Assembly (NCBI RefSeq): GCF_029892785.1
Contig: NZ_JARXXA010000017.1
Location: forward strand, 22,441-86,440
Length of the DNA stretch: 64,000 nucleotides
Direction of reading: 5' to 3'
DNA from: Parabacteroides sp. PH5-46
GTDB lineage: Bacteria; Bacteroidota; Bacteroidia; Bacteroidales; Tannerellaceae
Shown: positions 1-64,000 of the stretch, piece after piece
Layout of the letters: every line of letters starts with the position of its first letter
Position numbering within the stretch: position 1 is the stretch's first letter
The notes under the pieces: generated by a model
Seen by the model: the letters and a program-made list of their open reading frames with translations, nothing else
What the model was told of the DNA's origin: nothing
Databases searched by the model: none
Translations under genes and position numbers: made by a program

Positions 1-1398
<1,398 letters not shown>

Positions 1399-1408
1399 TA
1401 GTTCTACT

Positions 1409-1759
1409 GTGGATCCGAAAGAAAACAAAGACAAAAAAGAGTTCTACTCTATCAAAGAAGTAGCGGATAAGTTCGGATTAAACACCCCTACACTCCGGTA
1501 TTGGGAAAAAGAATTTGACATTCTTCACCCTCACACGAAGCCTAATGGGGTACGCTATTATAAAGAGGAAGATATAGAATCCGTTCGTTTGATACATTAT
1601 CTATTGAAAGAAAAAGGACTAACACTGGCTGGAGCCCGCCAACAATTAAAAGACAACAGAGAAAGTACTGTTCGCACCGCAGAGGCTATTTACCGTTTAC
1701 AACAAATCAAAGAAGATTTGAGTTATCTTCAAAACGCTTTTAATTCCATAAAATTCTAA
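1409..1759 (+). CDS. MerR-family transcriptional regulator
   Basis: Small DNA-binding regulator with the MerR winged helix at its N-terminus: FYSIKEVADKF, then TLRYWEKEF, then RYYKEEDIESVRLI, followed by a helical tail that would dimerise. No effector domain or metal-binding cysteines are visible, as is usual for the short MerR proteins of Bacteroidota. I chose the GTG at 1409, 11 nt after the peptidase stop, because family members begin only a few residues before the KDKKEFYSIKEVAD stretch. An in-frame ATG at 1367 would add 14 residues and overlap the peptidase gene by 32 nt. Its target is unknown. Confidence 0.85.
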   Translation: MDPKENKDKKEFYSIKEVADKFGLNTPTLRYWEKEFDILHPHTKPNGVRYYKEEDIESVRLIHYLLKEKGLTLAGARQQLKDNRESTVRTAEAIYRLQQIKEDLSYLQNAFNSIKF

Positions 1760-1783
1760 GCACGATTCAAACGGTAAAAATAG

Positions 1784-1791
1784 TACCTTTG
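1784..1791 (+). promoter_or_regulatory. -7 box upstream of the DUF3127 gene
   Basis: TACCTTTG matches TAnnTTTG and lies 41 nt before the DUF3127 start codon. No good -33 element is visible. Confidence 0.5.
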
Positions 1792-1832
1792 CATGTTTAT
1801 TTACAAATACACAAAAATACAGATTAAATAAA

Positions 1833-2207
1833 ATGGAAGTTAGAGGAAAGATTATTGCCGTATTACCGGAACAAGGCGGCACAAGCAAGACCGGAAACGA
1901 ATGGAAAAAACAGGAGTATGTACTGGAGACATATGACCAGTATCCTAAAAAGGTTTGTTTCCAAATATTCGGAGGAGACAAAATAGAGCAGGCTGCTATC
2001 CAGGCAGGCGAAGATCTGACTGTTTTCTTCGACATAGAGAGCCGCGAATACAACGGACGCTGGTATACCAATATCAATGCATGGAAAGTAGAACGCGATG
2101 CTGCAGCAGGTGGTGTAACTCCGGGCAATGCAATGCCTCCCTCCGCTCCTATTGCACCCGCTCAGGATTTCCCTCCCTCAAACCCAACGGATGACCTACC
2201 TTTTTAA
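1833..2207 (+). CDS. DUF3127 protein with an SSB-like acidic tail
   Basis: A 124-residue cytoplasmic protein of the DUF3127 family of Bacteroidota. Residues 1-90 are rich in beta-strand patterns (MEVRGKIIAVLPEQGG, then YVLETYDQYPKKVCFQIFG, then WYTNINAWKVER), suggesting an OB-type barrel. A Pro/Ala-rich linker follows, ending in the tip DDLPF. That layout (barrel, disordered linker, acidic DDxPF tip) is the same as in single-stranded-DNA-binding protein, whose tip recruits replication and repair proteins. Role in DNA metabolism is inference; the family has no proven function that I know of. It has its own promoter and converges with relA/spoT. Confidence 0.85.
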   Translation: MEVRGKIIAVLPEQGGTSKTGNEWKKQEYVLETYDQYPKKVCFQIFGGDKIEQAAIQAGEDLTVFFDIESREYNGRWYTNINAWKVERDAAAGGVTPGNAMPPSAPIAPAQDFPPSNPTDDLPF

Positions 2208-2253
2208 AGGAATTCTTTTTACAGAATACAGGCGGATTGCTGTTGCTTACTGC

Positions 2254-4497
2254 TTAATCGGCAATCCGGCCTACTGATTTGATGTTTTTAATTTTCGCGA
2301 GTTTGATACACAAACGCTGAATATCTTCCACATCGTGTACCTTTAGTTTTATTTTGCCCTCAAACACCCCGTCTTTGGCCTCAATCAGCAAGCGCTGAAT
2401 ATTTACATTAAATTCTTCTGTTATGACTTTGGTTATCGTATTTATTACACCCAACGAGTCTATTCCTTTCACCTCCAGTGTAGCCTCAAAGGAAGCGATC
2501 TTATGACTGCTCCATTGGGTTGAGAGGATACGTTCGCCAAAGCTACTTTTCAGACGCATGGCAATCGGGCAGGAACGTTTATGGACTACTACCCGCCCAT
2601 CATCGTTAATGAAGCCGAGAGCATCATCACCTGGAATGGGTTTGCAACATTGAGCGATGATATAGTTATGCTCAAACTCGTCTTCTGTCAAAATATAAGC
2701 TTTGGTTTTATCAAATACAGGCTTCTCAGGGTTCTCTTCAGGCAGGGGCGCTTTTTCCTTTTTATTCATTTTAAGCGCTTCCATCACCTGTTTCCACATC
2801 GAGTTGTTCGACTTTTCTTTCAGCAGCTTCTTTATATTGTCTGGAAACGTAACATCCCCCTTTTCTACAGAATAAAAAAAGTCCTCCCGCTTGGGGAAAC
2901 CAAAGAAAAGCGCCAGACGATCCATATTGGCTGAAGAAGGTTCCAGCTCCGATTTCTTCAATACAGCAATCACCTTTTCTTCTCCTTTTTTAGCTACGTC
3001 TTTCCGTATACGCTTAAGTGCAGCATCAATTCGGGTCCGGGCTTTGGCCGTTGAAACGAAGTGTCTCCATTCCGGCTGAGGTTCTTGTGAGCGGGAAGTT
3101 AGTATCTCTACCTGATCACCACTTGACAACTTATGACTCAGGGGTACCAGCTTATGATTCACCTTGGCTCCAATACATTTATTACCGATATTGGTATGGA
3201 GGGCATAGGCAAAGTCCAAGGCCGTTGCTCCCGCCGGGAGGGTCTTCAGATCCCCTTTAGGCGTAAACACGAATATCTCGGAAGTAAACAAGTTCATCTT
3301 GATGGTATCAAGAAAATCCAAGGCATTCGGATCCGGGCTTTCGAGTATTTCAGTAATCGTTTGAAGCCATTTATCCAGTTCGGTATCTTCCTCCACATGG
3401 CTCTCCTTGTATTTCCAGTGGGCGGCAAATCCTTTCTCGGCTATTTCATCCATACGCTTACTGCGTATCTGTACTTCTATCCACTGCCCATCAGGCCCCA
3501 TTACCGTAAGGTGCAATGCCTGATAGCCGTTTGCTTTCGGGTGACTTACCCAATCACGAATACGGTCCGGCCGTATCCTGTAAATATCGGTTATGGCAGA
3601 ATAGATATCCCAACAGGTATTCTTTTCGTCCACATCATCCTGCTGCTCAAAAATAATCCGGACGGCAAACAAGTCGTACACATCTTCAAAGGGGATACCT
3701 TTGTTCTCCATCTTATTCCAGATGGAATACGTAGACTTTACACGTGTCCGCATCTCATAGGTGAGATGCATGTTTGCTAATTTTTCCCTCACCGGAACGG
3801 CAAAGTGTTCAAATAAAGTGTTGCGATACTCTTCAGTGGCTTTCAGCTTTTCGTGTATAAGTTCGTACTCCTTGGGATGCTCGTATTTAAAGCTGAGGTC
3901 TTCCAGTTCGGTTTTTATCGTAAACAACCCCAGGCGGTGAGCCATAGGGGCATACAGGTAAAGCGTTTCACCGGCAATCTTATATTGCTTGGCCGACAGC
4001 ATGGAACCCAAGGTACGCATATTGTGCAGGCGGTCTGCTATCTTAATCAGGATAACACGGATGTCACTACTCATCGTAAGAAGCAATTTCCGGAAATTCT
4101 CCGCCTGAGCAGATGCCTGTTCTCCGAAAATACCTCCGGATATCTTAGTGAGGCCATCAACGATCTGGGCGATCTTCTCGCCAAACATATTCTTTATGTC
4201 CTCAACCGTATAATCCGTATCTTCTACTACATCATGCAATAAGGCAGAACAAATAGAGGTAGATCCCAAGCCCATTTCGCCACATACGATACGGGCCACC
4301 GCCAACGGATGCATAATATACGGCTCACCCGATCGGCGGCGTGCATCAGCATGCGCTTGCTTGGCAAAGTTAAATGCTTTAGTGATTTTCTCTATTTTAC
4401 GTCGATGGTTCGAATTAAGATAATCATCTAATAGCGCATCAAACTCTTCCTGTATCATCTGGTCGTCAGACTTCATTTGTTCTTTCGTATTGCTCAT
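2254..4497 (-). CDS. Bifunctional (p)ppGpp synthetase/hydrolase, RelA/SpoT family
   Basis: Makes and degrades the stringent-response alarmones (p)ppGpp. Its 747 residues carry the full long-RSH layout: HD hydrolase domain with HDVVEDT at 88-94 (metal and catalytic residues intact), synthetase domain at about 250-370 including the EVQIRS segment, TGS domain at about 410-475 (VFTPKGDLKTLPAGATALDFAYALH), and a C-terminal ACT domain at about 670-745. Because both catalytic sites look intact, a Rel-type bifunctional enzyme is the best reading. It is followed 5 nt upstream by the transglycosylase gene on the same strand, so the two may be cotranscribed. Confidence 0.95.
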   Translation of the reverse strand: MSNTKEQMKSDDQMIQEEFDALLDDYLNSNHRRKIEKITKAFNFAKQAHADARRRSGEPYIMHPLAVARIVCGEMGLGSTSICSALLHDVVEDTDYTVEDIKNMFGEKIAQIVDGLTKISGGIFGEQASAQAENFRKLLLTMSSDIRVILIKIADRLHNMRTLGSMLSAKQYKIAGETLYLYAPMAHRLGLFTIKTELEDLSFKYEHPKEYELIHEKLKATEEYRNTLFEHFAVPVREKLANMHLTYEMRTRVKSTYSIWNKMENKGIPFEDVYDLFAVRIIFEQQDDVDEKNTCWDIYSAITDIYRIRPDRIRDWVSHPKANGYQALHLTVMGPDGQWIEVQIRSKRMDEIAEKGFAAHWKYKESHVEEDTELDKWLQTITEILESPDPNALDFLDTIKMNLFTSEIFVFTPKGDLKTLPAGATALDFAYALHTNIGNKCIGAKVNHKLVPLSHKLSSGDQVEILTSRSQEPQPEWRHFVSTAKARTRIDAALKRIRKDVAKKGEEKVIAVLKKSELEPSSANMDRLALFFGFPKREDFFYSVEKGDVTFPDNIKKLLKEKSNNSMWKQVMEALKMNKKEKAPLPEENPEKPVFDKTKAYILTEDEFEHNYIIAQCCKPIPGDDALGFINDDGRVVVHKRSCPIAMRLKSSFGERILSTQWSSHKIASFEATLEVKGIDSLGVINTITKVITEEFNVNIQRLLIEAKDGVFEGKIKLKVHDVEDIQRLCIKLAKIKNIKSVGRIAD

Positions 4498-4501
4498 AAT
4501 A

Positions 4502-6076
4502 TTATCCGGTAGGAACTTTCAGTATTTGGCCGGGACGTATGTTTGAATTGGGCAGGTTGTTTGCTTTTTGAAGCACGGCTGCTGAAACACCCGGATATTT
4601 CCGGGCTATGGAATAAAGGGAATCTCCCGACTTTACTTTGTATGTTACATAACCTTTATTATTAGCAGCCGAAGCAGTCTGCGTCTTTGCTGTTGTTGCT
4701 TTAGCTGTTTGTGTTTTCACCTGTTGTGAGGCAGCTGTCGTTTTAGTTGCAGTGGCAGTAGCTGTTGTTTCTTGTTTAGCTTTGTTTGAAGCAAAGGCTA
4801 CACCTCCATTATCCACATACAGTTTCAAACGCTTTCCGGAAGCAACGCGATTGGAGCCTAAGCCGTTCCATTTGCGGATATCACGCGCTGTTACACCATA
4901 TTTATCACCAATGGTAAACAGGGTTTCACCTGCTTTTGTCACATGGATAATTTGTTCCCGATTGGAAGCATTTGCTTGTCCATTCTCGTCAAACATTCCC
5001 AACAATTCATCCACCCGGTGACCATAAATAGCATTTTCTTTTTCGATATAAGCAAATGATTTACTGGTAGGCAATTTCAATACAGATGGTTTCACATTTC
5101 CGGGGATGATATCCCGTTTATACTGCGGGTTTAATGCACGAATTTCTTCCACATCCATTTGCACTAAGTCTGCTACTTGTTGTAGATGAACCGCTCTATT
5201 TACCATGACAGTATCCGTAGAGAGCGGCAGGGTGGTTTCTACCGGGCAAATATTATGGTCACAATAATAATTCATGGCATAGTTGGCAGCAATAAAAAGG
5301 GGCACATACGAACGGGTTTCTCTTGGCAGATGTTGGAAGATCTGCCAGAAGTCCATCTTACCGCCTGAACGACGAATGGCCTTGTTTACGTTTCCCGGAC
5401 CGCAATTATAAGCAGCCAATACCAAGTGCCAATCCTGATAAATCTCATACATATCCTTGAAGTAACGACAAGCTGCCTGAGTTGCTTTTACCGGATCGCG
5501 ACGATCGTCTACAAGACTGTTTATTTCCAGTCCGTAGCTCTTACCGGTAGGCAGCATAAACTGCCAGAGGCCAGCCGCTCCCACCCGGGACAAAGCCGTA
5601 GGATTCAAAGCACTTTCCACAACCGCCAGATATTTCAATTCCATCGGCAGACCGTTTTCATCCAATATTTGTTCAATCATTGGGAAGTAAAAGTCTGCCA
5701 TTCCCAACATATAACGTATCAGGCTGCGGCGGCGTTCCGTATACAGGTTGATACTGTTACGGACAATATTATTATAAGTCATAGGGATTATACGAGGCAA
5801 CCTTTCCAGGCGCTCTCTAATCACTTCGTCAGAGAAATAAACGTTTTTTTCGTCGTCATGGCAATAGCCGTCTGTTTTGGAGAAATATCTCACATGCCAC
5901 GACTGAAGCAAACTGTCCACATTGGCATCCAAACTTTCCGGGATCAATCCGATGTCTTCAGAGAGTACATCCGACGATAAAACCGAATAGTTCTGCCCTT
6001 CTGTTGCTTCTTCCTGTGCAAATAAGGCAAAAGAGAAACAGAGAAAACAAACTAAAAGGTATAAATGTCTGCTCAT
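4502..6076 (-). CDS. MltD-like lytic transglycosylase with two LysM domains
   Basis: Periplasmic or envelope enzyme that cleaves the MurNAc-GlcNAc bond of peptidoglycan. The 524 residues show a signal peptide (residues 1-20, ending FALFAQ), an SLT domain with catalytic glutamate in AVVESALNP followed by GAAGLWQFM and YNCGPGNV, and two LysM peptidoglycan-binding domains at about 375-420 and 474-522 (YKVKSGDSLYSIARKY). A low-complexity Thr/Ala/Lys linker (about 430-470) separates the two LysM domains. There is no lipobox. It sits between relA/spoT and a DUF5683 gene with spacings of only 4-5 nt, consistent with one operon reaching back to parAB. Confidence 0.93.
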   Translation of the reverse strand: MSRHLYLLVCFLCFSFALFAQEEATEGQNYSVLSSDVLSEDIGLIPESLDANVDSLLQSWHVRYFSKTDGYCHDDEKNVYFSDEVIRERLERLPRIIPMTYNNIVRNSINLYTERRRSLIRYMLGMADFYFPMIEQILDENGLPMELKYLAVVESALNPTALSRVGAAGLWQFMLPTGKSYGLEINSLVDDRRDPVKATQAACRYFKDMYEIYQDWHLVLAAYNCGPGNVNKAIRRSGGKMDFWQIFQHLPRETRSYVPLFIAANYAMNYYCDHNICPVETTLPLSTDTVMVNRAVHLQQVADLVQMDVEEIRALNPQYKRDIIPGNVKPSVLKLPTSKSFAYIEKENAIYGHRVDELLGMFDENGQANASNREQIIHVTKAGETLFTIGDKYGVTARDIRKWNGLGSNRVASGKRLKLYVDNGGVAFASNKAKQETTATATATKTTAASQQVKTQTAKATTAKTQTASAANNKGYVTYKVKSGDSLYSIARKYPGVSAAVLQKANNLPNSNIRPGQILKVPTG

Positions 6077-6081
6077 ATTTG

Positions 6082-6834
6082 TTAGAATGTTATACTACAG
6101 TTAAATCCTATATTCCGCGAACTATAACGAGTCTGCGGCGAGTAGGCCGGTTCTATCCGCATAGATAAATCCGGCGAGACGTCGAAATTAAACAATTCGG
6201 CATCTACGTACGCGTCAATCAAAGTGAGGGCATAGAAGCCCACCGTCAAAATTATACTTAAATCCCGATATCTTCGATAATAATTCTTATTATTTTTCAA
6301 TCGGTCTTGTTGTGTCTTGTTTAAAACGGTTTGTTTCGGATCGGTTCCGGCAGCCATTAAGTCGAGCCATTCATTGCTGAAATTAAAGTCTACTTGCTCT
6401 CCGTTTGCCGCATTCAAGGCTTTTTGATAAGCATCGGCATCGTTCATCATACTTTTGTATCCCTGCCAGTAATCCTGGTACATTTTATTGTTCCAGGTAA
6501 CGGCATACATGAAGCCCATAAACCCTCCGTAAACGAGTGGCAGTTTCCAGTATTTACGGTTATATATCTGTCCCATACCGGGAACAAGTGCAAAAAGAAC
6601 AGATTTTGTAGAGTTAGGTTTGAATGCTTGTTTGGGTACTTCCGGCATAGATGCAAAAGCCGAATCAGCTGCTTGCAAAACGGCTTGAGTCAACGAGTCG
6701 GGAGCTACAACGACCACCGTATCTACAGGCGTAACATCTACGATCTCCTGAGCACTCCCTATTGCCGGAAAACAAAACAACCATAATAAGGCGGTTAATA
6801 TGGCACTACATGTTTTAATTGTTGCCTGCCGCAT
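6082..6834 (-). CDS. DUF5683 envelope protein
   Basis: A 250-residue protein of a Bacteroidota-specific family of unknown function. It has a signal peptide (residues 1-29, ending AIGSAQ), then a region opening with FALVPGMGQIYNRKYWKLP, which is the family signature, and two hydrophobic segments at about 125-145 and 195-215. It is probably inserted in the envelope. It lies between parB (8 nt) and the lytic transglycosylase (5 nt), an order often kept in Bacteroidales, which suggests a link between chromosome segregation and wall remodelling; that link is inference only. Confidence 0.85.
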   Translation of the reverse strand: MRQATIKTCSAILTALLWLFCFPAIGSAQEIVDVTPVDTVVVVAPDSLTQAVLQAADSAFASMPEVPKQAFKPNSTKSVLFALVPGMGQIYNRKYWKLPLVYGGFMGFMYAVTWNNKMYQDYWQGYKSMMNDADAYQKALNAANGEQVDFNFSNEWLDLMAAGTDPKQTVLNKTQQDRLKNNKNYYRRYRDLSIILTVGFYALTLIDAYVDAELFNFDVSPDLSMRIEPAYSPQTRYSSRNIGFNCSITF

Positions 6835-6842
6835 CCTGTCTG

Positions 6843-7739
6843 TTATTTCAACTTATCAAACAAACCGATCAGACGCTCCAGATCCTCCTCCGAGGTAAAA
6901 GGAATGCTTATCTTTCCTTTCCCATTCTCATTATAAGTCAGCTGTACTTTTGTATTGAAAAAATGGGACAAATGATCTTTCAACATCTTATACTCTTCCG
7001 GAAGCTTAGGTTTACGCGTATCCTTCGAAGCACCTTTATCATCTTTTTGTAGTGGATCTTCTCCGGCCGCTGCTCCGCGCACCATTTCTTCCACCATACG
7101 TACCGACAAGCCTTCCGACATGATCTGTTCGTACAAGGCCAGCTGCACTTCCGGATCTTCTACGGGGATCAATGCACGGGCATGCCCCATGTCTATTTTT
7201 TTGTCTTTCAGGCTCATTTGTATCTCAGCAGGGAGCTTCAGCAAACGCAGGTAATTGGCAATCGTTGCCCGTTTTTTACCTACCCTTTCACTCAGCTTTT
7301 CCTGTGTGAGCCCGTAAGTATCTATTAGTTTTTGGTAAGCCAGAGCTATTTCTATCGAGTTGAGGTCTTCACGCTGAATGTTCTCTATCAGCGCCATTTC
7401 CACCACATTCTCGTCGTCAGCTGTTTTTATGTAAGCCGGGATACGTTCCAGTCCGGCTTTCAAGGAGGCACGGTAGCGGCGTTCACCCGATATAATCATG
7501 TATTTATCCGCGCCGATCTCTTTTAACGTGATCGGTTGGATAATACCTAAGGCACGGATAGATGCCGAAAGTTCTTCCAGCGTTTCTTCTTCAAAAACGG
7601 AACGAGGCTGATCAGGGTTCGGTTGAATTTTGCTTAATTCTATTTCACTAATTGATGATGAACCACCTGTTTTCAGATCGTCCATAGTGATCAAGGCATC
7701 CAATCCACGTCCTAAAGGAGACTTTTTTCCTACTGCCAT
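6843..7739 (-). CDS. parB: ParB chromosome-partition protein
   Basis: ParB/Spo0J CTP-dependent clamp that loads at parS sites and works with ParA in chromosome segregation. The 298 residues include the N-terminal LGRGLDALI segment that contacts ParA, the nuclease-like domain with the CTP-binding GERRYRAS motif, a helix-turn-helix region (YGLTQEKLSERVGKKRATIANYLRLLKLP), and a C-terminal dimerisation part. The stop/start junction with parA leaves one base, so translation is likely coupled. I did not find a convincing parS palindrome nearby. Confidence 0.96.
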   Translation of the reverse strand: MAVGKKSPLGRGLDALITMDDLKTGGSSSISEIELSKIQPNPDQPRSVFEEETLEELSASIRALGIIQPITLKEIGADKYMIISGERRYRASLKAGLERIPAYIKTADDENVVEMALIENIQREDLNSIEIALAYQKLIDTYGLTQEKLSERVGKKRATIANYLRLLKLPAEIQMSLKDKKIDMGHARALIPVEDPEVQLALYEQIMSEGLSVRMVEEMVRGAAAGEDPLQKDDKGASKDTRKPKLPEEYKMLKDHLSHFFNTKVQLTYNENGKGKISIPFTSEEDLERLIGLFDKLK

Positions 7740-7740
7740 G

Positions 7741-8505
7741 TTATTTATTCTTTTCTATTAATTCTTTTGCCAATTGTATATGATTGAGTGAGCCTTTGGA
7801 TTCTGCGTCATATAGAATAGCCGGCTTCCCATAGCTGGAGGCTTCGCTGAGTTTAATATTACGCTGTATCACAGTTGTGAACACCAAGTCGCGGAACGGA
7901 CGTTTCACCTCTTCGTATATCTGGTTTGCCAGGCGAAGACGGGAATCATACATTGTAAGCAGGAATCCTTCTATTTCCAGTGACGGGTTCAGTTTAGACT
8001 TGATAATCTTAATGGTGTTCAACAATTTGCTGATACCTTCCAAGGCAAAGTATTCACACTGCACCGGAATCATAACCGAATCGGCAGCCGTAAGTGCATT
8101 AACGGTAATCAGTCCTAACGAAGGTGAGCAGTCGATCAGTATAAAATCATACATGTCTTTCAGAGGTAGCAACACATACTTCAGTATCTGCTCCCGGTTT
8201 TCCATGTTCAGCATTTCAATCTCAGCCCCTACCAAGTCGATGTGAGACGGGATAATATCCAGGCCTTCTACCTCTGTAGGAACAATCGCCTGCTTGGCAT
8301 CGTCACCGTTTACCAGGCATTCATAGATTGAAAGATTTACGTTGCGAATGTCTACGCTTAACCCTGAGGAAGCATTAGCCTGTGGGTCAGCATCCACAAC
8401 CAGCACCTTTTTCTCAAGAACAGCCAATGACGCGGCGAGATTTATAGTAGTAGTTGTTTTTCCAACACCGCCTTTTTGGTTTGCTATAGCAATAATTTTT
8501 CCCAT
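7741..8505 (-). CDS. parA: ParA/Soj chromosome-partition ATPase
   Basis: Deviant Walker-A ATPase that moves ParB-bound origins along the nucleoid. The 254-residue protein begins MGKIIAIANQKGGVGKTTT, with the signature lysine of KGGVGKT, then VVDADPQANASSGL (A' motif) and FILIDCSPSLGLI (Walker B). Length is typical of chromosomal Soj. It heads a tight minus-strand run parA-parB-DUF5683-transglycosylase-relA/spoT. Two -7-like boxes (TAGTTTTG, complement of 8531-8538 and 8572-8579) precede it. Confidence 0.96.
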   Translation of the reverse strand: MGKIIAIANQKGGVGKTTTTINLAASLAVLEKKVLVVDADPQANASSGLSVDIRNVNLSIYECLVNGDDAKQAIVPTEVEGLDIIPSHIDLVGAEIEMLNMENREQILKYVLLPLKDMYDFILIDCSPSLGLITVNALTAADSVMIPVQCEYFALEGISKLLNTIKIIKSKLNPSLEIEGFLLTMYDSRLRLANQIYEEVKRPFRDLVFTTVIQRNIKLSEASSYGKPAILYDAESKGSLNHIQLAKELIEKNK

Positions 8506-8587
8506 ATTTTGTCCTAAACTATTTCTCGTGCAAAACTAAACATTAAATATTTATACACAATTCAAATGGTACAAAACTATACCTTAC

Positions 8588-8617
8588 CTGTTGATAAGTG
8601 GCGAAAACTGTTGATAA
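8588..8617. repeat. Direct repeat CTGTTGATAA, 20-bp pitch, upstream of parA
   Basis: The decamer CTGTTGATAA occurs at 8588-8597 and again at 8608-8617. Its inner 9-mer TGTTGATAA differs by one base from the complement of a DnaA box (TGTGGATAA). It sits between aroC and parAB. Confidence 0.55.
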
Positions 8618-8638
8618 CTCCAAAAACAATATCCTGTA

Positions 8639-9709
8639 TCAACTTCTGCTTTTCCAAAGCAACAAGAAATCCAGGATCGTCATGGCAGCCATCGCTTCCA
8701 CAATAGGAACAGCACGAGGTATAACACAGGCGTCATGACGCCCGCGAGCCGTCAAAACGGTATCCTCTCCCTCCACCGTAACCGTGTCCTGTTCCATCAG
8801 TATCGTTGCCACCGATTTAAAGGCTACGTTGAAGTAAATATCCTGTCCATTGGAAATACCTCCCTGGATACCTCCCGAATGGTTCGTGCGTGTATTGATC
8901 CGTCCTCCATCATTAAAGAAACGGTCGTTCCGTTCAGACCCTTTGTAAAGGGGAGCATTAAAGCCATCTCCATACTCAAAGCCTTTTACGGCATTGATCG
9001 AGAGCATAGCCTGCCCAAGAGCCGCATGTAATTTACCGAATACAGGTTCACCCAATCCTACCGGACTCCCCTTGATCACACAACTAACTACGCCACCAAT
9101 GGTGTCACCTTTGGATTTTACTTCCATGATGAGTTCTTCCATTTGCGAGGATAGGACAGGGTCGGGACAACGGACGATGCTTTCTTCCACCAAGTCGAGG
9201 TTATAGCCCTTATAATCACCCTTCAGCTTAACAGAACCTATTTGTGAACTGTATGCCTGAATGGATATATTATAGGGCAGTAAGGCTTGTTTGGCAATAG
9301 CCCCGGCTACACAGCGTGCAATCGTTTCGCGAGCCGAAGAACGTCCTCCGCCTCTCGGATCGCGGATGCCGTATTTTGTTTGATATGTATAATCAGCATG
9401 TGAAGGGCGGTACACTGTTTTCATGTTGTCGTAGTCATTGGAATGCTGATTTTTATTCCATACCACAAAACCAATGGGTGTACCGGTTGTCTTTCCTTCA
9501 TAAATGCCGGAGAGAAACTGCACTTCGTCGTCCTCCTTACGAGGAGTCGTTACCTTGGATTGTCCTGGTTTACGACGACTCAACTCATACCGGATATGCT
9601 CCATATCCAATACGATCCCTGCCGGACAACCATCGATTACACCACCGACAGCGGGTCCGTGAGATTCGCCAAACGAAGTTAGTCTATATATCGTACCGAA
9701 AGAATTCAC
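8639..9709 (-). CDS. aroC: Chorismate synthase
   Basis: Last enzyme of the shikimate pathway: converts 5-enolpyruvylshikimate-3-phosphate to chorismate using reduced flavin. The 356 residues show the family signatures [18 protein letters not shown] at the N-terminus, [29 protein letters not shown] in the middle region (positions roughly 102-130), and [16 protein letters not shown] with [18 protein letters not shown] near the end. Normal length and intact. It is cotranscribed with the downstream-reading slyD gene (6 nt apart), and the shared promoter is probably the one before slyD. Confidence 0.97.
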
Positions 9710-9715
9710 AACGAA

Positions 9716-10270
9716 TTAGTGCTGATGTCCGCAACCGCTGCAACCGCCACTTTCGCAGCCATCGTCGCCACAATCACAGCCACCTGAAGAAGACATAGAA
9801 GCTATTTCCTCTGCTGTAGGCTCATGTACATCTATAACTTCACCGGTAAAGTTCAAGGTTTCTCCGGCCAAGGGATGATTGAAATCCATTACTACAACGT
9901 CATCTTTCACTTCAATAACAGAACCATTCAAACGATTGCCGTTTGAATCCATCATCGGGACGGTATTTCCTTCTTTAATCATTTCTGCATCGAACTTACC
10001 ATCTACCTCAAATATATTCTTAGGAAGCTCCAGCAGGTTTTCTTCGTTATATTCGCCATAGCCATCAGCCGGAGATATAGTAAAGTTGAATGAGTCGCCT
10101 ACATTCAAGCCTTTTAATGCATCTTCAAAGGCGGGGAGCATCATGCCCGTACCGAAGATAAAACTCAGAGGCACCTCGGCTGTTGCTCTCTCCATTAATT
10201 CCCGTTCGTCACCTTCGCCTACGTTCAGGTCGTAAGTAACCGAAACGAATTTATTTGTTGCAATTTTCAT
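9716..10270 (-). CDS. SlyD-like FKBP peptidyl-prolyl isomerase with metal-binding tail
   Basis: Cytoplasmic prolyl isomerase/chaperone of the SlyD type. Residues 1-70 and 130-150 form the FKBP fold, with FIFGTGMMLPAFEDAL as the family landmark; residues 70-130 are the inserted chaperone flap (VMDFNHPLAGETLNFTGEV borders its return). The last 25 residues are rich in Cys, Gly and His (CDCGDDGCESGG, then CSGCGHQH), a nickel/zinc-binding tail as in SlyD. It is the first gene of a pair with aroC. A TATCTTTG box lies 33 nt upstream. Confidence 0.93.
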   Translation of the reverse strand: MKIATNKFVSVTYDLNVGEGDERELMERATAEVPLSFIFGTGMMLPAFEDALKGLNVGDSFNFTISPADGYGEYNEENLLELPKNIFEVDGKFDAEMIKEGNTVPMMDSNGNRLNGSVIEVKDDVVVMDFNHPLAGETLNFTGEVIDVHEPTAEEIASMSSSGGCDCGDDGCESGGCSGCGHQH

Positions 10271-10302
10271 TTGATTTTTGATTTATAAATGCTTACTGAT
10301 TG

Positions 10303-10310
10303 CAAAGATA
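10303..10310 (-). promoter_or_regulatory. -7 box for slyD-aroC
   Basis: On the minus strand this is TATCTTTG, a perfect TAnnTTTG match, 32 nt before the slyD ATG. The TAGCTCGTGAGCTA dyad at 10345-10332 lies just upstream, in and beyond the -33 region. Confidence 0.6.
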
Positions 10311-10331
10311 ACATTAACCTGCTATTTATCA

Positions 10332-10345
10332 TAGCTCACGAGCTA
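10332..10345. promoter_or_regulatory. TAGCTC dyad next to the slyD promoter
   Basis: TAGCTCACGAGCTA is a 6+6 inverted repeat with a 2-nt centre. On the minus strand it reads TAGCTCGTGAGCTA. The octamer TAGCTCGT recurs at 32695 and 51886, both intergenic. Confidence 0.45.
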
Positions 10346-10352
10346 TAAAAAA

Positions 10353-10440
10353 TCGCATGCGTGCAATTCTGAAATCGCATGCGTGCAATTTTCAAAACGC
10401 ATGCATGCGATTTTTCAAACGTATGGGCACGTTTTTTATC
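10353..10440. repeat. Array A: four 22-nt palindromic units (GCATGC type)
   Basis: Four units begin at 10353, 10375, 10397 and 10419, an exact 22-nt period (88 bp). Units 1 and 2 share TCGCATGCGTGCAATT, unit 3 has ACGCATGCATGCGATT, and unit 4 is degenerate (ACGTATGGGCACGTTT). Units are separated by A/T tracts. The array runs into the malY stop codon at 10436-10438. Same architecture as arrays B (17091) and C (32716). Confidence 0.85.
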
Positions 10441-11611
10441 TGTGCCGAATAGCCTCTTTTAATGCGGGTAGTGAACGTTCCAACACAGCGCGCGGGCAGC
10501 CGACATTCATACGCATATATCCTTCGCCGCCGGAGCCAAACATAGCGCCGTCGTTCAAGGCCAGCCCGGCATCGTTTACAAACAGGCTTACCAGCTCCTT
10601 CCGGCTCAATCCCAGCTCCCGGCAATCCAGCCACACAAGGAAAGAGGCCTGAGGTTTGTAAACCTTTATCTGAGGGATATTTTCGGCCATATAGTTTGCA
10701 ACATAGTCTACATTCTGCATGACGTACTGAAGCATTTGCTTCCGCCATTCCTCTCCGTACGTATAGGCGGCACGGGTGGCTTCGTACGCAAAAATTGTAC
10801 CTGCGCTCAGTTCTCTTGCTTCCAGAAAAGTATAGAATTTCTCACGAATAAGGTCATCGGGTATGATGGCATAAGAGGTTACAATCCCCGCTATATTGAA
10901 GGTTTTGCTAGGCGCCATAAATGTGATACTGCACGAAGCAGCCGTTTCCGAAACCGAAGGAAACGGATAATGCCTGAAAGGAGGATACACCATCTCGGAA
11001 TGTATTTCGTCTGAGACAACCAGCACCTGATGGCGGGCACAGATCTCGGCCAAACGGGCGAGGGTTTCTTTCGTCCAGACAATTCCCCCGGGATTATGGG
11101 GATTAGACAATATCAATACTTTACACTTCTCGTCGATAATGGATTCCAGCTGATCGAAGTCCATCTCATACGCGCCCTCTGTCTGCTTCAGTGGGTTGTA
11201 AACTACCTCCCGCTGCATGGCTTCCGGCACCAAACGAAACGGATGATATACCGGCGGCTGGATAATAACTTTATCGCCCGGACGGGTAAAGCAGTCCAAC
11301 ACAAAGGCTATTCCCTTTACAATTCCCGGAATGTAGCTTAACCATTCTTTTTTGATTTCCCAGGCATATTGAGTATTTAGCCAGCGGATAATGCTATGAT
11401 AGTAATCGTCGGAAGCAAAGGTGTATCCGAATACTTCATGCGCACAGCGTTTCTTTAGTGCATCGACAATAAAATCGGGCGTGCGAAAATCCATATCAGC
11501 CACCCATAGAGGCGTAAGATCCGCCTTGCCATAAACCGTTTCCAGAGCATCTACCTTTATACAGTTTGTTCCTTTGCGGTTAATAATCTCATCAAAATTA
11601 TATTGTTTCAT
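10436..11611 (-). CDS. MalY/PatB-type PLP-dependent C-S lyase (cystathionine beta-lyase)
   Basis: Fold-type I PLP enzyme, most like MalY/PatB: beta-elimination of cystathionine or cysteine conjugates to pyruvate, ammonia and a thiol. The 391 residues include LTPLWVADMDFRTP near the N-terminus (a MalY/PatB hallmark), the substrate-binding LSNPHNPGG at about 169-176, DEIHSEMVY at 201-209 (PLP ring), and the Schiff-base lysine K236 in FMAPSKTFNIAG. It is monocistronic, and its 3' end carries palindromic array A. Aminotransferase activity cannot be excluded. Confidence 0.9.
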   Translation of the reverse strand: MKQYNFDEIINRKGTNCIKVDALETVYGKADLTPLWVADMDFRTPDFIVDALKKRCAHEVFGYTFASDDYYHSIIRWLNTQYAWEIKKEWLSYIPGIVKGIAFVLDCFTRPGDKVIIQPPVYHPFRLVPEAMQREVVYNPLKQTEGAYEMDFDQLESIIDEKCKVLILSNPHNPGGIVWTKETLARLAEICARHQVLVVSDEIHSEMVYPPFRHYPFPSVSETAASCSITFMAPSKTFNIAGIVTSYAIIPDDLIREKFYTFLEARELSAGTIFAYEATRAAYTYGEEWRKQMLQYVMQNVDYVANYMAENIPQIKVYKPQASFLVWLDCRELGLSRKELVSLFVNDAGLALNDGAMFGSGGEGYMRMNVGCPRAVLERSLPALKEAIRHR

Positions 11612-11638
11612 TCCTTTGTTTGTTTAGTTTAGTACAAA

Positions 11639-11664
11639 CAAATATATAAATCTTTTTATATTTG
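11639..11664. promoter_or_regulatory. Back-to-back -7 boxes for malY (-) and the DUF3108 gene (+)
   Basis: Minus strand 11646-11639 reads TATATTTG and plus strand 11657-11664 reads TATATTTG. The two divergent promoters therefore overlap in a 76-bp gap. Confidence 0.5.
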
Positions 11665-11687
11665 TAAGATATATAACTTTTGAAACG

Positions 11688-12479
11688 ATGACTTTTAGAT
11701 ATATAATCTTATTTTTCTCACTCGTGTTTGCCTGGCAGATAAGCGCCCAGTGCAGAGTAGACAACAACACCTTCCAGGCAGGGGAAGACCTGAGGTATGA
11801 TATGTATTTCAAATACGGGCTTATCAACGCAAAGGCCGGAAATACCTCCTTACGGGTGACAAATGAAAAGTACAACAACAAGGATGCCTTGAAAATGACA
11901 TTGATGGCCAAATCCTCGGGAGTAGTGAAGTCGGTTTTCTCATTGGCAGACACGCTTTCCTGCATTATGTCCAAGGATCTTGTTCCGTTAGCTTATCTAA
12001 AGAATGCTTTTGAGAACGACGACTATACCATTGAAAAGGCGACATACAGCTACGAAGGCGAAAAGGTGCATATCAAGACATCACGCGTACGAAACGATAT
12101 CCTGCGCTTCGACGAAAATCTAACATCAGCCTCTTGCATCTACGACATGCTGAGCATAGTGTATTATGCCCGTACCCTTGACTATTCCACGATGAAAGAA
12201 GGGCAGAAAACAAATGTAGCTTTTCTGTCAGGAAAACGAATGGAAAATATGGATATCGTATATCAGGGGACAGAGGCCATGAAAGCCAATGACGGAAACA
12301 AATACGACTGTATCAAGCTGGTATTAATCATAAACGGTGAAGTCTTTGAAGACCAGAAAGAGGCAATGAAAGTGTATATTACCAACGATCCCAACCGCAT
12401 CCCTGTACGTATCGATTCTAAGCTAAAGGTGGGCTCTACCCGCGCCATCCTTAAAAGCTACCAGGGCTTAAAATACTAA
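11688..12479 (+). CDS. DUF3108 periplasmic protein
   Basis: A 263-residue secreted protein of the DUF3108 family. A signal peptide spans residues 1-20 (IILFFSLVFAWQISAQ). The rest is predicted beta-rich, with the family landmarks EDLRYDMYFKYGLINAKAG near the start and VYITNDPNRIPVRIDSKLKVGS near the end. No catalytic residues can be named and the function is unknown; it is probably a periplasmic or outer-membrane-associated beta-barrel-like protein. Its stop overlaps by 4 nt the stop of the convergent histidine phosphatase gene. Confidence 0.85.
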   Translation: MTFRYIILFFSLVFAWQISAQCRVDNNTFQAGEDLRYDMYFKYGLINAKAGNTSLRVTNEKYNNKDALKMTLMAKSSGVVKSVFSLADTLSCIMSKDLVPLAYLKNAFENDDYTIEKATYSYEGEKVHIKTSRVRNDILRFDENLTSASCIYDMLSIVYYARTLDYSTMKEGQKTNVAFLSGKRMENMDIVYQGTEAMKANDGNKYDCIKLVLIINGEVFEDQKEAMKVYITNDPNRIPVRIDSKLKVGSTRAILKSYQGLKY

Positions 12480-13138
12480 GAAGCCGGATATAACTTATAC
12501 GGTTTTACATCCCAGGCCGTACATGTCCAGAACGGCTCATTGTCTTCTTTTTCAAAAACACAAACGCCTCCTGTGGCAACCTTTATCTCATGCTCTTGAG
12601 TGAATTTCTCAAAATCTCCGGTCAGATACGGGGCGAAGCGGAGTATTCCGTTACTACTAACCAGTAATACCGTCTGATGAGCGGGATCTGATGCTACTTT
12701 TGCAGCGAAATCTTCCCAGGTCCGGATAATTTGCTGAGGATTTACATGCCAGCCGTCCGGCACGATTGCTTCCTTATTCCAGGCGTCTATAATGGCTTTT
12801 CCTTTAGCTATATCGCCAGCGCCCAAGCGCATCATTACTTCTTCTTCCGTGCGATTTTCGTCTACGCCATAGTCTATTTCAACAAAATCGACCAAGGGGA
12901 TTACGGATGTTTGCAGACCCATTACCTGAACGGCTAGTTCTGCAGTCTGCTTCGTACGTAACAGAGGCGCTGCGTAAACGGTGTCTGGAATCAGGTTGTT
13001 TTCTTTTAAATATATCCCGATGCTCCTTGCTCGGTGCTCTTCTACCAATGGCAGATCTGTCTTAGCTCCCACTCTTGTGGGAGTCTCTCCCGGACGGAAC
13101 GTATTCCCGTGACGGGCTATGATTATCTTTCTTCGCAT
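12476..13138 (-). CDS. Histidine phosphatase family protein
   Basis: Member of the phosphoglycerate-mutase-like superfamily. The phospho-accepting histidine lies in IIARHGNTFRPGE at residues 5-17 (RHGNT), with the second signature arginine in APLLRTKQTAELAV and the late histidine-type segment VLLVSSNGILRF, where the usual GH is replaced by SN. That replacement is unusual, because the second catalytic histidine is normally found there. The gene start overlaps the end of the KdsB-like gene by 16 nt, so the two are translationally coupled and probably act in one sugar-phosphate pathway. Substrate unknown. Confidence 0.85.
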   Translation of the reverse strand: MRRKIIIARHGNTFRPGETPTRVGAKTDLPLVEEHRARSIGIYLKENNLIPDTVYAAPLLRTKQTAELAVQVMGLQTSVIPLVDFVEIDYGVDENRTEEEVMMRLGAGDIAKGKAIIDAWNKEAIVPDGWHVNPQQIIRTWEDFAAKVASDPAHQTVLLVSSNGILRFAPYLTGDFEKFTQEHEIKVATGGVCVFEKEDNEPFWTCTAWDVKPYKLYPAS

Positions 13139-13953
13139 AACTCTCCAAATTCGGCAATTAGTTGTTCCGCTCTAGCTACATCTTCCGGGCTGTCAACTCC
13201 CGACATAGACTTCCGGCCTCTATAATCGACTTCCACCATTTTCACAAGTATCCTATTGTGTAGGAAACGCATCTGTTCAAGACCTTCGGGCAATTCGTAG
13301 GGCGAAGGTTCTTCTTCAAAATAGTTCTTCAGCGCATCATACGTGTAGGCATACAGGCCGATATGCCTGCGTACGGGAGACTTATCCAACAAATCCCTCA
13401 GTTTCTCTTCTTTCCGAATAGCCGGGATGATCATCTTGCTAAACGCCAAAGCATAGCCAAACTTATCCACCAGAACGGTAGTTCCCGAATAAGGGGTTGA
13501 TTGTTTGGCTTCTTTCATCCGGTCATATTCTTCCCAAGACAAGTGCAGGCAGGGAGTAAAGACCTGTGCTTCCTTATCTTTTTCCCAACTATCTATCAAC
13601 TGGTCGATAAACCAGGGAGGGCATAATGGATTATCTCCTTGCAAATTTATGATAAACTCAGGAGCGTACTCCATCGGTTGAACAGCATCCCAGCAACGCT
13701 CTGTTCCACTTTTACATGTCTCGGAAGTCATCGTTACCGGAATATGGTGCAAAGTGCAAAAGTCTACAATTTTATCATCATCCGTTGCCACCACATAGCT
13801 GCACGATTCATGCTTACGGGCTACAGATTCAGCTATTTCGGCTACGCGCTTTATCATTTCCTTTCCGGCTATTTTTACCAGCGGTTTACCCGGGAGCCTC
13901 GTACTGGCATAGCGGGCAGGAATTACAATCAGTATTTTATGTTGTTTCATCAT
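13123..13953 (-). CDS. KdsB-like CMP-sugar (Kdo-type) cytidylyltransferase
   Basis: Nucleotidyltransferase of the CMP-Kdo synthetase family, which activates an acidic sugar with CTP. The N-terminus IPARYASTRLPGKPLVKIAGK is the nucleotide-binding signature (positions about 11-31), with TSETCKSGTERCWDA, INLQGDNPLCPP (KdsB normally has QGDEP, so the Glu is Asn here), RHIGLYAYTYDAL, and GVDSPEDVARAE with the second metal-binding Asp. At 276 residues it is about 25 longer than typical KdsB. The Asn substitution and coupling to a phosphatase suggest a paralogue acting on another sugar rather than the housekeeping enzyme; this is inference. A TATCTTTG box (complement of 13973-13980) precedes it. Confidence 0.85.
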   Translation of the reverse strand: MMKQHKILIVIPARYASTRLPGKPLVKIAGKEMIKRVAEIAESVARKHESCSYVVATDDDKIVDFCTLHHIPVTMTSETCKSGTERCWDAVQPMEYAPEFIINLQGDNPLCPPWFIDQLIDSWEKDKEAQVFTPCLHLSWEEYDRMKEAKQSTPYSGTTVLVDKFGYALAFSKMIIPAIRKEEKLRDLLDKSPVRRHIGLYAYTYDALKNYFEEEPSPYELPEGLEQMRFLHNRILVKMVEVDYRGRKSMSGVDSPEDVARAEQLIAEFGELCEER

Positions 13954-14001
13954 GATCCGGAAGTTTGTTACGCAAAGATATTCATTATTTCAGACAAACC
14001 T

Positions 14002-15231
14002 TTATTCGGCCTCACGATCCTCCGGTTCCAGATCGACAGCTTCTCCTAGAAGGTCTACAGCTTTTTCTTGGGGAAGCTCCTGAACAGCACGTAGTTTTTT
14101 CTCTATAGCTCTTGATCTTACTCCAGCTGCGTCTATCACATTTGTAGCAGCTTGTAGTTTTCTCTTTGTATCGTCTAAGAGTCTTCCAAACCTGCCAAAT
14201 TCGGTTTTTACGGCTCCAAGGATTTCCCATACTTCGCTTGATCGCTTCTCTATGGCTAATGTCTTGAATCCCATCTGTAAGCTACTCAGAAAGGCTACCA
14301 GATTGGTTGGTCCAACGACCGTAACCCTGTAATCCCTTTGCAGAACTTCAAAAAGGCCTGTACGCCTCAATATTTCAGCATAAAGCCCTTCTGTGGGGAC
14401 AAACATAATGGCAAAGTCTGTTGTCACCGGAGGGTTTATGTATTTGCTTCTTATATCCTTGGCATTCTTCTTTACTGAATTTTCAAACTGCTTGGAGATA
14501 GCGTCTACCTCTTTGGAGTTTAAGTCGCTAATATTCTCGTACACATCCAGCAAGCGCTGGTAGTCTTCTGTTGGAAACTTTGAGTCGATAGGAAGCAGAA
14601 GTGATTGGTCGTCATTGTTCTTTCCGGGAAGTTTAATCGCGTATTCCACCCGCTCCTGGCTACCTTTCTTCACGGCAGCATTATGTTCGTACTGTTCGGC
14701 AGAGAGTATCTGCTCCAGAATAGCGCCCAACTGTATCTCGCCTAAATTTCCACGGGTTTTGACATTCGTAAGTACCTTCTTCAGATCACCTACCCCTGAG
14801 GCCAGGGTTTGCATTTCTCCAAGTCCACGATGTACCTGTTCCAGCCGATCGCTTATCATTTTAAACGACTCGTTGAAACGCTTCTCTACCGTTTCCTGAA
14901 GTTTTTCATCCACTGTTTTACGCATCTCCTCCAAGCGCTTGTTGTTATCGTCTTGAATGCTCCTTAGTTTACTCTCAACGGTTTCGCGTATCTCCTTTAG
15001 GGAGGTAGCTTGTTCCACCCGGTTATCCTTCAACGATTGGCGGCTTTCGTCCCTGTTGCGGCTAAACTCATCACGTATCAGAGGATCAATCCTGCGCAGT
15101 TCCGCATTCATCTCAATCAGCTTATTCTTGAACCCTCCAAGATTACTCCTACTCCCTATTAAAGTCAATATAATATTAATAAGCCCAATAGCTATCAGAC
15201 CTACCAACAAGAAAAAAGTCGTTATATCCAT
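14002..15231 (-). CDS. rmuC: RmuC-family DNA recombination protein
   Basis: RmuC limits inversions at inverted repeats and is predicted to hold a nuclease-like fold. The protein has one N-terminal membrane segment (TTFFLLVGLIAIGLINIIL), a long coiled coil to about residue 150 (many Glu/Lys/Arg heptads), then the RmuC domain with RGNLGEIQLGAILEQIL, LLPIDSKFPTEDYQRLL and FVPTEGLYAEIL. I start at the ATG at 15231, because the -7 box (TATTTTTG, complement of 15257-15264) places the transcript start about 5 nt before the alternative ATG at 15246. Confidence 0.93.
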   Translation of the reverse strand: MDITTFFLLVGLIAIGLINIILTLIGSRSNLGGFKNKLIEMNAELRRIDPLIRDEFSRNRDESRQSLKDNRVEQATSLKEIRETVESKLRSIQDDNNKRLEEMRKTVDEKLQETVEKRFNESFKMISDRLEQVHRGLGEMQTLASGVGDLKKVLTNVKTRGNLGEIQLGAILEQILSAEQYEHNAAVKKGSQERVEYAIKLPGKNNDDQSLLLPIDSKFPTEDYQRLLDVYENISDLNSKEVDAISKQFENSVKKNAKDIRSKYINPPVTTDFAIMFVPTEGLYAEILRRTGLFEVLQRDYRVTVVGPTNLVAFLSSLQMGFKTLAIEKRSSEVWEILGAVKTEFGRFGRLLDDTKRKLQAATNVIDAAGVRSRAIEKKLRAVQELPQEKAVDLLGEAVDLEPEDREAE

Positions 15232-15273
15232 TGTACAATTCATCATTCTAATCTCACAAAAATACGTATATAT

Positions 15274-15303
15274 TTTGGCTAAAACTTATTTAGCGTATTT
15301 TTG
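15274..15303 (+). promoter_or_regulatory. Promoter of the TPR-CPBP gene pair
   Basis: TTTG at 15274-15277, an 18-nt spacer, and TATTTTTG at 15296-15303. The TPR gene starts 45 nt downstream. Confidence 0.6.
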
Positions 15304-15347
15304 TCTAACTTATTATTTGTCTAACCTATTAATGTAAAAGATAACAA

Positions 15348-16166
15348 ATGGAAAACACCTTTCACGACACGAACAACAACACCAACAGTTATTTCCCCGA
15401 AATAGCAGCAGATCTTAATAATACGGCAAAAGCCCTTATAGCAGAAGAAAAGTATGAAGAGGCATTGGCGAGTTTCAAAAAAGCGGAAATTCTCTATCGG
15501 CATGCTTCTAAGAATAATTTGGAACATTTGTCTGATTATGTCACTGTATTAAGTAATATGGGTTTTTTGCATCAGGCAATGGATGAATACGATGAGGCCT
15601 TTGAAAAATATGAAAAGGTTCTATCCATCCGAAACTCATTAACACCAGAAGAAAAATCTCTAGTTCATTTGCCTGATACTGAAAAAATAATGAATGCTCT
15701 GACAGCAATGTCTTATTCCCTGAATGAACAAGCATCCCATCACAGGATGAAAGGGGAAATCGACGAAGGTTTGGAGAAGGCTCAAAAAGCCTTGTCAATG
15801 TGCCGGTTGCTTGTCAGTAATAATCCTAAGCCCTATTTGATCTTTCTGGCAACGCTCCTCAATGATCTGGCCATTCTACACACTGCAAAAGCGGAGCATC
15901 ATGAAGAGGCCCTGTCTGAGTTTAACGAAGCATTGACAATTTTCCGGTCACAAGCAAAAGAAAATCCTCAGGATCACCTACCCAGTGTTGCTGCATGCCT
16001 TATAGGTCTGAGTGCCTTTTATATAAATGCAGTCCCTGACAAAACACAATCAATCATGTATGCCAAAGAAGGCATTGAAATCATGAATGACTTTCCAGCT
16101 CTTTCAACATTAGATCCCTATCGAGAATGTGCCACTCAGATTCTCCAGGAACATCAGAAACAATAA
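15348..16166 (+). CDS. Tetratricopeptide-repeat protein
   Basis: A 272-residue soluble protein built from helical TPR-like repeats; examples are LIAEEKYEEALASFKKAEILYRHA at about residues 28-51 and AKAEHHEEALSEFNEALTIFR at about residues 183-203. No signal peptide is visible, so it is probably cytoplasmic. It probably works as a scaffold for protein-protein contacts. It is followed 27 nt later by the CPBP protease gene on the same strand, and both share the promoter at 15274-15303, which suggests that the TPR protein may serve the membrane protease. No specific function can be given. Confidence 0.85.
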   Translation: MENTFHDTNNNTNSYFPEIAADLNNTAKALIAEEKYEEALASFKKAEILYRHASKNNLEHLSDYVTVLSNMGFLHQAMDEYDEAFEKYEKVLSIRNSLTPEEKSLVHLPDTEKIMNALTAMSYSLNEQASHHRMKGEIDEGLEKAQKALSMCRLLVSNNPKPYLIFLATLLNDLAILHTAKAEHHEEALSEFNEALTIFRSQAKENPQDHLPSVAACLIGLSAFYINAVPDKTQSIMYAKEGIEIMNDFPALSTLDPYRECATQILQEHQKQ

Positions 16167-16193
16167 ATATAAAAAACAATAACTATATACATT

Positions 16194-17027
16194 ATGAAAG
16201 ACGTACCTTTTGTTGCACGAGTACTTGTGACTTTATTGAAATTACTACTTTTCGGGATTGTATTTTCTCTCATATCAGGGATACTAATATTGCCTTTTGT
16301 TATATTTGGAGAGAAGAGTATTGAATCTATAGATCCTTTGATATCTGTTTACGCACAGCTGATTGCCACATTAATTACCATCTTTATTTTTTATCGTTTC
16401 AATAAGAAGAAGATGACAGATTTGGGCTTTTCGCTTCGGGGACACGTGAAGGAGTTCTGGACAGGCTCTGGCATTGCCATAGTCATCATGCTTATATCTT
16501 TTGGCATTCTATTATTGTTCAAACAGATAGGAGCAGAGGCTAATGCATTTGATGTAGGGGCTTTTCTTTCTGCTCTTGTACTGTTTATCGGAGTTGCGGT
16601 TTTTGAGGAAGTGCTCTGCCGGGGATATATACTGGGCACTCTGATGGATTCAATGAATAAGTATGCCGCTTTGATTATTTCGTCGGCTATTTTTGCACTC
16701 ATGCATTTGCCCAACAATCATATAGCGCCGCTGCCGGTATTCAACCTCTTCCTGGCAGGTATATTGCTAGGCTCCGCATATATTTATACGCGTAATTTAT
16801 GGTTTCCGATTGGCATGCACTTGTTCTGGAACTTTACGCAAGGCACACTTTTGGGCTTCAACGTAAGCGGACAGGAAATCTATAGCATTCTTCGTTTGGA
16901 ATATCCGGAGAACAACTTCTTCAATGGCGGGGCTTTCGGGCTAGAAGGATCTTTTCTGATTTCGGCATTCAGTATTGCCGCTATCGTACTCGTACTAAGG
17001 CATTACAAATCCATTTCACAGGAATAA
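16194..17027 (+). CDS. CPBP-family intramembrane metalloprotease
   Basis: Polytopic inner-membrane protein of the CAAX-protease/bacteriocin-processing family (ABI/CPBP). The 277 residues have about eight hydrophobic segments. All three family motifs are present: EEVLCRG at 138-144 (EExxxR), H171 in FALMH, and H209 in GMHLFWN. Members cleave lipoproteins or peptides in the membrane or give immunity to bacteriocins; the target here is unknown. It is the last gene of its operon, closed by a strong terminator at 17032-17077. Confidence 0.9.
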   Translation: MKDVPFVARVLVTLLKLLLFGIVFSLISGILILPFVIFGEKSIESIDPLISVYAQLIATLITIFIFYRFNKKKMTDLGFSLRGHVKEFWTGSGIAIVIMLISFGILLLFKQIGAEANAFDVGAFLSALVLFIGVAVFEEVLCRGYILGTLMDSMNKYAALIISSAIFALMHLPNNHIAPLPVFNLFLAGILLGSAYIYTRNLWFPIGMHLFWNFTQGTLLGFNVSGQEIYSILRLEYPENNFFNGGAFGLEGSFLISAFSIAAIVLVLRHYKSISQE

Positions 17028-17031
17028 AAAA

Positions 17032-17077
17032 GGCAGCATCAGTATAATTCAAATACCTGATGCTACCTCTCTTTTTT
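17032..17077 (+). terminator. Intrinsic terminator after the CPBP gene
   Basis: Stem GGCAGCATCAG (17032-17042) pairs with CTGATGCTACC (17057-17067) with one mismatch, and a run of six T ends at 17077. Confidence 0.8.
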
Positions 17078-17090
17078 CATGATAAAAGAA

Positions 17091-17178
17091 TCGCGCCACA
17101 TATGTCACGCGATCGATTTACATATGTGTTTCGATCACTCCACATATGTGTTTTGATCGTTCTACATATGTCACGCGA
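17091..17178. repeat. Array B: four 22-nt palindromic units (CATATG type)
   Basis: Exactly 4 x 22 bp. Units start at 17091, 17113, 17135 and 17157, and each is an imperfect palindrome with a shared ACATATG centre. Units 1, 2 and 4 fit TCG-n4-ACATATG-n5-CGA, extending to ACATATGT; unit 3 has TCA/TGA at its ends. Units 1 and 4 share the right half TCACGCGA, while 2 and 3 share GTGTTT. The array lies between two convergent genes, 10 bp from the stop of the minus-strand gene at 17188. Confidence 0.9.
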
Positions 17179-17187
17179 TTCTTTTTA

Positions 17188-18582
17188 TTACAATTTATAC
17201 TTCTCGAAAGACGTATTCTCCGGCTTTACATCCCATCCGGAAATGATTCCACCGTAGAAATAGAATGTAACGTCGAATGCTACATTGCTTGCTTTGTCTA
17301 GTACCTGATAGCATACTGTTGTGCCATACTCGTCTGTTACTTTGTATTCGCCTAAATCAAGCTTTTCGGGCTGCGCCTTATTTTCCAGACTTAAGGCCTT
17401 GAGCATACGTGCTTGAATCAGCTTCATGATACCTTCGTTCTTGAAGGGATCAATATTCACGGTTGTACGGGCTTGCACAGGGTTTCCTTTGTGTTCGGCA
17501 CGAACGGCTTTTACACTATCCGTATAGGCCTTGAACTGTGCCCGCACTTCCGGTGAGCGCAGGCTTCCAACTGTAAAGATAGCAATACCCTCTGCCCCAT
17601 TATTCAATGCTTCATTCATGCAGTCAAACATCATCGGGCCATTGGAAGCCATCATCCCGCAATACAGAGTAGTATTAGGATTTTTATCCTTTACGTTCTC
17701 TATTGTACAGTCGGATATAAAGCTCACATCTTCGGTATAGAAGTTATGGTATACCATCGGGAATACGATATCCAGGTTCCATTTGCCCCAGTCCTGGCGA
17801 ACCATCCGCTTAGACATCTTAGGCGTAGGGAACGGAGAGGCAGCCATCACTTTTCCGTACGAATGAACTACTTCGGCAATCTCGTTGGCTACTTCCGTGA
17901 TCTGGTCGCAGCGGAACTGCAGCCACAGATCGTCGGCAGACGGGTCTTCCTGCTCACGCGGATCGTAGCCATGTTTCGCCTTGAAAGCTTCAATCATCGC
18001 CGGATGATAGCCATAGTCCCACTCGGGATACTCACGGTCTTGTACAATTCCGTAACGAGGCCACAGGGTAGTAGGCAGAATCACGTCTACAAAGCGGTGA
18101 TAGTCGATAGCGATACCATTAAGCCCTTCTACTTCGCAATAGGCTTTGATTTTCTCGCGGATGTGTTGGCGTACTTCAGGGAGGATGGGGCACATGAATT
18201 TATAATAATTCACATACGCTTTTGTATCCGCCAGGCTCTCTCCTTTGCGGTTTACACTGAACCATTCGGGATGTTCTTTCAGGATTCTTTCCCGATCGTG
18301 CTCCAGGTTCATCGTCCATAACCAGGCATATACTTCAAGCCCGTGTTTATGTGCAATTGGAATGGCTTTACGGTAATCGTCGGGCGTTGGCGCATTCAGC
18401 ATTACGCCTTCAATTCCCGTCTCTTTCATAACGACGCAAACCGAGTCGAAATTCATCGTTGGGCGATAGTCCAACCATGTCCAGAACATCGGATACTTAG
18501 ATACTGGCTCTTCTTTTTTTTCTGTACAGGAAAGCATTCCCACAGCTACCAGCAATAACAAAACAATTTTCAGATTTCTCAT
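17188..18582 (-). CDS. Lipoprotein with a GHL10-like (family 10-type) glycosidase domain
   Basis: Last gene of PUL 1. The 464-residue protein has a lipoprotein signal (LLLVAVGMLSC, lipid-bearing Cys about residue 19). It continues as a TIM barrel of the glycosyl-hydrolase-like 10 (PF02638-like) group: WTWLDYRPTMNFDSVC, then KHGLEVYAWLWTMNLEHDRE, then EGLNGIAIDYHRFVDV and IVFPMVYHNFY. GHL10 proteins are thought to act on peptidoglycan-like or amino-sugar glycans, but few are characterised. Being a lipoprotein in a SusCD locus, it is probably at the cell surface or outer membrane. Confident on fold, not on substrate. Confidence 0.8.
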   Translation of the reverse strand: MRNLKIVLLLLVAVGMLSCTEKKEEPVSKYPMFWTWLDYRPTMNFDSVCVVMKETGIEGVMLNAPTPDDYRKAIPIAHKHGLEVYAWLWTMNLEHDRERILKEHPEWFSVNRKGESLADTKAYVNYYKFMCPILPEVRQHIREKIKAYCEVEGLNGIAIDYHRFVDVILPTTLWPRYGIVQDREYPEWDYGYHPAMIEAFKAKHGYDPREQEDPSADDLWLQFRCDQITEVANEIAEVVHSYGKVMAASPFPTPKMSKRMVRQDWGKWNLDIVFPMVYHNFYTEDVSFISDCTIENVKDKNPNTTLYCGMMASNGPMMFDCMNEALNNGAEGIAIFTVGSLRSPEVRAQFKAYTDSVKAVRAEHKGNPVQARTTVNIDPFKNEGIMKLIQARMLKALSLENKAQPEKLDLGEYKVTDEYGTTVCYQVLDKASNVAFDVTFYFYGGIISGWDVKPENTSFEKYKL

Positions 18583-18607
18583 ATTTCATTAATTATATAT
18601 TATCTAA

Positions 18608-19828
18608 CTATATCTTTAACTTTATGTAAACACGTCCCAGCAGATACGTCACGCCTATAATGACAAAGGCGAAACAGAGGCAATTAACAATCCCCATGAA
18701 TCCGTGCGTAAACCAATCCGGCAATATAATCCCCGTTAGGTCAGCCAGTCCGTAAGAAACATAAGGTATCAGATACGTGGTGAGCGTAGCCGTACCAGCC
18801 GGCTTGATGATATCGAACCAGGAAGCCTTGCCCGCATTTGCCAGCCAGGTAAGCAGAGCATACATGGCAACAGCTATAGCCGTAACATAAAAGACAAAAG
18901 GAGGAGTAGCGCCTATCTTCGCCAATATCCAGAAGTTCCGGGAAATAAACCCGGCTAGGAATAATACAGCGACAGTTACAAGCACAAATATGATTTTCTT
19001 ACGAGTAGCCACTTGCGAGTACTTGGTACTTATCAGCGACAAAATCACACCTCCCATTGTAAAGGCCGGCAAAGCTCCGTTTCCTATATGCAGGATACCT
19101 AAGAAATCGTTATAGAAGTTAGGGCGTGGCAAATTCAGGATAGCCGTAGCCCCAAACTCTTCCCTCATCCTTGAACCCAGGATACAGATAATGACAAACA
19201 CAAACCATATAGGGATCAATTTCTTCAGATTATCACGTGTAAACACATAGATAACAGCACACAAGAGGTACGTCCAGCCGATAGAGCCCAGAATACCCCA
19301 ATGAGCACCAAAAACACCCTCCTTCGGATTGCGGAAAGTAATTGCCAGATAGATCAGAATGATTGTCCCCAACACTTTCAGCCCAGTGTAAAGCCTTTTT
19401 CTGTTAGGATCTTCTGTGCGTGGATATTGGTTCCATATACAGATAAAGCCTATCACCATCAAGATCCAATATACCCCGATCTTATAACTAACATCCGGAT
19501 GCAAACGAGCTTCGGAATTAGTGATAAAAGCGCCCATCACGAGCAATGCAAATGTACGGGAGAGGATATGTCCTATTGTTGATTCTCCCGAAAATCCTTT
19601 GCTGTACCTGCGTTCGATGGCAAAAGGGATTGACATCCCAACCACGAACAGGAAGCAGGGGAATACTACATCTGCCAGCCCCATAAAGTCCTCCCCCCAC
19701 TTGGCATGCTCCAGCCAATGAGGGACATCATGTATCTTCCAGAAATCGTTGACAAAGATCATCACAAACATAGTGAGTGCCCGCAACAGATCTATGCCTA
19801 CATTTCTTTGCGTAAAGTCCGTTTTCAT
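18608..19828 (-). CDS. DUF5009 membrane acyltransferase (HGSNAT/NagX-like)
   Basis: Polytopic membrane protein (406 residues, about 11 hydrophobic helices) related to heparan-alpha-glucosaminide N-acetyltransferase. The N-terminal signature RNVGIDLLRALTMFVMIFVND matches the family opening (R..SLDvlRGltv), followed by a conserved His-containing loop (VPHWLEHAKWGEDFMGLADVVFPCFLF, shown here only as landmarks). Relatives N-acetylate terminal glucosamine across a membrane using acetyl-CoA. Its location between a GH9 and a GHL10 gene supports a PUL that handles glucosamine-containing glycans; this is inference. Confidence 0.85.
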   Translation of the reverse strand: MKTDFTQRNVGIDLLRALTMFVMIFVNDFWKIHDVPHWLEHAKWGEDFMGLADVVFPCFLFVVGMSIPFAIERRYSKGFSGESTIGHILSRTFALLVMGAFITNSEARLHPDVSYKIGVYWILMVIGFICIWNQYPRTEDPNRKRLYTGLKVLGTIILIYLAITFRNPKEGVFGAHWGILGSIGWTYLLCAVIYVFTRDNLKKLIPIWFVFVIICILGSRMREEFGATAILNLPRPNFYNDFLGILHIGNGALPAFTMGGVILSLISTKYSQVATRKKIIFVLVTVAVLFLAGFISRNFWILAKIGATPPFVFYVTAIAVAMYALLTWLANAGKASWFDIIKPAGTATLTTYLIPYVSYGLADLTGIILPDWFTHGFMGIVNCLCFAFVIIGVTYLLGRVYIKLKI

Positions 19829-19834
19829 AAAACA

Positions 19835-22279
19835 TCAAAATTCGGAAATTAACGAAATCCACCTTCCGGCAGAAGATCCCCAGACTTCTTTATACGTAGC
19901 CGTATTAAATTGCGGCCAGTAAGGAGTATCTTCATTGAAGCGAGACTGCATCCCTACGGGGATCTCACCTACGGTTTCGCCCGGAAGTGCGGTATATTGT
20001 TGCGCATAGTTGCTTCCCTCACCCCAGATAAGAGATTGTCCGAACGGATTCTTCCCTACAATCCAGAATAGTTGTTGTTCAGCAATATCAATAAGCTCCC
20101 GGTCTTTCAGGAATTTCCCGCAAAGAGCGGCAGACTTCCCGGTTGCCAGATGAACCGCAGCATTTCCTTTGAAAGAGAACCAAACGGGGAACACTCTCAG
20201 GTAATGTTCTTTATCCAGCTTGAAGCCATTCTCCAGCTGCTCCTTATAATCAGCATCAGCCCCCTTGCGGATTCCTACCTGTGCGATATAGAAATTAGCC
20301 GAATCCTTCACTTCATCGATATGATACACCCCACTTGGCACCATGCCGTAAGGTTTTACATATTGCATGATGCTCTTCAGGTATTCCGCATGCTGTTTGA
20401 TGGCATTTTCCCAGTTTGCATAGTCTTTATGTCCGGGCTGTGTTTCGCAAAGCAGTGTCAAAGCCCACATAAAGTAATGGTCACGCGACTGGTGGTTATA
20501 ATGAACAATCGATTTCTTATCTAAGTCACGATAGAAGAAACCACGGATTTTGTTTTTGTCTTTCAAAGGCTCTGTGCGTTGGCATTGCAGGGTGTATTGA
20601 ATCACCTCGGCTGCTTTGTCAGCATAGTACTTATCTCCGGTAAGTTTGTACAACATACTGGCAGACCATGACACATTCGCCATGTATTGACTCTGCGATG
20701 CCATAGCTGCATGGTCTCCACCACCGCCTCCACTGGCCAGTTCCTTGTAGCCCATTTCTTCAAAACGTTTGATAGCAAACTCAAAATCTTCTTTCGCTAC
20801 CTTCTGAAGATGCTCTTTCAACATCACGTCTTTCTCTATGCTCATAGCTGCATATGCCTCTATACCTGCAAAGACAAAGTTTTCAAAGGCGCGATTGTGG
20901 ATGCGAACCTGTCTGCGACCCGAATCATCCTTTGTTCCGATAAAGCCGTCTGTCCAAAGATTGGTACCCCAGGTTTGTACCCGGTAACCGTCTCCAAAAC
21001 GGGTTTTCAAGACATAATCCAATCCCCATTGGGCCTCTTCCAGCAAGCGCAGGTAGAGATCTTTATTGCCTTTCTCCTTTGCCCGGTTTGCCATTTCCAA
21101 CATAGAAAGGGCTATTTCGCCGGTCTGCAACGTCTGCTGAGACATATCTGCCGCATCGTGCCAACCGCCATTTACGGTAAACATCTGTCCGTTATGCACG
21201 CCGTTCAAGTCGGTATGGCAAGCACCATGTTTCTCGGGAACAGGATAGCCACAGCGCTCTACAAACATAAAGTTCAAAACGCGCCAGGCGGAGTTCTCCC
21301 ACAGGTTGTTGTTGATATAAAAGGGCATAGAAATAACATCCCCTACCCGGATTACATATTGTCCTTCTTTCTTGAATTCGGAAAAATCAAGTGTTTCAAA
21401 GGCCCCGATAGCTGTCTTTCCGGAAACGATATCACCTTCATAAGCTACCAGCGAAGTCCTATAATCTATCAACTGGAACTTACCTTTATGATCGTCTATC
21501 CGGACGATAGCTGTTTTCTCACTATCTGCCCGATAACCGGACGTGGAGAAAATTATACGGCCCGTGGCCGGTTGCCAGCCGGACACGACCTCTGGATTTT
21601 CAATCACTTGCAATTCTACCGCATCTATATCAAACTTCAGAGAATCACCCATAGTACGTTCTTTCCCAAACACTTCAATAGCAAATGAGAGCTTGGTTAC
21701 TTTATCGCGCGCCAACTCCGGCATTTCAACGAAACACTCGTTCCACTGACCATTGACAAGGTTTATTTCATGATAACCTTCCCTGCCATATTTATCCGGC
21801 ACTTTGATCTCTCCGTCATTCTCTACATAAAGGTTCAGATAGATACTACGGGCACCTTCGCAGTCCGGAAAAACAGACAGCTTGATACGATTATACTTTT
21901 CCCAGTTTTCGCCACCTACATCATAGCTGGCCAAAGAGGTTCCGAAACCCAGCCCCCAACCCAGGAACTCGTCTACTGTAGAGGGAGCGACAATCCGCAA
22001 ACTATGCTTGCCGGATTTGCTTCTTTCAGCGGTTTGATAGATTCCGCCAATTCCGTCATGAGACCACTTGCTCATATCCTCCATATCGCAAAGCATATCC
22101 GAGAGGCTGACTTTTTTAGTCAGCCCGAAAGTCTCGAATGATTTGCTATAATCCAATGGTAACGGGCTATGAACATAGCCTGTATTACGAATATCCTCCT
22201 TTAGTTTTTCATCAATTTGAGCCGTGAGGCTACTGTGTCCAAGAAGGATCAGAGAGATTACTCCTAAAACTTTTTTCAT
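19835..22279 (-). CDS. Glycoside hydrolase family 9 enzyme
   Basis: Secreted or periplasmic 814-residue glycosidase. Signal peptide 1-20 (ends SLTAQ); jelly-roll, CBM-like domain at about 60-225; CelD-type N-terminal Ig-like domain at about 235-325 (GRIIFSTSGYR at 240-250); GH9 alpha6/alpha6 barrel from about 330 to the end. The nucleophile-side aspartates are in GGWHDAADM (DAAD at 375-378), and the acid glutamate is probably E798 in ATYKEVWG. GH9 includes endoglucanases and exo-beta-glucosaminidases. The adjoining acetyltransferase-like gene favours the latter, but this is not provable from sequence alone. Confidence 0.92.
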   Translation of the reverse strand: MKKVLGVISLILLGHSSLTAQIDEKLKEDIRNTGYVHSPLPLDYSKSFETFGLTKKVSLSDMLCDMEDMSKWSHDGIGGIYQTAERSKSGKHSLRIVAPSTVDEFLGWGLGFGTSLASYDVGGENWEKYNRIKLSVFPDCEGARSIYLNLYVENDGEIKVPDKYGREGYHEINLVNGQWNECFVEMPELARDKVTKLSFAIEVFGKERTMGDSLKFDIDAVELQVIENPEVVSGWQPATGRIIFSTSGYRADSEKTAIVRIDDHKGKFQLIDYRTSLVAYEGDIVSGKTAIGAFETLDFSEFKKEGQYVIRVGDVISMPFYINNNLWENSAWRVLNFMFVERCGYPVPEKHGACHTDLNGVHNGQMFTVNGGWHDAADMSQQTLQTGEIALSMLEMANRAKEKGNKDLYLRLLEEAQWGLDYVLKTRFGDGYRVQTWGTNLWTDGFIGTKDDSGRRQVRIHNRAFENFVFAGIEAYAAMSIEKDVMLKEHLQKVAKEDFEFAIKRFEEMGYKELASGGGGGDHAAMASQSQYMANVSWSASMLYKLTGDKYYADKAAEVIQYTLQCQRTEPLKDKNKIRGFFYRDLDKKSIVHYNHQSRDHYFMWALTLLCETQPGHKDYANWENAIKQHAEYLKSIMQYVKPYGMVPSGVYHIDEVKDSANFYIAQVGIRKGADADYKEQLENGFKLDKEHYLRVFPVWFSFKGNAAVHLATGKSAALCGKFLKDRELIDIAEQQLFWIVGKNPFGQSLIWGEGSNYAQQYTALPGETVGEIPVGMQSRFNEDTPYWPQFNTATYKEVWGSSAGRWISLISEF

Positions 22280-22318
22280 ACGGTACTATTTTTAACATTT
22301 GGGTCTAAATCTGCCACA

Positions 22319-23905
22319 TTACAGATTGGGTTTATTGATATCCCAGAACAAACGGGTGGCGCCGGAATCCGGACCTTTCAGCATTTCTACCGCTTTGGCA
22401 TAACCTTCCGGATTATCGCTTTTTTCCCTGTTTGTATAGGTAAGGCGTCGTACTCCCCATTCAGTAGAAATTTCTTCATTCTGACTTGCATTCCACACTA
22501 CCGGGAATAATTTGGGATAGCCTGTCCGGCGCCACTCAGCCCATGCGTTCATTCCTTCGGGGAAGCCTGCGATCCATTTTTGGGTGATGATCTTTTCCAA
22601 TCGCTCTTCATCGGTCTTAGCATCGTCCCAGTTTGGAGATACTTTGCTTACGGCAGGAGAATTAAAATCTTCACGAAGCGGGTCTACCCAGTCGGCCGGT
22701 TTGTTAGCGCTATTCAGATAATCCCCCATGGATGCTCCCCATTGTGAGAATGAAGCACTCACGCCTTCTTCATAGAACTGCCGCGCATTACCTCCGGCAT
22801 CCCATCCTCTTAATGCTGCTTCAGCCAAAAGGAAATAACTTTCTGCAGCTGTAAAGATAACACCTGGCTGCTCTTGTGTAACATTTATTTGAGAAATAAT
22901 TTCCTTATACGAATCTTGCAGGACGCTTAGATCTGGTAATCCGGTTCTTACACCAATCACACCGTCTGAAGTTTTTGCCAAACCATACAGAGGCAATCTG
23001 GGATCTGCATACCCCCCTAATATAGATTGCACATTAGCACTGATAAAAATGTCATTATATGAAATAGAACACGTATATAGTGGATGTCTCCAACCGTATC
23101 CGTTTACGATGTAGCTATCATCCTTTTTCATAACTCCCTGAGGAGCTTTGATAGCCGCTTCTGCTTCTTTCTTTGCCCATATAGCATCATACTTCACAAC
23201 ACGCATCGCCAAGCGCAGGCGTAAGGAGTTGGCCAATCTCATCCACTTGTCCAATTTCCCTCCGTAACATAGATCAAATTTAGCAAAGGAAGCAGACGGT
23301 TTACCAAGGAAACCCTCTAGTATGCCTACGGCTTCTGTCAATTCAGAGAAGAAAGCTTTATATACGTCTTCTGCCGAATTATAAACACCGCCGGTCATCG
23401 TTTCACCATATCTTGTGTAGATAATCGGCCCGTACTGGTCGCAAATACGAGACATCGTCAGCACACGGATAATAGAGTTTATGGCATCAAAATGGGCATA
23501 GGTTTCATATCCAAGTTCCTGGCATTTTTCTTTTACTTTCAGCTGATTTACCATCACACTGCTATAGGTGTATGACCAGCAGGCGTCGTTCCAGTCATTA
23601 TTCAGGAAGTAAGTCTGGTTATTAATTCCGTTCTTAAAATTGGTAGGTGAAGCCATATACCCCGACCAGATATCGGCGCTCAGGTTCTGATACAGCTGAA
23701 AATCCCAACCAAAACCGCTCGGATTGTAATAAATAGACTTCTGCATACTCGGGAAGTGCATACCAATGATGTTATTATCCTGTGTCAGTTCCTGGTCGGT
23801 CACTCCAAACGGATTTGTATTCATTTCTTCAAAATCACCCGTACATGCAGGCAATAAAAGGAAAAGCGATAAAATAGCTGTTATATATTTATTTATTGTT
23901 TTCAT
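22319..23905 (-). CDS. SusD/RagB-family glycan-binding lipoprotein (PUL 1)
   Basis: Outer-membrane lid that captures glycan for the SusC transporter. The 528-residue protein has a lipoprotein signal (LFLLLPAC, Cys21) and the opening EEMNTNPFGVT, typical of the SusD_RagB group named PF12771 rather than the classical SusD. The helical TPR scaffold includes SYFLLAEAALRGWDA, and the C-terminal part WAEWRRTGYPKLFPV is the conserved end segment. It is 11 nt downstream of susC, so the two are cotranslated as a pair. Confidence 0.93.
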   Translation of the reverse strand: MKTINKYITAILSLFLLLPACTGDFEEMNTNPFGVTDQELTQDNNIIGMHFPSMQKSIYYNPSGFGWDFQLYQNLSADIWSGYMASPTNFKNGINNQTYFLNNDWNDACWSYTYSSVMVNQLKVKEKCQELGYETYAHFDAINSIIRVLTMSRICDQYGPIIYTRYGETMTGGVYNSAEDVYKAFFSELTEAVGILEGFLGKPSASFAKFDLCYGGKLDKWMRLANSLRLRLAMRVVKYDAIWAKKEAEAAIKAPQGVMKKDDSYIVNGYGWRHPLYTCSISYNDIFISANVQSILGGYADPRLPLYGLAKTSDGVIGVRTGLPDLSVLQDSYKEIISQINVTQEQPGVIFTAAESYFLLAEAALRGWDAGGNARQFYEEGVSASFSQWGASMGDYLNSANKPADWVDPLREDFNSPAVSKVSPNWDDAKTDEERLEKIITQKWIAGFPEGMNAWAEWRRTGYPKLFPVVWNASQNEEISTEWGVRRLTYTNREKSDNPEGYAKAVEMLKGPDSGATRLFWDINKPNL

Positions 23906-23916
23906 GTTCCGTAGAT

Positions 23917-26900
23917 TTAAAAATTAACTTTCAAATTGAAACCAAAAGAGCGTGAACTCGGCATACCGAAGGCATGAACCCCCTGTAATGAGTTTCCTAC
24001 AGATAATGTTCCATCCGGATCATAAGGGGCATTGTTCTTGAAGAAGAACAGATTCCTACCAATCAAAGACAAGTCTATACCCTTAATAAAAGGAGTATTG
24101 TTGAACATCTTACGTGGGAACGAGTATCCCAAAGACAATTCGCGTAAACGAATGTTGGTTGCATCGTATACATAATATTCTGTGATACCATCACGTCCGC
24201 CAACGATGTTATAGAATCCTTCTACATTCTTGATGAGTTTTCCGTCGAAGGAAACACCGCCTCTTGTACGATCATCCCCAGTCCGTTTGCTCACACCGTA
24301 TTTGTCCAGTTCTGCTTCTGTCAGTGACAGCACATCGCCTCCGAAACGTCCGTCTATCAGGAAGTATAATGAGAAGCCTTTGTACGTAAAGGTATTGCTC
24401 CAACCCAAATTAAACTTCGGAGAGGTGTTTCCCACTTTCTGCAAATCCGATTTATCCGGCATCGGCACATCGTTATTATCATACAGGATGTTGCCTTGTT
24501 CGTCGCGGGAGAATGTTCTTCCGTAAATATCACCGAAAGATCCACCTTCTTCCAATCTCATCTGATAACTGTTAGAATTCTGTCCGCTCACGCTGAAATA
24601 GCCCAACTCTTCCGTCAATTCTATCACTTTATTTCTGTTCAGAGAGAAGTTTACACCAGTTTTCCATCTGAAGTCACCGGTCCAAACAGGAGAACCACTT
24701 AGTATGATTTCAACACCCTTGTTCTGTATATTTCCTGCATTTACATAATAAGTCGTATATTTTGATCCTGAAGGAGCAGACAGAGAGAATAACTGGTTCT
24801 TGGTATTTGTTTTATAGAAAGTGAAATCAAATTCCAGACGGCTATTGAAGAAACGCCATTCCGTACCGGCTTCGATAGAAGTTGTCATTTCCGGTCTCAG
24901 TTCATTAAAAGGAGCTGTAGAATTATAACCGATTGTTCCACTACGTCCTACACTGTTCAACGGATTACTTCTGTAGCGAGGCAGTCCGTTACCTACCTTA
25001 GACCAAGCGCCTCTAACTTTTCCTAAGTTAATCCATTCCGGAAGAGATAATGCTTCGTTCATCACCCAGGTTAGACCCACAGAAGGATAGAAGAAACCTT
25101 TGTTTTTATATTTAGTGAAAGCCAAGGTAGAAGTCCAGTCATTACGAGCTGTTACATCCAGGAATAACCAGTCGCGGAAGCCCACTTGTCCGGCAAAAAA
25201 TACCGCTTGCTCCTGTCCATGATATTTGCCCATAGAAGGCGAGCCGCCATTATAATCTATATTGCCCGAATTAAACAAGTTCGGATTATACATTCCACCA
25301 GGATATGAGTCTACGCCCAGAGATTTGCCTCTGTCGTCTTTAATGCTGGCTCCGGCTGTGGCATTCACGCTGATATCATTAAATGTCTGCATGTAGGTTA
25401 ACATTGCATCGCCATATAGACCCATGCTGTTTGATTCGCTCACGGAATAACGTCCGTTGTTTCCACCTGTCAATGCGGGGGTTGTGCCAGCATACATCTT
25501 CATTTCATAATTGTCGAGTATAAGGTCGGCATTACCGCGCGCTTTTACGGTGAAATATTCATTTATTTTGAAAGAAAGGCTCAGGTTAGCAATTGTACGA
25601 TAGCGTTGATCTTCACTTGGGAGCATATTGGTCAACCAGAATGGGTTTTGTTCCCAGGTTGTAGGCTCTGTGTACCAGTTCTGGAGATACATATTACGCT
25701 CTGCGTTGAATACTTTGTAGTTTTCCTTGTAATAGGCAAATGATTCTCCGCCATATACGCCACCTCTGGGGAAACGATACACACCGATCAGCGGGTTCAT
25801 GTAGAAACCTCCGGGCGACGGTCTGTTGCGAACATCCTGATACATCAGGTTGATGTTTGCGTCGGCAATTAATCTTTTGTCGAAGAAATTAGCTGTTTGC
25901 CTGAAATTGAAGTTATGCTTGTCCAGAGAGCTATTCTCGATAACGCCTTTTGCATGTGTATTGGCATAAGAAAAATAAGCTTGCATGCTTTCTGAACCAG
26001 TGCTTAATGCAAGAGAGTTTATGGTAGTAAAGCCTGTTTTGAAAAATTCTTTCATATAATCAGGGCTACCGGATATCTTTATATACTCGTCACTGTCGGG
26101 CATTTTCCCCCAGCTGGTAGAATAGCCACCATAACTATTCTGGAATTCAGGTCTGCCATGAACGGCATTTTCCCATGTTGTGTTAGAATTGAAAGTAATG
26201 GCGGTACGGCCTACTTTTCCTTTCTTAGTTGTTATTACTACAACCCCGTTTGCTGCTGAGCTACCATACAAAGCGGCTGCCGCCGGACCTTTCAGGATGT
26301 TCATACTTTCAATATCATCCGGGTTCAGGTTGGAGATACCATCACCACCGTCGCGGTTTCCGGCATCATTATTCCCACCTATGGTTGTTGCCGTCTGGTT
26401 ATTGGCGGAGCTATTGATAGGCACACCATCGATTACGTACAACGGCTGGTTACTTCCGTTAACGGAACGGTCACCACGTATGGTAACTTTTACGGATCCC
26501 CCTAAACCGGCAGAGCTACTGCGTATCTGCACACCGGCAGTTTTACCGGCTAAGGTATTGATCAGGTTCGGGTCTTTTGCGCGGGTTAACTCTTCCCCGT
26601 CTACTATTTGCGTAGAATAAGTCAGAGACTTCTCTTTCTTTACGATACCCAGGGCTGTAACAACTACTTCGTCAATCAGTTTACTATCTTCCTGCATCGT
26701 TACATTTATGATACGTTGGTTGCCTATTGCCTTTTCAACACTTGTATATCCGATATAAGAGAAAACCAGTGTTGCATTAGCAGAAGAAGCATTGATACTA
26801 TACCTTCCGTTCATATCAGTGATCGTTCCGATAGTAGTTCCCTTCACCAATACAGTTACACTTGGCAATGATTCTCCTGTTTCATCTACTACCGTACCTG

Positions 26901-27312
26901 TAACAGTAATCGTTTGTTGATTTACGGCAGGTGCATTCTTCAGCTTATGAGAAGAAAGGAGGATATAAGAACCTTCAAACTCATAATCAATACCCGTACC
27001 TTCAAAGATTTGCTCCAATGCTTTCTGCAAAGGTGCTTCAGTAATACTTACAGAGACATTTCTGTCAACATCCACGTTTTTGTTATAGACAAACAAGTAG
27101 TCTGATTGTTTCTCTATTTCGTTTAAAACCTGCTCCAATTGCGAACGTTCCTTCTTCAGGGTAATAAGTACATTCTGAGAATTAGCATTTTCAGCCTGAA
27201 GGCCAAAAACGAAGGCTAACAACAGTATTGTGGTGATTCTCATTATTCTAAAAAATTGTTTAAATCGTGGCCTTTTATATAGCAAGGCTCCTGATAATGA
27301 ATTTTTATCCAT
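23917..27312 (-). CDS. SusC-like TonB-dependent transporter with STN domain (PUL 1)
   Basis: Outer-membrane importer of 1131 residues. After an N-terminal extension (about 23 residues) and signal peptide (MRITTILLLAFVFGLQAENANSQ from residue 24), it shows an STN/secretin-type signalling domain at about 50-105, a carboxypeptidase-like CBM-type repeat at about 135-215 (VTGTVVDETGESLPSVTVLVKGT), the plug domain with the SusC box (SSAANGVVVITTKKG), and a 22-strand barrel ending in FNLKVNF. The STN domain means that it signals through the FecR/sigma pair encoded just upstream. The N-terminal 45 residues resemble those of the second SusC at 39634-42942. Confidence 0.96.
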   Translation of the reverse strand: MDKNSLSGALLYKRPRFKQFFRIMRITTILLLAFVFGLQAENANSQNVLITLKKERSQLEQVLNEIEKQSDYLFVYNKNVDVDRNVSVSITEAPLQKALEQIFEGTGIDYEFEGSYILLSSHKLKNAPAVNQQTITVTGTVVDETGESLPSVTVLVKGTTIGTITDMNGRYSINASSANATLVFSYIGYTSVEKAIGNQRIINVTMQEDSKLIDEVVVTALGIVKKEKSLTYSTQIVDGEELTRAKDPNLINTLAGKTAGVQIRSSSAGLGGSVKVTIRGDRSVNGSNQPLYVIDGVPINSSANNQTATTIGGNNDAGNRDGGDGISNLNPDDIESMNILKGPAAAALYGSSAANGVVVITTKKGKVGRTAITFNSNTTWENAVHGRPEFQNSYGGYSTSWGKMPDSDEYIKISGSPDYMKEFFKTGFTTINSLALSTGSESMQAYFSYANTHAKGVIENSSLDKHNFNFRQTANFFDKRLIADANINLMYQDVRNRPSPGGFYMNPLIGVYRFPRGGVYGGESFAYYKENYKVFNAERNMYLQNWYTEPTTWEQNPFWLTNMLPSEDQRYRTIANLSLSFKINEYFTVKARGNADLILDNYEMKMYAGTTPALTGGNNGRYSVSESNSMGLYGDAMLTYMQTFNDISVNATAGASIKDDRGKSLGVDSYPGGMYNPNLFNSGNIDYNGGSPSMGKYHGQEQAVFFAGQVGFRDWLFLDVTARNDWTSTLAFTKYKNKGFFYPSVGLTWVMNEALSLPEWINLGKVRGAWSKVGNGLPRYRSNPLNSVGRSGTIGYNSTAPFNELRPEMTTSIEAGTEWRFFNSRLEFDFTFYKTNTKNQLFSLSAPSGSKYTTYYVNAGNIQNKGVEIILSGSPVWTGDFRWKTGVNFSLNRNKVIELTEELGYFSVSGQNSNSYQMRLEEGGSFGDIYGRTFSRDEQGNILYDNNDVPMPDKSDLQKVGNTSPKFNLGWSNTFTYKGFSLYFLIDGRFGGDVLSLTEAELDKYGVSKRTGDDRTRGGVSFDGKLIKNVEGFYNIVGGRDGITEYYVYDATNIRLRELSLGYSFPRKMFNNTPFIKGIDLSLIGRNLFFFKNNAPYDPDGTLSVGNSLQGVHAFGMPSSRSFGFNLKVNF

Positions 27313-27325
27313 ATCTTTACATGTC

Positions 27326-27399
27326 TATTAGATTAATACAGTTAATTAGTTAATTGTGTTGATTTGCCGATGAGTGTTGGCGCACTTGTCGGCTTTTTT
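27326..27399 (+). ncRNA. Candidate DonS-like antisense RNA in the PUL 1 susC leader
   Basis: On the strand opposite susC, TATCTTTA at 27312-27319 is a near -7 box that overlaps the susC start codon. A hairpin (27366-27376 with 27383-27393, 11 pairs, two G-U) followed by six T at 27394-27399 is a good terminator. The implied RNA is about 74 nt and complementary to the susC leader. This is the arrangement described for DonS in Bacteroides fragilis ECF-controlled PULs. Start site is inferred. Confidence 0.6.
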
Positions 27400-27460
27400 G
27401 TGTTTTTCAAATTGGTTACTTCTCCATAGGCAATTAATTTTTTATTTTAGGGTTAAAAAG

Positions 27461-28402
27461 TTATTTAATGTAAATCACGGCGTTTTCTATATCTCTTATA
27501 TATGTGTATTTTGCATCTTTTTGTAAAATTCTTAATGCATTATCTATTCCGTCTGATATTCGAAATTTACCACTGAATACATGGTCGGCCAGCCTTTCGT
27601 TTTCTATTATGATATCAATGTCATAATATTTTTCAAACCAATTCATCAGCTCTATAAAATTGGTGTTTTTAAAACAGATAAGACCATCCTTCCAACGATA
27701 CATATCAAAATCGCTAATTATACTCGAAGCCAGCAAACCTTGCGAGGACACATACGCCTTCTGGTTCCTTTCAAGTGTAATATTATCCGCTTCATTGCTA
27801 CGGTTTACAATCTTGACAGAGCCTTCCATCAACGCTGTTGAAAATTTCCCTGTTTCGTTATAGGCTTCCACATTGAAGCTGGTTCCTAAAACCTCCACAT
27901 CATAGCGTTCCGTATGGACAACGAATCTTTTACCTCCGGTAGGCTTCACATCAAAATAAGCTTCCCCGTTCAAATATACCTCACGGGTAGATCCGTTAAA
28001 AAATGATGGATACTTCAACTCCGTAAGAGCATTCAGCCAAACATTCGTTCCATCCGGAAGGATTAGGTTGACACGCTGGCCAGCCGGCACAATAATGGTA
28101 TTTTGCACCGTATTTATTTCGTTTATTTTCAACTGATAAAAGCTAACTCCCGCAATTATCAGAAGAGCTATAGCAGCTACAAGCCTTAACAGTTCGCGCC
28201 GAATCGTTGAAGAACGATGTCCTTTCAGTTGTTTATTTTCATTACGTTTATAGCCGGATAAGAGTATCGCATCAAAGAACTCACGCTCTCTCATAAATTC
28301 CTCCTTGTTCAGAGAAGAAGAGTCAACCCAGTTTTTGACTTCTTCTTTCTCTTGTTGAGAAGCTGAACCCTCATAAAAACGATATAAAATCCGTTTATCC
28401 AT
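27461..28402 (-). CDS. FecR-family anti-sigma factor (PUL 1)
   Basis: Inner-membrane transmembrane regulator of 313 residues that holds the ECF sigma factor until SusC signals. The N-terminal cytoplasmic region is short-helical (ILYRFYEGSASQQEKEEV); one membrane segment is at about residue 72-90 (LLRLVAAIALLIIAGVSFY); the FecR domain follows at about 100-210 (GQRVNLILPDGTNVWLNA is the family signature); and a DUF4974-type STN-like C-terminus is at about 245-313. It is 41 nt downstream of the sigma gene and on the same strand. Confidence 0.95.
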   Translation of the reverse strand: MDKRILYRFYEGSASQQEKEEVKNWVDSSSLNKEEFMREREFFDAILLSGYKRNENKQLKGHRSSTIRRELLRLVAAIALLIIAGVSFYQLKINEINTVQNTIIVPAGQRVNLILPDGTNVWLNALTELKYPSFFNGSTREVYLNGEAYFDVKPTGGKRFVVHTERYDVEVLGTSFNVEAYNETGKFSTALMEGSVKIVNRSNEADNITLERNQKAYVSSQGLLASSIISDFDMYRWKDGLICFKNTNFIELMNWFEKYYDIDIIIENERLADHVFSGKFRISDGIDNALRILQKDAKYTYIRDIENAVIYIK

Positions 28403-28443
28403 ATTATGCTTTTGTTAATAAAGCAAACAAGATGCAAATATCC

Positions 28444-29031
28444 CTAAAACAAATTTAAACTTTTTTCAGAAAAATAAAGAAGAAGCGGCAAAAGAGGGAA
28501 ATAATCCTGCAAAGCGCTCTTCAATATTTTCAATGCTTTTGTTATGTGATACTCCACACTTTTCGTGGAAAGCCCTATGGCTATGGCTATTTCCTTGTGG
28601 CTTTGTTTCTCGAAACGGCTTCGTACAAAGATATCACGCGTTTGTTCTGGAAGCGACGTCAATGCATTGTCTATAATCTCTTGTACTTCGGAAGAAAGAA
28701 GCTTTTCCGGATTACATGCTTCAAGTGTGGCTATGCGCATATCCAGTTCCCAGGCGTTTGTCTTGGATATGTAACTCCTTATCTCTTCTTCTTTTTGCAT
28801 TCGCTGAAGATGATTCAGGCATTTATGCTTGATTGTGGTCAGAATATAAGCAGGGATGTTCCATTCGTTGGCTAAATTCGTCCTATTTTCCCAATAATAC
28901 ATAAAACTATCAATCACAATATCTTCGGCAGCTTCTTCCAGGCAAACATAGGTTTTGGCAAAACGGACAAAACGCTCTTTATAGTTTACAAAGAGACTAT
29001 TCAGATCCCGCGTATTATCTATGTCTTCCAT
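28444..29031 (-). CDS. ECF sigma-70 factor (PUL 1)
   Basis: RNA polymerase sigma factor of the Bacteroidota ECF expansion. Its 195 residues carry sigma-2 (NYKERFVRFAKTYV, AEDIVIDSFMYYWENR) and sigma-4 (TRDIFVRSRFEKQSHKEIA and GLSTKSVEYHITKALKILK). The start I use is the ATG at 29031 (protein MEDIDNTRDLNSLF), because an upstream extension to 29112 has no homology to the family. It should transcribe the PUL 1 susCD promoter once FecR releases it. Confidence 0.93.
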   Translation of the reverse strand: MEDIDNTRDLNSLFVNYKERFVRFAKTYVCLEEAAEDIVIDSFMYYWENRTNLANEWNIPAYILTTIKHKCLNHLQRMQKEEEIRSYISKTNAWELDMRIATLEACNPEKLLSSEVQEIIDNALTSLPEQTRDIFVRSRFEKQSHKEIAIAIGLSTKSVEYHITKALKILKSALQDYFPLLPLLLYFSEKSLNLF

Positions 29032-29119
29032 AAAGATTAAAGTGGTAGCATTCAAAAAAGCAAATATAACATTTTTAATGCTACTTTCACCTTTTTTTGT
29101 AGAAAAAGACAATAACCCC

Positions 29120-30343
29120 TCAGGTAATTTTCTTTTCGCGGCGATCTAAACGAAGCGAAGTAGTAGGAAGGAAAGCTATGAAACCAATCACAACCATCAT
29201 TATACCACAAACGATAAAGGAGGTAGTAAGCCCTAGATGGTCGGCAAAAAAACCTATCCCGGCCAATCCGATCAGCGAAGGGTAAAGCCCTACCGAATAG
29301 TACATGGAAAGAACACGCCCCAAAGCAGCCGGGTCTATCTTCGTCTGCACAATAGCTGTAAAAGCAGAGATGAATACGGTTCCGGATATACCGCCAATGG
29401 ATGTTAGAATGGCAAATAACACAAATCCGTCGTGCGATAAGATACCGGAGAAAAGAAACGTCAACCCCAGCACAATATACATCAGGTTAATCAATACCAC
29501 TTTATTGATCCGGTAGACTTTCACTCCCATAATAGCTCCACCGATCAAGGCTCCGGCGCCCCATAGGGCTTCAATCAGGCTCACCTGAAAAGCGTTTCCA
29601 TTGAAATGCTCTAATGTCATCAACGGGAACATCACACTAACCGGCATGATAAAGAACATCATAATAATTGAAAAAAGGAACATCCAGCTAAGGCCTCTGT
29701 TGTCCCAGATAGCCATAAAGCCTTCCTTCATCTCACGTAGAAAACGTTTCGGCTCCTCCTCTTCCGCCTTCTCCGGATCGGGAATATGTACAAAGAGCAA
29801 AGAGACACATGCTATAATAGCTCCCAGTACATCCAGCAGTAATACATATTGCATATCCCAGATAGACAGGAATAGAGCGCCCAAGGCCGGACCAGCTATA
29901 TTCCCTACCGAAAAGATAATCTGGTCGATACCGGCAATGCGGGTCAACTGATCTTGCGGTGCGATCAGGGGAACAGAGGCTTGCATCGCCGGTCCGTGAA
30001 AAGCGGATCCTACGGAACGCATCGCCAGCAAGACAAAGATATGCCACATCTCGGCTACCCCTACCCAGAACAAAACAGCCAGTATCAACGTGCAAAGGGC
30101 AATAAAGCTATCCGACAATATCATAACGAGCTTACGATTCCAGCGGTCGATAAACACACCGGTAACCGGGCCTAGTATAGCCTGCGGAAGCATGGCAGCA
30201 ATAGCAGCTTTGGCCAGCATCTCTACCGAACCGGTCTCAATGCTTATCCACAAGATAATGGCAAAGTTTACAATCGTACTACTCAGGATAGACAAGAATT
30301 GCCCCGACCAGATAATAAGGAAAATCTTTTTCCAATTTTTCAT
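29120..30343 (-). CDS. MFS transporter, EntS/Mef-like efflux type
   Basis: Major-facilitator exporter of 407 residues with 12 predicted helices. Landmarks are the GQFLSILSSTIVNFAIILW first helix, the loop 2-3 signature FIDRWNRKLVMILSD (the MFS motif A), and the symmetric second-half loop. It resembles the enterobactin exporter EntS and macrolide pump Mef group; the substrate is unknown. The start at 30343 is supported by TATCTTTG ending 4 nt upstream, which implies a leaderless transcript. It is not part of PUL 1 by promoter or family. Confidence 0.88.
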   Translation of the reverse strand: MKNWKKIFLIIWSGQFLSILSSTIVNFAIILWISIETGSVEMLAKAAIAAMLPQAILGPVTGVFIDRWNRKLVMILSDSFIALCTLILAVLFWVGVAEMWHIFVLLAMRSVGSAFHGPAMQASVPLIAPQDQLTRIAGIDQIIFSVGNIAGPALGALFLSIWDMQYVLLLDVLGAIIACVSLLFVHIPDPEKAEEEEPKRFLREMKEGFMAIWDNRGLSWMFLFSIIMMFFIMPVSVMFPLMTLEHFNGNAFQVSLIEALWGAGALIGGAIMGVKVYRINKVVLINLMYIVLGLTFLFSGILSHDGFVLFAILTSIGGISGTVFISAFTAIVQTKIDPAALGRVLSMYYSVGLYPSLIGLAGIGFFADHLGLTTSFIVCGIMMVVIGFIAFLPTTSLRLDRREKKIT

Positions 30344-30347
30344 TTTA

Positions 30348-30355
30348 CAAAGATA
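30348..30355 (-). promoter_or_regulatory. -7 box of the MFS gene, 4 nt from the ATG (leaderless)
   Basis: Minus strand reads TATCTTTGTAAAATG, so the box ends 4 nt before the start codon. The transcript should begin at or next to the A of ATG. Confidence 0.55.
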
Positions 30356-30405
30356 ATATTGCTTCCGAATATTATTCCCGGAAATATAGAATGAAATAAA
30401 CATCG

Positions 30406-30413
30406 TATCTTTG
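30406..30413 (+). promoter_or_regulatory. -7 box of the sufS operon
   Basis: TATCTTTG, 38 nt before the sufS ATG; -33 element weak. Confidence 0.55.
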
Positions 30414-30451
30414 ACGTTTGTTTATATGAATATGATTTAATTCAGAAGATT

Positions 30452-31666
30452 ATGTTAGACATACAATCCATACGCAAGGATTTTCCGATCCTGTCCCATA
30501 CAGTATATGATAAACCGTTGATTTATTTCGACAATGCCGCTACCACGCAAAAGCCCCGCCAAGTGGTAGAGAAGATAGAGAATGGCTATTACAATGTGAA
30601 TGCCAATATTCACCGGGGCGTACATTTTCTGAGCCAGGCGGCTACCGAAGCACACGAAGAGGCTCGCAAAACCATACAACGTTTCCTGAACGCCCGCTCG
30701 TCCAACGAGATTATCTTTACAAGGGGGACTACCGAATCGATCAACTTGATTGCTTCCAGTTTTACCGATGCCTTTATGGAAGAGGGCGACGAAGTTATTA
30801 TTTCCGAAATGGAGCACCATTCAAACATCGTTCCCTGGCAGATACAGGCTGCCCGGAAAGGCATTAGTCTGAAGGTTATTCCTATTACGGAGAAGGGAGA
30901 GCTTTGCATGGATACGTATCGCAGCTTGTTTTCAGAGCGAACCAAGCTGGTATCGGTCGCTCATATTTCAAACGTATTAGGTACTATAAATCCGGTGAAG
31001 GAAGTTATCGAGATAGCCCATCAGCACGACGTACCGGTTTTGCTGGACGGTGCCCAGGCCGTGCCCCATACCAAAGTGGACGTACAAGCATTGGATGCTG
31101 ATTTCTATGTATTCTCCGGACACAAGATATATGGACCAACCGGAATCGGTGTACTATACGGCAAAGAAGACTGGTTGGACAAACTCCCTCCTTATCAGGG
31201 CGGGGGCGAAATGATCGCTACGGTTACGTTTGAGAAGACGACATTTAATGAGTTACCCTTCAAATTTGAAGCCGGCACCCCGGATTACATCGGCAGCACA
31301 GCCCTTGCCGAAGCCATACATTACGTAGAGCAGCTGGGCATAGAGGCCATTGCCGCCCACGAAGACGAGCTACTTCGTCATGCCAGCAAGCGCCTGGAGG
31401 CTATTGAAGACGTCCGTATCTTCGGGCAGTCTGTTCATAAGAGCAGCGTGTTATCCTTTCTGATCGGAGACATTCATCATTACGATATGGGAATGTTGTT
31501 AGACCGTTTGGGAATCGCCGTACGTACCGGGCATCACTGTGCGCAGCCTTTAATGAAGGCATTCGGTATAGAAGGAACCGTTCGTGCTTCTTTCGCCTTC
31601 TACAATACCAAGGAAGAAATAGACACGTTCATAGCAGGTATCGAACGGGTTAAAACCATGTTTTGA
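30452..31666 (+). CDS. sufS: SufS-type cysteine desulfurase
   Basis: PLP enzyme that takes sulfur from cysteine for iron-sulfur cluster assembly. The 404 residues match group II desulfurases: DNAATTQKP at 27-35, TRGTTESINL, EMEHHSNIVPW, Schiff-base lysine K225 in FSGHKIYGPTG, and the active cysteine C363 in RTGHHCAQPLM. No sufBCD genes lie next to it in this window; they are probably upstream elsewhere or in another place in the genome. It is followed by a VanZ-like gene 12 nt later and rnhB, so the three may form one transcript. Confidence 0.93.
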   Translation: MLDIQSIRKDFPILSHTVYDKPLIYFDNAATTQKPRQVVEKIENGYYNVNANIHRGVHFLSQAATEAHEEARKTIQRFLNARSSNEIIFTRGTTESINLIASSFTDAFMEEGDEVIISEMEHHSNIVPWQIQAARKGISLKVIPITEKGELCMDTYRSLFSERTKLVSVAHISNVLGTINPVKEVIEIAHQHDVPVLLDGAQAVPHTKVDVQALDADFYVFSGHKIYGPTGIGVLYGKEDWLDKLPPYQGGGEMIATVTFEKTTFNELPFKFEAGTPDYIGSTALAEAIHYVEQLGIEAIAAHEDELLRHASKRLEAIEDVRIFGQSVHKSSVLSFLIGDIHHYDMGMLLDRLGIAVRTGHHCAQPLMKAFGIEGTVRASFAFYNTKEEIDTFIAGIERVKTMF

Positions 31667-31678
31667 CAAATATAAGTT

Positions 31679-32071
31679 ATGCTCTACTACATTAAGAAAT
31701 ATCCTTTCTCATTGACAATTATACTGATTGTCCTTTATTTGTCATTCTTCAAACCTCCATCCCTGGATATGCCGTTTTTTCCGGGTATAGACAAAGTAGC
31801 TCACTTTTGCATGTACGGAGGGATGTCGGGCATGCTATGGCTTGAATATCTGCTTAATCACAGAAGGGAGCGACTAAGTATCAAACACATCGTAGTGGGT
31901 GCTATTCTCTGCCCCATTATGTTCAGTGGAATAGTAGAACTGGGACAAGAATACCTTACTGCATATCGCGGGGGTGACTGGTTCGATTTCTTGGCCAATA
32001 CCGGAGGAGTGCTTACGGCATCCTTGTTTTGTTGGTATGTCTTACGTCCCCGGATTATCAAAAAGAGCTGA
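31679..32071 (+). CDS. VanZ-like membrane protein
   Basis: A 130-residue protein with about four hydrophobic helices and the VanZ-family layout: [18 protein letters not shown], then [24 protein letters not shown], and the conserved late segment [26 protein letters not shown] (landmark E-L-x-Q..GRxxDxxD-type). VanZ proteins are small inner-membrane proteins, one of which gives low-level teicoplanin resistance; the usual role is unknown. The stop codon is one base before the rnhB start. Confidence 0.85.
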
Positions 32072-32072
32072 T

Positions 32073-32672
32073 ATGTTATTACCTTACTTCAAAGCGGGAC
32101 GCATAGAAGCGGGTTGCGACGAGGCAGGAAGAGGCTGTCTGGCAGGATCCGTCTTTGCCGCCGCCGTTATTCTGCCTGCCAACTTCAGCAATGAAAAGCT
32201 AAACGACAGTAAAAAGTTGAGCGAAAAGGATCGCTACGCCCTACGCCCCATCATAGAGCAAGAGGCCATCGCCTGGGCTGTAGGTATCGTAACTGCCGAG
32301 GAGATCGACAAAATAAACATACTGAACGCCTCTTTCCTGGCTATGCACCGGGCCATAGACCAACTAAAAGTAAGGCCGGAGCATCTACTGATAGACGGCA
32401 ACCGATTCACCCCCTACCCCGACATCCGGCACACCACCGTAATCAAAGGAGACGGTAAGTACCTCTCCATCGCCGCCGCTTCCATCCTGGCCAAAACATA
32501 CCGCGACGACTATATGGACGAATTAGACAAAATACATCCCGCCTATCATTGGAAAAACAACAAAGGCTACCCCACCAAAGCCCATCGGCTAGCCATCCAA
32601 GCCCACGGTATCACACCTCATCATCGTAAAACATTCACCCTCCTACCCGAACAACTCACCCTCAATTTCTAA
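32073..32672 (+). CDS. rnhB: Ribonuclease HII
   Basis: Removes ribonucleotides from DNA-RNA hybrids. The protein has 199 residues with the type 2 RNase H catalytic acidic residues: [14 protein letters not shown] (D and E), LLIDGNRF (D), and the later Asp of [26 protein letters not shown] is the C-terminal signature. I start at the ATG at 32073, one base after the VanZ stop; an upstream extension to 31974 overlaps VanZ and is not homologous. Palindromic array C follows its 3' end. Confidence 0.95.
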
Positions 32673-32694
32673 GGTTTACACCCATCAATATTTA

Positions 32695-32706
32695 TAGCTC
32701 GTTAGC
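32695..32706. promoter_or_regulatory. TAGCTCGTTAGC motif at the edge of array C
   Basis: TAGCTCGTTAGC lies 9 nt before array C. The octamer TAGCTCGT is also at the slyD site (complement of 10345-10332) and at 51886. Function unknown. Confidence 0.4.
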
Positions 32707-32715
32707 GAAAAAAAA

Positions 32716-32803
32716 TCGCACGTGTCCTTTTTATAAATTGCACACGTGCGTTTTTGAGATTGCATGCATGCGTTTCTAAAATCGCATGCATGCAATTTTT
32801 CAG
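32716..32803. repeat. Array C: four 22-nt palindromic units (CACGTG/GCATGC types)
   Basis: Units start at 32716, 32738, 32760 and 32782, again an exact 22-nt period. The cores are TCGCACGTGT, TTGCACACGTGCGT, TTGCATGCATGCGT and TCGCATGCATGCAATT. A/T tracts separate the units. The array ends 17 bp before the stop codon of the DUF5107 gene at 32820 and lies between convergent genes. Confidence 0.88.
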
Positions 32804-32819
32804 CATATAACAATGAGTT

Positions 32820-35800
32820 TTATTTATTCAGTAACTGCTTGGGCCAGATCATGTTCTGATTCATCTGAACAGCTTTTTGGAAGTCGGCTTTTGCTTTGTT
32901 TTGATCGCCTTCGTACCAGTGGACAAGTCCGTTCAGGTAATTCAGGTTAGCTAAGCGTTCGGCGCGTGAACCGTCTTCACCAAACTTAGAGTATTCGTCT
33001 ACTACAGCCGAACTGTTTAGTTGCTTGTTGACTTCTTCTTTCAAGTTGGCCATAAGTTTATTGGCTTCACTTGTTTGTCCGCTTTCGCGCATAGCCAATG
33101 CTTTGAAGAAGACATCTTCCGATACGGCTCTCCAGCGGTGCGTTTGTGCTCCGGCGGCTGTTTCAAAACATTGCTTCGCCTTCTCTGTGTCACCCATCTT
33201 CTTGTAGGCCTCGCCCATATAGTAGAAGCCTTTGGGGCTATGTCCCCCACCAACGGGACGTCCTACTTCCAGGTTTTCGGGATATAGGTCTGCCCGTTCA
33301 AAGGATTTGATGGCTTCGGCATATTTCTTTCCGTTTAGTAGTTTCATGCCTTTTAGTAGATGAGCATCCACATATACGCCATGTACCTGTCCGCCGCCTT
33401 CCCATACGTGGAAATGCCGTTCGTCCAGAATCTTGATTGCCTTATCATAGGCGCCTGTTTCATTGTATAAAGTGAGCAGACGAATCACGGCATCGTCATG
33501 CTTCAAGACGGTCTTCAGATTCTTTTCCATCAACGAAAGACGCTCTTTTGCCGTTTTACCGGATTGCTCATAAAGCTGGTCTAATTCAAGGAAGAAGCGG
33601 GGATCATTCTTATCTGCCTTGACCGCCTGTTCGTAAGCCGCAACAGCCTTGCCAAGATCAGCGGCACGGTTATAACCAAAGCCCAGGTTGCGATAGGCCT
33701 GTGCAAAGGATGGATCCGCCTTTACAGCCTGCTCCCAGCAAGCAACGCCTTTCTCTTTTTGGCCTAAATAATAGAAGAGATTCCCCAGATAGAAAGCACC
33801 TTTTCCGTCAATCGGATGGGTTTGCAAAGCGGCATTCAGGACGGCGATCTCTTCCAGGCGGAACGGGAAACAATAAGCGGAAGGTTGCTGAGCTGCCTTG
33901 TCAAACATAACTTTTGCCGTTTCCTTATTATCCTGTTTCAGGTTGTAATATCCATTATAATAATAGACTAAGGGTGATGAAATATACGGCTCACCAAGGG
34001 CTATCGCTGCATTCAGCAAATCAATCGCTTCCTGATACCCCCCTATGTTGCCATAATCCATGACAATCTCCAGAAACTCCTGAAGGCGGACAATACCGTT
34101 TCCGCGTGAATCGTCGGCTTTGCCCAGGAAAGCTACCCCTTTACCGGCCAGCAGGCTTTCTTCCGAAAGCGACCAGTAATCAAGTGGGTCTATTGCCAGC
34201 ACCTTCTTCAATACATCCGAAGCCTCTTTGGCTTTTCCTGCTTTACGAAGAAGATAGGCCTTCAGCGTAAGCGCCTTGGTGTCGTTTCCTCCGACATTCA
34301 GCGATTGATCTATCATATCCATTGCTTCAGCCATATCACCCTGTATGGCGGCTATCTCGGCCAAAGCATAATAGGAAGGATGCTGGAAGGTAGGATACCA
34401 GGTTGCTTTCCAATAGGCATTGGCAGCCTCTTTGTATCTTCCCTGCATTTGATAAACGAGCCCGAGGTAGTAGTGAGGTTCGGGGTCTTTTACTACCGTA
34501 TAATCTTTAGCGGAGCGTTCCAAGGCCTTCAACAAGTGCTCTTCTGCCTTCTCCCATTCTCCGCCACGCGCATAGCGGATACCTACTACCGTATTCACCC
34601 GTGCATCCAGCGGATCGCGGCGCAAAGCTTCATTATAGAAGTCCATCGGATCCAGGCGGGCGTTATGGAACTGCTCTACACGCAAGCCTGCCAGATAGAG
34701 CTCCTCAACCGTCTTATATTCGCTTACCGGCTTTGTACCTTCTACCACTTCGGGGAGCGGCTTTTCTTCCAATACCACCGGCTGATAGGCTACCAGCTCC
34801 TTTCCGTTGGCATCCGTCAATACAACACGCATTTCTTCGTCTTTAATGCTCTGGCGAATGTCTACCTCTTTCACAAAAGGAGTAGCCGGGTCAATTTGTA
34901 TGGTTTGTTCAAAAAGGATCTCATTGCCATGGGTCAGCAATACACGTGCGTTCGGATACTTCGTTGTCGCGTTCAATCCGATAAACACCTTACCGGGGGC
35001 TAAACGCTCCAGGTTTACCGCCGCATCGTCGGTAGCATTCTTTACCGAGCGGATATCACGGATACCATACCATCGCTGTGAAAACTCGCGCGTTTCGCCC
35101 GGGCCTATCCAGCTATAATCCGGTTGGTTGTCCGAAAAAGCGCCTACCATCAGTTCCAGATAATGCCCGTCTTTATCAGACAGCATCGTGTTCCACATCT
35201 CGGCACTTGGATTGTTTCCCCAGAGGAAAAACTTCTTTCCGTTCACCACATGATGGTTGGCCACATGTACCGTTCCGGCATGTTTGCCGTGATCGTATCC
35301 CGCCAGGAAGTCGTCTTCAAAATTCCAGGCAAAGATAGATCGTGAATTACCTGTATAGTTTTCCCAGCGGGACAGATCTACATCCTCACCGCTTCCGTGT
35401 ACAGCCTCGCCATACGGCCAACGGGTAAAGTACACCTTCGAGTGGTCGGTACCGAATTGTGTAGCGGGCGGGAATATTACTTCATAACCTTTATTACAAT
35501 GCACCGAGACATTGGCCCAGTAAAGCATCGACTGGATAAAAGGCGTACGGTTCATGACCTTTACCTTTGCCTCTACCCAGGAGCGTCCGGGATAGACCGT
35601 TACGCCTATCGACCATTTAAAGCGGTGGCGAAACTCCGTTTCTCCTACCCAGATGGTCTTGCTGCCGTCTTCGTTTTCTTCCATCGTCCAGTCTATATCC
35701 ATATAGCTCGACGGGCGGTGATGATGCGGGAAGTTCCATTCTACTCCTCCCGACAGCCAGGCACCGAGCATCCCGATCAAGGCCGGCTTAATACCCGTTT

Positions 35801-36143
35801 GTTTGTAAAAGATCTCGTAATTGTTCGTCTTATCTGTTGCCGACAGGATGCGTCCTCCCATTTCCGGGAGAACGCATACATTTACATATTCATTATCAAG
35901 ATACAATGCGTTATAGTCTTTGTCAACTTTAACGTCTGTTAGAATGTCATACAATGGATAGGGATAGATATGTCCCTGTGCCCCCTGATACACGCGCCCT
36001 GTAAAGAAAATAGAGTTCGCATCGGGAGCACCAATCTCATACGTAGGAAGTGTCAACGTCTTCTGCTCCATCTTCACTTGCTGGGCATTGATATAATATC
36101 CCAGCATCATCAGCATGGATAATGCTAAATATATTTTTTTCAT
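32820..36143 (-). CDS. DUF5107 protein with long TPR tail (PUL 2)
   Basis: A secreted 1107-residue protein: signal peptide 1-20 (YYINAQ), then an aldose-epimerase-like beta-sandwich at about 40-345 typical of DUF5107 (PEMGGRILSATDKTNNYEIFY, then GAWLSGGVEWNFPHHHRPSSY), then a long superhelix of TPR repeats at about 490-1090. The GGVEWNFPHHHRP stretch, with its acidic and His residues, could be the active site. The family is frequent in PULs, but its activity is not established to my knowledge. It is the last gene of PUL 2. Confidence 0.85.
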   Translation of the reverse strand: MKKIYLALSMLMMLGYYINAQQVKMEQKTLTLPTYEIGAPDANSIFFTGRVYQGAQGHIYPYPLYDILTDVKVDKDYNALYLDNEYVNVCVLPEMGGRILSATDKTNNYEIFYKQTGIKPALIGMLGAWLSGGVEWNFPHHHRPSSYMDIDWTMEENEDGSKTIWVGETEFRHRFKWSIGVTVYPGRSWVEAKVKVMNRTPFIQSMLYWANVSVHCNKGYEVIFPPATQFGTDHSKVYFTRWPYGEAVHGSGEDVDLSRWENYTGNSRSIFAWNFEDDFLAGYDHGKHAGTVHVANHHVVNGKKFFLWGNNPSAEMWNTMLSDKDGHYLELMVGAFSDNQPDYSWIGPGETREFSQRWYGIRDIRSVKNATDDAAVNLERLAPGKVFIGLNATTKYPNARVLLTHGNEILFEQTIQIDPATPFVKEVDIRQSIKDEEMRVVLTDANGKELVAYQPVVLEEKPLPEVVEGTKPVSEYKTVEELYLAGLRVEQFHNARLDPMDFYNEALRRDPLDARVNTVVGIRYARGGEWEKAEEHLLKALERSAKDYTVVKDPEPHYYLGLVYQMQGRYKEAANAYWKATWYPTFQHPSYYALAEIAAIQGDMAEAMDMIDQSLNVGGNDTKALTLKAYLLRKAGKAKEASDVLKKVLAIDPLDYWSLSEESLLAGKGVAFLGKADDSRGNGIVRLQEFLEIVMDYGNIGGYQEAIDLLNAAIALGEPYISSPLVYYYNGYYNLKQDNKETAKVMFDKAAQQPSAYCFPFRLEEIAVLNAALQTHPIDGKGAFYLGNLFYYLGQKEKGVACWEQAVKADPSFAQAYRNLGFGYNRAADLGKAVAAYEQAVKADKNDPRFFLELDQLYEQSGKTAKERLSLMEKNLKTVLKHDDAVIRLLTLYNETGAYDKAIKILDERHFHVWEGGGQVHGVYVDAHLLKGMKLLNGKKYAEAIKSFERADLYPENLEVGRPVGGGHSPKGFYYMGEAYKKMGDTEKAKQCFETAAGAQTHRWRAVSEDVFFKALAMRESGQTSEANKLMANLKEEVNKQLNSSAVVDEYSKFGEDGSRAERLANLNYLNGLVHWYEGDQNKAKADFQKAVQMNQNMIWPKQLLNK

Positions 36144-36168
36144 GGTATGTAACTTAGTTGATAATTAA

Positions 36169-38043
36169 TTAATAACCGGTAGCTTTAGGGCTTATATCAT
36201 AAGGCGCTAATTCTCCGCTATGAACCTGATATATACGTTTGTGAGTTTCCTGCATCGCTTTTACCATTTCCGGATAGGGGCGATCGGTAATGTCGAGCAA
36301 GCCTATATTATAGTTCTCGCCGTCCATTCGCCCGGTATTTGCCTGATCGATCCACTGAAACCAATGGGCGCCGATCAAGGACGGGTGGCTATACCCTTGC
36401 TCATTATAGAAACGATAGGCGTTTGCCCTTTCATCGTAATTGGGAACCTGCATAATACCGGCAGCCATCCCCCGGTCGGGAACGCCAAAGTGATACTCGC
36501 CAATGATAATAGGCAAAGCCGTTTGCTCGTCAATCCGCTTCATAAAATCAAGCGAAGGCTGTATCTCGTAACAGTTGAAGCTGAATACATCAAAATGCTT
36601 AGCCGTTATAGCCAGTAAGGCATTGGAAGTATGTCCGCCAAAGCGCATACCCAAATTCAGGTGATTCGGGTCGTGCTTCTTAAGCGTACGGTTTACCAGG
36701 CCAAGGAATACATTGAAGGTTTCCTGTACAAAGTCCACTCTGTTTTCCGGCGTATCGCCATTAGCTTTCAGATAGGATTGAAGCATTCCTTTGATAGGCG
36801 CCTCCTTTTCCAAGGCTAAGATACGATCACAAAGAACACTTTCCTGTCCCGGCCAAGGCTGTTCATTCCCGACAAAGTATCCGAGAAGCCAAGGATTATC
36901 CTTGTATTGAGCAGCCATTCCACCGATAGACTGATCGATATCTTTTTCGTATTGCGGATTATACACATCGGGCAAACCCATGATTCCTTCGTGCAACTTT
37001 AAGCCCGGCAATGAGAGAACAAACGGCATCCGGTTAGAGCCTATGATTTCGCGCGACGACCAGTTGGCGATGGTATTCAGTCCCCAGTTGTGCATACGTT
37101 TAACAGCTGTATTGATCCATTCTCTCTCATTCCCTACACCATAGCGCTTTTGAATATTCCAGAGGTAATAGTCTGCATAGCCTTCGCCTTCTTTCAGTCC
37201 ATCAAAGATAAACTCCCGTCCTTCGGTAGTCGTACGTACCGAAGCATTCATGCAGTCTACCCCGGCAGAGAGAAACAGATATCCTTCGGGATCAACGAAC
37301 CACCAACGACCGTCAATCTTATCTACCCGGAAAAAGTCAGTAGCCTTTTGCCGTGGGGCTGATTTGTAGCCTCCATATTGTGAGACCTCTGAAGACAAAG
37401 GTGTTTCTAATTGCTCGTCTTCCGCTTTCCAAGCAGCCTGAAGCTCTTCCGATGACTTCACCTTACCAGTCCAGTCTTTTGTAGCCCATTGTCCGAAGGC
37501 ATCTACCAGATATCCCTCTTGCAGTAAAGCCTCTCCCGGATCTTCAACGTCCAGCGATACCGAACGAATCTCCAAAGTAGGGTCATTAACCGGATTGCGC
37601 ATAAAAAAGACAAGACTGTCAATACCCGTCAACGGACCTACCTGGGAGGTGTGAATATTAATCTGACCCAGTTTCCTGCGCTTATTGTAAGTAGCTGCCA
37701 TATCTACAGCCGATGCGGGCAACTCCCTGAAGTAATCAAGCGGAATGGTAAACCGTATCCATGCACCCGGAAAAGGCTGAATATTCTTGGGCAGAAGTCC
37801 TCCGGCAGTAAGCGGTCCCATCGAGAACCGCTGCGGCGATGAAGCCTTCATCTCCAACACCAGATAATTATACGTCGACCAGTCCGAAGGCAGATCGGGA
37901 GCCATATCATTTAACGCCCAAGAGTAAGTAGCTAGGCTCTCTGCAGAAGAAAACTGCATTTTCACTCCCTTCTCTGATTGCTCACATGAAATAAACGGTA
38001 GCATCAATAAGCAACCGACAAAAAAGGCCAGATAGTTGTTCAT
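36169..38043 (-). CDS. Agarase-like clan GH-A lipoprotein (PUL 2)
   Basis: Predicted surface glycoside hydrolase of 624 residues, lipobox LPFISC with Cys20. The first 170 residues form a beta-sandwich, CBM-like; the barrel starts near 235 with FFRVDKIDGRWWFVDPEGYLFLSAGVD, the signature seen in GH50-type agarases. Clan GH-A catalytic residues: acid/base E394 in YFVGNEQPW and nucleophile E516 in IIIGEYHFG. The substrate is unknown; I would not assert agar for a gut-type organism. It lies between the DUF5107 gene (26 nt) and susD (5 nt). Confidence 0.82.
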   Translation of the reverse strand: MNNYLAFFVGCLLMLPFISCEQSEKGVKMQFSSAESLATYSWALNDMAPDLPSDWSTYNYLVLEMKASSPQRFSMGPLTAGGLLPKNIQPFPGAWIRFTIPLDYFRELPASAVDMAATYNKRRKLGQINIHTSQVGPLTGIDSLVFFMRNPVNDPTLEIRSVSLDVEDPGEALLQEGYLVDAFGQWATKDWTGKVKSSEELQAAWKAEDEQLETPLSSEVSQYGGYKSAPRQKATDFFRVDKIDGRWWFVDPEGYLFLSAGVDCMNASVRTTTEGREFIFDGLKEGEGYADYYLWNIQKRYGVGNEREWINTAVKRMHNWGLNTIANWSSREIIGSNRMPFVLSLPGLKLHEGIMGLPDVYNPQYEKDIDQSIGGMAAQYKDNPWLLGYFVGNEQPWPGQESVLCDRILALEKEAPIKGMLQSYLKANGDTPENRVDFVQETFNVFLGLVNRTLKKHDPNHLNLGMRFGGHTSNALLAITAKHFDVFSFNCYEIQPSLDFMKRIDEQTALPIIIGEYHFGVPDRGMAAGIMQVPNYDERANAYRFYNEQGYSHPSLIGAHWFQWIDQANTGRMDGENYNIGLLDITDRPYPEMVKAMQETHKRIYQVHSGELAPYDISPKATGY

Positions 38044-38048
38044 TTTAT

Positions 38049-39617
38049 TTATAGATTAGGATTAAGCATTTTATCCTTCTGAGGTATAGGAGCGAAGTAT
38101 CTCTCATGGCTCTGATCATTGGGAGCGCCTACCACCGGAATCTCCTTCGAGTTCCTTTTAGCAGTTGTAGCAGCTACCGTTTCTGTCCTTACCATATCAT
38201 ACCAGCGAGCGCAAGGCTCTAATCCGGCAAACTCCCACTTACGCTCCATAACAACCGAATCACGAAAAGCGGTATTGCTCAAACCGGTAGTCATGTCCGG
38301 TAATCCGGCTCTGTTTCTAACCTGATTCAGGCAGCTGTATGCCATTTGATTCGGACTGCCATCAGCCATGGGTTGAGCTTCCGCATATATCAACAAGACC
38401 TCTGCATAGCGGATTACCTGGCTTGTACGCGAACTCCACCAGTCAATATACGCACTCATGTTGGTATAATCAAAGCCCGGGATTTCTATATACTTCTTAT
38501 AGTATGGATGAGAGGCCGTAAACTGATCCCACCCTATAACCGGACTTTCGGGAGTAGCCTGTCCACTCGTCAGGAAAGTAGCATCTTTTCTGGGACCTTC
38601 CGGAAATTCGTTGAAAAAGGTTAGCTCTGCAAAAGCATCAGACCATCCCCCGAAGTTTTCAGGAAACATAGATGCCGGAGCCAACATATTACCATTGGAT
38701 TCCGTACCACCATCACTCCAATCCCCTACAGAGGTATTATAATGACAGGTAAATACATTCTCGGCATTGCCTACTTCTTTCCAGCCGCTTTCCCATTTCC
38801 ACAAATCGCCGTAATTCTCCAATAGACGGTATCCGTAAGTGTTTGCATTATCAATCACCTCTTTTGCTTTCGCTGCAGCCAAAGCATACTTCGAATTATC
38901 TTTGAGCGGGAAACCGGCCCAGGTAAGATAAACAGATGCCATCAGCGACTTTACTGCGCCTAACGAAGCACGTGCGTAATAAGTTGTCTTCTCCATATCA
39001 GAGGCGTTGGGAGCTGTTCTGTAATCTGCGGGAATCAGCTTCTCTGCATTTATCAGATCGGTTTCTATCAGGGTGTAAATTTCCCCGAAAGGCGCCTTGG
39101 TCAGCTCATAATCAATAGTCAAACCATCCACGATGGGCACTTCACCAAAGGTACGCACTAAGTTATAATAAGCAAGGGCTCTCAGAAAATAAGCTTGTCC
39201 CAGTGCTCTGTTCTTCTGAGCTTCTACATATTCTATAGACAGGGTAGGCTCTTTGATATTATCCATAGCTCCGATAATTACATTTGCCTGCTTGATCACA
39301 TCATAAGCGGTATCCCACTGCTTCTCTATACGATCGTTGTTGTCTTGTGCGTTGAAGATATCGAATTGCAAGAAGGCTCCTTTATTACCTCCGGGCAAGG
39401 TAGTTACATCATCACCTCCCATGCAGGCCACAAAACATCCCGCTTCGCGATACATACTATTATTTATACTGTAGAGTGCATTCACACATTTCTCCAGACT
39501 GCTTATAGACTGAGGATATGTGCTGGGAACAACAAGGCCATACGTTTTTTCGTCCAAAAAGCTATCGCAGGAAAAAAACAGAAAGATGGCTAAAAGAGAA
39601 ATTATATGTCTTTTCAT
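38049..39617 (-). CDS. SusD/RagB-family glycan-binding lipoprotein (PUL 2)
   Basis: Outer-membrane lipoprotein partner of the PUL 2 SusC. The 522 residues have a lipobox (IFLFFSC, Cys17) and the classical SusD fold: four TPR-like helical pairs, including QAYFLRALAYYNLVRTFGEVPIV, the common region VIRYAEVLLIYAEAQ and the C-terminal NQVRNRAGLPDMT and ERKWEFAGLEPCARWYDMVR. It belongs to the main SusD branch (SusD-like_3/RagB), unlike the PUL 1 SusD. It is 16 nt after susC. Confidence 0.95.
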   Translation of the reverse strand: MKRHIISLLAIFLFFSCDSFLDEKTYGLVVPSTYPQSISSLEKCVNALYSINNSMYREAGCFVACMGGDDVTTLPGGNKGAFLQFDIFNAQDNNDRIEKQWDTAYDVIKQANVIIGAMDNIKEPTLSIEYVEAQKNRALGQAYFLRALAYYNLVRTFGEVPIVDGLTIDYELTKAPFGEIYTLIETDLINAEKLIPADYRTAPNASDMEKTTYYARASLGAVKSLMASVYLTWAGFPLKDNSKYALAAAKAKEVIDNANTYGYRLLENYGDLWKWESGWKEVGNAENVFTCHYNTSVGDWSDGGTESNGNMLAPASMFPENFGGWSDAFAELTFFNEFPEGPRKDATFLTSGQATPESPVIGWDQFTASHPYYKKYIEIPGFDYTNMSAYIDWWSSRTSQVIRYAEVLLIYAEAQPMADGSPNQMAYSCLNQVRNRAGLPDMTTGLSNTAFRDSVVMERKWEFAGLEPCARWYDMVRTETVAATTAKRNSKEIPVVGAPNDQSHERYFAPIPQKDKMLNPNL

Positions 39618-39633
39618 GTCTTTGCTAATTTAA

Positions 39634-42600
39634 TTAAAAGTTGAATTGTAAACCTAAAGTAACAGTACGCGGGTTCGGATAGGCACCTACATCAATCGCT
39701 CCGTCGATATCGTTGTTGGTAGTAGATGATTCCGGGTCATAGCCTTTATACTTCGTAATAGTAAACAGATTCTGAGCACTAAGAGTCAACCTTATATCAG
39801 TAAACTTGGTAACAGACCGATCCAGGTTATAAGATATACCTATATTCTTCAGTTTCACATAGCTTCCGTTCTGCAAGAATTGAGTAGAAGCAATGAAGTT
39901 CTTACCGGTACTGGTAGAGGGGCTTGCAAACTTCGCACCTTCATTCTGAGGAGTCCAGAAGTCAGCGCCATCAACACTTGATATAACAGTTGCATCCGAT
40001 AAGACAGTAGAAGCCGCCGCATACATCGTATTCAGCACTTCCCGTCCGTGGGCTGCCTGGATCATAAAGTTTAATGTAAAGTTTTTATACGTGAAATTAT
40101 TGTCAAAGCCCCATACGAAATCGGGTAATGCTTTTCCTATAATGTGTTGGTCTTTACTGGTGATTTCGCCGTCATTGTCGTAGTCCAGATATTTATTATC
40201 TCCGGGTTTAAATCCGTATTTTGCAGCTTCTTCAGCTTCGGAAGTCTGATAGACTCCTCCCCACTTGTAGCCCCAGAATGAGCCCATGGATTCACCTACT
40301 TTCAACACAAAAGGAGAAGTGGCGAACATACCGGTAGCTGGTATCGTAGAACTCAGGATAAAGTCTTCATCTCCCAGGTTTTTCACCTTATTCTTATAAG
40401 ATGAGATATTGAAATTAAAGTTCCAGGAAAAATTCCGGTTGTCTATTGGCGTACTGGAGAGTGTAATCTCGAACCCTTTGTTTTGTATGTTTCCTACGTT
40501 TTTGTTCATTGTTCCGCCTCCGTTGTAATTGGGTATAGAAACAGCCAATAGCAGATCGGTAGTATTCTTCACGTAATAATCGGCACTTAAACTAATGCGT
40601 CCGTTCAGGAACGAAACATCCATCCCTACGTTGGTTTGCTTGGTTGTTTCCCATTTCAGATCTGGATTATCGGCACCAACATAATACGTACCCGGATACA
40701 TTACGCTTTGTCCGTAAGAATGCGACCAGTTAGATACCTTGGCTATCGTAGCATAAGGGTTTACTCCCTGATTACCTGTAATACCCCAACTTCCACGTAG
40801 CTTAAGATTACTTATTATATCCTGATTCTTCATAAATGACTCTTCCGACACCCTCCAGGCAAGAGCAGTCGAAGGGAAATATCCCCATTTGTTATCCTCT
40901 TGGAATTTAGATGTACCGTCTGCACGATAAGTGGCCGTAAGTAAGTATTTACCCATAAGAGAATACGAAACCCTTCCGAAGAAAGATTGCAAGGCATACT
41001 TTGTTCTTGAAGAAGTAGCATTCTTATTATCCGCAAGTCCTAAATTATCATATCCGACAGAAATAGGATCTACTCCCTGAGCGCTGGCGCTGAAAAAAGA
41101 ATATTGCGAACTGGTCTGTTCATTGGCAGCCATAAGAGTCAGATCATGTATTTCTCCAAATATTTTATTATAGGTCAAAATATTACTATTCTGCCAGGTA
41201 TATGTTTTAGCTTCGTTTAAGGAAGCGGAAGGATTTGTACTAACCCAAGCGTTAGAGATATTACCTCCCTGGCGGCTGATATTATCTATACCTAACAAGA
41301 CATCAAGCTTTAATCCGTCAATGATCTGATAAGACAATTTTGTATTTGCCGTCAACGAGTTGGTTATATAATCGCTATGTCTTTCTTTCAGGCTCATTAA
41401 TGGGTTGGAATAATTCGGCCCGGAAAGATTGTCCACCCGGTTCCATTGTCCATCCGTATAGATAGGGAAGGTTGTCGGGAAAACAGGAGCCAACCACACC
41501 GGAGACCCCTTCGCTCCGTTATCCTCTGTATTCAATCCTTTTGTTCTACCGGCTGTCAGGTTCAGGTCAACCGTTATTTTCTTTCCGATAGATGTACTAA
41601 CGTTCGAGCGCAAGAGGTATTTATTTATATCTGAGTTGGTAACAATACCTGTCTGGTTGATTACATTCCCTGAGATATAATAAGACGAAGTAGAACTACC
41701 TCCGCTTATCCCTACTTTATAGTCTTGCGTGATACCGGTCTGGAATATTTCATCCTGCCAGTCTACGCCACCATTCCTTCGGAAGCCTTCTATTTGCTCG
41801 TCTGAGAAATAGCCGGGTTTGATCTGGTTCGTTACAGTTGCAAAAGAAGGGGCATCAAGCAGATCATACTTATTGGGTAGCTGGCTGATTCCTATGTTTA
41901 CACTTGCCTGCACTTTAGGTGCCTGATCGGCTCCTTTCTTTGTGGTGATAAGAATAACACCATTGGCTCCACGTGATCCGTAGATAGCTGTAGCCGAAGC
42001 ATCTTTCAAAACGCTCATCTGCTCTATGTCGCCTACGTTTAGTTCATTCAGTCCTACATTGAGGACTACTCCGTCTACAACGTATAAAGGATCGTTGCTG
42101 CCAAGGATGGAATTGGCACCTCTGATGCGCACTTTCAGACTGGCTCCGGGAGCTCCTGAAGTGTTTGATATCATAGCTCCGGGAACTTGTCCCTGCAAAG
42201 CGGATGCTATATTCGTCATCGGCAATTTCTCAATGTCTCTTGCCGAAACAGAGGATAGCGAACCTGTTAAGTCGCTCTTCTTGGAAGTACCGTATCCTAT
42301 GACAACTACTTCGTCTAATGCTTTCATATCTTCCGTCAGCTCAACATCAATTACGCTTTGGTTTCCTACCGATACTTCACGCGGCATATAACCGATATAT
42401 GAGATACTCAAGATAGCACCGGGGCTTACGTTCAGGCTGAACCGTCCGTCAAAGTCCGTGATCACACCATTGGTAGTCCCTTTCTCTATTACGTTGGCTC
42501 CTATAATCGGCTCACCGCTAATATCCTTTATTATTCCCGTAATTTTGCGAGTCTCCTGTTGTATTATTGGCTCGTTTCTCTTGGACAGTACAATATGCGT

Positions 42601-42942
42601 ACCTTCCATCGAATAATCTACATCCAGATTTCTGAACAAGTCGTTTAAGACACTTGAAACAGCTTTGCTTTTAGCCTTTACAGACACCTTTCTTTCTACA
42701 TTTACCTGATTGTTGTAAATAAAAAGATAATCTGTTTGTTTTTCTATTTCGTTTAATATATCGTCTAAGGGAGCATTACTTCTATTTATGCTTACCCGGG
42801 CATTCTGGGAGTGTGTGTTCTCAGCGTAAGTACAGAGTATGCAGACCATTAATAAAAACGTGGTTAATCGCATAATTCTAAAGATTTGTTTAAGTCGCGG
42901 ATTTTTCAGATAATATCCTACCGACAAAGATTTATTTTCCAT
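39634..42942 (-). CDS. SusC-like TonB-dependent transporter with STN domain (PUL 2)
   Basis: Outer-membrane importer, 1102 residues. N-terminal extension, then a signal peptide from about residue 24 (MRLTTFLLMVCILCTYAENTHSQ), STN domain at about 50-105, carboxypeptidase-like repeat at about 130-210 (ITGIIKDISGEPIIGANVIEKGT), plug with the SusC motif (SRGANGVILITTKKGA) and a barrel ending TLGLQFNF. The STN domain marks it as signalling to the FecR/sigma pair at 43099-44656. The extension and leader resemble those of PUL 1. Confidence 0.96.
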   Translation of the reverse strand: MENKSLSVGYYLKNPRLKQIFRIMRLTTFLLMVCILCTYAENTHSQNARVSINRSNAPLDDILNEIEKQTDYLFIYNNQVNVERKVSVKAKSKAVSSVLNDLFRNLDVDYSMEGTHIVLSKRNEPIIQQETRKITGIIKDISGEPIIGANVIEKGTTNGVITDFDGRFSLNVSPGAILSISYIGYMPREVSVGNQSVIDVELTEDMKALDEVVVIGYGTSKKSDLTGSLSSVSARDIEKLPMTNIASALQGQVPGAMISNTSGAPGASLKVRIRGANSILGSNDPLYVVDGVVLNVGLNELNVGDIEQMSVLKDASATAIYGSRGANGVILITTKKGADQAPKVQASVNIGISQLPNKYDLLDAPSFATVTNQIKPGYFSDEQIEGFRRNGGVDWQDEIFQTGITQDYKVGISGGSSTSSYYISGNVINQTGIVTNSDINKYLLRSNVSTSIGKKITVDLNLTAGRTKGLNTEDNGAKGSPVWLAPVFPTTFPIYTDGQWNRVDNLSGPNYSNPLMSLKERHSDYITNSLTANTKLSYQIIDGLKLDVLLGIDNISRQGGNISNAWVSTNPSASLNEAKTYTWQNSNILTYNKIFGEIHDLTLMAANEQTSSQYSFFSASAQGVDPISVGYDNLGLADNKNATSSRTKYALQSFFGRVSYSLMGKYLLTATYRADGTSKFQEDNKWGYFPSTALAWRVSEESFMKNQDIISNLKLRGSWGITGNQGVNPYATIAKVSNWSHSYGQSVMYPGTYYVGADNPDLKWETTKQTNVGMDVSFLNGRISLSADYYVKNTTDLLLAVSIPNYNGGGTMNKNVGNIQNKGFEITLSSTPIDNRNFSWNFNFNISSYKNKVKNLGDEDFILSSTIPATGMFATSPFVLKVGESMGSFWGYKWGGVYQTSEAEEAAKYGFKPGDNKYLDYDNDGEITSKDQHIIGKALPDFVWGFDNNFTYKNFTLNFMIQAAHGREVLNTMYAAASTVLSDATVISSVDGADFWTPQNEGAKFASPSTSTGKNFIASTQFLQNGSYVKLKNIGISYNLDRSVTKFTDIRLTLSAQNLFTITKYKGYDPESSTTNNDIDGAIDVGAYPNPRTVTLGLQFNF

Positions 42943-42955
42943 ATCTTTGTAATGT

Positions 42956-43035
42956 TTTGAAAATTAATACAGTTTATTTCAATGAATTGTGTTAATAGAT
43001 GCCGGTAATTGGTGGTGCTATTACCGGCATTTTTT
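42956..43035 (+). ncRNA. Candidate DonS-like antisense RNA in the PUL 2 susC leader
   Basis: TATCTTTG at 42942-42949 is a perfect -7 box on the strand opposite susC. A perfect 10-bp hairpin (TGCCGGTAAT at 43000-43009 with ATTACCGGCA at 43020-43029) and six T at 43030-43035 end it. The implied RNA is about 80 nt. Same position and layout as at 27326-27399 in PUL 1, and the same as DonS of B. fragilis. Start is inferred. Confidence 0.65.
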
Positions 43036-43098
43036 CAGGTTGGCTTGTCATTTCATCATAGGCAAATACTCTTTTTAAAATTAGCAATCATTCTTAAT

Positions 43099-44031
43099 TT
43101 ACTCAATATAGATTATTTGATTCTCGTCGTCACGGGAATAAGTAAAGTATATATCTTTTTGCAATACACGTAAGGCATAATCTATGCCGTCTGTATGTCT
43201 GAACTTTCCGGTGTAATGATATTGCTGAATCTTCCGGTTCTTGACCTTAATAGTTACACCGTAATATTTTTCAAAGTCTTTCATGATAGAAGTAAACGAC
43301 TCGTTTTTGAAACAAATCAGCCCTTCTATCCAGCGGTATGTAGTATAATCATCTACTCTTTCTACAACAAACTCACCGTCTCTCAATATAGCTTTATTGT
43401 CGGGGGTAAGGGTTACAGTTTTCTCTTCATTAGCGGCAGAAGTAACCTTTACACTTCCTCGCATCAGGGTGGTTTCAAAATCATTCTTCCAAGTATAAGA
43501 TTCTACATTAAAGTCTGTTCCTAATACCTCAACCGCCCCCTTGCTTGTCTTTACGATAAAAGGCTTTTCTTTGTTTTCCGTTACTTCAAAATAGGCTTCA
43601 CCATCCAGTTCCATCAAGCGTTCCTTAGCACTGAAAGTGACAGGATACTTTAAGGTTGTACGGGCATTCAGCCATACATTTGTTCCATCCGGCAAGGTAA
43701 GGTTTACCCGTTGTCCGGAAGGTACATGGATGGTTTGCATGGCAATCTCTTTATACGATTGACGATATTGCGTGAAGAAGTATCCGGCAGTAAGTGTCAG
43801 GAGGATTACAGAAGCTATTTTCAACATCTCGCGCAAGAACCTTCCGGAGTGGATTTGTCTTTTAACTGCAAGGTCGTCAGTAGCCAGCAAGGTCATAGCG
43901 TCAAACAGCTTGCGTTCTTTAAAGAAAAGGGATTTGTTTTCAGGGGAAGTTTCCATCCATTCCCTGATCTGTTGTTCCTCTTCCAAAGAAGCTGTTCCTT
44001 CAAAAAATCTGTATAATATATCTTTCTTCAT
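43099..44031 (-). CDS. FecR-family anti-sigma factor (PUL 2)
   Basis: Transmembrane anti-sigma regulator, 310 residues. Short cytoplasmic N-terminus (ILYRFFEGTASLEEEQQI), membrane segment near 70-88 (IASVILLTLTAGYFF), FecR domain at about 100-210 with GQRVNLTLPDGTNVWLNA, and DUF4974-like C-terminus (GKFRHTDGIDYALRVLQKD). It is closely similar to the PUL 1 FecR over its whole length, so the two PULs are related by duplication of the regulatory block. It lies 73 nt downstream of its sigma gene. Confidence 0.95.
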   Translation of the reverse strand: MKKDILYRFFEGTASLEEEQQIREWMETSPENKSLFFKERKLFDAMTLLATDDLAVKRQIHSGRFLREMLKIASVILLTLTAGYFFTQYRQSYKEIAMQTIHVPSGQRVNLTLPDGTNVWLNARTTLKYPVTFSAKERLMELDGEAYFEVTENKEKPFIVKTSKGAVEVLGTDFNVESYTWKNDFETTLMRGSVKVTSAANEEKTVTLTPDNKAILRDGEFVVERVDDYTTYRWIEGLICFKNESFTSIMKDFEKYYGVTIKVKNRKIQQYHYTGKFRHTDGIDYALRVLQKDIYFTYSRDDENQIIYIE

Positions 44032-44104
44032 TTTCTTGTTTTACGACCTCCTGTATATGTATAGCAGTTCAGAAAGAAAGCCCCCTAGTGAGAAAAAACA
44101 TTTT

Positions 44105-44656
44105 TTATAAAAATAAATACACAAAAACCGGGAGGTAGTCTTTTAAGTGGTGGCGCAGTAATTTAAGGGCCTTTGATATATGGAACTCTACACCTTTCTC
44201 TGTTATATGTAAACGGGAGGCTATTTCTTTATACGTTTTATTCTGATAGCGGCTCATTACAAATATCTCACGGGTTCTTTCAGACATGGCTTTCAATGTA
44301 TTTCGTACGATTTCCATGGCTTCAGCCGAAAACAATTCATCCGGATCACAAGCTTCCAGGGTTGATATACGAGTCTGCAACTCCCAGGCGGCATGATCCT
44401 TTATCGTTCCGGCAGCTTGTTCACGTATCTGTAGGTGCTGAAGATAATTCAGGCATTTGTGCTTAATAGTTGTAAGGATATAAGCGGGTATATTTGAATC
44501 TTGTTTTATGGAATGCCTATTCTCCCAATAGTACATGAGCGCTTCCATCGTGAAATCTTCAGCTACTGCCAGATCCCTCACATACGTATTGGCAAAACGG
44601 ATAAATCTTCCCTGATAATCCGTAAATAATTGATTAAAAGCATTCAGATCAGTCAT
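44105..44656 (-). CDS. ECF sigma-70 factor (PUL 2)
   Basis: Sigma factor of the same ECF group as at 28444-29031; 183 residues from the ATG at 44656 (MTDLNAFNQLFTDYQ). Region 2 includes FIRFANTYVRDLAVAEDFTMEAL and region 4 includes TREIFVMSRYQNKTYKEIASRL and EKGVEFHISKALKLLR. The longer reading from 44779 adds 41 residues with no family resemblance. It should drive the PUL 2 susCD operon under control of FecR. It is divergent from the GH13 gene. Confidence 0.93.
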   Translation of the reverse strand: MTDLNAFNQLFTDYQGRFIRFANTYVRDLAVAEDFTMEALMYYWENRHSIKQDSNIPAYILTTIKHKCLNYLQHLQIREQAAGTIKDHAAWELQTRISTLEACDPDELFSAEAMEIVRNTLKAMSERTREIFVMSRYQNKTYKEIASRLHITEKGVEFHISKALKLLRHHLKDYLPVFVYLFL

Positions 44657-44848
44657 TCTTCCAAGCAGTTCCAGTCTACGATGTAAATATAAAAAATTAT
44701 CAAAGATTGACAAAAAATATTTCGGTTTTGCAAACGTTTGCAAGCAAATATTGTTATTTACATGCTGATAATTGAACAAAAGCAGTTGACAATCATTACA
44801 TTTGTTTTGTATTCTCTTTGTTATTAATTAAAAACGTACTATTATATC

Positions 44849-46687
44849 ATGAACAGACAAATTATACTGAGCTTCTTTATTGCTCTATTCCTGCCTTTGG
44901 CAATGATGGCGAATACCATCCAGGTAGAACCTGCTTTCTGGTGGAGCGGGATGAAAAATTCCGAATTGCAGTTAATGGTTTACGGACAAGGGATTGGCTC
45001 CTACCGTCCGTCGGTTACTTATCCCGGTGTGCATCTGAAAAGTGCCGTTAGCCTCGAAAGCCCCAACTATCTGTTGGTTTATCTTGATATAGCAGATGCT
45101 CAGCCCGGAACATTTGACATTACCTTTACAAAAGATAAAAAGAAAATAAACTATCGTTATGAACTGAAAGCCAGGAAATCCAACGCTAGCGAATTAAAAG
45201 GCTTCGACTCTTCGGACGTATTATACCTGATCATGCCCGACCGTTTTGCAAATGGGGATCCTTCCAACGATAATTTAGCTTTAAAGATGCCTTACAAGGT
45301 AGACAGGGATAACCCGAACGCCCGTCATGGAGGTGACCTGGCCGGTATAGAAAAACATCTGGACTACATTGAAGACCTGGGCGTAACGGCTATCTGGCTG
45401 AATCCCGTATTGGAGAACGATATGGAAGGCGGTTCATACCACGGATACGCCACCACCAATTACTACCGGGTAGACTCCCGTTTCGGCACCAATGAAGATT
45501 ATGTACGCCTGATTGACAAATCACATCAGAAAGGCATGAAAGTAGTAATGGATATGATCTTCAACCATTGCGGAAGCGATCATCCCTGGATGAAGGATAT
45601 ACCCAGCCACGACTGGTTCAACAATATCGACAATTATGTGCAGACCAACCATGCCAAAGAGGCCTATTTCGACCCGTACGTTTCGGAGTATGACTTCAAT
45701 ACCCTGATAGACGGATGGTTTGTCCCCACCATGCCAGACTTGAATCAAAAGAATCCTCACGTAGCCAAATACCTGATACAAAACTCTATCTGGTGGATAG
45801 AATACAGCGGAGTAGACGGTATCCGCCAAGACACATATCCGTATGCCGACTACGACATGATGATAGACTGGTGCAAAGCCATTTATGCGGAATATCCCAA
45901 TTACAATATAGTAGGAGAAGCCTGGATGAATTATACAATCGGATCGGCTTACTGGCAAACCGGCAGCAAACTGAATCCGGGAAAAGACACACACCTTAAA
46001 TCGGTGATGGACTTCAGACTGATGGGCTTGGCTCACCAGGTATTTGAAGAAGAAACCGGCTGGAGCGGTGGCTTATACAGCATCTACGAGCATTTGTGCT
46101 ACGACTATGTATATCCGGATATCTACAATGTATTACGCTTTCTGGACAATCACGATACCGATCGTTTTCTCTCGAAAATGCCCGACAATCTGGATGCTTT
46201 CAAACAAGGGATTGCCCTATTGCTTACCATCCCCGGAACCCCTCAGTTATACTACGGAACAGAGTTGTTGATGAACGGAAGCAAAGAAAAAGGCGATGGC
46301 TACATTCGTCTGGATGTACCGGGTGGCTGGCCGGGAGACAATGTAAACCAGTTTGAGGCCTCGGGACGGACCGCCTTACAAAACGAAGCCTGGAATTATA
46401 TGCAAAACCTGCTGAAATGGCGTCGCGGCAATGACGTAATAGCCAAAGGAAAGATGAAACATTTTGCAATCAACCAGGGCGTATATGTATACGAACGAAG
46501 CCTGAACGGCAAGAGCGTATTGGTTTTTATGAACGGACGCAACTCGGCAATAGACCTTCCGCTCGACCGCTATACCGAAGTGCTGCGCGGCAAGACAAGC
46601 GGCAAAGACGTAATCAGCAAACAGAGCGTTTCGTTAGACAAAGAAGTACGCCTCGCTCCAAAAGAAGTATTGGTTTTGGAAATGTAG
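44849..46687 (+). CDS. GH13 neopullulanase/cyclomaltodextrinase-like alpha-amylase (SusA-like)
   Basis: Secreted amylolytic enzyme, probably periplasmic, that breaks maltooligosaccharides, pullulan or cyclodextrins. The 612 residues have a signal peptide (1-21), an N-terminal Cyc-maltodext_N beta domain (about 25-110), the GH13 barrel with nucleophile D328 (DGIRQDTY), acid/base E357 (IVGEAWM) and transition-state D436 (FLDNHDTDR), and a C-terminal Cyc-maltodext_C domain. It stands alone on the plus strand, divergent from PUL 2, and lacks a SusR or SusC/D of its own here. Co-regulation with PUL 2 is not supported. Confidence 0.93.
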   Translation: MNRQIILSFFIALFLPLAMMANTIQVEPAFWWSGMKNSELQLMVYGQGIGSYRPSVTYPGVHLKSAVSLESPNYLLVYLDIADAQPGTFDITFTKDKKKINYRYELKARKSNASELKGFDSSDVLYLIMPDRFANGDPSNDNLALKMPYKVDRDNPNARHGGDLAGIEKHLDYIEDLGVTAIWLNPVLENDMEGGSYHGYATTNYYRVDSRFGTNEDYVRLIDKSHQKGMKVVMDMIFNHCGSDHPWMKDIPSHDWFNNIDNYVQTNHAKEAYFDPYVSEYDFNTLIDGWFVPTMPDLNQKNPHVAKYLIQNSIWWIEYSGVDGIRQDTYPYADYDMMIDWCKAIYAEYPNYNIVGEAWMNYTIGSAYWQTGSKLNPGKDTHLKSVMDFRLMGLAHQVFEEETGWSGGLYSIYEHLCYDYVYPDIYNVLRFLDNHDTDRFLSKMPDNLDAFKQGIALLLTIPGTPQLYYGTELLMNGSKEKGDGYIRLDVPGGWPGDNVNQFEASGRTALQNEAWNYMQNLLKWRRGNDVIAKGKMKHFAINQGVYVYERSLNGKSVLVFMNGRNSAIDLPLDRYTEVLRGKTSGKDVISKQSVSLDKEVRLAPKEVLVLEM

Positions 46688-46711
46688 TCAGACCTGCAAA
46701 ATACACGCCCT

Positions 46712-47122
46712 ATGACACAACAAATAGAATTTACGCTTCCGGCCTATCCGTATGGATTTCATCTGGTAACATCGCAGGTGTTGTCGCAAATCGGTAAGCT
46801 GCCCGAAACAGGTATATTGCATCTGTTTATCAAGCATACCTCAGCCGGATTAACGATCAATGAAAATGCCGACGCCTCGGTGCCGGATGATATCAAACAG
46901 TTTTTCTCTGACTGGATACCGGATCATTATCCCAAATTCGAGCATGTATATGAAGGCCGGGATGATATGCCGGCTCATATCAAGTCGTCGGTAGTGGGAC
47001 AATCCGTGAGTATTCCCATCACCAACGGCAAGCTCAATATGGGCACCTGGCAGGGTATTTATTTGTGCGAATTCAGGTATTCCGGAGGAAGAAGAAAAAT
47101 AGTGGCAACCATTCTCTCTTAA
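46712..47122 (+). CDS. YjbQ-family protein (UPF0047)
   Basis: A 136-residue cytoplasmic protein of the YjbQ/secondary thiamine-phosphate-synthase-enzyme family. Landmarks are FIKHTSAGLTINENAD at about 45-60 and GTWQGIYLCEFR near the C-terminus, with the conserved His and Asp/Glu that form the putative metal site. Members can partly replace ThiE-type activity, but the normal role is unknown. It is 24 nt after the GH13 gene and may be cotranscribed, although the functions are unrelated. Confidence 0.9.
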   Translation: MTQQIEFTLPAYPYGFHLVTSQVLSQIGKLPETGILHLFIKHTSAGLTINENADASVPDDIKQFFSDWIPDHYPKFEHVYEGRDDMPAHIKSSVVGQSVSIPITNGKLNMGTWQGIYLCEFRYSGGRRKIVATILS

Positions 47123-47188
47123 AATACAAACACTTGCAGAAAAACTAAAAAAGACTTATCTTGCATCCGTTAAAAAATCTAATCTATC

Positions 47189-48082
47189 ATGGATAAAATA
47201 AACAGGCGGAAATTTATCAAGACCGGTGTAACCGGATTAGCCGGACTAACAGTAGCCGGATCAGGACTTTTAAATGCAAGTTGTACCTCTGCCGGTGTAA
47301 GTGTCGACAAGGTAAAGTTGGGTAAATCGGGATTGCAGGTTTCACGGATAGCCATGGGCACCGGAACGGTAGGCGGCAACAAGGCGTCTAATCAAACCCG
47401 GCAGGGCATGGAAAGCTTCACCAATATGGCTCGCCATGCCTATGAAAGAGGCATTCGCTTTTTCGATATGGCAGACGGATATGGCTCACATCCATACGTA
47501 GGAGAGGCTATCAAAACACTGCCTCGCGAAAAGGTTACGCTACTCACCAAGATGTGGACACACGAAAACGGCTCCGAGCATGTACGCCCCGTAGGCGAAA
47601 CTCTCGATAAATACCGTCAGGAAATAGGTGTAGACTACATAGACATCCTCCTGATGCACTGCCTGATGCAAGGCGATTGGGACAAAACACGCACACATTA
47701 CATAGACGGGCTTTCCAAAGCCAAACAAGACGGTATTGTGAAAGCTGTAGGTGTATCTTGCCACAATATTGACGCCCTGCGCACGGCTGCAACACATCCC
47801 TGGGTAGATGTAATCATGGCTCGTATCAATCCTTTCGGTACAAAAATGGACGGAAGTCCGGACGAGGTAAAGGAAATACTGGCTTTGGCTCAGCAAAACG
47901 GCAAAGGAGTAATCGGCATGAAGATATTCGGAGAAGGAGATCATATCACAGATCCAGAGCGTGAAAAGTCAATCAAGTTCGCCCTCACAGAAGGAAATGT
48001 AAACAGTCTGACTCTTGGCATGGAATCAATCGCCCAGATAGACGATGCCGTTGAACGCGTCATGAGGTTGGCCAAGGGATAA
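47189..48082 (+). CDS. Tat-exported aldo/keto reductase
   Basis: NAD(P)H-dependent oxidoreductase of 297 residues. It begins with a twin-arginine signal (NRRKFIKTGVTGLAGLTV), followed by a cysteine (LLNASC) that could be lipidated after export, so the mature enzyme is probably periplasmic. The aldo/keto reductase barrel has the tetrad Asp and Tyr in FFDMADGYGSHPYVG, Lys in LLTKMW and His in ILLMHCL. Small-molecule substrate unknown. It has its own promoter region (47123-47188) and converges with glsB. Confidence 0.88.
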   Translation: MDKINRRKFIKTGVTGLAGLTVAGSGLLNASCTSAGVSVDKVKLGKSGLQVSRIAMGTGTVGGNKASNQTRQGMESFTNMARHAYERGIRFFDMADGYGSHPYVGEAIKTLPREKVTLLTKMWTHENGSEHVRPVGETLDKYRQEIGVDYIDILLMHCLMQGDWDKTRTHYIDGLSKAKQDGIVKAVGVSCHNIDALRTAATHPWVDVIMARINPFGTKMDGSPDEVKEILALAQQNGKGVIGMKIFGEGDHITDPEREKSIKFALTEGNVNSLTLGMESIAQIDDAVERVMRLAKG

Positions 48083-48116
48083 AAAACCTTGGCTTTCCGC
48101 CCACCAAAACCTGCTA

Positions 48117-49085
48117 TTATTGTTCTCCTTTCAGCGAGGGCTGGGAAGGGTATTCTTCCTTGAGGTAGGTTTCAATATGACGCTTTCTCTTTTCTTCCAG
48201 GATTTCGTCAATGGCAATCAGGATACCGGTTTCTTCTACTTCGCCGAATTCATGGTTGACAGCCGTACCGAACACCCGCATCTGAGGAGACAGACTCATA
48301 TAGGCACTCACCAAGGGAGGGATATTGATACCAAACTTACGTACTTCCTGGTTTAATACCTTATAATTGTCTTTATAGTTGTCGGACGTAAACATCTCTT
48401 TCATCTTTTTCAGATCTGGATTTGTTTTCAACGGATGTATCGGAGTAATCAAGTGATCAGGGTCCGGGAAATGCAAAGACAGGAAATACAGGATCATATC
48501 CCGGGCTTCCAGATTGTAGGTGTTATACATCGTCACCTTACCGAAGTAATATTGCAAAGTAGGGTCGATAGCCGACAAAGCGCCCAATCCGTCCCATAAA
48601 TTATCCAACACAAAGATACCTTTGGTTGCTCCTTCACGGGTAGCCTGAAACTCAAGCGTAACAAACGAACGCCCCAACTCTACGGTATAAGGCAGATAAT
48701 CTTTGATAAATTCTTCCGAGAAATTAAACAAATGCGACGTAGCCAATGAAGGTTTACCAGCTTCATCAAACCTTACATCCGCCCCGCACAGGAAGCGATA
48801 TCCACCTAAGATAATCTCTTCTTCAGGATTCCAGACTATCAGCTGGCGATAGGCATTCTGCATCGTGTCGAACTCATCTATGTCAACCGGCTGCCCCGTT
48901 CCTCCGCCGTAATGGCGAAAGGCCAACTCGCGCAGGCGGCCTATCTCCTGCATCACATTCGGCGAATCATGCGCAGTTGTAATGTATATCTCATTGTTCG
49001 ATTTGTTCGTTCTCCTGAGAAGTTTATCCGGTGTCAGTTCTGCTTTTAACAGTTCCCGGCCAATCGGCGCTATTACGTCTTGCAT
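48117..49085 (-). CDS. glsB: GlsB-like N-acyltransferase (glycine lipid synthesis)
   Basis: GNAT-fold acyltransferase of the hemolysin/OlsB type, 322 residues. In Bacteroides, GlsB joins a 3-hydroxy fatty acid to glycine, the first step of glycine-lipid synthesis. Landmarks are TTAHDSPNVMQEIGRLRELAFRHYGGGTG, then QLIVWNPEEEIILGGYRFLCGA, and LGRSFVTLEFQATREGATKGIFVLDNLWDGLG (typical acetyl-CoA-site-like loops). The ATG at 49085 (MQDVIAPIG) is chosen over the TTG at 49100. It follows glsA closely and overlaps nothing. Function by family and gene order. Confidence 0.85.
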   Translation of the reverse strand: MQDVIAPIGRELLKAELTPDKLLRRTNKSNNEIYITTAHDSPNVMQEIGRLRELAFRHYGGGTGQPVDIDEFDTMQNAYRQLIVWNPEEEIILGGYRFLCGADVRFDEAGKPSLATSHLFNFSEEFIKDYLPYTVELGRSFVTLEFQATREGATKGIFVLDNLWDGLGALSAIDPTLQYYFGKVTMYNTYNLEARDMILYFLSLHFPDPDHLITPIHPLKTNPDLKKMKEMFTSDNYKDNYKVLNQEVRKFGINIPPLVSAYMSLSPQMRVFGTAVNHEFGEVEETGILIAIDEILEEKRKRHIETYLKEEYPSQPSLKGEQ

Positions 49086-49100
49086 ATAAGTGTTTTTCAA

Positions 49101-49928
49101 TTAATTCTTTAATCCATAAACGATGTCACGTACCCATTTGGCCCATTCTGCCGGTTTCTTTGTCTGGTCAAACGTTTGCCAGGGAATCGGCTTGCCATAA
49201 TAGATATGATAGGTTGAGTGTTTGCTTTTAAAGAGCTCGTCCGACAGGTAAAGCATTTCAATATTTGCCTTTATACCCAGAGCGGTACGCAGATTAGACA
49301 GCCCATAGAAGAAATTAGAATTTCTTCCTTCAAAGTAAACCGGGACAACATCCCGCTGATACTCTACAGCTTTCTGCACAAACGATTTCTTCCATTCCAG
49401 ATCGGTAATCACACCCTTTCTTTTGCGCGAACAAAGTCCGGCCGGGAAGGTGATAATCTGTTTGTCCGAGGCATAGGCTTCGTCTGTAAGTACAGCCGTT
49501 TCCTTTGCCTGCTTGCCATGCTTGTTGACCGGAATAAAGATGGAACGAAGATTAGGCAAAAACAGCAGAATATCATTTACCAGGTAGCGGACTTTCTTGT
49601 CGTACTTCTGACCCAGAAGAGCCGACAGGCATATACCGTCCAAACCTCCCAACGGATGGTTGGCAGCAAAAATATAACGTCCGTTCTCCGGAAGGTTTTC
49701 TTCTCCCGTAGTGCGTAATGTCAGATCGAAATAATCCATCAGCTCAACCATAAAATCCACTCCATCCTTGTCGTGATAATGATTAAGGATGTAGTTCACT
49801 TCATCCTGATGAATTATACGAATCAGATAGTTGATAAGAAAACCAGGCAACTTCTTATACAAAGAAGGAGCTTTCTCCTGGAATACTTTCCTGAGATCAA
49901 CATACTTAATCAGTTCTTCTTTTGCCAT
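49101..49928 (-). CDS. glsA: GlsA-like O-acyltransferase (glycine lipid synthesis)
   Basis: PlsC-type acyltransferase of 275 residues. In Bacteroides, GlsA adds the second acyl chain to the hydroxy group of N-acyl glycine. The active-site motif is NHPLGGLDG (HxxxxD) at about 90-98, and FPAGLCSRKRKG (the FPxG-type block III) and PVYFEGRNSNFFYG follow. The start at 49928 (MAKEELIKYVDL) is supported by TATCTTTG 22 nt upstream. With glsB it forms a two-gene operon; the same adjacent pair is known in B. thetaiotaomicron. Confidence 0.87.
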   Translation of the reverse strand: MAKEELIKYVDLRKVFQEKAPSLYKKLPGFLINYLIRIIHQDEVNYILNHYHDKDGVDFMVELMDYFDLTLRTTGEENLPENGRYIFAANHPLGGLDGICLSALLGQKYDKKVRYLVNDILLFLPNLRSIFIPVNKHGKQAKETAVLTDEAYASDKQIITFPAGLCSRKRKGVITDLEWKKSFVQKAVEYQRDVVPVYFEGRNSNFFYGLSNLRTALGIKANIEMLYLSDELFKSKHSTYHIYYGKPIPWQTFDQTKKPAEWAKWVRDIVYGLKN

Positions 49929-49950
49929 TCCACAGCACAACTTTGGAGTA

Positions 49951-49980
49951 CAAAGATATAGATATAATCAAAAAGACAAA
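49951..49980 (-). promoter_or_regulatory. Promoter of glsA-glsB
   Basis: On the minus strand TTTG (49980-49977), 18-nt spacer, TATCTTTG (49958-49951). The ATG is 22 nt downstream. Confidence 0.65.
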
Positions 49981-50071
49981 TCTTCGTAAACAGTTTTTTA
50001 CATTTTGCCTATAATATTATCGAATATGTACACCGTTACAGTATACTTACAATCTTGCACTTCAAATGAAA

Positions 50072-50105
50072 TTTGGTCATTAGTTCGAAGAATTGATTAC
50101 CTTTG
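50072..50105 (+). promoter_or_regulatory. Promoter of the AspT-family gene
   Basis: TTTG at 50072-50075, 22-nt spacer, TACCTTTG at 50098-50105. ATG at 50141. Confidence 0.55.
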
Positions 50106-50140
50106 TGCCGAATTTATACTAGGTACTTTATTTATTAGCT

Positions 50141-51820
50141 ATGAATTGGATTAATGAACTGCTGTGGGGAAATGGAATAGCCCACGCAATACTTATTCTG
50201 TCTGTAACCATTGCCTTGGGCATCCAGCTTGGTAAAATCAAAATTTTCGGAGTATCGTTAGGAGTCACTCTCGTACTCTTTGTGGGGATTGTTTTAGGGC
50301 ATTTCGGGTTTAGGATTAATGAAGAGATTCTTCATTTCTTTAAGGAATTTGGACTGATACTGTTTGTCTTCTCGGTAGGGATGCAGGTAGGTCCGGGGTT
50401 CTTCTCATCTTTCAAAAAAGGAGGTATTACGTTGAATCTGCTGGCTTGTGGAATTGTCTTCCTGGGAGCTGTCACGATGCTTTGTATACATTACATCACC
50501 GGAACTCCTATTGCTACGATGGTAGGTATTATGTCAGGCGCTGTAACCAATACACCTGGTTTAGGGGCTGCTCAGCAGGCATTTAGTGATTTGATGGGAT
50601 CTACAGACCCTACCATTGCGTTGGGATATGCTGTGGCTTATCCGCTGGGAGTAGTGGGAATTATCCTGTCGATGCTTCTGATACGTTACATCTTCCGGGT
50701 GAATATGCAGAAGGAGAGCGACCTGATTGCCGAGGAAGAAAGCAAACAGGTTCACGGTGCCACTCCGATCTCCCTGATCGTTAAAAACCCGGCAATTTTC
50801 GATAAAACAATCGGACAAGTGTCTGCCTTACTGGCACACCGCGAGTTCGTAATCTCCCGTTACTGGAATCACGAAACAAGCAAAATAGAGATTGCAACCG
50901 CCGACACCGTATTACGTGAAGACGATAAGATATTTGTTGTCACCACCGATAACGACACAGAGACCATCAAAACATTTATCGGCTTGGAAATACAGATGGA
51001 TCGTAAGCAATGGATCCCTGCCGATTCAGAGTTTATCAGCAAACGAATCATCGTTACCAAACCGGAACTGAACGGAAAGCGCTTGATAGACCTGCAACTG
51101 CGCCGACTATTGGCTGTTAATATCACCCGGCTAAACCGTTCGGGCGTTGATCTAGTGGCAGCTCCTGGACTCACCCTTCAGATAGGCGACCGCCTCACGG
51201 TAGTAGGTAGTGAGCCTGCCGTAGCCAAAGCAGAGGAAATGCTGGGTAATTCATTGAAGCGACTGAACGAGCCAAACCTCATTACCATCTTCCTGGGAAT
51301 TGCCTTGGGGATCATTCTGGGAAGTATTCCTATCGCCTTCCCGGGCATACCGCAACCTGTCAAACTGGGGCTTGCCGGAGGTCCGCTGATCGTGGCTATC
51401 CTGATCAGCCGCTTTGGCTATCATTATAAGTTGATCACCTATACCACTCAAAGCGCCAACCTGATGCTGCGCGAAGTAGGTATCACCATCTTCCTGGCCT
51501 GTGTAGGACTTAGTGCCGGAGAAGGATTTATCGATACCATCGTAAACAAAGGAGGTGTCGCCTGGATTGGTTACGGATTCCTGATCACCATTATACCCTT
51601 GTTGCTCATTGGTTTTATAGGGCGCTACTTTTTCAAGATCAATTACTTTACATTGATGGGATTACTGGCAGGTAGTACCACCGACCCTCCTGCACTGGCT
51701 TATGCCAATGCCACGGCAGGGAATGATTCTCCGGCTGTAGGTTATGCCACGGTCTACCCTATCACCATGTTCCTGCGTGTATTGGTTGCCCAACTGATGA
51801 TCTTGATTTTCTACGCCTGA
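50141..51820 (+). CDS. AspT/YidE/YbjL-family membrane transporter
   Basis: Integral membrane protein of 559 residues with about 10-12 helices in two related halves (AspT-type antiporter fold). Between the halves lie two soluble TrkA-C domains (about 205-375), as in YidE/YbjL. Signatures: [18 protein letters not shown] at about 132-149 and [18 protein letters not shown] in the second half, matching the duplicated motif. Members include aspartate:alanine exchangers and uncharacterised putative carriers; the substrate here is unknown. Single-gene unit with its own promoter. Confidence 0.9.
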
Positions 51821-51885
51821 AAAAGGTCGTTATAGACAAATCTCAAGACATTAGTAATTTAAAGCGAGACGTCAGCAAAATAAAA

Positions 51886-51922
51886 TAGCTCGTTAGGCAT
51901 TTCGTAAAAATGCGTATCTTTG
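51886..51922 (+). promoter_or_regulatory. Promoter of the U32 operon, with TAGCTCGT motif upstream
   Basis: TATCTTTG at 51915-51922 is a perfect -7 box; transcription should start near 51927. TAGCTCGTTAGG at 51886-51897 covers the -33 area. A short hairpin GCATTT/AAATGC lies between them (51897-51913). Confidence 0.55.
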
Positions 51923-51948
51923 CCGTTCATTCTAAAGTGATTATTATT

Positions 51949-53190
51949 TTGAACGAAAAAGATTTTGAAATCATGGCGCCGGCTGGTTCGTACGAATCGC
52001 TGATGGCCGCTATACAAGGGGGGGCTGATTCGATTTACTTCGGTATCGAGGGATTGAATATGCGGTCTCGCTCATCCAACAACTTTACTATTGAAGATTT
52101 GCACAAGATTGCTTCTATCTGCAAGGAGCATCAGGTAAAGAGTTATCTTACAGTGAATACAATTATTTACGACGATGATATCTCGCTGATGTGCAAGATT
52201 ATCGATGCTGCCAAAGAGGCGGATATATCGGCAATCATTGCGGCAGACGTAGCGGCGATGGATTATGCCAATCGTATCGGTCAGGAAGTGCATCTTTCTA
52301 CCCAGTTAAATATCACCAATGCCGAAGCCTTGAAATTCTACGCCCGTTTTGCCGACGTAGTAGTACTGGCAAGGGAGCTAAACTTGGAACAGGTAAAACA
52401 TATCTACCAACAGATTGAACATGAACAGATCAAAGGCCCTAAGGGGGAACTGATCCGCATCGAGATGTTCAGTCACGGCGCTTTGTGCATGGCGGTATCG
52501 GGCAAATGCTATCTGAGCCTGCACGAGATGAACCATTCTGCCAACCGGGGAGCCTGTATGCAAATCTGCCGCCGGGGATACACCGTAAAAGACAAGGAAA
52601 GCAACATCGAGCTGGATATCGACAATCAATACATCATGTCGCCCAAGGACTTGAAGACCATTCATTTTATGAACAAGATGATGGATGCGGGTGTACGTGT
52701 CTTTAAAATAGAAGGAAGGGCTCGCGGCCCCGAATATGTGCGCATCGTAACCGAATGCTATAAGGAAGCGGTAAAAGCCTATTGCGAAGGAAGCTATACC
52801 GAAGAAAAGATAGCCGACTGGGACGAACGCCTCCGCTCCGTATTCAACCGGGGCTTCTGGGATGGTTATTACCTGGGGCAGCGATTAGGCGAATGGAGCA
52901 GCAAATACGGCTCAGGAGCCACCAAAAAGAAGGTGTACGTAGCCAAAGGCATCAAATACTTCAGCGGACTGGGAGTAGCCGAGTTTGAAATGGAATCGCA
53001 AAACCTGAAAGTAGGCGACGAGATCCTTATCACCGGCCCGACTACCGGAGCCATCATGCAAACCATAGACGAGATCCGCGTAGACCTGAAGCCTGTAGAA
53101 GAAACCGTCCGTGGCGAACGCTTTTCCTTCAAAGTAAAAGAAAAAGTCCGTCCCTCAGACCGGATGTACAAACTAGTAAAAGAAAAATGA
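51949..53190 (+). CDS. U32-family protein (TrhP/RlhA-like)
   Basis: Member of the peptidase U32 group, whose characterised relatives (TrhP, RlhA) hydroxylate uridine or cytidine in tRNA/rRNA rather than cleave peptides. Signature: EIMAPAGSYESLMAAIQGGADSIYFG near the N-terminus, and cysteines in GALCMAVSGKCYL and GACMQICRRGY (a likely Fe-S cluster site). A C-terminal beta-barrel-type domain ends at about residue 413. The ATG at 51910 lies upstream of the -7 box and cannot be the start. The TTG at 51949 is the best start; ATG at 51973 is possible. It overlaps the thioesterase gene by 4 nt. Confidence 0.88.
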   Translation: MNEKDFEIMAPAGSYESLMAAIQGGADSIYFGIEGLNMRSRSSNNFTIEDLHKIASICKEHQVKSYLTVNTIIYDDDISLMCKIIDAAKEADISAIIAADVAAMDYANRIGQEVHLSTQLNITNAEALKFYARFADVVVLARELNLEQVKHIYQQIEHEQIKGPKGELIRIEMFSHGALCMAVSGKCYLSLHEMNHSANRGACMQICRRGYTVKDKESNIELDIDNQYIMSPKDLKTIHFMNKMMDAGVRVFKIEGRARGPEYVRIVTECYKEAVKAYCEGSYTEEKIADWDERLRSVFNRGFWDGYYLGQRLGEWSSKYGSGATKKKVYVAKGIKYFSGLGVAEFEMESQNLKVGDEILITGPTTGAIMQTIDEIRVDLKPVEETVRGERFSFKVKEKVRPSDRMYKLVKEK

Positions 53191-53591
53191 AAGAATATAT
53201 TTATAAACTGACGATAAAAGTTCGTGATTACGAATGTGATTTGCAGGGAGTGGTGAACAACTCCAACTATCAACACTACATGGAGCATACGCGCCATGAG
53301 TTTCTGGAATCACTGGGTGAAAACTTCGGCGTCATGCACGAGAAAGGAGTAGACGCCTTTGTGTCAAGGGTAGACATCCAATACAAAACATCGCTGCGTA
53401 GCGGAGATTCTTTCGTCTCCTGCCTGAACCTGTCAAAAGAAGGCCCCAAGCTAGTCTTCTACCAAGACATTTACAGAGCCTCCGACATGGTACTGGCCGC
53501 CAAAGGAAAGGTAGAGACCGTGGTAGTGGAAGACGGGAAGCTAACGAGGGGCGAATACTTCGACGAATTAATAAAAGGACTGAAAAAATAA
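53187..53591 (+). CDS. YbgC/FadM-type acyl-CoA thioesterase
   Basis: Hot-dog-fold thioesterase of 134 residues; members hydrolyse short or medium acyl-CoA esters in the cytoplasm. The active-site region is VRDYECDLQGVVNNSNYQHYMEHTRHEFL (Asp in the CD motif, Asn-Asn and Tyr landmarks), typical of 4HBT. It starts in the ATGA that overlaps the U32 stop, so it is translationally coupled, and dprA follows 7 nt later; the three form one operon. Confidence 0.9.
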   Translation: MKEYIYKLTIKVRDYECDLQGVVNNSNYQHYMEHTRHEFLESLGENFGVMHEKGVDAFVSRVDIQYKTSLRSGDSFVSCLNLSKEGPKLVFYQDIYRASDMVLAAKGKVETVVVEDGKLTRGEYFDELIKGLKK

Positions 53592-53598
53592 ACAACGT

Positions 53599-54708
53599 AT
53601 GACAAACCAAAACCTTTACCAAATCGGCCTGACTATGATAAACGGGATAGGAGATATCCTGGGCAGGCAATTACTACAAGCCGTAGGAAGCGCGGAAGCT
53701 GTCTTCACGGAAAAGCCCAGGATATTAGAAAAGATTCCCGGCATAGGCCAGGCACTTGCCAACGAGATAAGTCAGTCGGATGCCCTGAAGCGGGCGGAAA
53801 AGGAGATTGCCTTTATCGAAAAGAATAAGCTGAGTTGTTTCTTCCTGACAGACAAAGACTATCCCGTCCGATTGCGTGAATGCACAGATGCTCCTTTAGT
53901 CCTGTACTTTAAAGGAAAGGCTGATCTGAATGCCAAACGGATCATCAGCATAGTGGGGACAAGGAAAGCCAGCAACTACGGAAGGGAACTAACAGAAAAG
54001 CTGATTTCCGACCTGTCCGTCATTTTTCCCGATTTACTTATCGTTAGCGGATTGGCTTACGGCATTGACATTATCGGCCACCGAAGCGCCTTAAAGAACC
54101 AACTGCCGACAGTTGGCGTCCTGGCGCATGGATTAGATCGCTTGTACCCTCCGTCCCACCGCTCTACGGCTGTTGAGATGTTGGAACAGGGAGGTCTTCT
54201 GACGGACTTCCCCAGCGGCACCAACCCCGACAAGCCGAACTTCATCAAACGAAACCGTATCATCGCCGGATTAGCCGACACCACGATCATCATAGAGTCA
54301 GCCAACAGAGGAGGTTCGCTTATTACAGCTGATATCGCCTTTTCTTATGGAAGAGATGTCTTTGCCTTTCCCGGCAGGACAACTGATGCGCTTTCGGAAG
54401 GTTGTAACCGCATCATCCGGCAAAACAAAGCCGGGCTTATTACTTGCGCCAATGATTTGATTGAGGCCTTAAGCTGGGATGTCCAAGAGAAGAAAATAGG
54501 GCCTCCCGTACAAGCCAAGCTGTTCTTTCACGAAAATGAAGAGATAAACCGGATATACAATCTACTGAAGGAGAAAACGGAACTTCATATCAACGAACTA
54601 TCAGCCGAGCTCGGATTACCCGTTTTTAAGCTCTCTCCTCTCCTTTTCGAGTTGGAAATGGACGGTATTGTCAAAACAATCCCCGGCAACCGCTACAGGC
54701 TGGCTTAG
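53599..54708 (+). CDS. dprA: DNA processing protein DprA
   Basis: Loads RecA onto incoming single-stranded DNA in natural transformation and is widely kept in non-competent species. The 369 residues have an N-terminal helix-hairpin-helix region (MINGIGDILGRQLLQAVG and IPGIGQALANEI), the Rossmann domain with IVGTRKASNYGREL and VSGLAYGIDIIGHRSAL, the SANRGGSLITADIAFSYGRDVFAFPG block, and a winged-helix C-terminus (LHINELSAELGLPVFKLSPLLFELEMDG). Complete. Its stop overlaps the stop of a convergent TPR gene. Confidence 0.96.
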   Translation: MTNQNLYQIGLTMINGIGDILGRQLLQAVGSAEAVFTEKPRILEKIPGIGQALANEISQSDALKRAEKEIAFIEKNKLSCFFLTDKDYPVRLRECTDAPLVLYFKGKADLNAKRIISIVGTRKASNYGRELTEKLISDLSVIFPDLLIVSGLAYGIDIIGHRSALKNQLPTVGVLAHGLDRLYPPSHRSTAVEMLEQGGLLTDFPSGTNPDKPNFIKRNRIIAGLADTTIIIESANRGGSLITADIAFSYGRDVFAFPGRTTDALSEGCNRIIRQNKAGLITCANDLIEALSWDVQEKKIGPPVQAKLFFHENEEINRIYNLLKEKTELHINELSAELGLPVFKLSPLLFELEMDGIVKTIPGNRYRLA

Positions 54709-54968
54709 GGGTTATAGACTTCCTTGTTCCGATAGTCCAGTATCTTTGTAAGTATCTGATACGCGTCGGCAGCCGGGCTATCGGGATTTATCTCCATGGC
54801 CTTCAGGTAACTATTCAGCGCCTGCTGGAAATCCTCCGTCTTACGGTAAGCATTTCCCCGCAGATACCAGGCTTCGTCAGCCTCCGGATGCTCTGCTATA
54901 TAAGCATCCAACTGCCGGATTGCCTCCTCCAGCTTCCCTTCGTATATTAGTTGTTTGATGTTATCCAT
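54705..54968 (-). CDS. Short tetratricopeptide-repeat protein
   Basis: An 87-residue cytoplasmic protein with two TPR units: LIYEGKLEEAIRQLDAYIAEHPEADEAWYLRGNAYRKTEDFQQALNSYLKAMEINPDSP contains the whole pattern (quoted here only as positions 6-62). No signal peptide or membrane segment. It lies 2 nt downstream of the DUF4954 gene on the same strand and is likely cotranscribed. Probably a small protein-binding adaptor; no specific partner can be named. Confidence 0.75.
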   Translation of the reverse strand: MDNIKQLIYEGKLEEAIRQLDAYIAEHPEADEAWYLRGNAYRKTEDFQQALNSYLKAMEINPDSPAADAYQILTKILDYRNKEVYNP

Positions 54969-54970
54969 TG

Positions 54971-56959
54971 TTATAATAACTTTTCGAGCCGGGAGATTAG
55001 TTCGTCACCTAAGGCTCTTTTGGTGGTGATGTGTTCTTTGACGGCAGTGACGAAGGGGTTGTTTTCGAAATCGCCTCTTACGCCGATGAAGTCTCGTTTC
55101 TTTTCTTTGCGGGAGCCGTCTACGCCGAAGCTCGTCATGGACGTTAGCGAGAACTCCTTGCGGGCGTCTTCGTACAGCATTTCGTCCAGTCCGATAACTG
55201 CTGCCTGCCATTTCCGTACCAGTTCGATCAGTTTCTCTGCTGTTACCGATTGCAGGGAAATGTCATAATACGACTCGATATGTTCGTATGCCCAGGTCCA
55301 TTCCATCGAGTAATAGTTCTTATATTCCTCTTCAAAGAAGGATTCGATGGCTGATAGTTTGTTCACTTCTCCACTCTCTATCTTGCAGAGTAGCTTATCC
55401 AGGGAATCTTTCGGCAAGATCAGGCCGGATAAGTCCAGCCACTCTCCGGAGCCTTCCGGCTCTGTGGGGAGCAATCGCTGTCTTACTTCTTCGATAGAAT
55501 CAAAGGTTGTCCCTTTCAGACGTTGGATGAGTGAATTCCCCAGGAATTTATTGATTGCCACATCGTATAGCTTCAAGCCTTTGCACAAGGACGTTCCTTT
55601 GATGCGGGTATTCTGGTAGTAGTAGATCTCAGACGTCTCTCCGGCCAGTAGCTGGAGGTTTTTCAGGATGTCTACAGCCTTCAGCATCTTCTGGATGGTA
55701 TAAGGGCTCAATAGGTTGTAGTTGATTTTATCCAGCTTTACACTGTCTTTTCGGTTGTCACGCTTCGGCCACTTTTGTGCGTCGCGGATGGTTCCTACGC
55801 TGCGTAGGTTGGCACCGGGGACAAGGTGAGTTTCGTCGTTGTTTTCGATCAGATACGAGAAAGGGATATCCGAGGTATCGCTGTGATGATGATGCCGTCC
55901 CATTACCAACGAGAAGGCGCCTATACGTGCCGGCCACAGGATATAGGAGTCACTGGTGGTCTTCGAGCCTCTTTCTACGATCCCCTGGTGGATAGGACCC
56001 AGTTTGTACATATGATTGCTTTGGTTGGAGCCGCTCCCTGCATTCAGAAAGGAGAACATACCGGCAATCAACAGGCTGCTTTTGTGCATGGAGACGGTAA
56101 ACGGACCGGCAAAGATGGCACAGGCTTCTCCGTTCTCGAAAGCACAGTTGGAGAACAGCAAAGAGTCATGCGCCGAGAAGTTATGCGTTACATGGCAAGC
56201 CTGGCCGATAAAACAACGGATAATCTTCGCCGCATCAGCCACTATTGCTCCGGAAGAAACAATAAAGTCTTGCGCAATCACACTATCACCCATCAGGACG
56301 GGGGCTTCCTCCGTACTGTTAATAGAGCCGTTCTCCAGGCGGGCACAGTTCTCTATAGTGGCGTGATTGCCAATCTTCACATTGCGGATCGTACCGGTAT
56401 TGGTAATCCTTACCCGCTTTCCTATCGTGCCGTATCGGCTGCTGATTTGTTGAGTATAGGCAGAGATCATATCCTGCAAGCGCTTGATCAACTCCGGACG
56501 GTGGCGGTATAGCGCAATCACATAGGCCAGCGAAGCCGACAGCTCGTTATAGATCGGCACTTCACGTCCGCCCATTTCGTTCAATACGGCTACAGAGATA
56601 TTGTTTCCGAAAGAGGTTTCTCCTTCCGTCAGCAGGATATTGATGTTCTGGATAAAGCAATCTTCGCCGATATGGTAGTTGGCGATGTAGTTCTGCACAT
56701 TCTCTATCAACACATTATCTTCTAGCGTACAGTTGTGGAGTGTTACGTGCCGCAGGCCGCTGTGTTTCTTTAAGCCGCCGGGCAGTTCAAAGGCTTTCTC
56801 AAAAGCGCCCAACTTCACATTCCCCGAGAAACGGGTGTGATGCACATACGCTATATCGAACACTTCCGGTACTTCTACTTGTTCCCAATTTTCACAATAA
56901 CAAGACTGAGACTCCAATATTGCAATCTCGTCCGGCGTAAGGTTTCTTCGTTTTTTCAT
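54971..56959 (-). CDS. DUF4954 left-handed beta-helix protein
   Basis: A 662-residue cytoplasmic protein of the Bacteroidota family DUF4954. Residues about 40-360 consist of hexapeptide-like repeats (GNHATIENCARLENGSI, IAQDFIVSSGAIVADAAKI, GQACHVTHNFSAHDSLLFSN), so it is probably a left-handed beta-helix like acyl- or nucleotidyl-transferases of the LpxA type. The helical C-terminal part (about 430-662) has a SANT-like pattern. The family may act on sugar nucleotides; none is proven. HflX lies 13 nt upstream and the TPR gene downstream. Confidence 0.82.
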   Translation of the reverse strand: MKKRRNLTPDEIAILESQSCYCENWEQVEVPEVFDIAYVHHTRFSGNVKLGAFEKAFELPGGLKKHSGLRHVTLHNCTLEDNVLIENVQNYIANYHIGEDCFIQNINILLTEGETSFGNNISVAVLNEMGGREVPIYNELSASLAYVIALYRHRPELIKRLQDMISAYTQQISSRYGTIGKRVRITNTGTIRNVKIGNHATIENCARLENGSINSTEEAPVLMGDSVIAQDFIVSSGAIVADAAKIIRCFIGQACHVTHNFSAHDSLLFSNCAFENGEACAIFAGPFTVSMHKSSLLIAGMFSFLNAGSGSNQSNHMYKLGPIHQGIVERGSKTTSDSYILWPARIGAFSLVMGRHHHHSDTSDIPFSYLIENNDETHLVPGANLRSVGTIRDAQKWPKRDNRKDSVKLDKINYNLLSPYTIQKMLKAVDILKNLQLLAGETSEIYYYQNTRIKGTSLCKGLKLYDVAINKFLGNSLIQRLKGTTFDSIEEVRQRLLPTEPEGSGEWLDLSGLILPKDSLDKLLCKIESGEVNKLSAIESFFEEEYKNYYSMEWTWAYEHIESYYDISLQSVTAEKLIELVRKWQAAVIGLDEMLYEDARKEFSLTSMTSFGVDGSRKEKKRDFIGVRGDFENNPFVTAVKEHITTKRALGDELISRLEKLL

Positions 56960-56972
56960 TCTTTATATTTAA

Positions 56973-58187
56973 TCATTCCCCATCGTCGTACTGTTGAAAT
57001 AAGAAATCATTGTACGGGAAACGGGTAATGTGTATATCCTTCACCCGTTCGTACAACAAGTTTTTCAACGCCTCGATATTGGCCCGTTCCTTGGCCGAGA
57101 TAAAGATACAATTCTCGCCCATTTTTGCCATCCATGTCCGCTTCAGCTCTTCCAGGTCGATGTTCTCACGGGTGCGAGGTGTCAGGTCATCTTCCTCTTT
57201 CGGGACGAATGTAAAGGCGTCGATCTTATTGAACACCATAATCATTGGCTTCTCTGTCTTGTCTATCTCAGACAAGGTTTTGTTTACCACCTCTATTTGC
57301 TCTTCAAAGCCGGGATGGGATATATCTACCACATGCACCAGCAGGTCGGCTTCGCGTACTTCGTCTAGTGTAGACTTAAACGACTCTACCAGCTCTGTCG
57401 GGAGTTTGCGGATAAAGCCTACGGTGTCCGATAGCAGGAAGGGCAGATTCTCTATGATCACCTTCCTCACGGTGGTGTCGAGAGTGGCAAACAGCTTGTT
57501 TTCGGCAAATACCTCGCTTTTGCTCAGCAGGTTCATCAGGGTAGATTTCCCTACGTTGGTATAGCCTACCAAAGCTACGCGTACCATCTTGCCTCTGTTT
57601 TTGCGCTGTACGCTCTTTTGTTTGTCTATGTCTACCAGCTCTTGTTTCAGTCTGGAGATCTTATCCAGGATGATACGGCGGTCGGTTTCTATCTGTGTTT
57701 CACCGGGGCCACGCATACCGATACCTCCGCGTTGCCGCTCCAGGTGGGTCCATAAGCGGGTCAGTCGGGGTAGCATATATTTGTACTGGGCCAGTTCCAC
57801 CTGTGTCTTCGCATGAGCGGTTTGTGCCCTTCGTGCGAATATATCCAGGATCAGGTTGGTACGATCCAGTATCTTTACCTGTAGTTCTTTTTCTATATTC
57901 CGAAGCTGCTTAGACGATAGTTCATCGTCAAAGATCACCAAACCTATCTCATTTTCGATGACATATTCTTTGATCTCCTGCAGTTTGCCGGTGCCTACAA
58001 AGGTTACCGGATGCGGATAATCCAGGCGTTGGAAAAAGGTCTTCTTCGGTTCGGCTCCGGCTGTATCTGCCAGAAATGCCAGTTCGTCCAGGTATTCTTT
58101 TGCCTTTTGTTCATTCTGCCCCGGAGTAATCAACCCCACCAACACTGCCCTTTCCGTTTGAGCCTCAGAGATTATAAATTCTTTCAT
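56973..58187 (-). CDS. hflX: GTPase HflX
   Basis: Ribosome-associated GTPase that splits stalled 70S ribosomes under stress. The 404 residues contain the HflX N-terminal ATP-binding-like domain (RLDYPHPVTFVGTGKLQEI), a coiled linker (LTRLWTHLERQRGGIGMRGPGETQIE), and the G domain with G1 VGYTNVGKSTLMN at about 206-218, G3 DTVGFI and G4 FNKIDA. Length and motifs are normal. The start codon lies 4 nt after TACTTTTG, suggesting a leaderless mRNA. Confidence 0.95.
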   Translation of the reverse strand: MKEFIISEAQTERAVLVGLITPGQNEQKAKEYLDELAFLADTAGAEPKKTFFQRLDYPHPVTFVGTGKLQEIKEYVIENEIGLVIFDDELSSKQLRNIEKELQVKILDRTNLILDIFARRAQTAHAKTQVELAQYKYMLPRLTRLWTHLERQRGGIGMRGPGETQIETDRRIILDKISRLKQELVDIDKQKSVQRKNRGKMVRVALVGYTNVGKSTLMNLLSKSEVFAENKLFATLDTTVRKVIIENLPFLLSDTVGFIRKLPTELVESFKSTLDEVREADLLVHVVDISHPGFEEQIEVVNKTLSEIDKTEKPMIMVFNKIDAFTFVPKEEDDLTPRTRENIDLEELKRTWMAKMGENCIFISAKERANIEALKNLLYERVKDIHITRFPYNDFLFQQYDDGE

Positions 58188-58191
58188 GGGG

Positions 58192-58199
58192 CAAAAGTA
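58192..58199 (-). promoter_or_regulatory. -7 box of hflX, 4 nt from the ATG (leaderless)
   Basis: Minus strand reads TACTTTTGCCCCATG. The box-to-ATG distance (4 nt) is the same as at the MFS gene (30348-30355). Confidence 0.5.
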
Positions 58200-58207
58200 A
58201 TGATTTT

Positions 58208-58594
58208 TTACGAGACAATTTCCACATAATTTCCTTCCGGGTCGAGAATCGCACTTTCATAATAACCGTCTCCACTGGTTCGCGGTTCACTGGCTACGGT
58301 GTATCCATCCTTGCGAAATGTTTCCGTAAGGGCATCTACTGCCTCTTTGCCTCCTACTGAAATAGCAATATGAGCCAAGCCTTTCATCTGTCCGCGCTTT
58401 AGTGGTTCCTGCAGATCTCCGATATGCATCAGTTCTATACGGCTTTTATCTTCTCCGAAAGATAAAAAGTAAGACGAAAAGCCTCTTTTCGTATTTGTGT
58501 ACTTATCGTTGCAACTAACATCAAAATACTTCATATAAAATTCACGAAGCAACTCTATATCATCCGCCCAAATAGCCAAGTGTTCTATCTTCAT
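58208..58594 (-). CDS. VOC-family protein (glyoxalase/dioxygenase fold)
   Basis: A 128-residue single-domain protein of the vicinal-oxygen-chelate superfamily. It starts MKIEHLAIWADDIELLREFYMKYF, the usual VOC opening with a metal-ligand histidine, and contains GLAHIAISVGGKEAVDAL and the terminal DPEGNYVEIV with the glutamate ligand, so a divalent metal site with two His and a Glu is likely. Enzymatic activity unknown. The start at 58594 is used because upstream residues are not family-like. It is 20 nt upstream of hflX. Confidence 0.88.
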   Translation of the reverse strand: MKIEHLAIWADDIELLREFYMKYFDVSCNDKYTNTKRGFSSYFLSFGEDKSRIELMHIGDLQEPLKRGQMKGLAHIAISVGGKEAVDALTETFRKDGYTVASEPRTSGDGYYESAILDPEGNYVEIVS

Positions 58595-58683
58595 TCTGTA
58601 CCTGTTCTTAAGTATCCGGTAAAAATACATTTATCAGATGAAGATGCAAAGAAGATCCGTACATTTTCCGACAAATAGACAAA

Positions 58684-58711
58684 AGAGACAAGGCGGCGGT
58701 GCCTTGTCTCT
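58684..58711 (-). terminator. Terminator of the HU-glucosaminidase-tiny protein operon
   Basis: Stem AGAGACAAGGC (minus strand, from 58711) pairs with GCCTTGTCTCT across a 6-nt loop, followed by TTTT. An 11-bp perfect stem, 14 nt after the stop of the 31-residue ORF. Confidence 0.75.
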
Positions 58712-58724
58712 ACGTTCACGGGGG

Positions 58725-58820
58725 TTAGTTGTCATCTCGTTTTTTCTGTTTGCGTCCTACCAGGAAGGACAGGAGGGAGATGATGAACTCAACAATCTTG
58801 CGGGCTTTCTCTGCTTTCAT
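58725..58820 (-). CDS. 31-residue single-span membrane protein
   Basis: Too short for gene finders. The protein begins MKAEKARKIVEFIISLLSFL and ends VGRKQKKRDDN: a basic N-terminus, one hydrophobic helix of about 13 residues, and a basic tail. It overlaps the 3' end of the glucosaminidase gene by 32 nt in another frame (ATG at 58818-58820) and is followed by a strong terminator at 58684. The position matches the tiny 'smalltalk'-type genes next to HU and wall-hydrolase genes in other Bacteroides. A holin-like or antitoxin-like role is only inference. Confidence 0.6.
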   Translation of the reverse strand: MKAEKARKIVEFIISLLSFLVGRKQKKRDDN

Positions 58821-59280
58821 TGTTTGTGTTTTTAGCGTTAATAATCGTGTCTAAGGAGTGGCAGATGCGGCTGATCATTCGTTTGTAAGACGAACGGTTG
58901 TCGCCATTCTGCTCGCTGATGTAGGGGCTGTAGGCTATCTCGTGTGCATAGGCGTCGTATAGGTGGCTTACGGCAGCTGCCGCTTTATAAGCCGACGCGA
59001 TCAGGCGTCCGAAGTCGAGAAAGCTGTTCAGAGGGGCATCATAACTGCGGAATACCAGTCCGCTACGCGAAGCTTCGCTTTTCCGTCCTTGCCAGTAGGC
59101 GTTGGTACATCCATAGCCGGTGATACCGAAATAATTGTGGTGGCGGACAGCCAGGGCACTCTCGCCCCAACCCGACTCTACGGCACATTGTGCCAATACG
59201 GCCACCGGATGGATACCATACATATCACTCACCTGTTGAGCAAGCGGCAGGAACTTCTTTACAAAAACATGCTTTTCCAT
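58789..59280 (-). CDS. FlgJ-like glucosaminidase (no signal peptide)
   Basis: A 163-residue peptidoglycan hydrolase of the glucosaminidase family: KFLPLAQQVSDMYGIHPV, then the catalytic stretch LAQCAVESGWGESALA with Glu of ESG, then NYFGITGYGC and SFLDFGRLI. Unlike envelope-acting hydrolases it begins with MEKHVFVKKFLPL and has no signal peptide or membrane anchor, as for phage endolysins that reach the wall through a holin. The ATG overlaps the stop of the HU-like gene by one base (TAATG), so the pair is coupled. Start at 59280. Confidence 0.85.
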   Translation of the reverse strand: MEKHVFVKKFLPLAQQVSDMYGIHPVAVLAQCAVESGWGESALAVRHHNYFGITGYGCTNAYWQGRKSEASRSGLVFRSYDAPLNSFLDFGRLIASAYKAAAAVSHLYDAYAHEIAYSPYISEQNGDNRSSYKRMISRICHSLDTIINAKNTNNESRESPQDC

Positions 59281-59711
59281 TAATCCAGATGGGTTCTGGT
59301 GCATTCTACCTCTTTTGTTTCGGGGATGTAGCGTTCGCTGGCTACGGTTTCCATCAGGTAGCGTAGTTTGGCACCGGGGCGGAAGATCAGGCGGGCACGG
59401 CGCAGGTTGGCCTGGGTAAATTCACCCTCCTTTTCACTGCCGGTACTGCGTACCAGGAGCTGAAAGTTGCCCAGTTCGCCCATATGCACTACTTCGCCTT
59501 TTTTCAGGCTCTTTACCAGTTGGCTAGTGATACGGTCTACCCCCAGTTTCAGGTCGCCACTGGAAAGCGTAGACGTATCCGCTACCTCGTCGCAGATCTC
59601 TTCAAAGTTACATACCCTTGTAGCACGTGTTTGTGCATAAAACAATTTCTGACCATTCGGCGCCTTGGGCGACATGTTCTTTCTCAAAACCAATTTGTAC
59701 TTTAATGCCAT
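59280..59711 (-). CDS. HU-like DNA-binding protein (HU-HIG type)
   Basis: A 143-residue protein of the HU/IHF group common in Bacteroides accessory modules. It opens MALKYKLVLRKNMSPKAPNGQ and carries the HU core (TSTLSSGDLKLGVDRITSQLVKSLKKGEVVHMGELGNF, positions 47-84), with an arm rich in Arg/Lys (ANLRRARLIFRPG). It probably bends or bridges DNA. Head of the operon HU-glucosaminidase-tiny protein. A -7-like TACCTTTG (complement of 59778-59785) precedes it, divergent from the DUF4248 promoter. Confidence 0.88.
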   Translation of the reverse strand: MALKYKLVLRKNMSPKAPNGQKLFYAQTRATRVCNFEEICDEVADTSTLSSGDLKLGVDRITSQLVKSLKKGEVVHMGELGNFQLLVRSTGSEKEGEFTQANLRRARLIFRPGAKLRYLMETVASERYIPETKEVECTRTHLD

Positions 59712-59929
59712 AATTCAATTTTTAGCGTTTAACGATTCATGATTAATAATTAGCGACTCTTTCGCTCTTTCGTTTCACAAAGGTACGATGGGGCAAAAGG
59801 GCATTGGCAGTTTACGGTTGATGGTGTCCTTTTCGTACGTTTTTGTACAGAAAAAGACGTTTACTGCCGCTTTAGCATAATTAAGCAGTATTTAACATCT
59901 AATTGTTTTAGTATTAACGCTTTATTTCG

Positions 59930-59937
59930 TATTTTTG
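59930..59937 (+). promoter_or_regulatory. -7 box of the DUF4248-PrimPol operon
   Basis: TATTTTTG, a perfect match, 28 nt before the DUF4248 ATG. The rest of the gap 59712-59965 is AT-rich and shows no further gene. Confidence 0.55.
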
Positions 59938-59965
59938 CAGTGTAAAAAATGATTATAAACGCCAG

Positions 59966-60202
59966 ATGAATAGTAGTCTACCAGAACCGTTATTCGAGAT
60001 ACATGCATATTATGTATCGGATTTAGCAAAGCTTTATGTTCCCAATTTAACATCTCAGGCAGCCGTCCGCCAATTATGGCGATGGATCTCCTATCACCCT
60101 TTGCTAAACGAAGAGCTAAAGCAAAACGGATATGTCCACAAACAACGCTGCTTTACACCCAAACAAGTAGCCTGCATTGTTAAACATCTCGGAGAACCTT
60201 GA
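59966..60202 (+). CDS. DUF4248 protein
   Basis: A 78-residue predicted DNA-binding protein of the Bacteroidota DUF4248 family. Features include HAYYVSDLAKLYVPNLTSQAAVRQL, then WISYHPLLNEELKQNGYV, and TPKQVACIVKHLGEP at the end, in keeping with a helix-turn-helix. It is the usual upstream neighbour of the PrimPol-VapE gene and may be its regulator. No enzyme residues. It ends 130 nt before the next ORF, the gap holding a palindrome (60228-60312). Confidence 0.85.
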   Translation: MNSSLPEPLFEIHAYYVSDLAKLYVPNLTSQAAVRQLWRWISYHPLLNEELKQNGYVHKQRCFTPKQVACIVKHLGEP

Positions 60203-60227
60203 CTATTTGCAACACAAATTGCAGAAC

Positions 60228-60312
60228 GGAACACGCAGAACGCAGCACGCCTTCCCCTCTTAAGAGGGAGGCAGGGGGTGTATAACTTCCCGTACTGCGT
60301 GCTGCGTGTTCC
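60228..60312. repeat. Nested palindrome upstream of the PrimPol gene
   Basis: A 21-nt arm at 60228-60248 is complementary, with two mismatches, to 60292-60312. Inside lies the perfect dyad CCTCTTAAGAGG at 60256-60267. CTGCG/GCGTG words recur in the arms. The arms are 20-105 nt before the start codon at 60333. Confidence 0.75.
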
Positions 60313-60332
60313 ATTCTTCCTAATTATTAAAT

Positions 60333-62408
60333 ATGAAAGTAAACTTTTTTACCAAATTTCACCGGAATGAGGGTAGCTCGCCGGTGATGGATATCCTTTC
60401 GGATATCAAAAATGGTCGCTATGCCGACCCCGTTACAAACCTGCAAAAAGCTATGAAAAAAGGAGAGCAAGCATCGGCAGAGGCAATAAAGAAAAGCCTT
60501 CCCGCCTTTACCCTGTCGGCTACCTACAGCGCGCGAAGAGTAGACACTGGCATCATCCATTACAATGGAGTGCTGATACTCGACATAGACAAGCTGGAAG
60601 CCAACAAGCTGAAGGAGGTCAAAGAAAAGGCCATCGCCATCCCCCATACGCTCTTTTGTTTTCGTAGTCCCGGAGGGAAAGGACTCAAAATAGGCGTCCT
60701 GCCCCATGTAAGTCACCCCGTAGAGCCCGAGAATCACCGGAAAACCTTCCAGGTCGTACAGCAATACTACGAAGAACTGCTGGATATACAGGTAGACCCT
60801 TCGGGGAAAGACATCGGCCGCCTGTGCTTCGTATCCTACGACCCCGAGCTCTACATCAACCCTCTGCACGCAGCTTTCCTACGCGGAGAAACCGATGCCT
60901 GCCTCAGCGAGCTACCCCTGATGGACAGCCTCCCGCCCATAAACAAAAAGCTATCCATCGCCCGCAAACAAACAACCCGCAGGATGAAGTACGAAGAAGG
61001 CAACCGCAACAACTACCTCTTCCACTTCGCCAACAACTGCAACCGCCTAGGCCTCCCCGCCCACGAAGTCATCGCCTACAGCCAGCAACAGTTCCCCGAA
61101 CTGTCCGACGACGAACGCCTCGGAGCCATCCACAGCGCCTACAGGCACAAAGGAGAACATGCCCTGCAAACAGAACAAGCAGAAGACAAAAGCATATCCA
61201 TCCTGGAACGCATCGAGCAGCACCTGGAAGAACGCTACAAACTACGCTACAACATAGTAACACACCGCGTAGAATATAAAAGGAAAAGTTCGAACCAAAC
61301 CCACAAAAGCATGAACGACAGGGCAGAAAACAGCATCTGGCGCGAGCTGGTGAAGAAAGGCATCAAATGCAAGCAACACGAACTAAATGCCGTATTATAC
61401 TCCGACTTCTGCACTACATACGACCCCTTTGTAACCTACTTCAACTCCCTACCCAAATGGGACGGCCAAACAGACCATATCGCCCACCTGGCAGATACCG
61501 TAACAACTACCAAGCAAGACCTATGGCACAGATGCTTCCGCAAATGGCTGGTAGCCATGGTAGCCTGCGCCACACAGGAAGACAAAGAGAACCATACCGT
61601 ATTGATACTGAAAAGCGAACAAGGGAAAGGTAAAACCTCCTGGTGTACACACCTCATCCCCCCTGAACTAAAAGAATACCGCTATTCTGGCGCACTCAAC
61701 CCCTACTCTAAAGACTCCCTGATCACCCTGTCGGAATGTATCTTCGTCAACTTCGACGAACTAGGCAGCCTCTCCACCCGCGAGATGAATAAGCTAAAGG
61801 AACTCATCACCAAAGGCGTAGTACGCGAACGCCTGCCCTACGGACGCAATCCCGAAACACTCATCCGTCGGGCATCATGCGCCGGATCGGTAAATGACGA
61901 GCAGGTATTTGAAGACCTCACCGGTTCCCGTCGGTTCCTCTGCTTCGAAGCCCTGAAGATCGATTACATGGCACCCGTAGACTACCAAAACGTCTATTCG
62001 CAAGCCGTCACCCTGCTGAAATCAGGCTTCCAATACTGGCTATCAGAACCTGAAATTCAAGAAATTAACAGTAACAACGAAGACTTCCGTATCCGCACCC
62101 CCGAAGAAGAACTCCTGTTCACATACATCCGCAAACCCGAGCAAAAAGACGAGAAAAAGATGTTCCTCACAGCAAGCGAAATTCTGCGTCACATGTGCCT
62201 CAAAAGCAGCATGCAAATCACAAAACGAGGCACAATGACTATCTCAACAACCCTCAAGAAGCACGGTTTTCGGTACTCTCAGGCACGTAAGGGACGCATT
62301 TTTGAGGTAGTCGTGCTCACCGAAGACGTCATAGAAGAAGAACAAAAAAGCAACTCAAAACCACCCCATACACAAGGAACACAGGGAGTTATAGGATTCA
62401 GCTCATAA
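60333..62408 (+). CDS. PrimPol-PriCT-VapE helicase fusion (BT4734-like)
   Basis: A 691-residue predicted primase-helicase. N-terminal primase-polymerase-like domain (1-195): GVLILDIDKL (acidic DxD-type motif), FRSPGGKGLKIGV, and GRLCFVSYDPELYIN; PriCT-like helical linker at about 220-275 (GNRNNYLFHFANNCNRLGLP); VapE-type P-loop helicase with SEQGKGKTSW (about 431-440) and Walker B-like FVNFDELGSL (about 471-480); and DNA-binding region to the end. Such proteins start replication in phages, satellites and plasmids. Codon use is C-rich in third positions compared with its neighbours. It lies between two big palindromes. Confidence 0.87.
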   Translation: MKVNFFTKFHRNEGSSPVMDILSDIKNGRYADPVTNLQKAMKKGEQASAEAIKKSLPAFTLSATYSARRVDTGIIHYNGVLILDIDKLEANKLKEVKEKAIAIPHTLFCFRSPGGKGLKIGVLPHVSHPVEPENHRKTFQVVQQYYEELLDIQVDPSGKDIGRLCFVSYDPELYINPLHAAFLRGETDACLSELPLMDSLPPINKKLSIARKQTTRRMKYEEGNRNNYLFHFANNCNRLGLPAHEVIAYSQQQFPELSDDERLGAIHSAYRHKGEHALQTEQAEDKSISILERIEQHLEERYKLRYNIVTHRVEYKRKSSNQTHKSMNDRAENSIWRELVKKGIKCKQHELNAVLYSDFCTTYDPFVTYFNSLPKWDGQTDHIAHLADTVTTTKQDLWHRCFRKWLVAMVACATQEDKENHTVLILKSEQGKGKTSWCTHLIPPELKEYRYSGALNPYSKDSLITLSECIFVNFDELGSLSTREMNKLKELITKGVVRERLPYGRNPETLIRRASCAGSVNDEQVFEDLTGSRRFLCFEALKIDYMAPVDYQNVYSQAVTLLKSGFQYWLSEPEIQEINSNNEDFRIRTPEEELLFTYIRKPEQKDEKKMFLTASEILRHMCLKSSMQITKRGTMTISTTLKKHGFRYSQARKGRIFEVVVLTEDVIEEEQKSNSKPPHTQGTQGVIGFSS

Positions 62409-62415
62409 GAGGCCT

Positions 62416-62565
62416 TGCGATCACTGCGATCACTGCGATCATGTTTTTAAAACTTTCTAAAAAAACATGTTCCTCGTTCCTCATAATAAACGCCAAAATG
62501 AGGAACGAGGAACATAAAAATAGAAAAGTTTGAAAATAGTGATCGCACTGAGCGCAGTGATCGCA
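62416..62565. repeat. 150-bp nested palindrome downstream of the PrimPol gene
   Basis: Outer arms are TGCGATCAC repeats (9-nt period, 62416-62441) facing their inverse at 62539-62565. The centre is a perfect 18-nt inverted repeat (62467-62484 with 62498-62515) with a 13-nt loop. The A/T-rich sequence between them is also largely complementary, so the whole element could fold as one stem. It starts 8 nt after the stop codon. Confidence 0.8.
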
Positions 62566-62654
62566 TCCCCCACACCCCAATCTCAACAGCAAACACCCCA
62601 TTTCCACCCGCACACAAGCGATTTTAGCCCGAAAACGAATGTTTTCTGCGCAAC

Positions 62655-62753
62655 TTAATACATTACTATAAGAGCTATCGTTATTATAACAGCAATAATA
62701 GCAACACCCAGCATCCCCGTGACAGACTTGTTAAGTTTAGAATAATTACTCAT
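62655..62753 (-). CDS. 32-residue single-span membrane protein
   Basis: Not in ordinary gene calls. Opens MSNYSKLNKSVTGMLGVAII and continues as a hydrophobic stretch to the terminal ALIVMY: a short polar, basic N-terminus then one membrane helix of about 19 residues. It resembles small membrane peptides of toxin or regulatory type, but no family is recognised. It is isolated on the minus strand, 87 nt after the palindrome at 62416-62565 and 281 nt from the GNAT/NTF2 gene. Translation is not proven. Confidence 0.5.
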   Translation of the reverse strand: MSNYSKLNKSVTGMLGVAIIAVIITIALIVMY

Positions 62754-63034
62754 ATCATCTATTTTTTATTAATAAAAAGCACTCTCTAAATCTCTATAGT
62801 AAAACCAGATAGAATCAGGCCACAAAAGGCTACAAAGCAAATATAACAAAAATCTCGCAAAGATAGGCAGAATTTGGAAGAATACAGCAAGTACTTGATG
62901 ATTAGGCACATTCAATGTTATTTCGCCATATTCTTCTGATAGGTAAAGTGGAAGAGTATAGAGTAGTTAAGCGAAAGATTTGCTACCTAAATACTGCCTT
63001 TTAGGAATATATCTTTATGTTCAGATATAAAGGA

Positions 63035-63895
63035 TTACAAGTTAAGTATTTTCCTATTTTCTTTTGTGTCAGGATATATATGCCATGAACCAACCTTATT
63101 GTTTATAATTCCTGCAACCCAGATGGCACGAACATTATTAAGTATTTCATCAGAACAAATCGAATAACCTTGCATAATAACAGTAGAGCCTCTTACTACA
63201 ATATTTTCAAATATATTCCGATAACCGGTATAAAGAGTAAAAAATGGCTTCCATGCCTGAACAATATTGTTCTCCTTCCCTTCAATTCGATTATTTTCAG
63301 TATCAATAAATACATGATCTTCCGTCATCAATGCTGATAATCCCTCTATATCGGCATAAGTTATACAGTTATTGAATTGCAGGGCTATTTTTTTCGGAGT
63401 ACTTGAATCCAATTTCAGCAGCATCAGATAATCCTCATTGTCTTCGCTAACAATTTCAAATCCGACTTTCTTATAGAGTTTTACGGCATAATTCTCTTTT
63501 TTTACATTTATAGAGGTTTGCTTGTAGCCATTTTTTTGTAAATGCTCTATCATAGCAATCATTAATTGGGTTCCAAGACCTTGATTCCGATATTCCTTAA
63601 AGAGAGAAATGGCAAACTCTGGCGTATAATCATCAATATAACCATAGCCTTTTATATTGCCGGATATAACTCTTACCCAAACAGCACCAGCAATTTCTCC
63701 ATTAGAATCTGCAATCAGACAATAATCATCTTTCCCACTCCCAAAATCTTTTATATAGGCATTGACTTCAGGTATTTCCAAGACATCTCTTGATATCAGA
63801 TTATTCTCATCCGGCTGATAGATTGCTTCATATAGCATATCTCCCATTTTATCAATTTCGGAGTTTCTGATTTCTCGTATCACTATATTATTCAT
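63035..63895 (-). CDS. GNAT acetyltransferase fused to an NTF2-like domain
   Basis: Two-domain protein of 286 residues. Residues 1-160 are a GNAT N-acetyltransferase with the acetyl-CoA loop FKEYRNQGLGTQLM and SINVKKENYAVKLYKKVGFEIV; residues 165-286 are an NTF2/SnoaL-like domain (ADIEGLSALMTEDHVFIDTENNRIEG, AWKPFFTLYTGYRN, GSWHIYP). NTF2-like domains often bind a small hydrophobic ligand; fusion to GNAT is uncommon and may mean the substrate is delivered to the acetyltransferase. The gene is visibly more AT-rich than the flanking genes, suggesting transfer. Substrate unknown. Confidence 0.82.
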   Translation of the reverse strand: MNNIVIREIRNSEIDKMGDMLYEAIYQPDENNLISRDVLEIPEVNAYIKDFGSGKDDYCLIADSNGEIAGAVWVRVISGNIKGYGYIDDYTPEFAISLFKEYRNQGLGTQLMIAMIEHLQKNGYKQTSINVKKENYAVKLYKKVGFEIVSEDNEDYLMLLKLDSSTPKKIALQFNNCITYADIEGLSALMTEDHVFIDTENNRIEGKENNIVQAWKPFFTLYTGYRNIFENIVVRGSTVIMQGYSICSDEILNNVRAIWVAGIINNKVGSWHIYPDTKENRKILNL

Positions 63896-64000
63896 AAATC
63901 TCGTTTCTTAGTAACTGTTAGGAAATTTCATTTTATTCTGTTTATAAAAATTCTGATCATTGCTAACTGTGTTATAATTTGACTTGTCTCGGTCAATTTT

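Follow-up and report, generated by a model that had tools for sequence, protein, structure and literature searches.

Four-palindrome arrays of 22-bp pitch dispersed in a Bacteroidales genome: candidate cognate sites of HU-winged-helix proteins

Introduction

HU is the archetypal non-specific nucleoid protein, and in the HU-HIG proteins (PF18291) the HU domain is fused to a winged helix-turn-helix (wHTH), Ig or glycine-rich part. Other nucleoid or division proteins are sequence-specific and have tens of dispersed palindromic sites, as in the pairs MatP/matS and SlmA/SBS. In the REP/BIME and RAYT system, dispersed intergenic palindromes are linked to one gene family. Porphyromonas gingivalis belongs to the same order as the genome studied here. 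The BrickBuilt MITE of P. gingivalis is an intergenic element with 19 copies, a 23-nt tandem repeat and inverted-repeat ends; each element contains 1 to 22.8 repeats as well as leader and tail segments, and its ends are IS5-like (PMC4596501).

Here, we describe a palindromic array, array B, located in a 64-kb window (the whole stretch of DNA that was analysed), and its relatives in the surrounding genome (G000; 4.42 Mb, divided over 39 contigs named C1, C2 and so on). As with matS and SBS, there are many dispersed palindromic sites, in this case for a predicted binder. Unlike those sites, they are mostly built as a four-unit array of 22-bp pitch, the gene has an array of its own, and one genome contains several paralogues whose array sequences are private. 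The arrays also resemble REP/BIME in being dispersed intergenic palindromes tied to one gene family, but the linked gene encodes an HU-winged-helix protein and not a Y1 transposase. The family of array B (alpha) shares with MITEs the terminal inverted repeats present on most copies. Compared with BrickBuilt, the alpha unit is 22 nt long, all 13 copies have four units, and the ends are unlike those printed in PMC4596501, which places alpha outside BrickBuilt as described there; a further difference from that description is that the families reported here are private and tied to HU-winged-helix genes. In the titles and abstract openings of the open-licence literature, we found no description of leader arrays or of dispersed cognate arrays of HU-HIG proteins.

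Results

Structure and surroundings of array B

The features of array B and its two flanking genes are as follows (window coordinates):

17088..17181, no strand: alpha array element, 94 bp, with terminal inverted repeats GAATCGCG / CGCGATTC (gap-free 13-copy alignment, lag-22 self-match)
17098..17105, no strand: core palindrome 1, ACATATGT (sequence)
17120..17127, no strand: core palindrome 2, ACATATGT (sequence)
17142..17149, no strand: core palindrome 3, ACATATGT (sequence)
17164..17171, no strand: core palindrome 4, ACATATGT (sequence)
17111..17114, no strand: GATC node, unchanged in 13/13 copies (alpha alignment)
17133..17136, no strand: GATC node, unchanged in 13/13 copies (alpha alignment)
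17155..17158, no strand: GATC node, unchanged in 13/13 copies (alpha alignment)
16194..17027, plus strand: flanking gene for a 277-aa membrane protein, CPBP-protease-like by eye (ORF list)
17188..18582, minus strand: flanking gene, 464 aa, stop codon 6 nt from array B (ORF list)

The four CATATG cores reported by the initial annotation are present at 17099, 17121, 17143 and 17165, at an exact 22-nt pitch within 17091-17178, and the 88-nt stretch matches itself at lag 22 in 45 of 66 positions. The maximum was 34/66 among 5,000 dinucleotide shuffles and 30/66 among the 5,763 other 88-mers used as a window control; a chance origin of array B was rejected by the shuffle test. The palindromic unit ends (TCG...CGA) were confirmed in three of the four units, the third unit being TCA...TGA, as was the absence of GCATGC. 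The full element is longer than the 88 bp first noted: it spans 94 bp (GAATC...GATTC), has an A-run on its 5' side and a T-run on its 3' side, and alternates two palindromes 11 bp apart, namely ACANNTGT in four copies and GATC in five nodes, of which the outer two are partial. A known Rfam family was rejected for array B, the Rfam models giving no match in the 64-kb window at gathering scores, and so was a plasmid or phage source, no match being found at E 0.001 in 72,556 plasmid and 50,697 phage records.

Array B sits between convergent genes. The 464-aa neighbour was matched in 14 of 18 genomes of the genus (own genome included), and in the other 13 no lag-22 array was found within 500 nt after its stop (at one of these loci, only 108 bases follow the stop). 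These loci do not represent clean empty sites, because the next gene, where visible, differs. Directly after the 277-aa gene, at 17028-17075, there is a second hairpin with a T-run, likely an ordinary terminator, and array B may therefore be dispensable as terminator of that gene. Elsewhere in the window, 59343-59711 (minus strand) holds a short HU-HIG gene of about 143 aa, too short for a winged helix and with no array upstream, and at 62416-62441 the 9-mer TGCGATCAC is present three times, head-to-tail.

The alpha family

The search of G000 gave 28 rows. Two of them arose by chance, and the others represent 13 places, each recorded on both strands; one of these places is array B. The copies can be aligned without gaps across 94 bp, each with four units. 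Pairs of copies are 79% identical on average (69-96%), and most copies carry terminal inverted repeats of the GAATCGCG/CGCGATTC type. The AT of GATC is fixed in 65/65 nodes, and G and C are fixed in 52 each (in the outermost nodes, the outer letter differs), while ACA..TGT is constant in the 52 cores except for one letter. The variable positions are the 4-5 letters of the spacers and the two letters at the centre of the core.

A concerted change of all four cores had been proposed for array B, together with a mechanism maintaining their likeness. The first proposal holds for array B itself but not for its family, in which all-CATATG cores are found in 4 of 13 copies, the remaining nine mixing in CATTTG, CAAATG, CAATTG, CATCTG or TATATG. 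With so few homogeneous copies and with central core bases that vary within arrays, the maintenance mechanism is not supported, and within-array homogenisation was rejected for alpha. Because the central core letters vary while GATC and ACA..TGT are fixed, the pattern looks like conserved recognition letters and not like homogenisation. Similarly, the place beside a stop codon, true of array B, is not a property of alpha copies in general, whose gaps are divergent in 5 cases, tandem in 6 and convergent in 2 (by simple gene calls, which at L018 include a frame overlapping the array). The most similar pair of copies (L011/L019) has an identity of 0.957, with flanks at background (0.32 and 0.23).

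Among 18 genomes of the genus, alpha was found in G000 only, G003 giving one weak match. This match belongs to a sister family with the same build and different letters, which has eight full copies and a short one in G003, five places in G004, one in G009 and one in G011. At four loci in G003 (L175, L180, L186 and L187) the flanks have further sequence in common, up to TTTTATTG- and CAATAAAA-like stretches at their ends, which makes the repeated unit there about 200 bp long and MITE-like.

Arrays upstream of HU-HIG genes

One alpha copy (L189, at C5:99127-99228) is a leader, located just upstream of a 207-aa HU-HIG gene. Its product scores 94.7 bits against PF18291 (curated cut-off 26.2) and is therefore a member of that family by Pfam, in agreement with its predicted structure. 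A winged helix is predicted after the HU domain, residues 134-199 aligning with winged helices (predicted structure and fold comparison). The winged-helix-like fold of AspA from plasmid pNOB8 (PDB 5k5q, 4rs8), a DNA-binding protein of a centromere complex according to the entry title, also matched the alpha protein, with a Foldseek E of about 0.002; AspA is without an HU domain, and the likeness is of fold only. Sister arrays are likewise carried by two further HU-HIG genes (L178 in G003 and L179 in G004), whose proteins are 80% identical to each other, while the L179 protein is 27% identical to the alpha gene product.

When the 18 genomes of the genus were searched with the alpha protein, 11 of them gave a total of 39 matches. 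In all, 55 genes were examined: 30 returned loci, nine further ones, six additional PF18291 matches of G000 and ten named records (10 of the 24 records matched). A gene passed if a self-match of at least 38/66 at lag 21-23 was present within 300 nt upstream, and was called long if its frame had at least 175 aa. By this rule, a leader array with a pitch of 21-23 bp precedes the start codon in 28 of 34 long HU-HIG genes; the 34 include L207 and L199 (G014, about 250 aa), which were matched over the HU part only and may carry another tail. The six long genes under the threshold are L199 (36), L248 (35), L203 (34), L195 (34), L196 (31) and L215 (30); by eye, four units could be seen in L203, two in L195 and a 22-nt array in L248. 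Only 3 of 21 short homologues passed (L223, L227 and L217), the frames of L223 and L227 ending before a winged helix. Among the 21 are fragments, ordinary HU genes and a locus for which the upstream sequence is only 114 nt long. In the null for this test at lag 22, the 99th percentile was 35, the 99.9th 55 and the maximum 57 (1,578 windows, each 420 nt long, taken from 80 other contigs, which themselves contain four dyadic lag-22 arrays).

All ten named records, from Parabacteroides distasonis, Phocaeicola massiliensis, Bacteroides finegoldii, Bacteroides sp. CACC 737 and one phage contig, have an array by eye, with a pitch of 22 nt in eight and 21 nt in two. Most of them have four units; L251 has three, and L204, in the genus set, has five. 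In an order-wide search, 6 of 118 genomes, one of them G000, had matches at the strict cut-off. The other five represent five genera, one of which belongs to the same family; of their 15 full-length genes, 8 passed and seven were below threshold (29-37). The array sequence differs between most HU-HIG genes; the Mantel correlation was modest and partly reflects shared descent (partial correlation 0.19 for the winged helix and 0.10 for HU). In G044, from another family of the order, the leader L280 carries ACATATGT and CGATCG letters, strikingly alpha-like, before a split HU-winged-helix gene.

A TANNTTTG box, the Bacteroidetes -7 element, ends 1-15 nt before the detected array in 18 of the 28 genes that passed, and not in the other ten; for the alpha gene, it lies 14 nt before the detected array window. 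These leaders thus have an operator-like place between the promoter and the gene's own start codon. The box was found in 2 of 124 trials at 62 scattered arrays (both strands), and at 254 of 11,000 random intergenic positions. Leaders therefore tend to adjoin a predicted transcript start, whereas scattered arrays do not.

Census by pitch and symmetry

A census whose rule knows lag and mirror symmetry only was performed on 1,530,754 bases (C1:1-400000, all of C2, C3 and C6, plus the window). It gave 68 arrays at lag 22, against two at lag 21, one at lag 24, one at lag 29 and none at the other lags from 15 to 31; a stricter first pass (C1, C6 and the window) had given 35 at lag 22 and at most two at other lags. 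The density is about one array per 22 kb, which extrapolates from 1.53 Mb to about 200 per genome. All but one of the 68 arrays are outside called genes, the non-coding share being 8.5% of the sequence (simple gene calls). As to hairpin symmetry beyond the unit palindromes, 43 arrays favour the inverted and 20 the direct arrangement, with 5 ties; since the centre had been chosen in a way that favours inversion, no conclusion is drawn from this count.

Arrays appear to be sparser elsewhere: samples of 40-130 kb from six other genomes and from P. distasonis (in which two of three were picked by their match) contained 0-3 dyadic lag-22 arrays each. In P. distasonis, the HU-winged-helix protein of the L246 leader is WP_008779936.1, and a scattered array lies between secG and the DUF4491 gene (locus L379, about 19.3 kb). 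The L246 leader has matches in 7 records at 19 places (both strands may count), its own leader included, and therefore the pattern is not confined to the species of the window; in none of the 7 records is there an annotated feature under the best match place. The L250 leader of B. finegoldii has matches in 3 records, own leader included, and the L252 leader in its own record only.

Eight HU leader arrays of G000 and 21 foreign leaders were compared with the census. At 50/66, 34 of 68 arrays match an own leader (six of the 68 being leaders themselves), and none matches a foreign one. The own-leader matches are divided among L223 (8), L218 (8), L200 (7), L214 (4), L208 (3), L189, i.e. alpha (3) and L220 (1); for the L219 leader, the 1.53-Mb census gave no scattered copy. 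Array B matches the alpha leader in 57/66 positions, the next best own leader in 37. In 600 comparisons, chance foreign similarity had a 99th percentile of 43 and a maximum of 47, and 50/66 was chosen as a safe cut-off because foreign similarity of 42-47 arises by chance; at the looser 46/66, 36 arrays match own leaders and 10 match foreign ones. Per-family counts were taken from leader matching because single linkage at 42 fused four HU families.

Two further groups comprise arrays for which no HU gene was found. The beta family (GCATGC) accounts for 14 of 68 arrays and includes two others in the window:

10345..10438, no strand: array A, beta family (GCATGC), same build (lag-22 scan, family clustering)
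32713..32808, no strand: array C, beta family (GCATGC), same build (lag-22 scan, family clustering)

In the genome, the beta two-core pattern (at most one mismatch) has 112 forward matches, against 6 for the reversed control. The delta/epsilon group, the largest of all (17 of 68 arrays, on C1, C2, C3 and C6), has TCTCATGCCGATGAGAA-type cores and GAAAC/GTTTC ends (e.g. C2:298665). A cognate gene for beta or delta/epsilon was found neither among 18 PF18291 matches nor among the census genes of less than 330 aa facing such arrays; no delta cognate was found at 20 delta loci, where no facing gene has a promoter box within 80 nt. As no cognate gene was found for 31 of 68 arrays, nearly half of the census was assigned by build. 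One array clusters with no other and may be spurious. The initial annotation had suggested checking whether cores are homogeneous within arrays and different between them: the 68 arrays do fall into distinct families, so the difference between arrays exists at family level, but the homogeneity within them fails in alpha, as described above.

Placement on the chromosome

The type of gap differs between families (67 arrays, permutation P 0.0016). Divergent-gene gaps hold 28 of the 67 classified arrays, with 18/22 for the merged L208/L214/L218 group and the L200 family against 10/45 for the others (Fisher P 4e-6, with the grouping chosen after the data had been seen); most beta and delta/epsilon arrays are in tandem or convergent gaps. 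An intrinsic terminator was rejected as the general role of the arrays because of those lying between divergent genes, array B itself being convergent.

Distances between arrays of less than 5 kb are rare, with 1 of 61 observed and 11.6 expected under random intergenic placement (P 1e-4; the 5-kb limit is post hoc). A prior forecast for C2 and C3 (mean gap about 20 kb, CV < 0.75) was borne out by means of 22.6 and 21.4 kb and a pooled CV of 0.744 (P 0.07 relative to uniform and 0.04 relative to intergenic placement), though as to evenness only narrowly, because C2 (CV 0.94 alone) has a 99-kb array-free stretch. On C2 and C3 together, none of 30 gaps is below 5 kb, against 6.0 expected (P 0.0007). 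The stretch without detected arrays, C2:38500-137500 of G000, has a GC content of 0.481 compared with 0.431 and is perhaps a horizontally acquired island. Neighbouring arrays belong to the same family in 9 of 61 cases (10.7 expected), i.e. at chance level.

Discussion

The reading that best fits the arrays is that they are cognate sites of HU-winged-helix proteins, because motifs are near-invariant at a fixed pitch, spacers are free, there are no indels, leaders are private and scattered arrays match own leaders. Binding is inferred from this pattern, and the protein of matching specificity postulated by the initial annotation is supported indirectly, by the array found before 28 of 34 long HU-HIG genes and by the 34 of 68 arrays that match own leaders. 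For the alpha family, we consider it likely, judging from the sequence, that the alpha protein binds the arrays as a row of dimers; it is predicted to repress its own gene at the leader and to act on DNA shape or local transcription elsewhere. At 22 bp, i.e. two helical turns, per unit, four HU-winged-helix dimers would lie on one face of the DNA. The winged helix would read the core, and the HU domain would bend or coat the DNA between cores two helical turns apart. A bound leader array would block the adjoining promoter, self-repression being the simplest role for this copy, and the scattered arrays would serve as boundary marks of a regulatory or architectural kind; for them, a part in local regulation and one in the architecture of the chromosome appear about equally plausible.

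Several observations count against cognate sites: the 31 arrays of the census (beta 14, delta/epsilon 17) with no HU gene found, the sub-threshold leaders of 6/34 long genes and of 7/15 genes in five other genera, the modest Mantel correlation with its share of common descent, and the 10/68 arrays that resemble foreign leaders at 46/66. Moreover, copies of the L011/L019 type look copied like a mobile element, something that a plain regulon would not require.

It is evident that the arrays as such have been copied, and they might be mobile palindromic elements, i.e. REP- or MITE-like non-autonomous repeats copied by some enzyme, with the HU-winged-helix genes as source or helper and not as regulator. 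Their exact ends, the near-identical copies without common flanks and the species-limited distribution of alpha (one weak match in one other genome of the genus) are what such elements would show, and the scarcity of gaps below 5 kb would also follow from insertion immunity. Nevertheless, by eye there is no clear target-site duplication at the 13 alpha copies, the place right after the promoter box is special to HU leaders, and a 22-nt pitch and motif letters that stay fixed at about 20% divergence argue for a selected function. A REP/RAYT link was specifically rejected, no pair of 6-mer palindromes 22 nt apart being present within 1.5 kb of three Y1 transposase genes. Altogether, we regard mobility as an unlikely full explanation.

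It is still less probable that the arrays act as RNA, as transcribed hairpins that would be bidirectional terminators at gene ends and attenuators in HU leaders. On either strand, array B does fold much better than its shuffled versions (z about -8), and it has convergent neighbours and a T-run at its end; beta and delta/epsilon arrays are mostly found in tandem or convergent gaps, and leader arrays would be transcribed from the preceding box. No transcript end, however, is expected for the 28 of 67 arrays between divergent genes, and what is conserved across the 13 alpha copies is letters and not pairing alone, hairpin pairing being imperfect in several of them. As to an ordinary chance or low-complexity repeat, none of the 5,000 shuffles came near array B, and in 1.53 Mb no other lag from 15 to 31 gave more than two arrays, compared with 68 at lag 22, so that this explanation is practically negligible.

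If the arrays are indeed cognate sites of HU-winged-helix proteins, a wider picture may be sketched, although only tentatively, and we would not be surprised if it proved wrong. This would be a multi-channel address system in Bacteroidales, in which each of several HU-winged-helix paralogues has a private four-palindrome array of 22-bp pitch, which controls the paralogue's own gene and is scattered, and about 200 arrays in at least seven codes, some 22 kb apart, partition the chromosome into protein-marked domains. Cognate pairs can be read from sequence alone, because the leader array reveals the likely site of each protein. If true, a large HU family of the Bacteroidales would have gained private addresses, written before its own genes and repeated over the chromosome. 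This would make testable the recognition code of the winged helix, the control of many genes annotated as 'HU family DNA-binding protein' and the division of the chromosome into domains, also in a cultured gut species, Parabacteroides distasonis.
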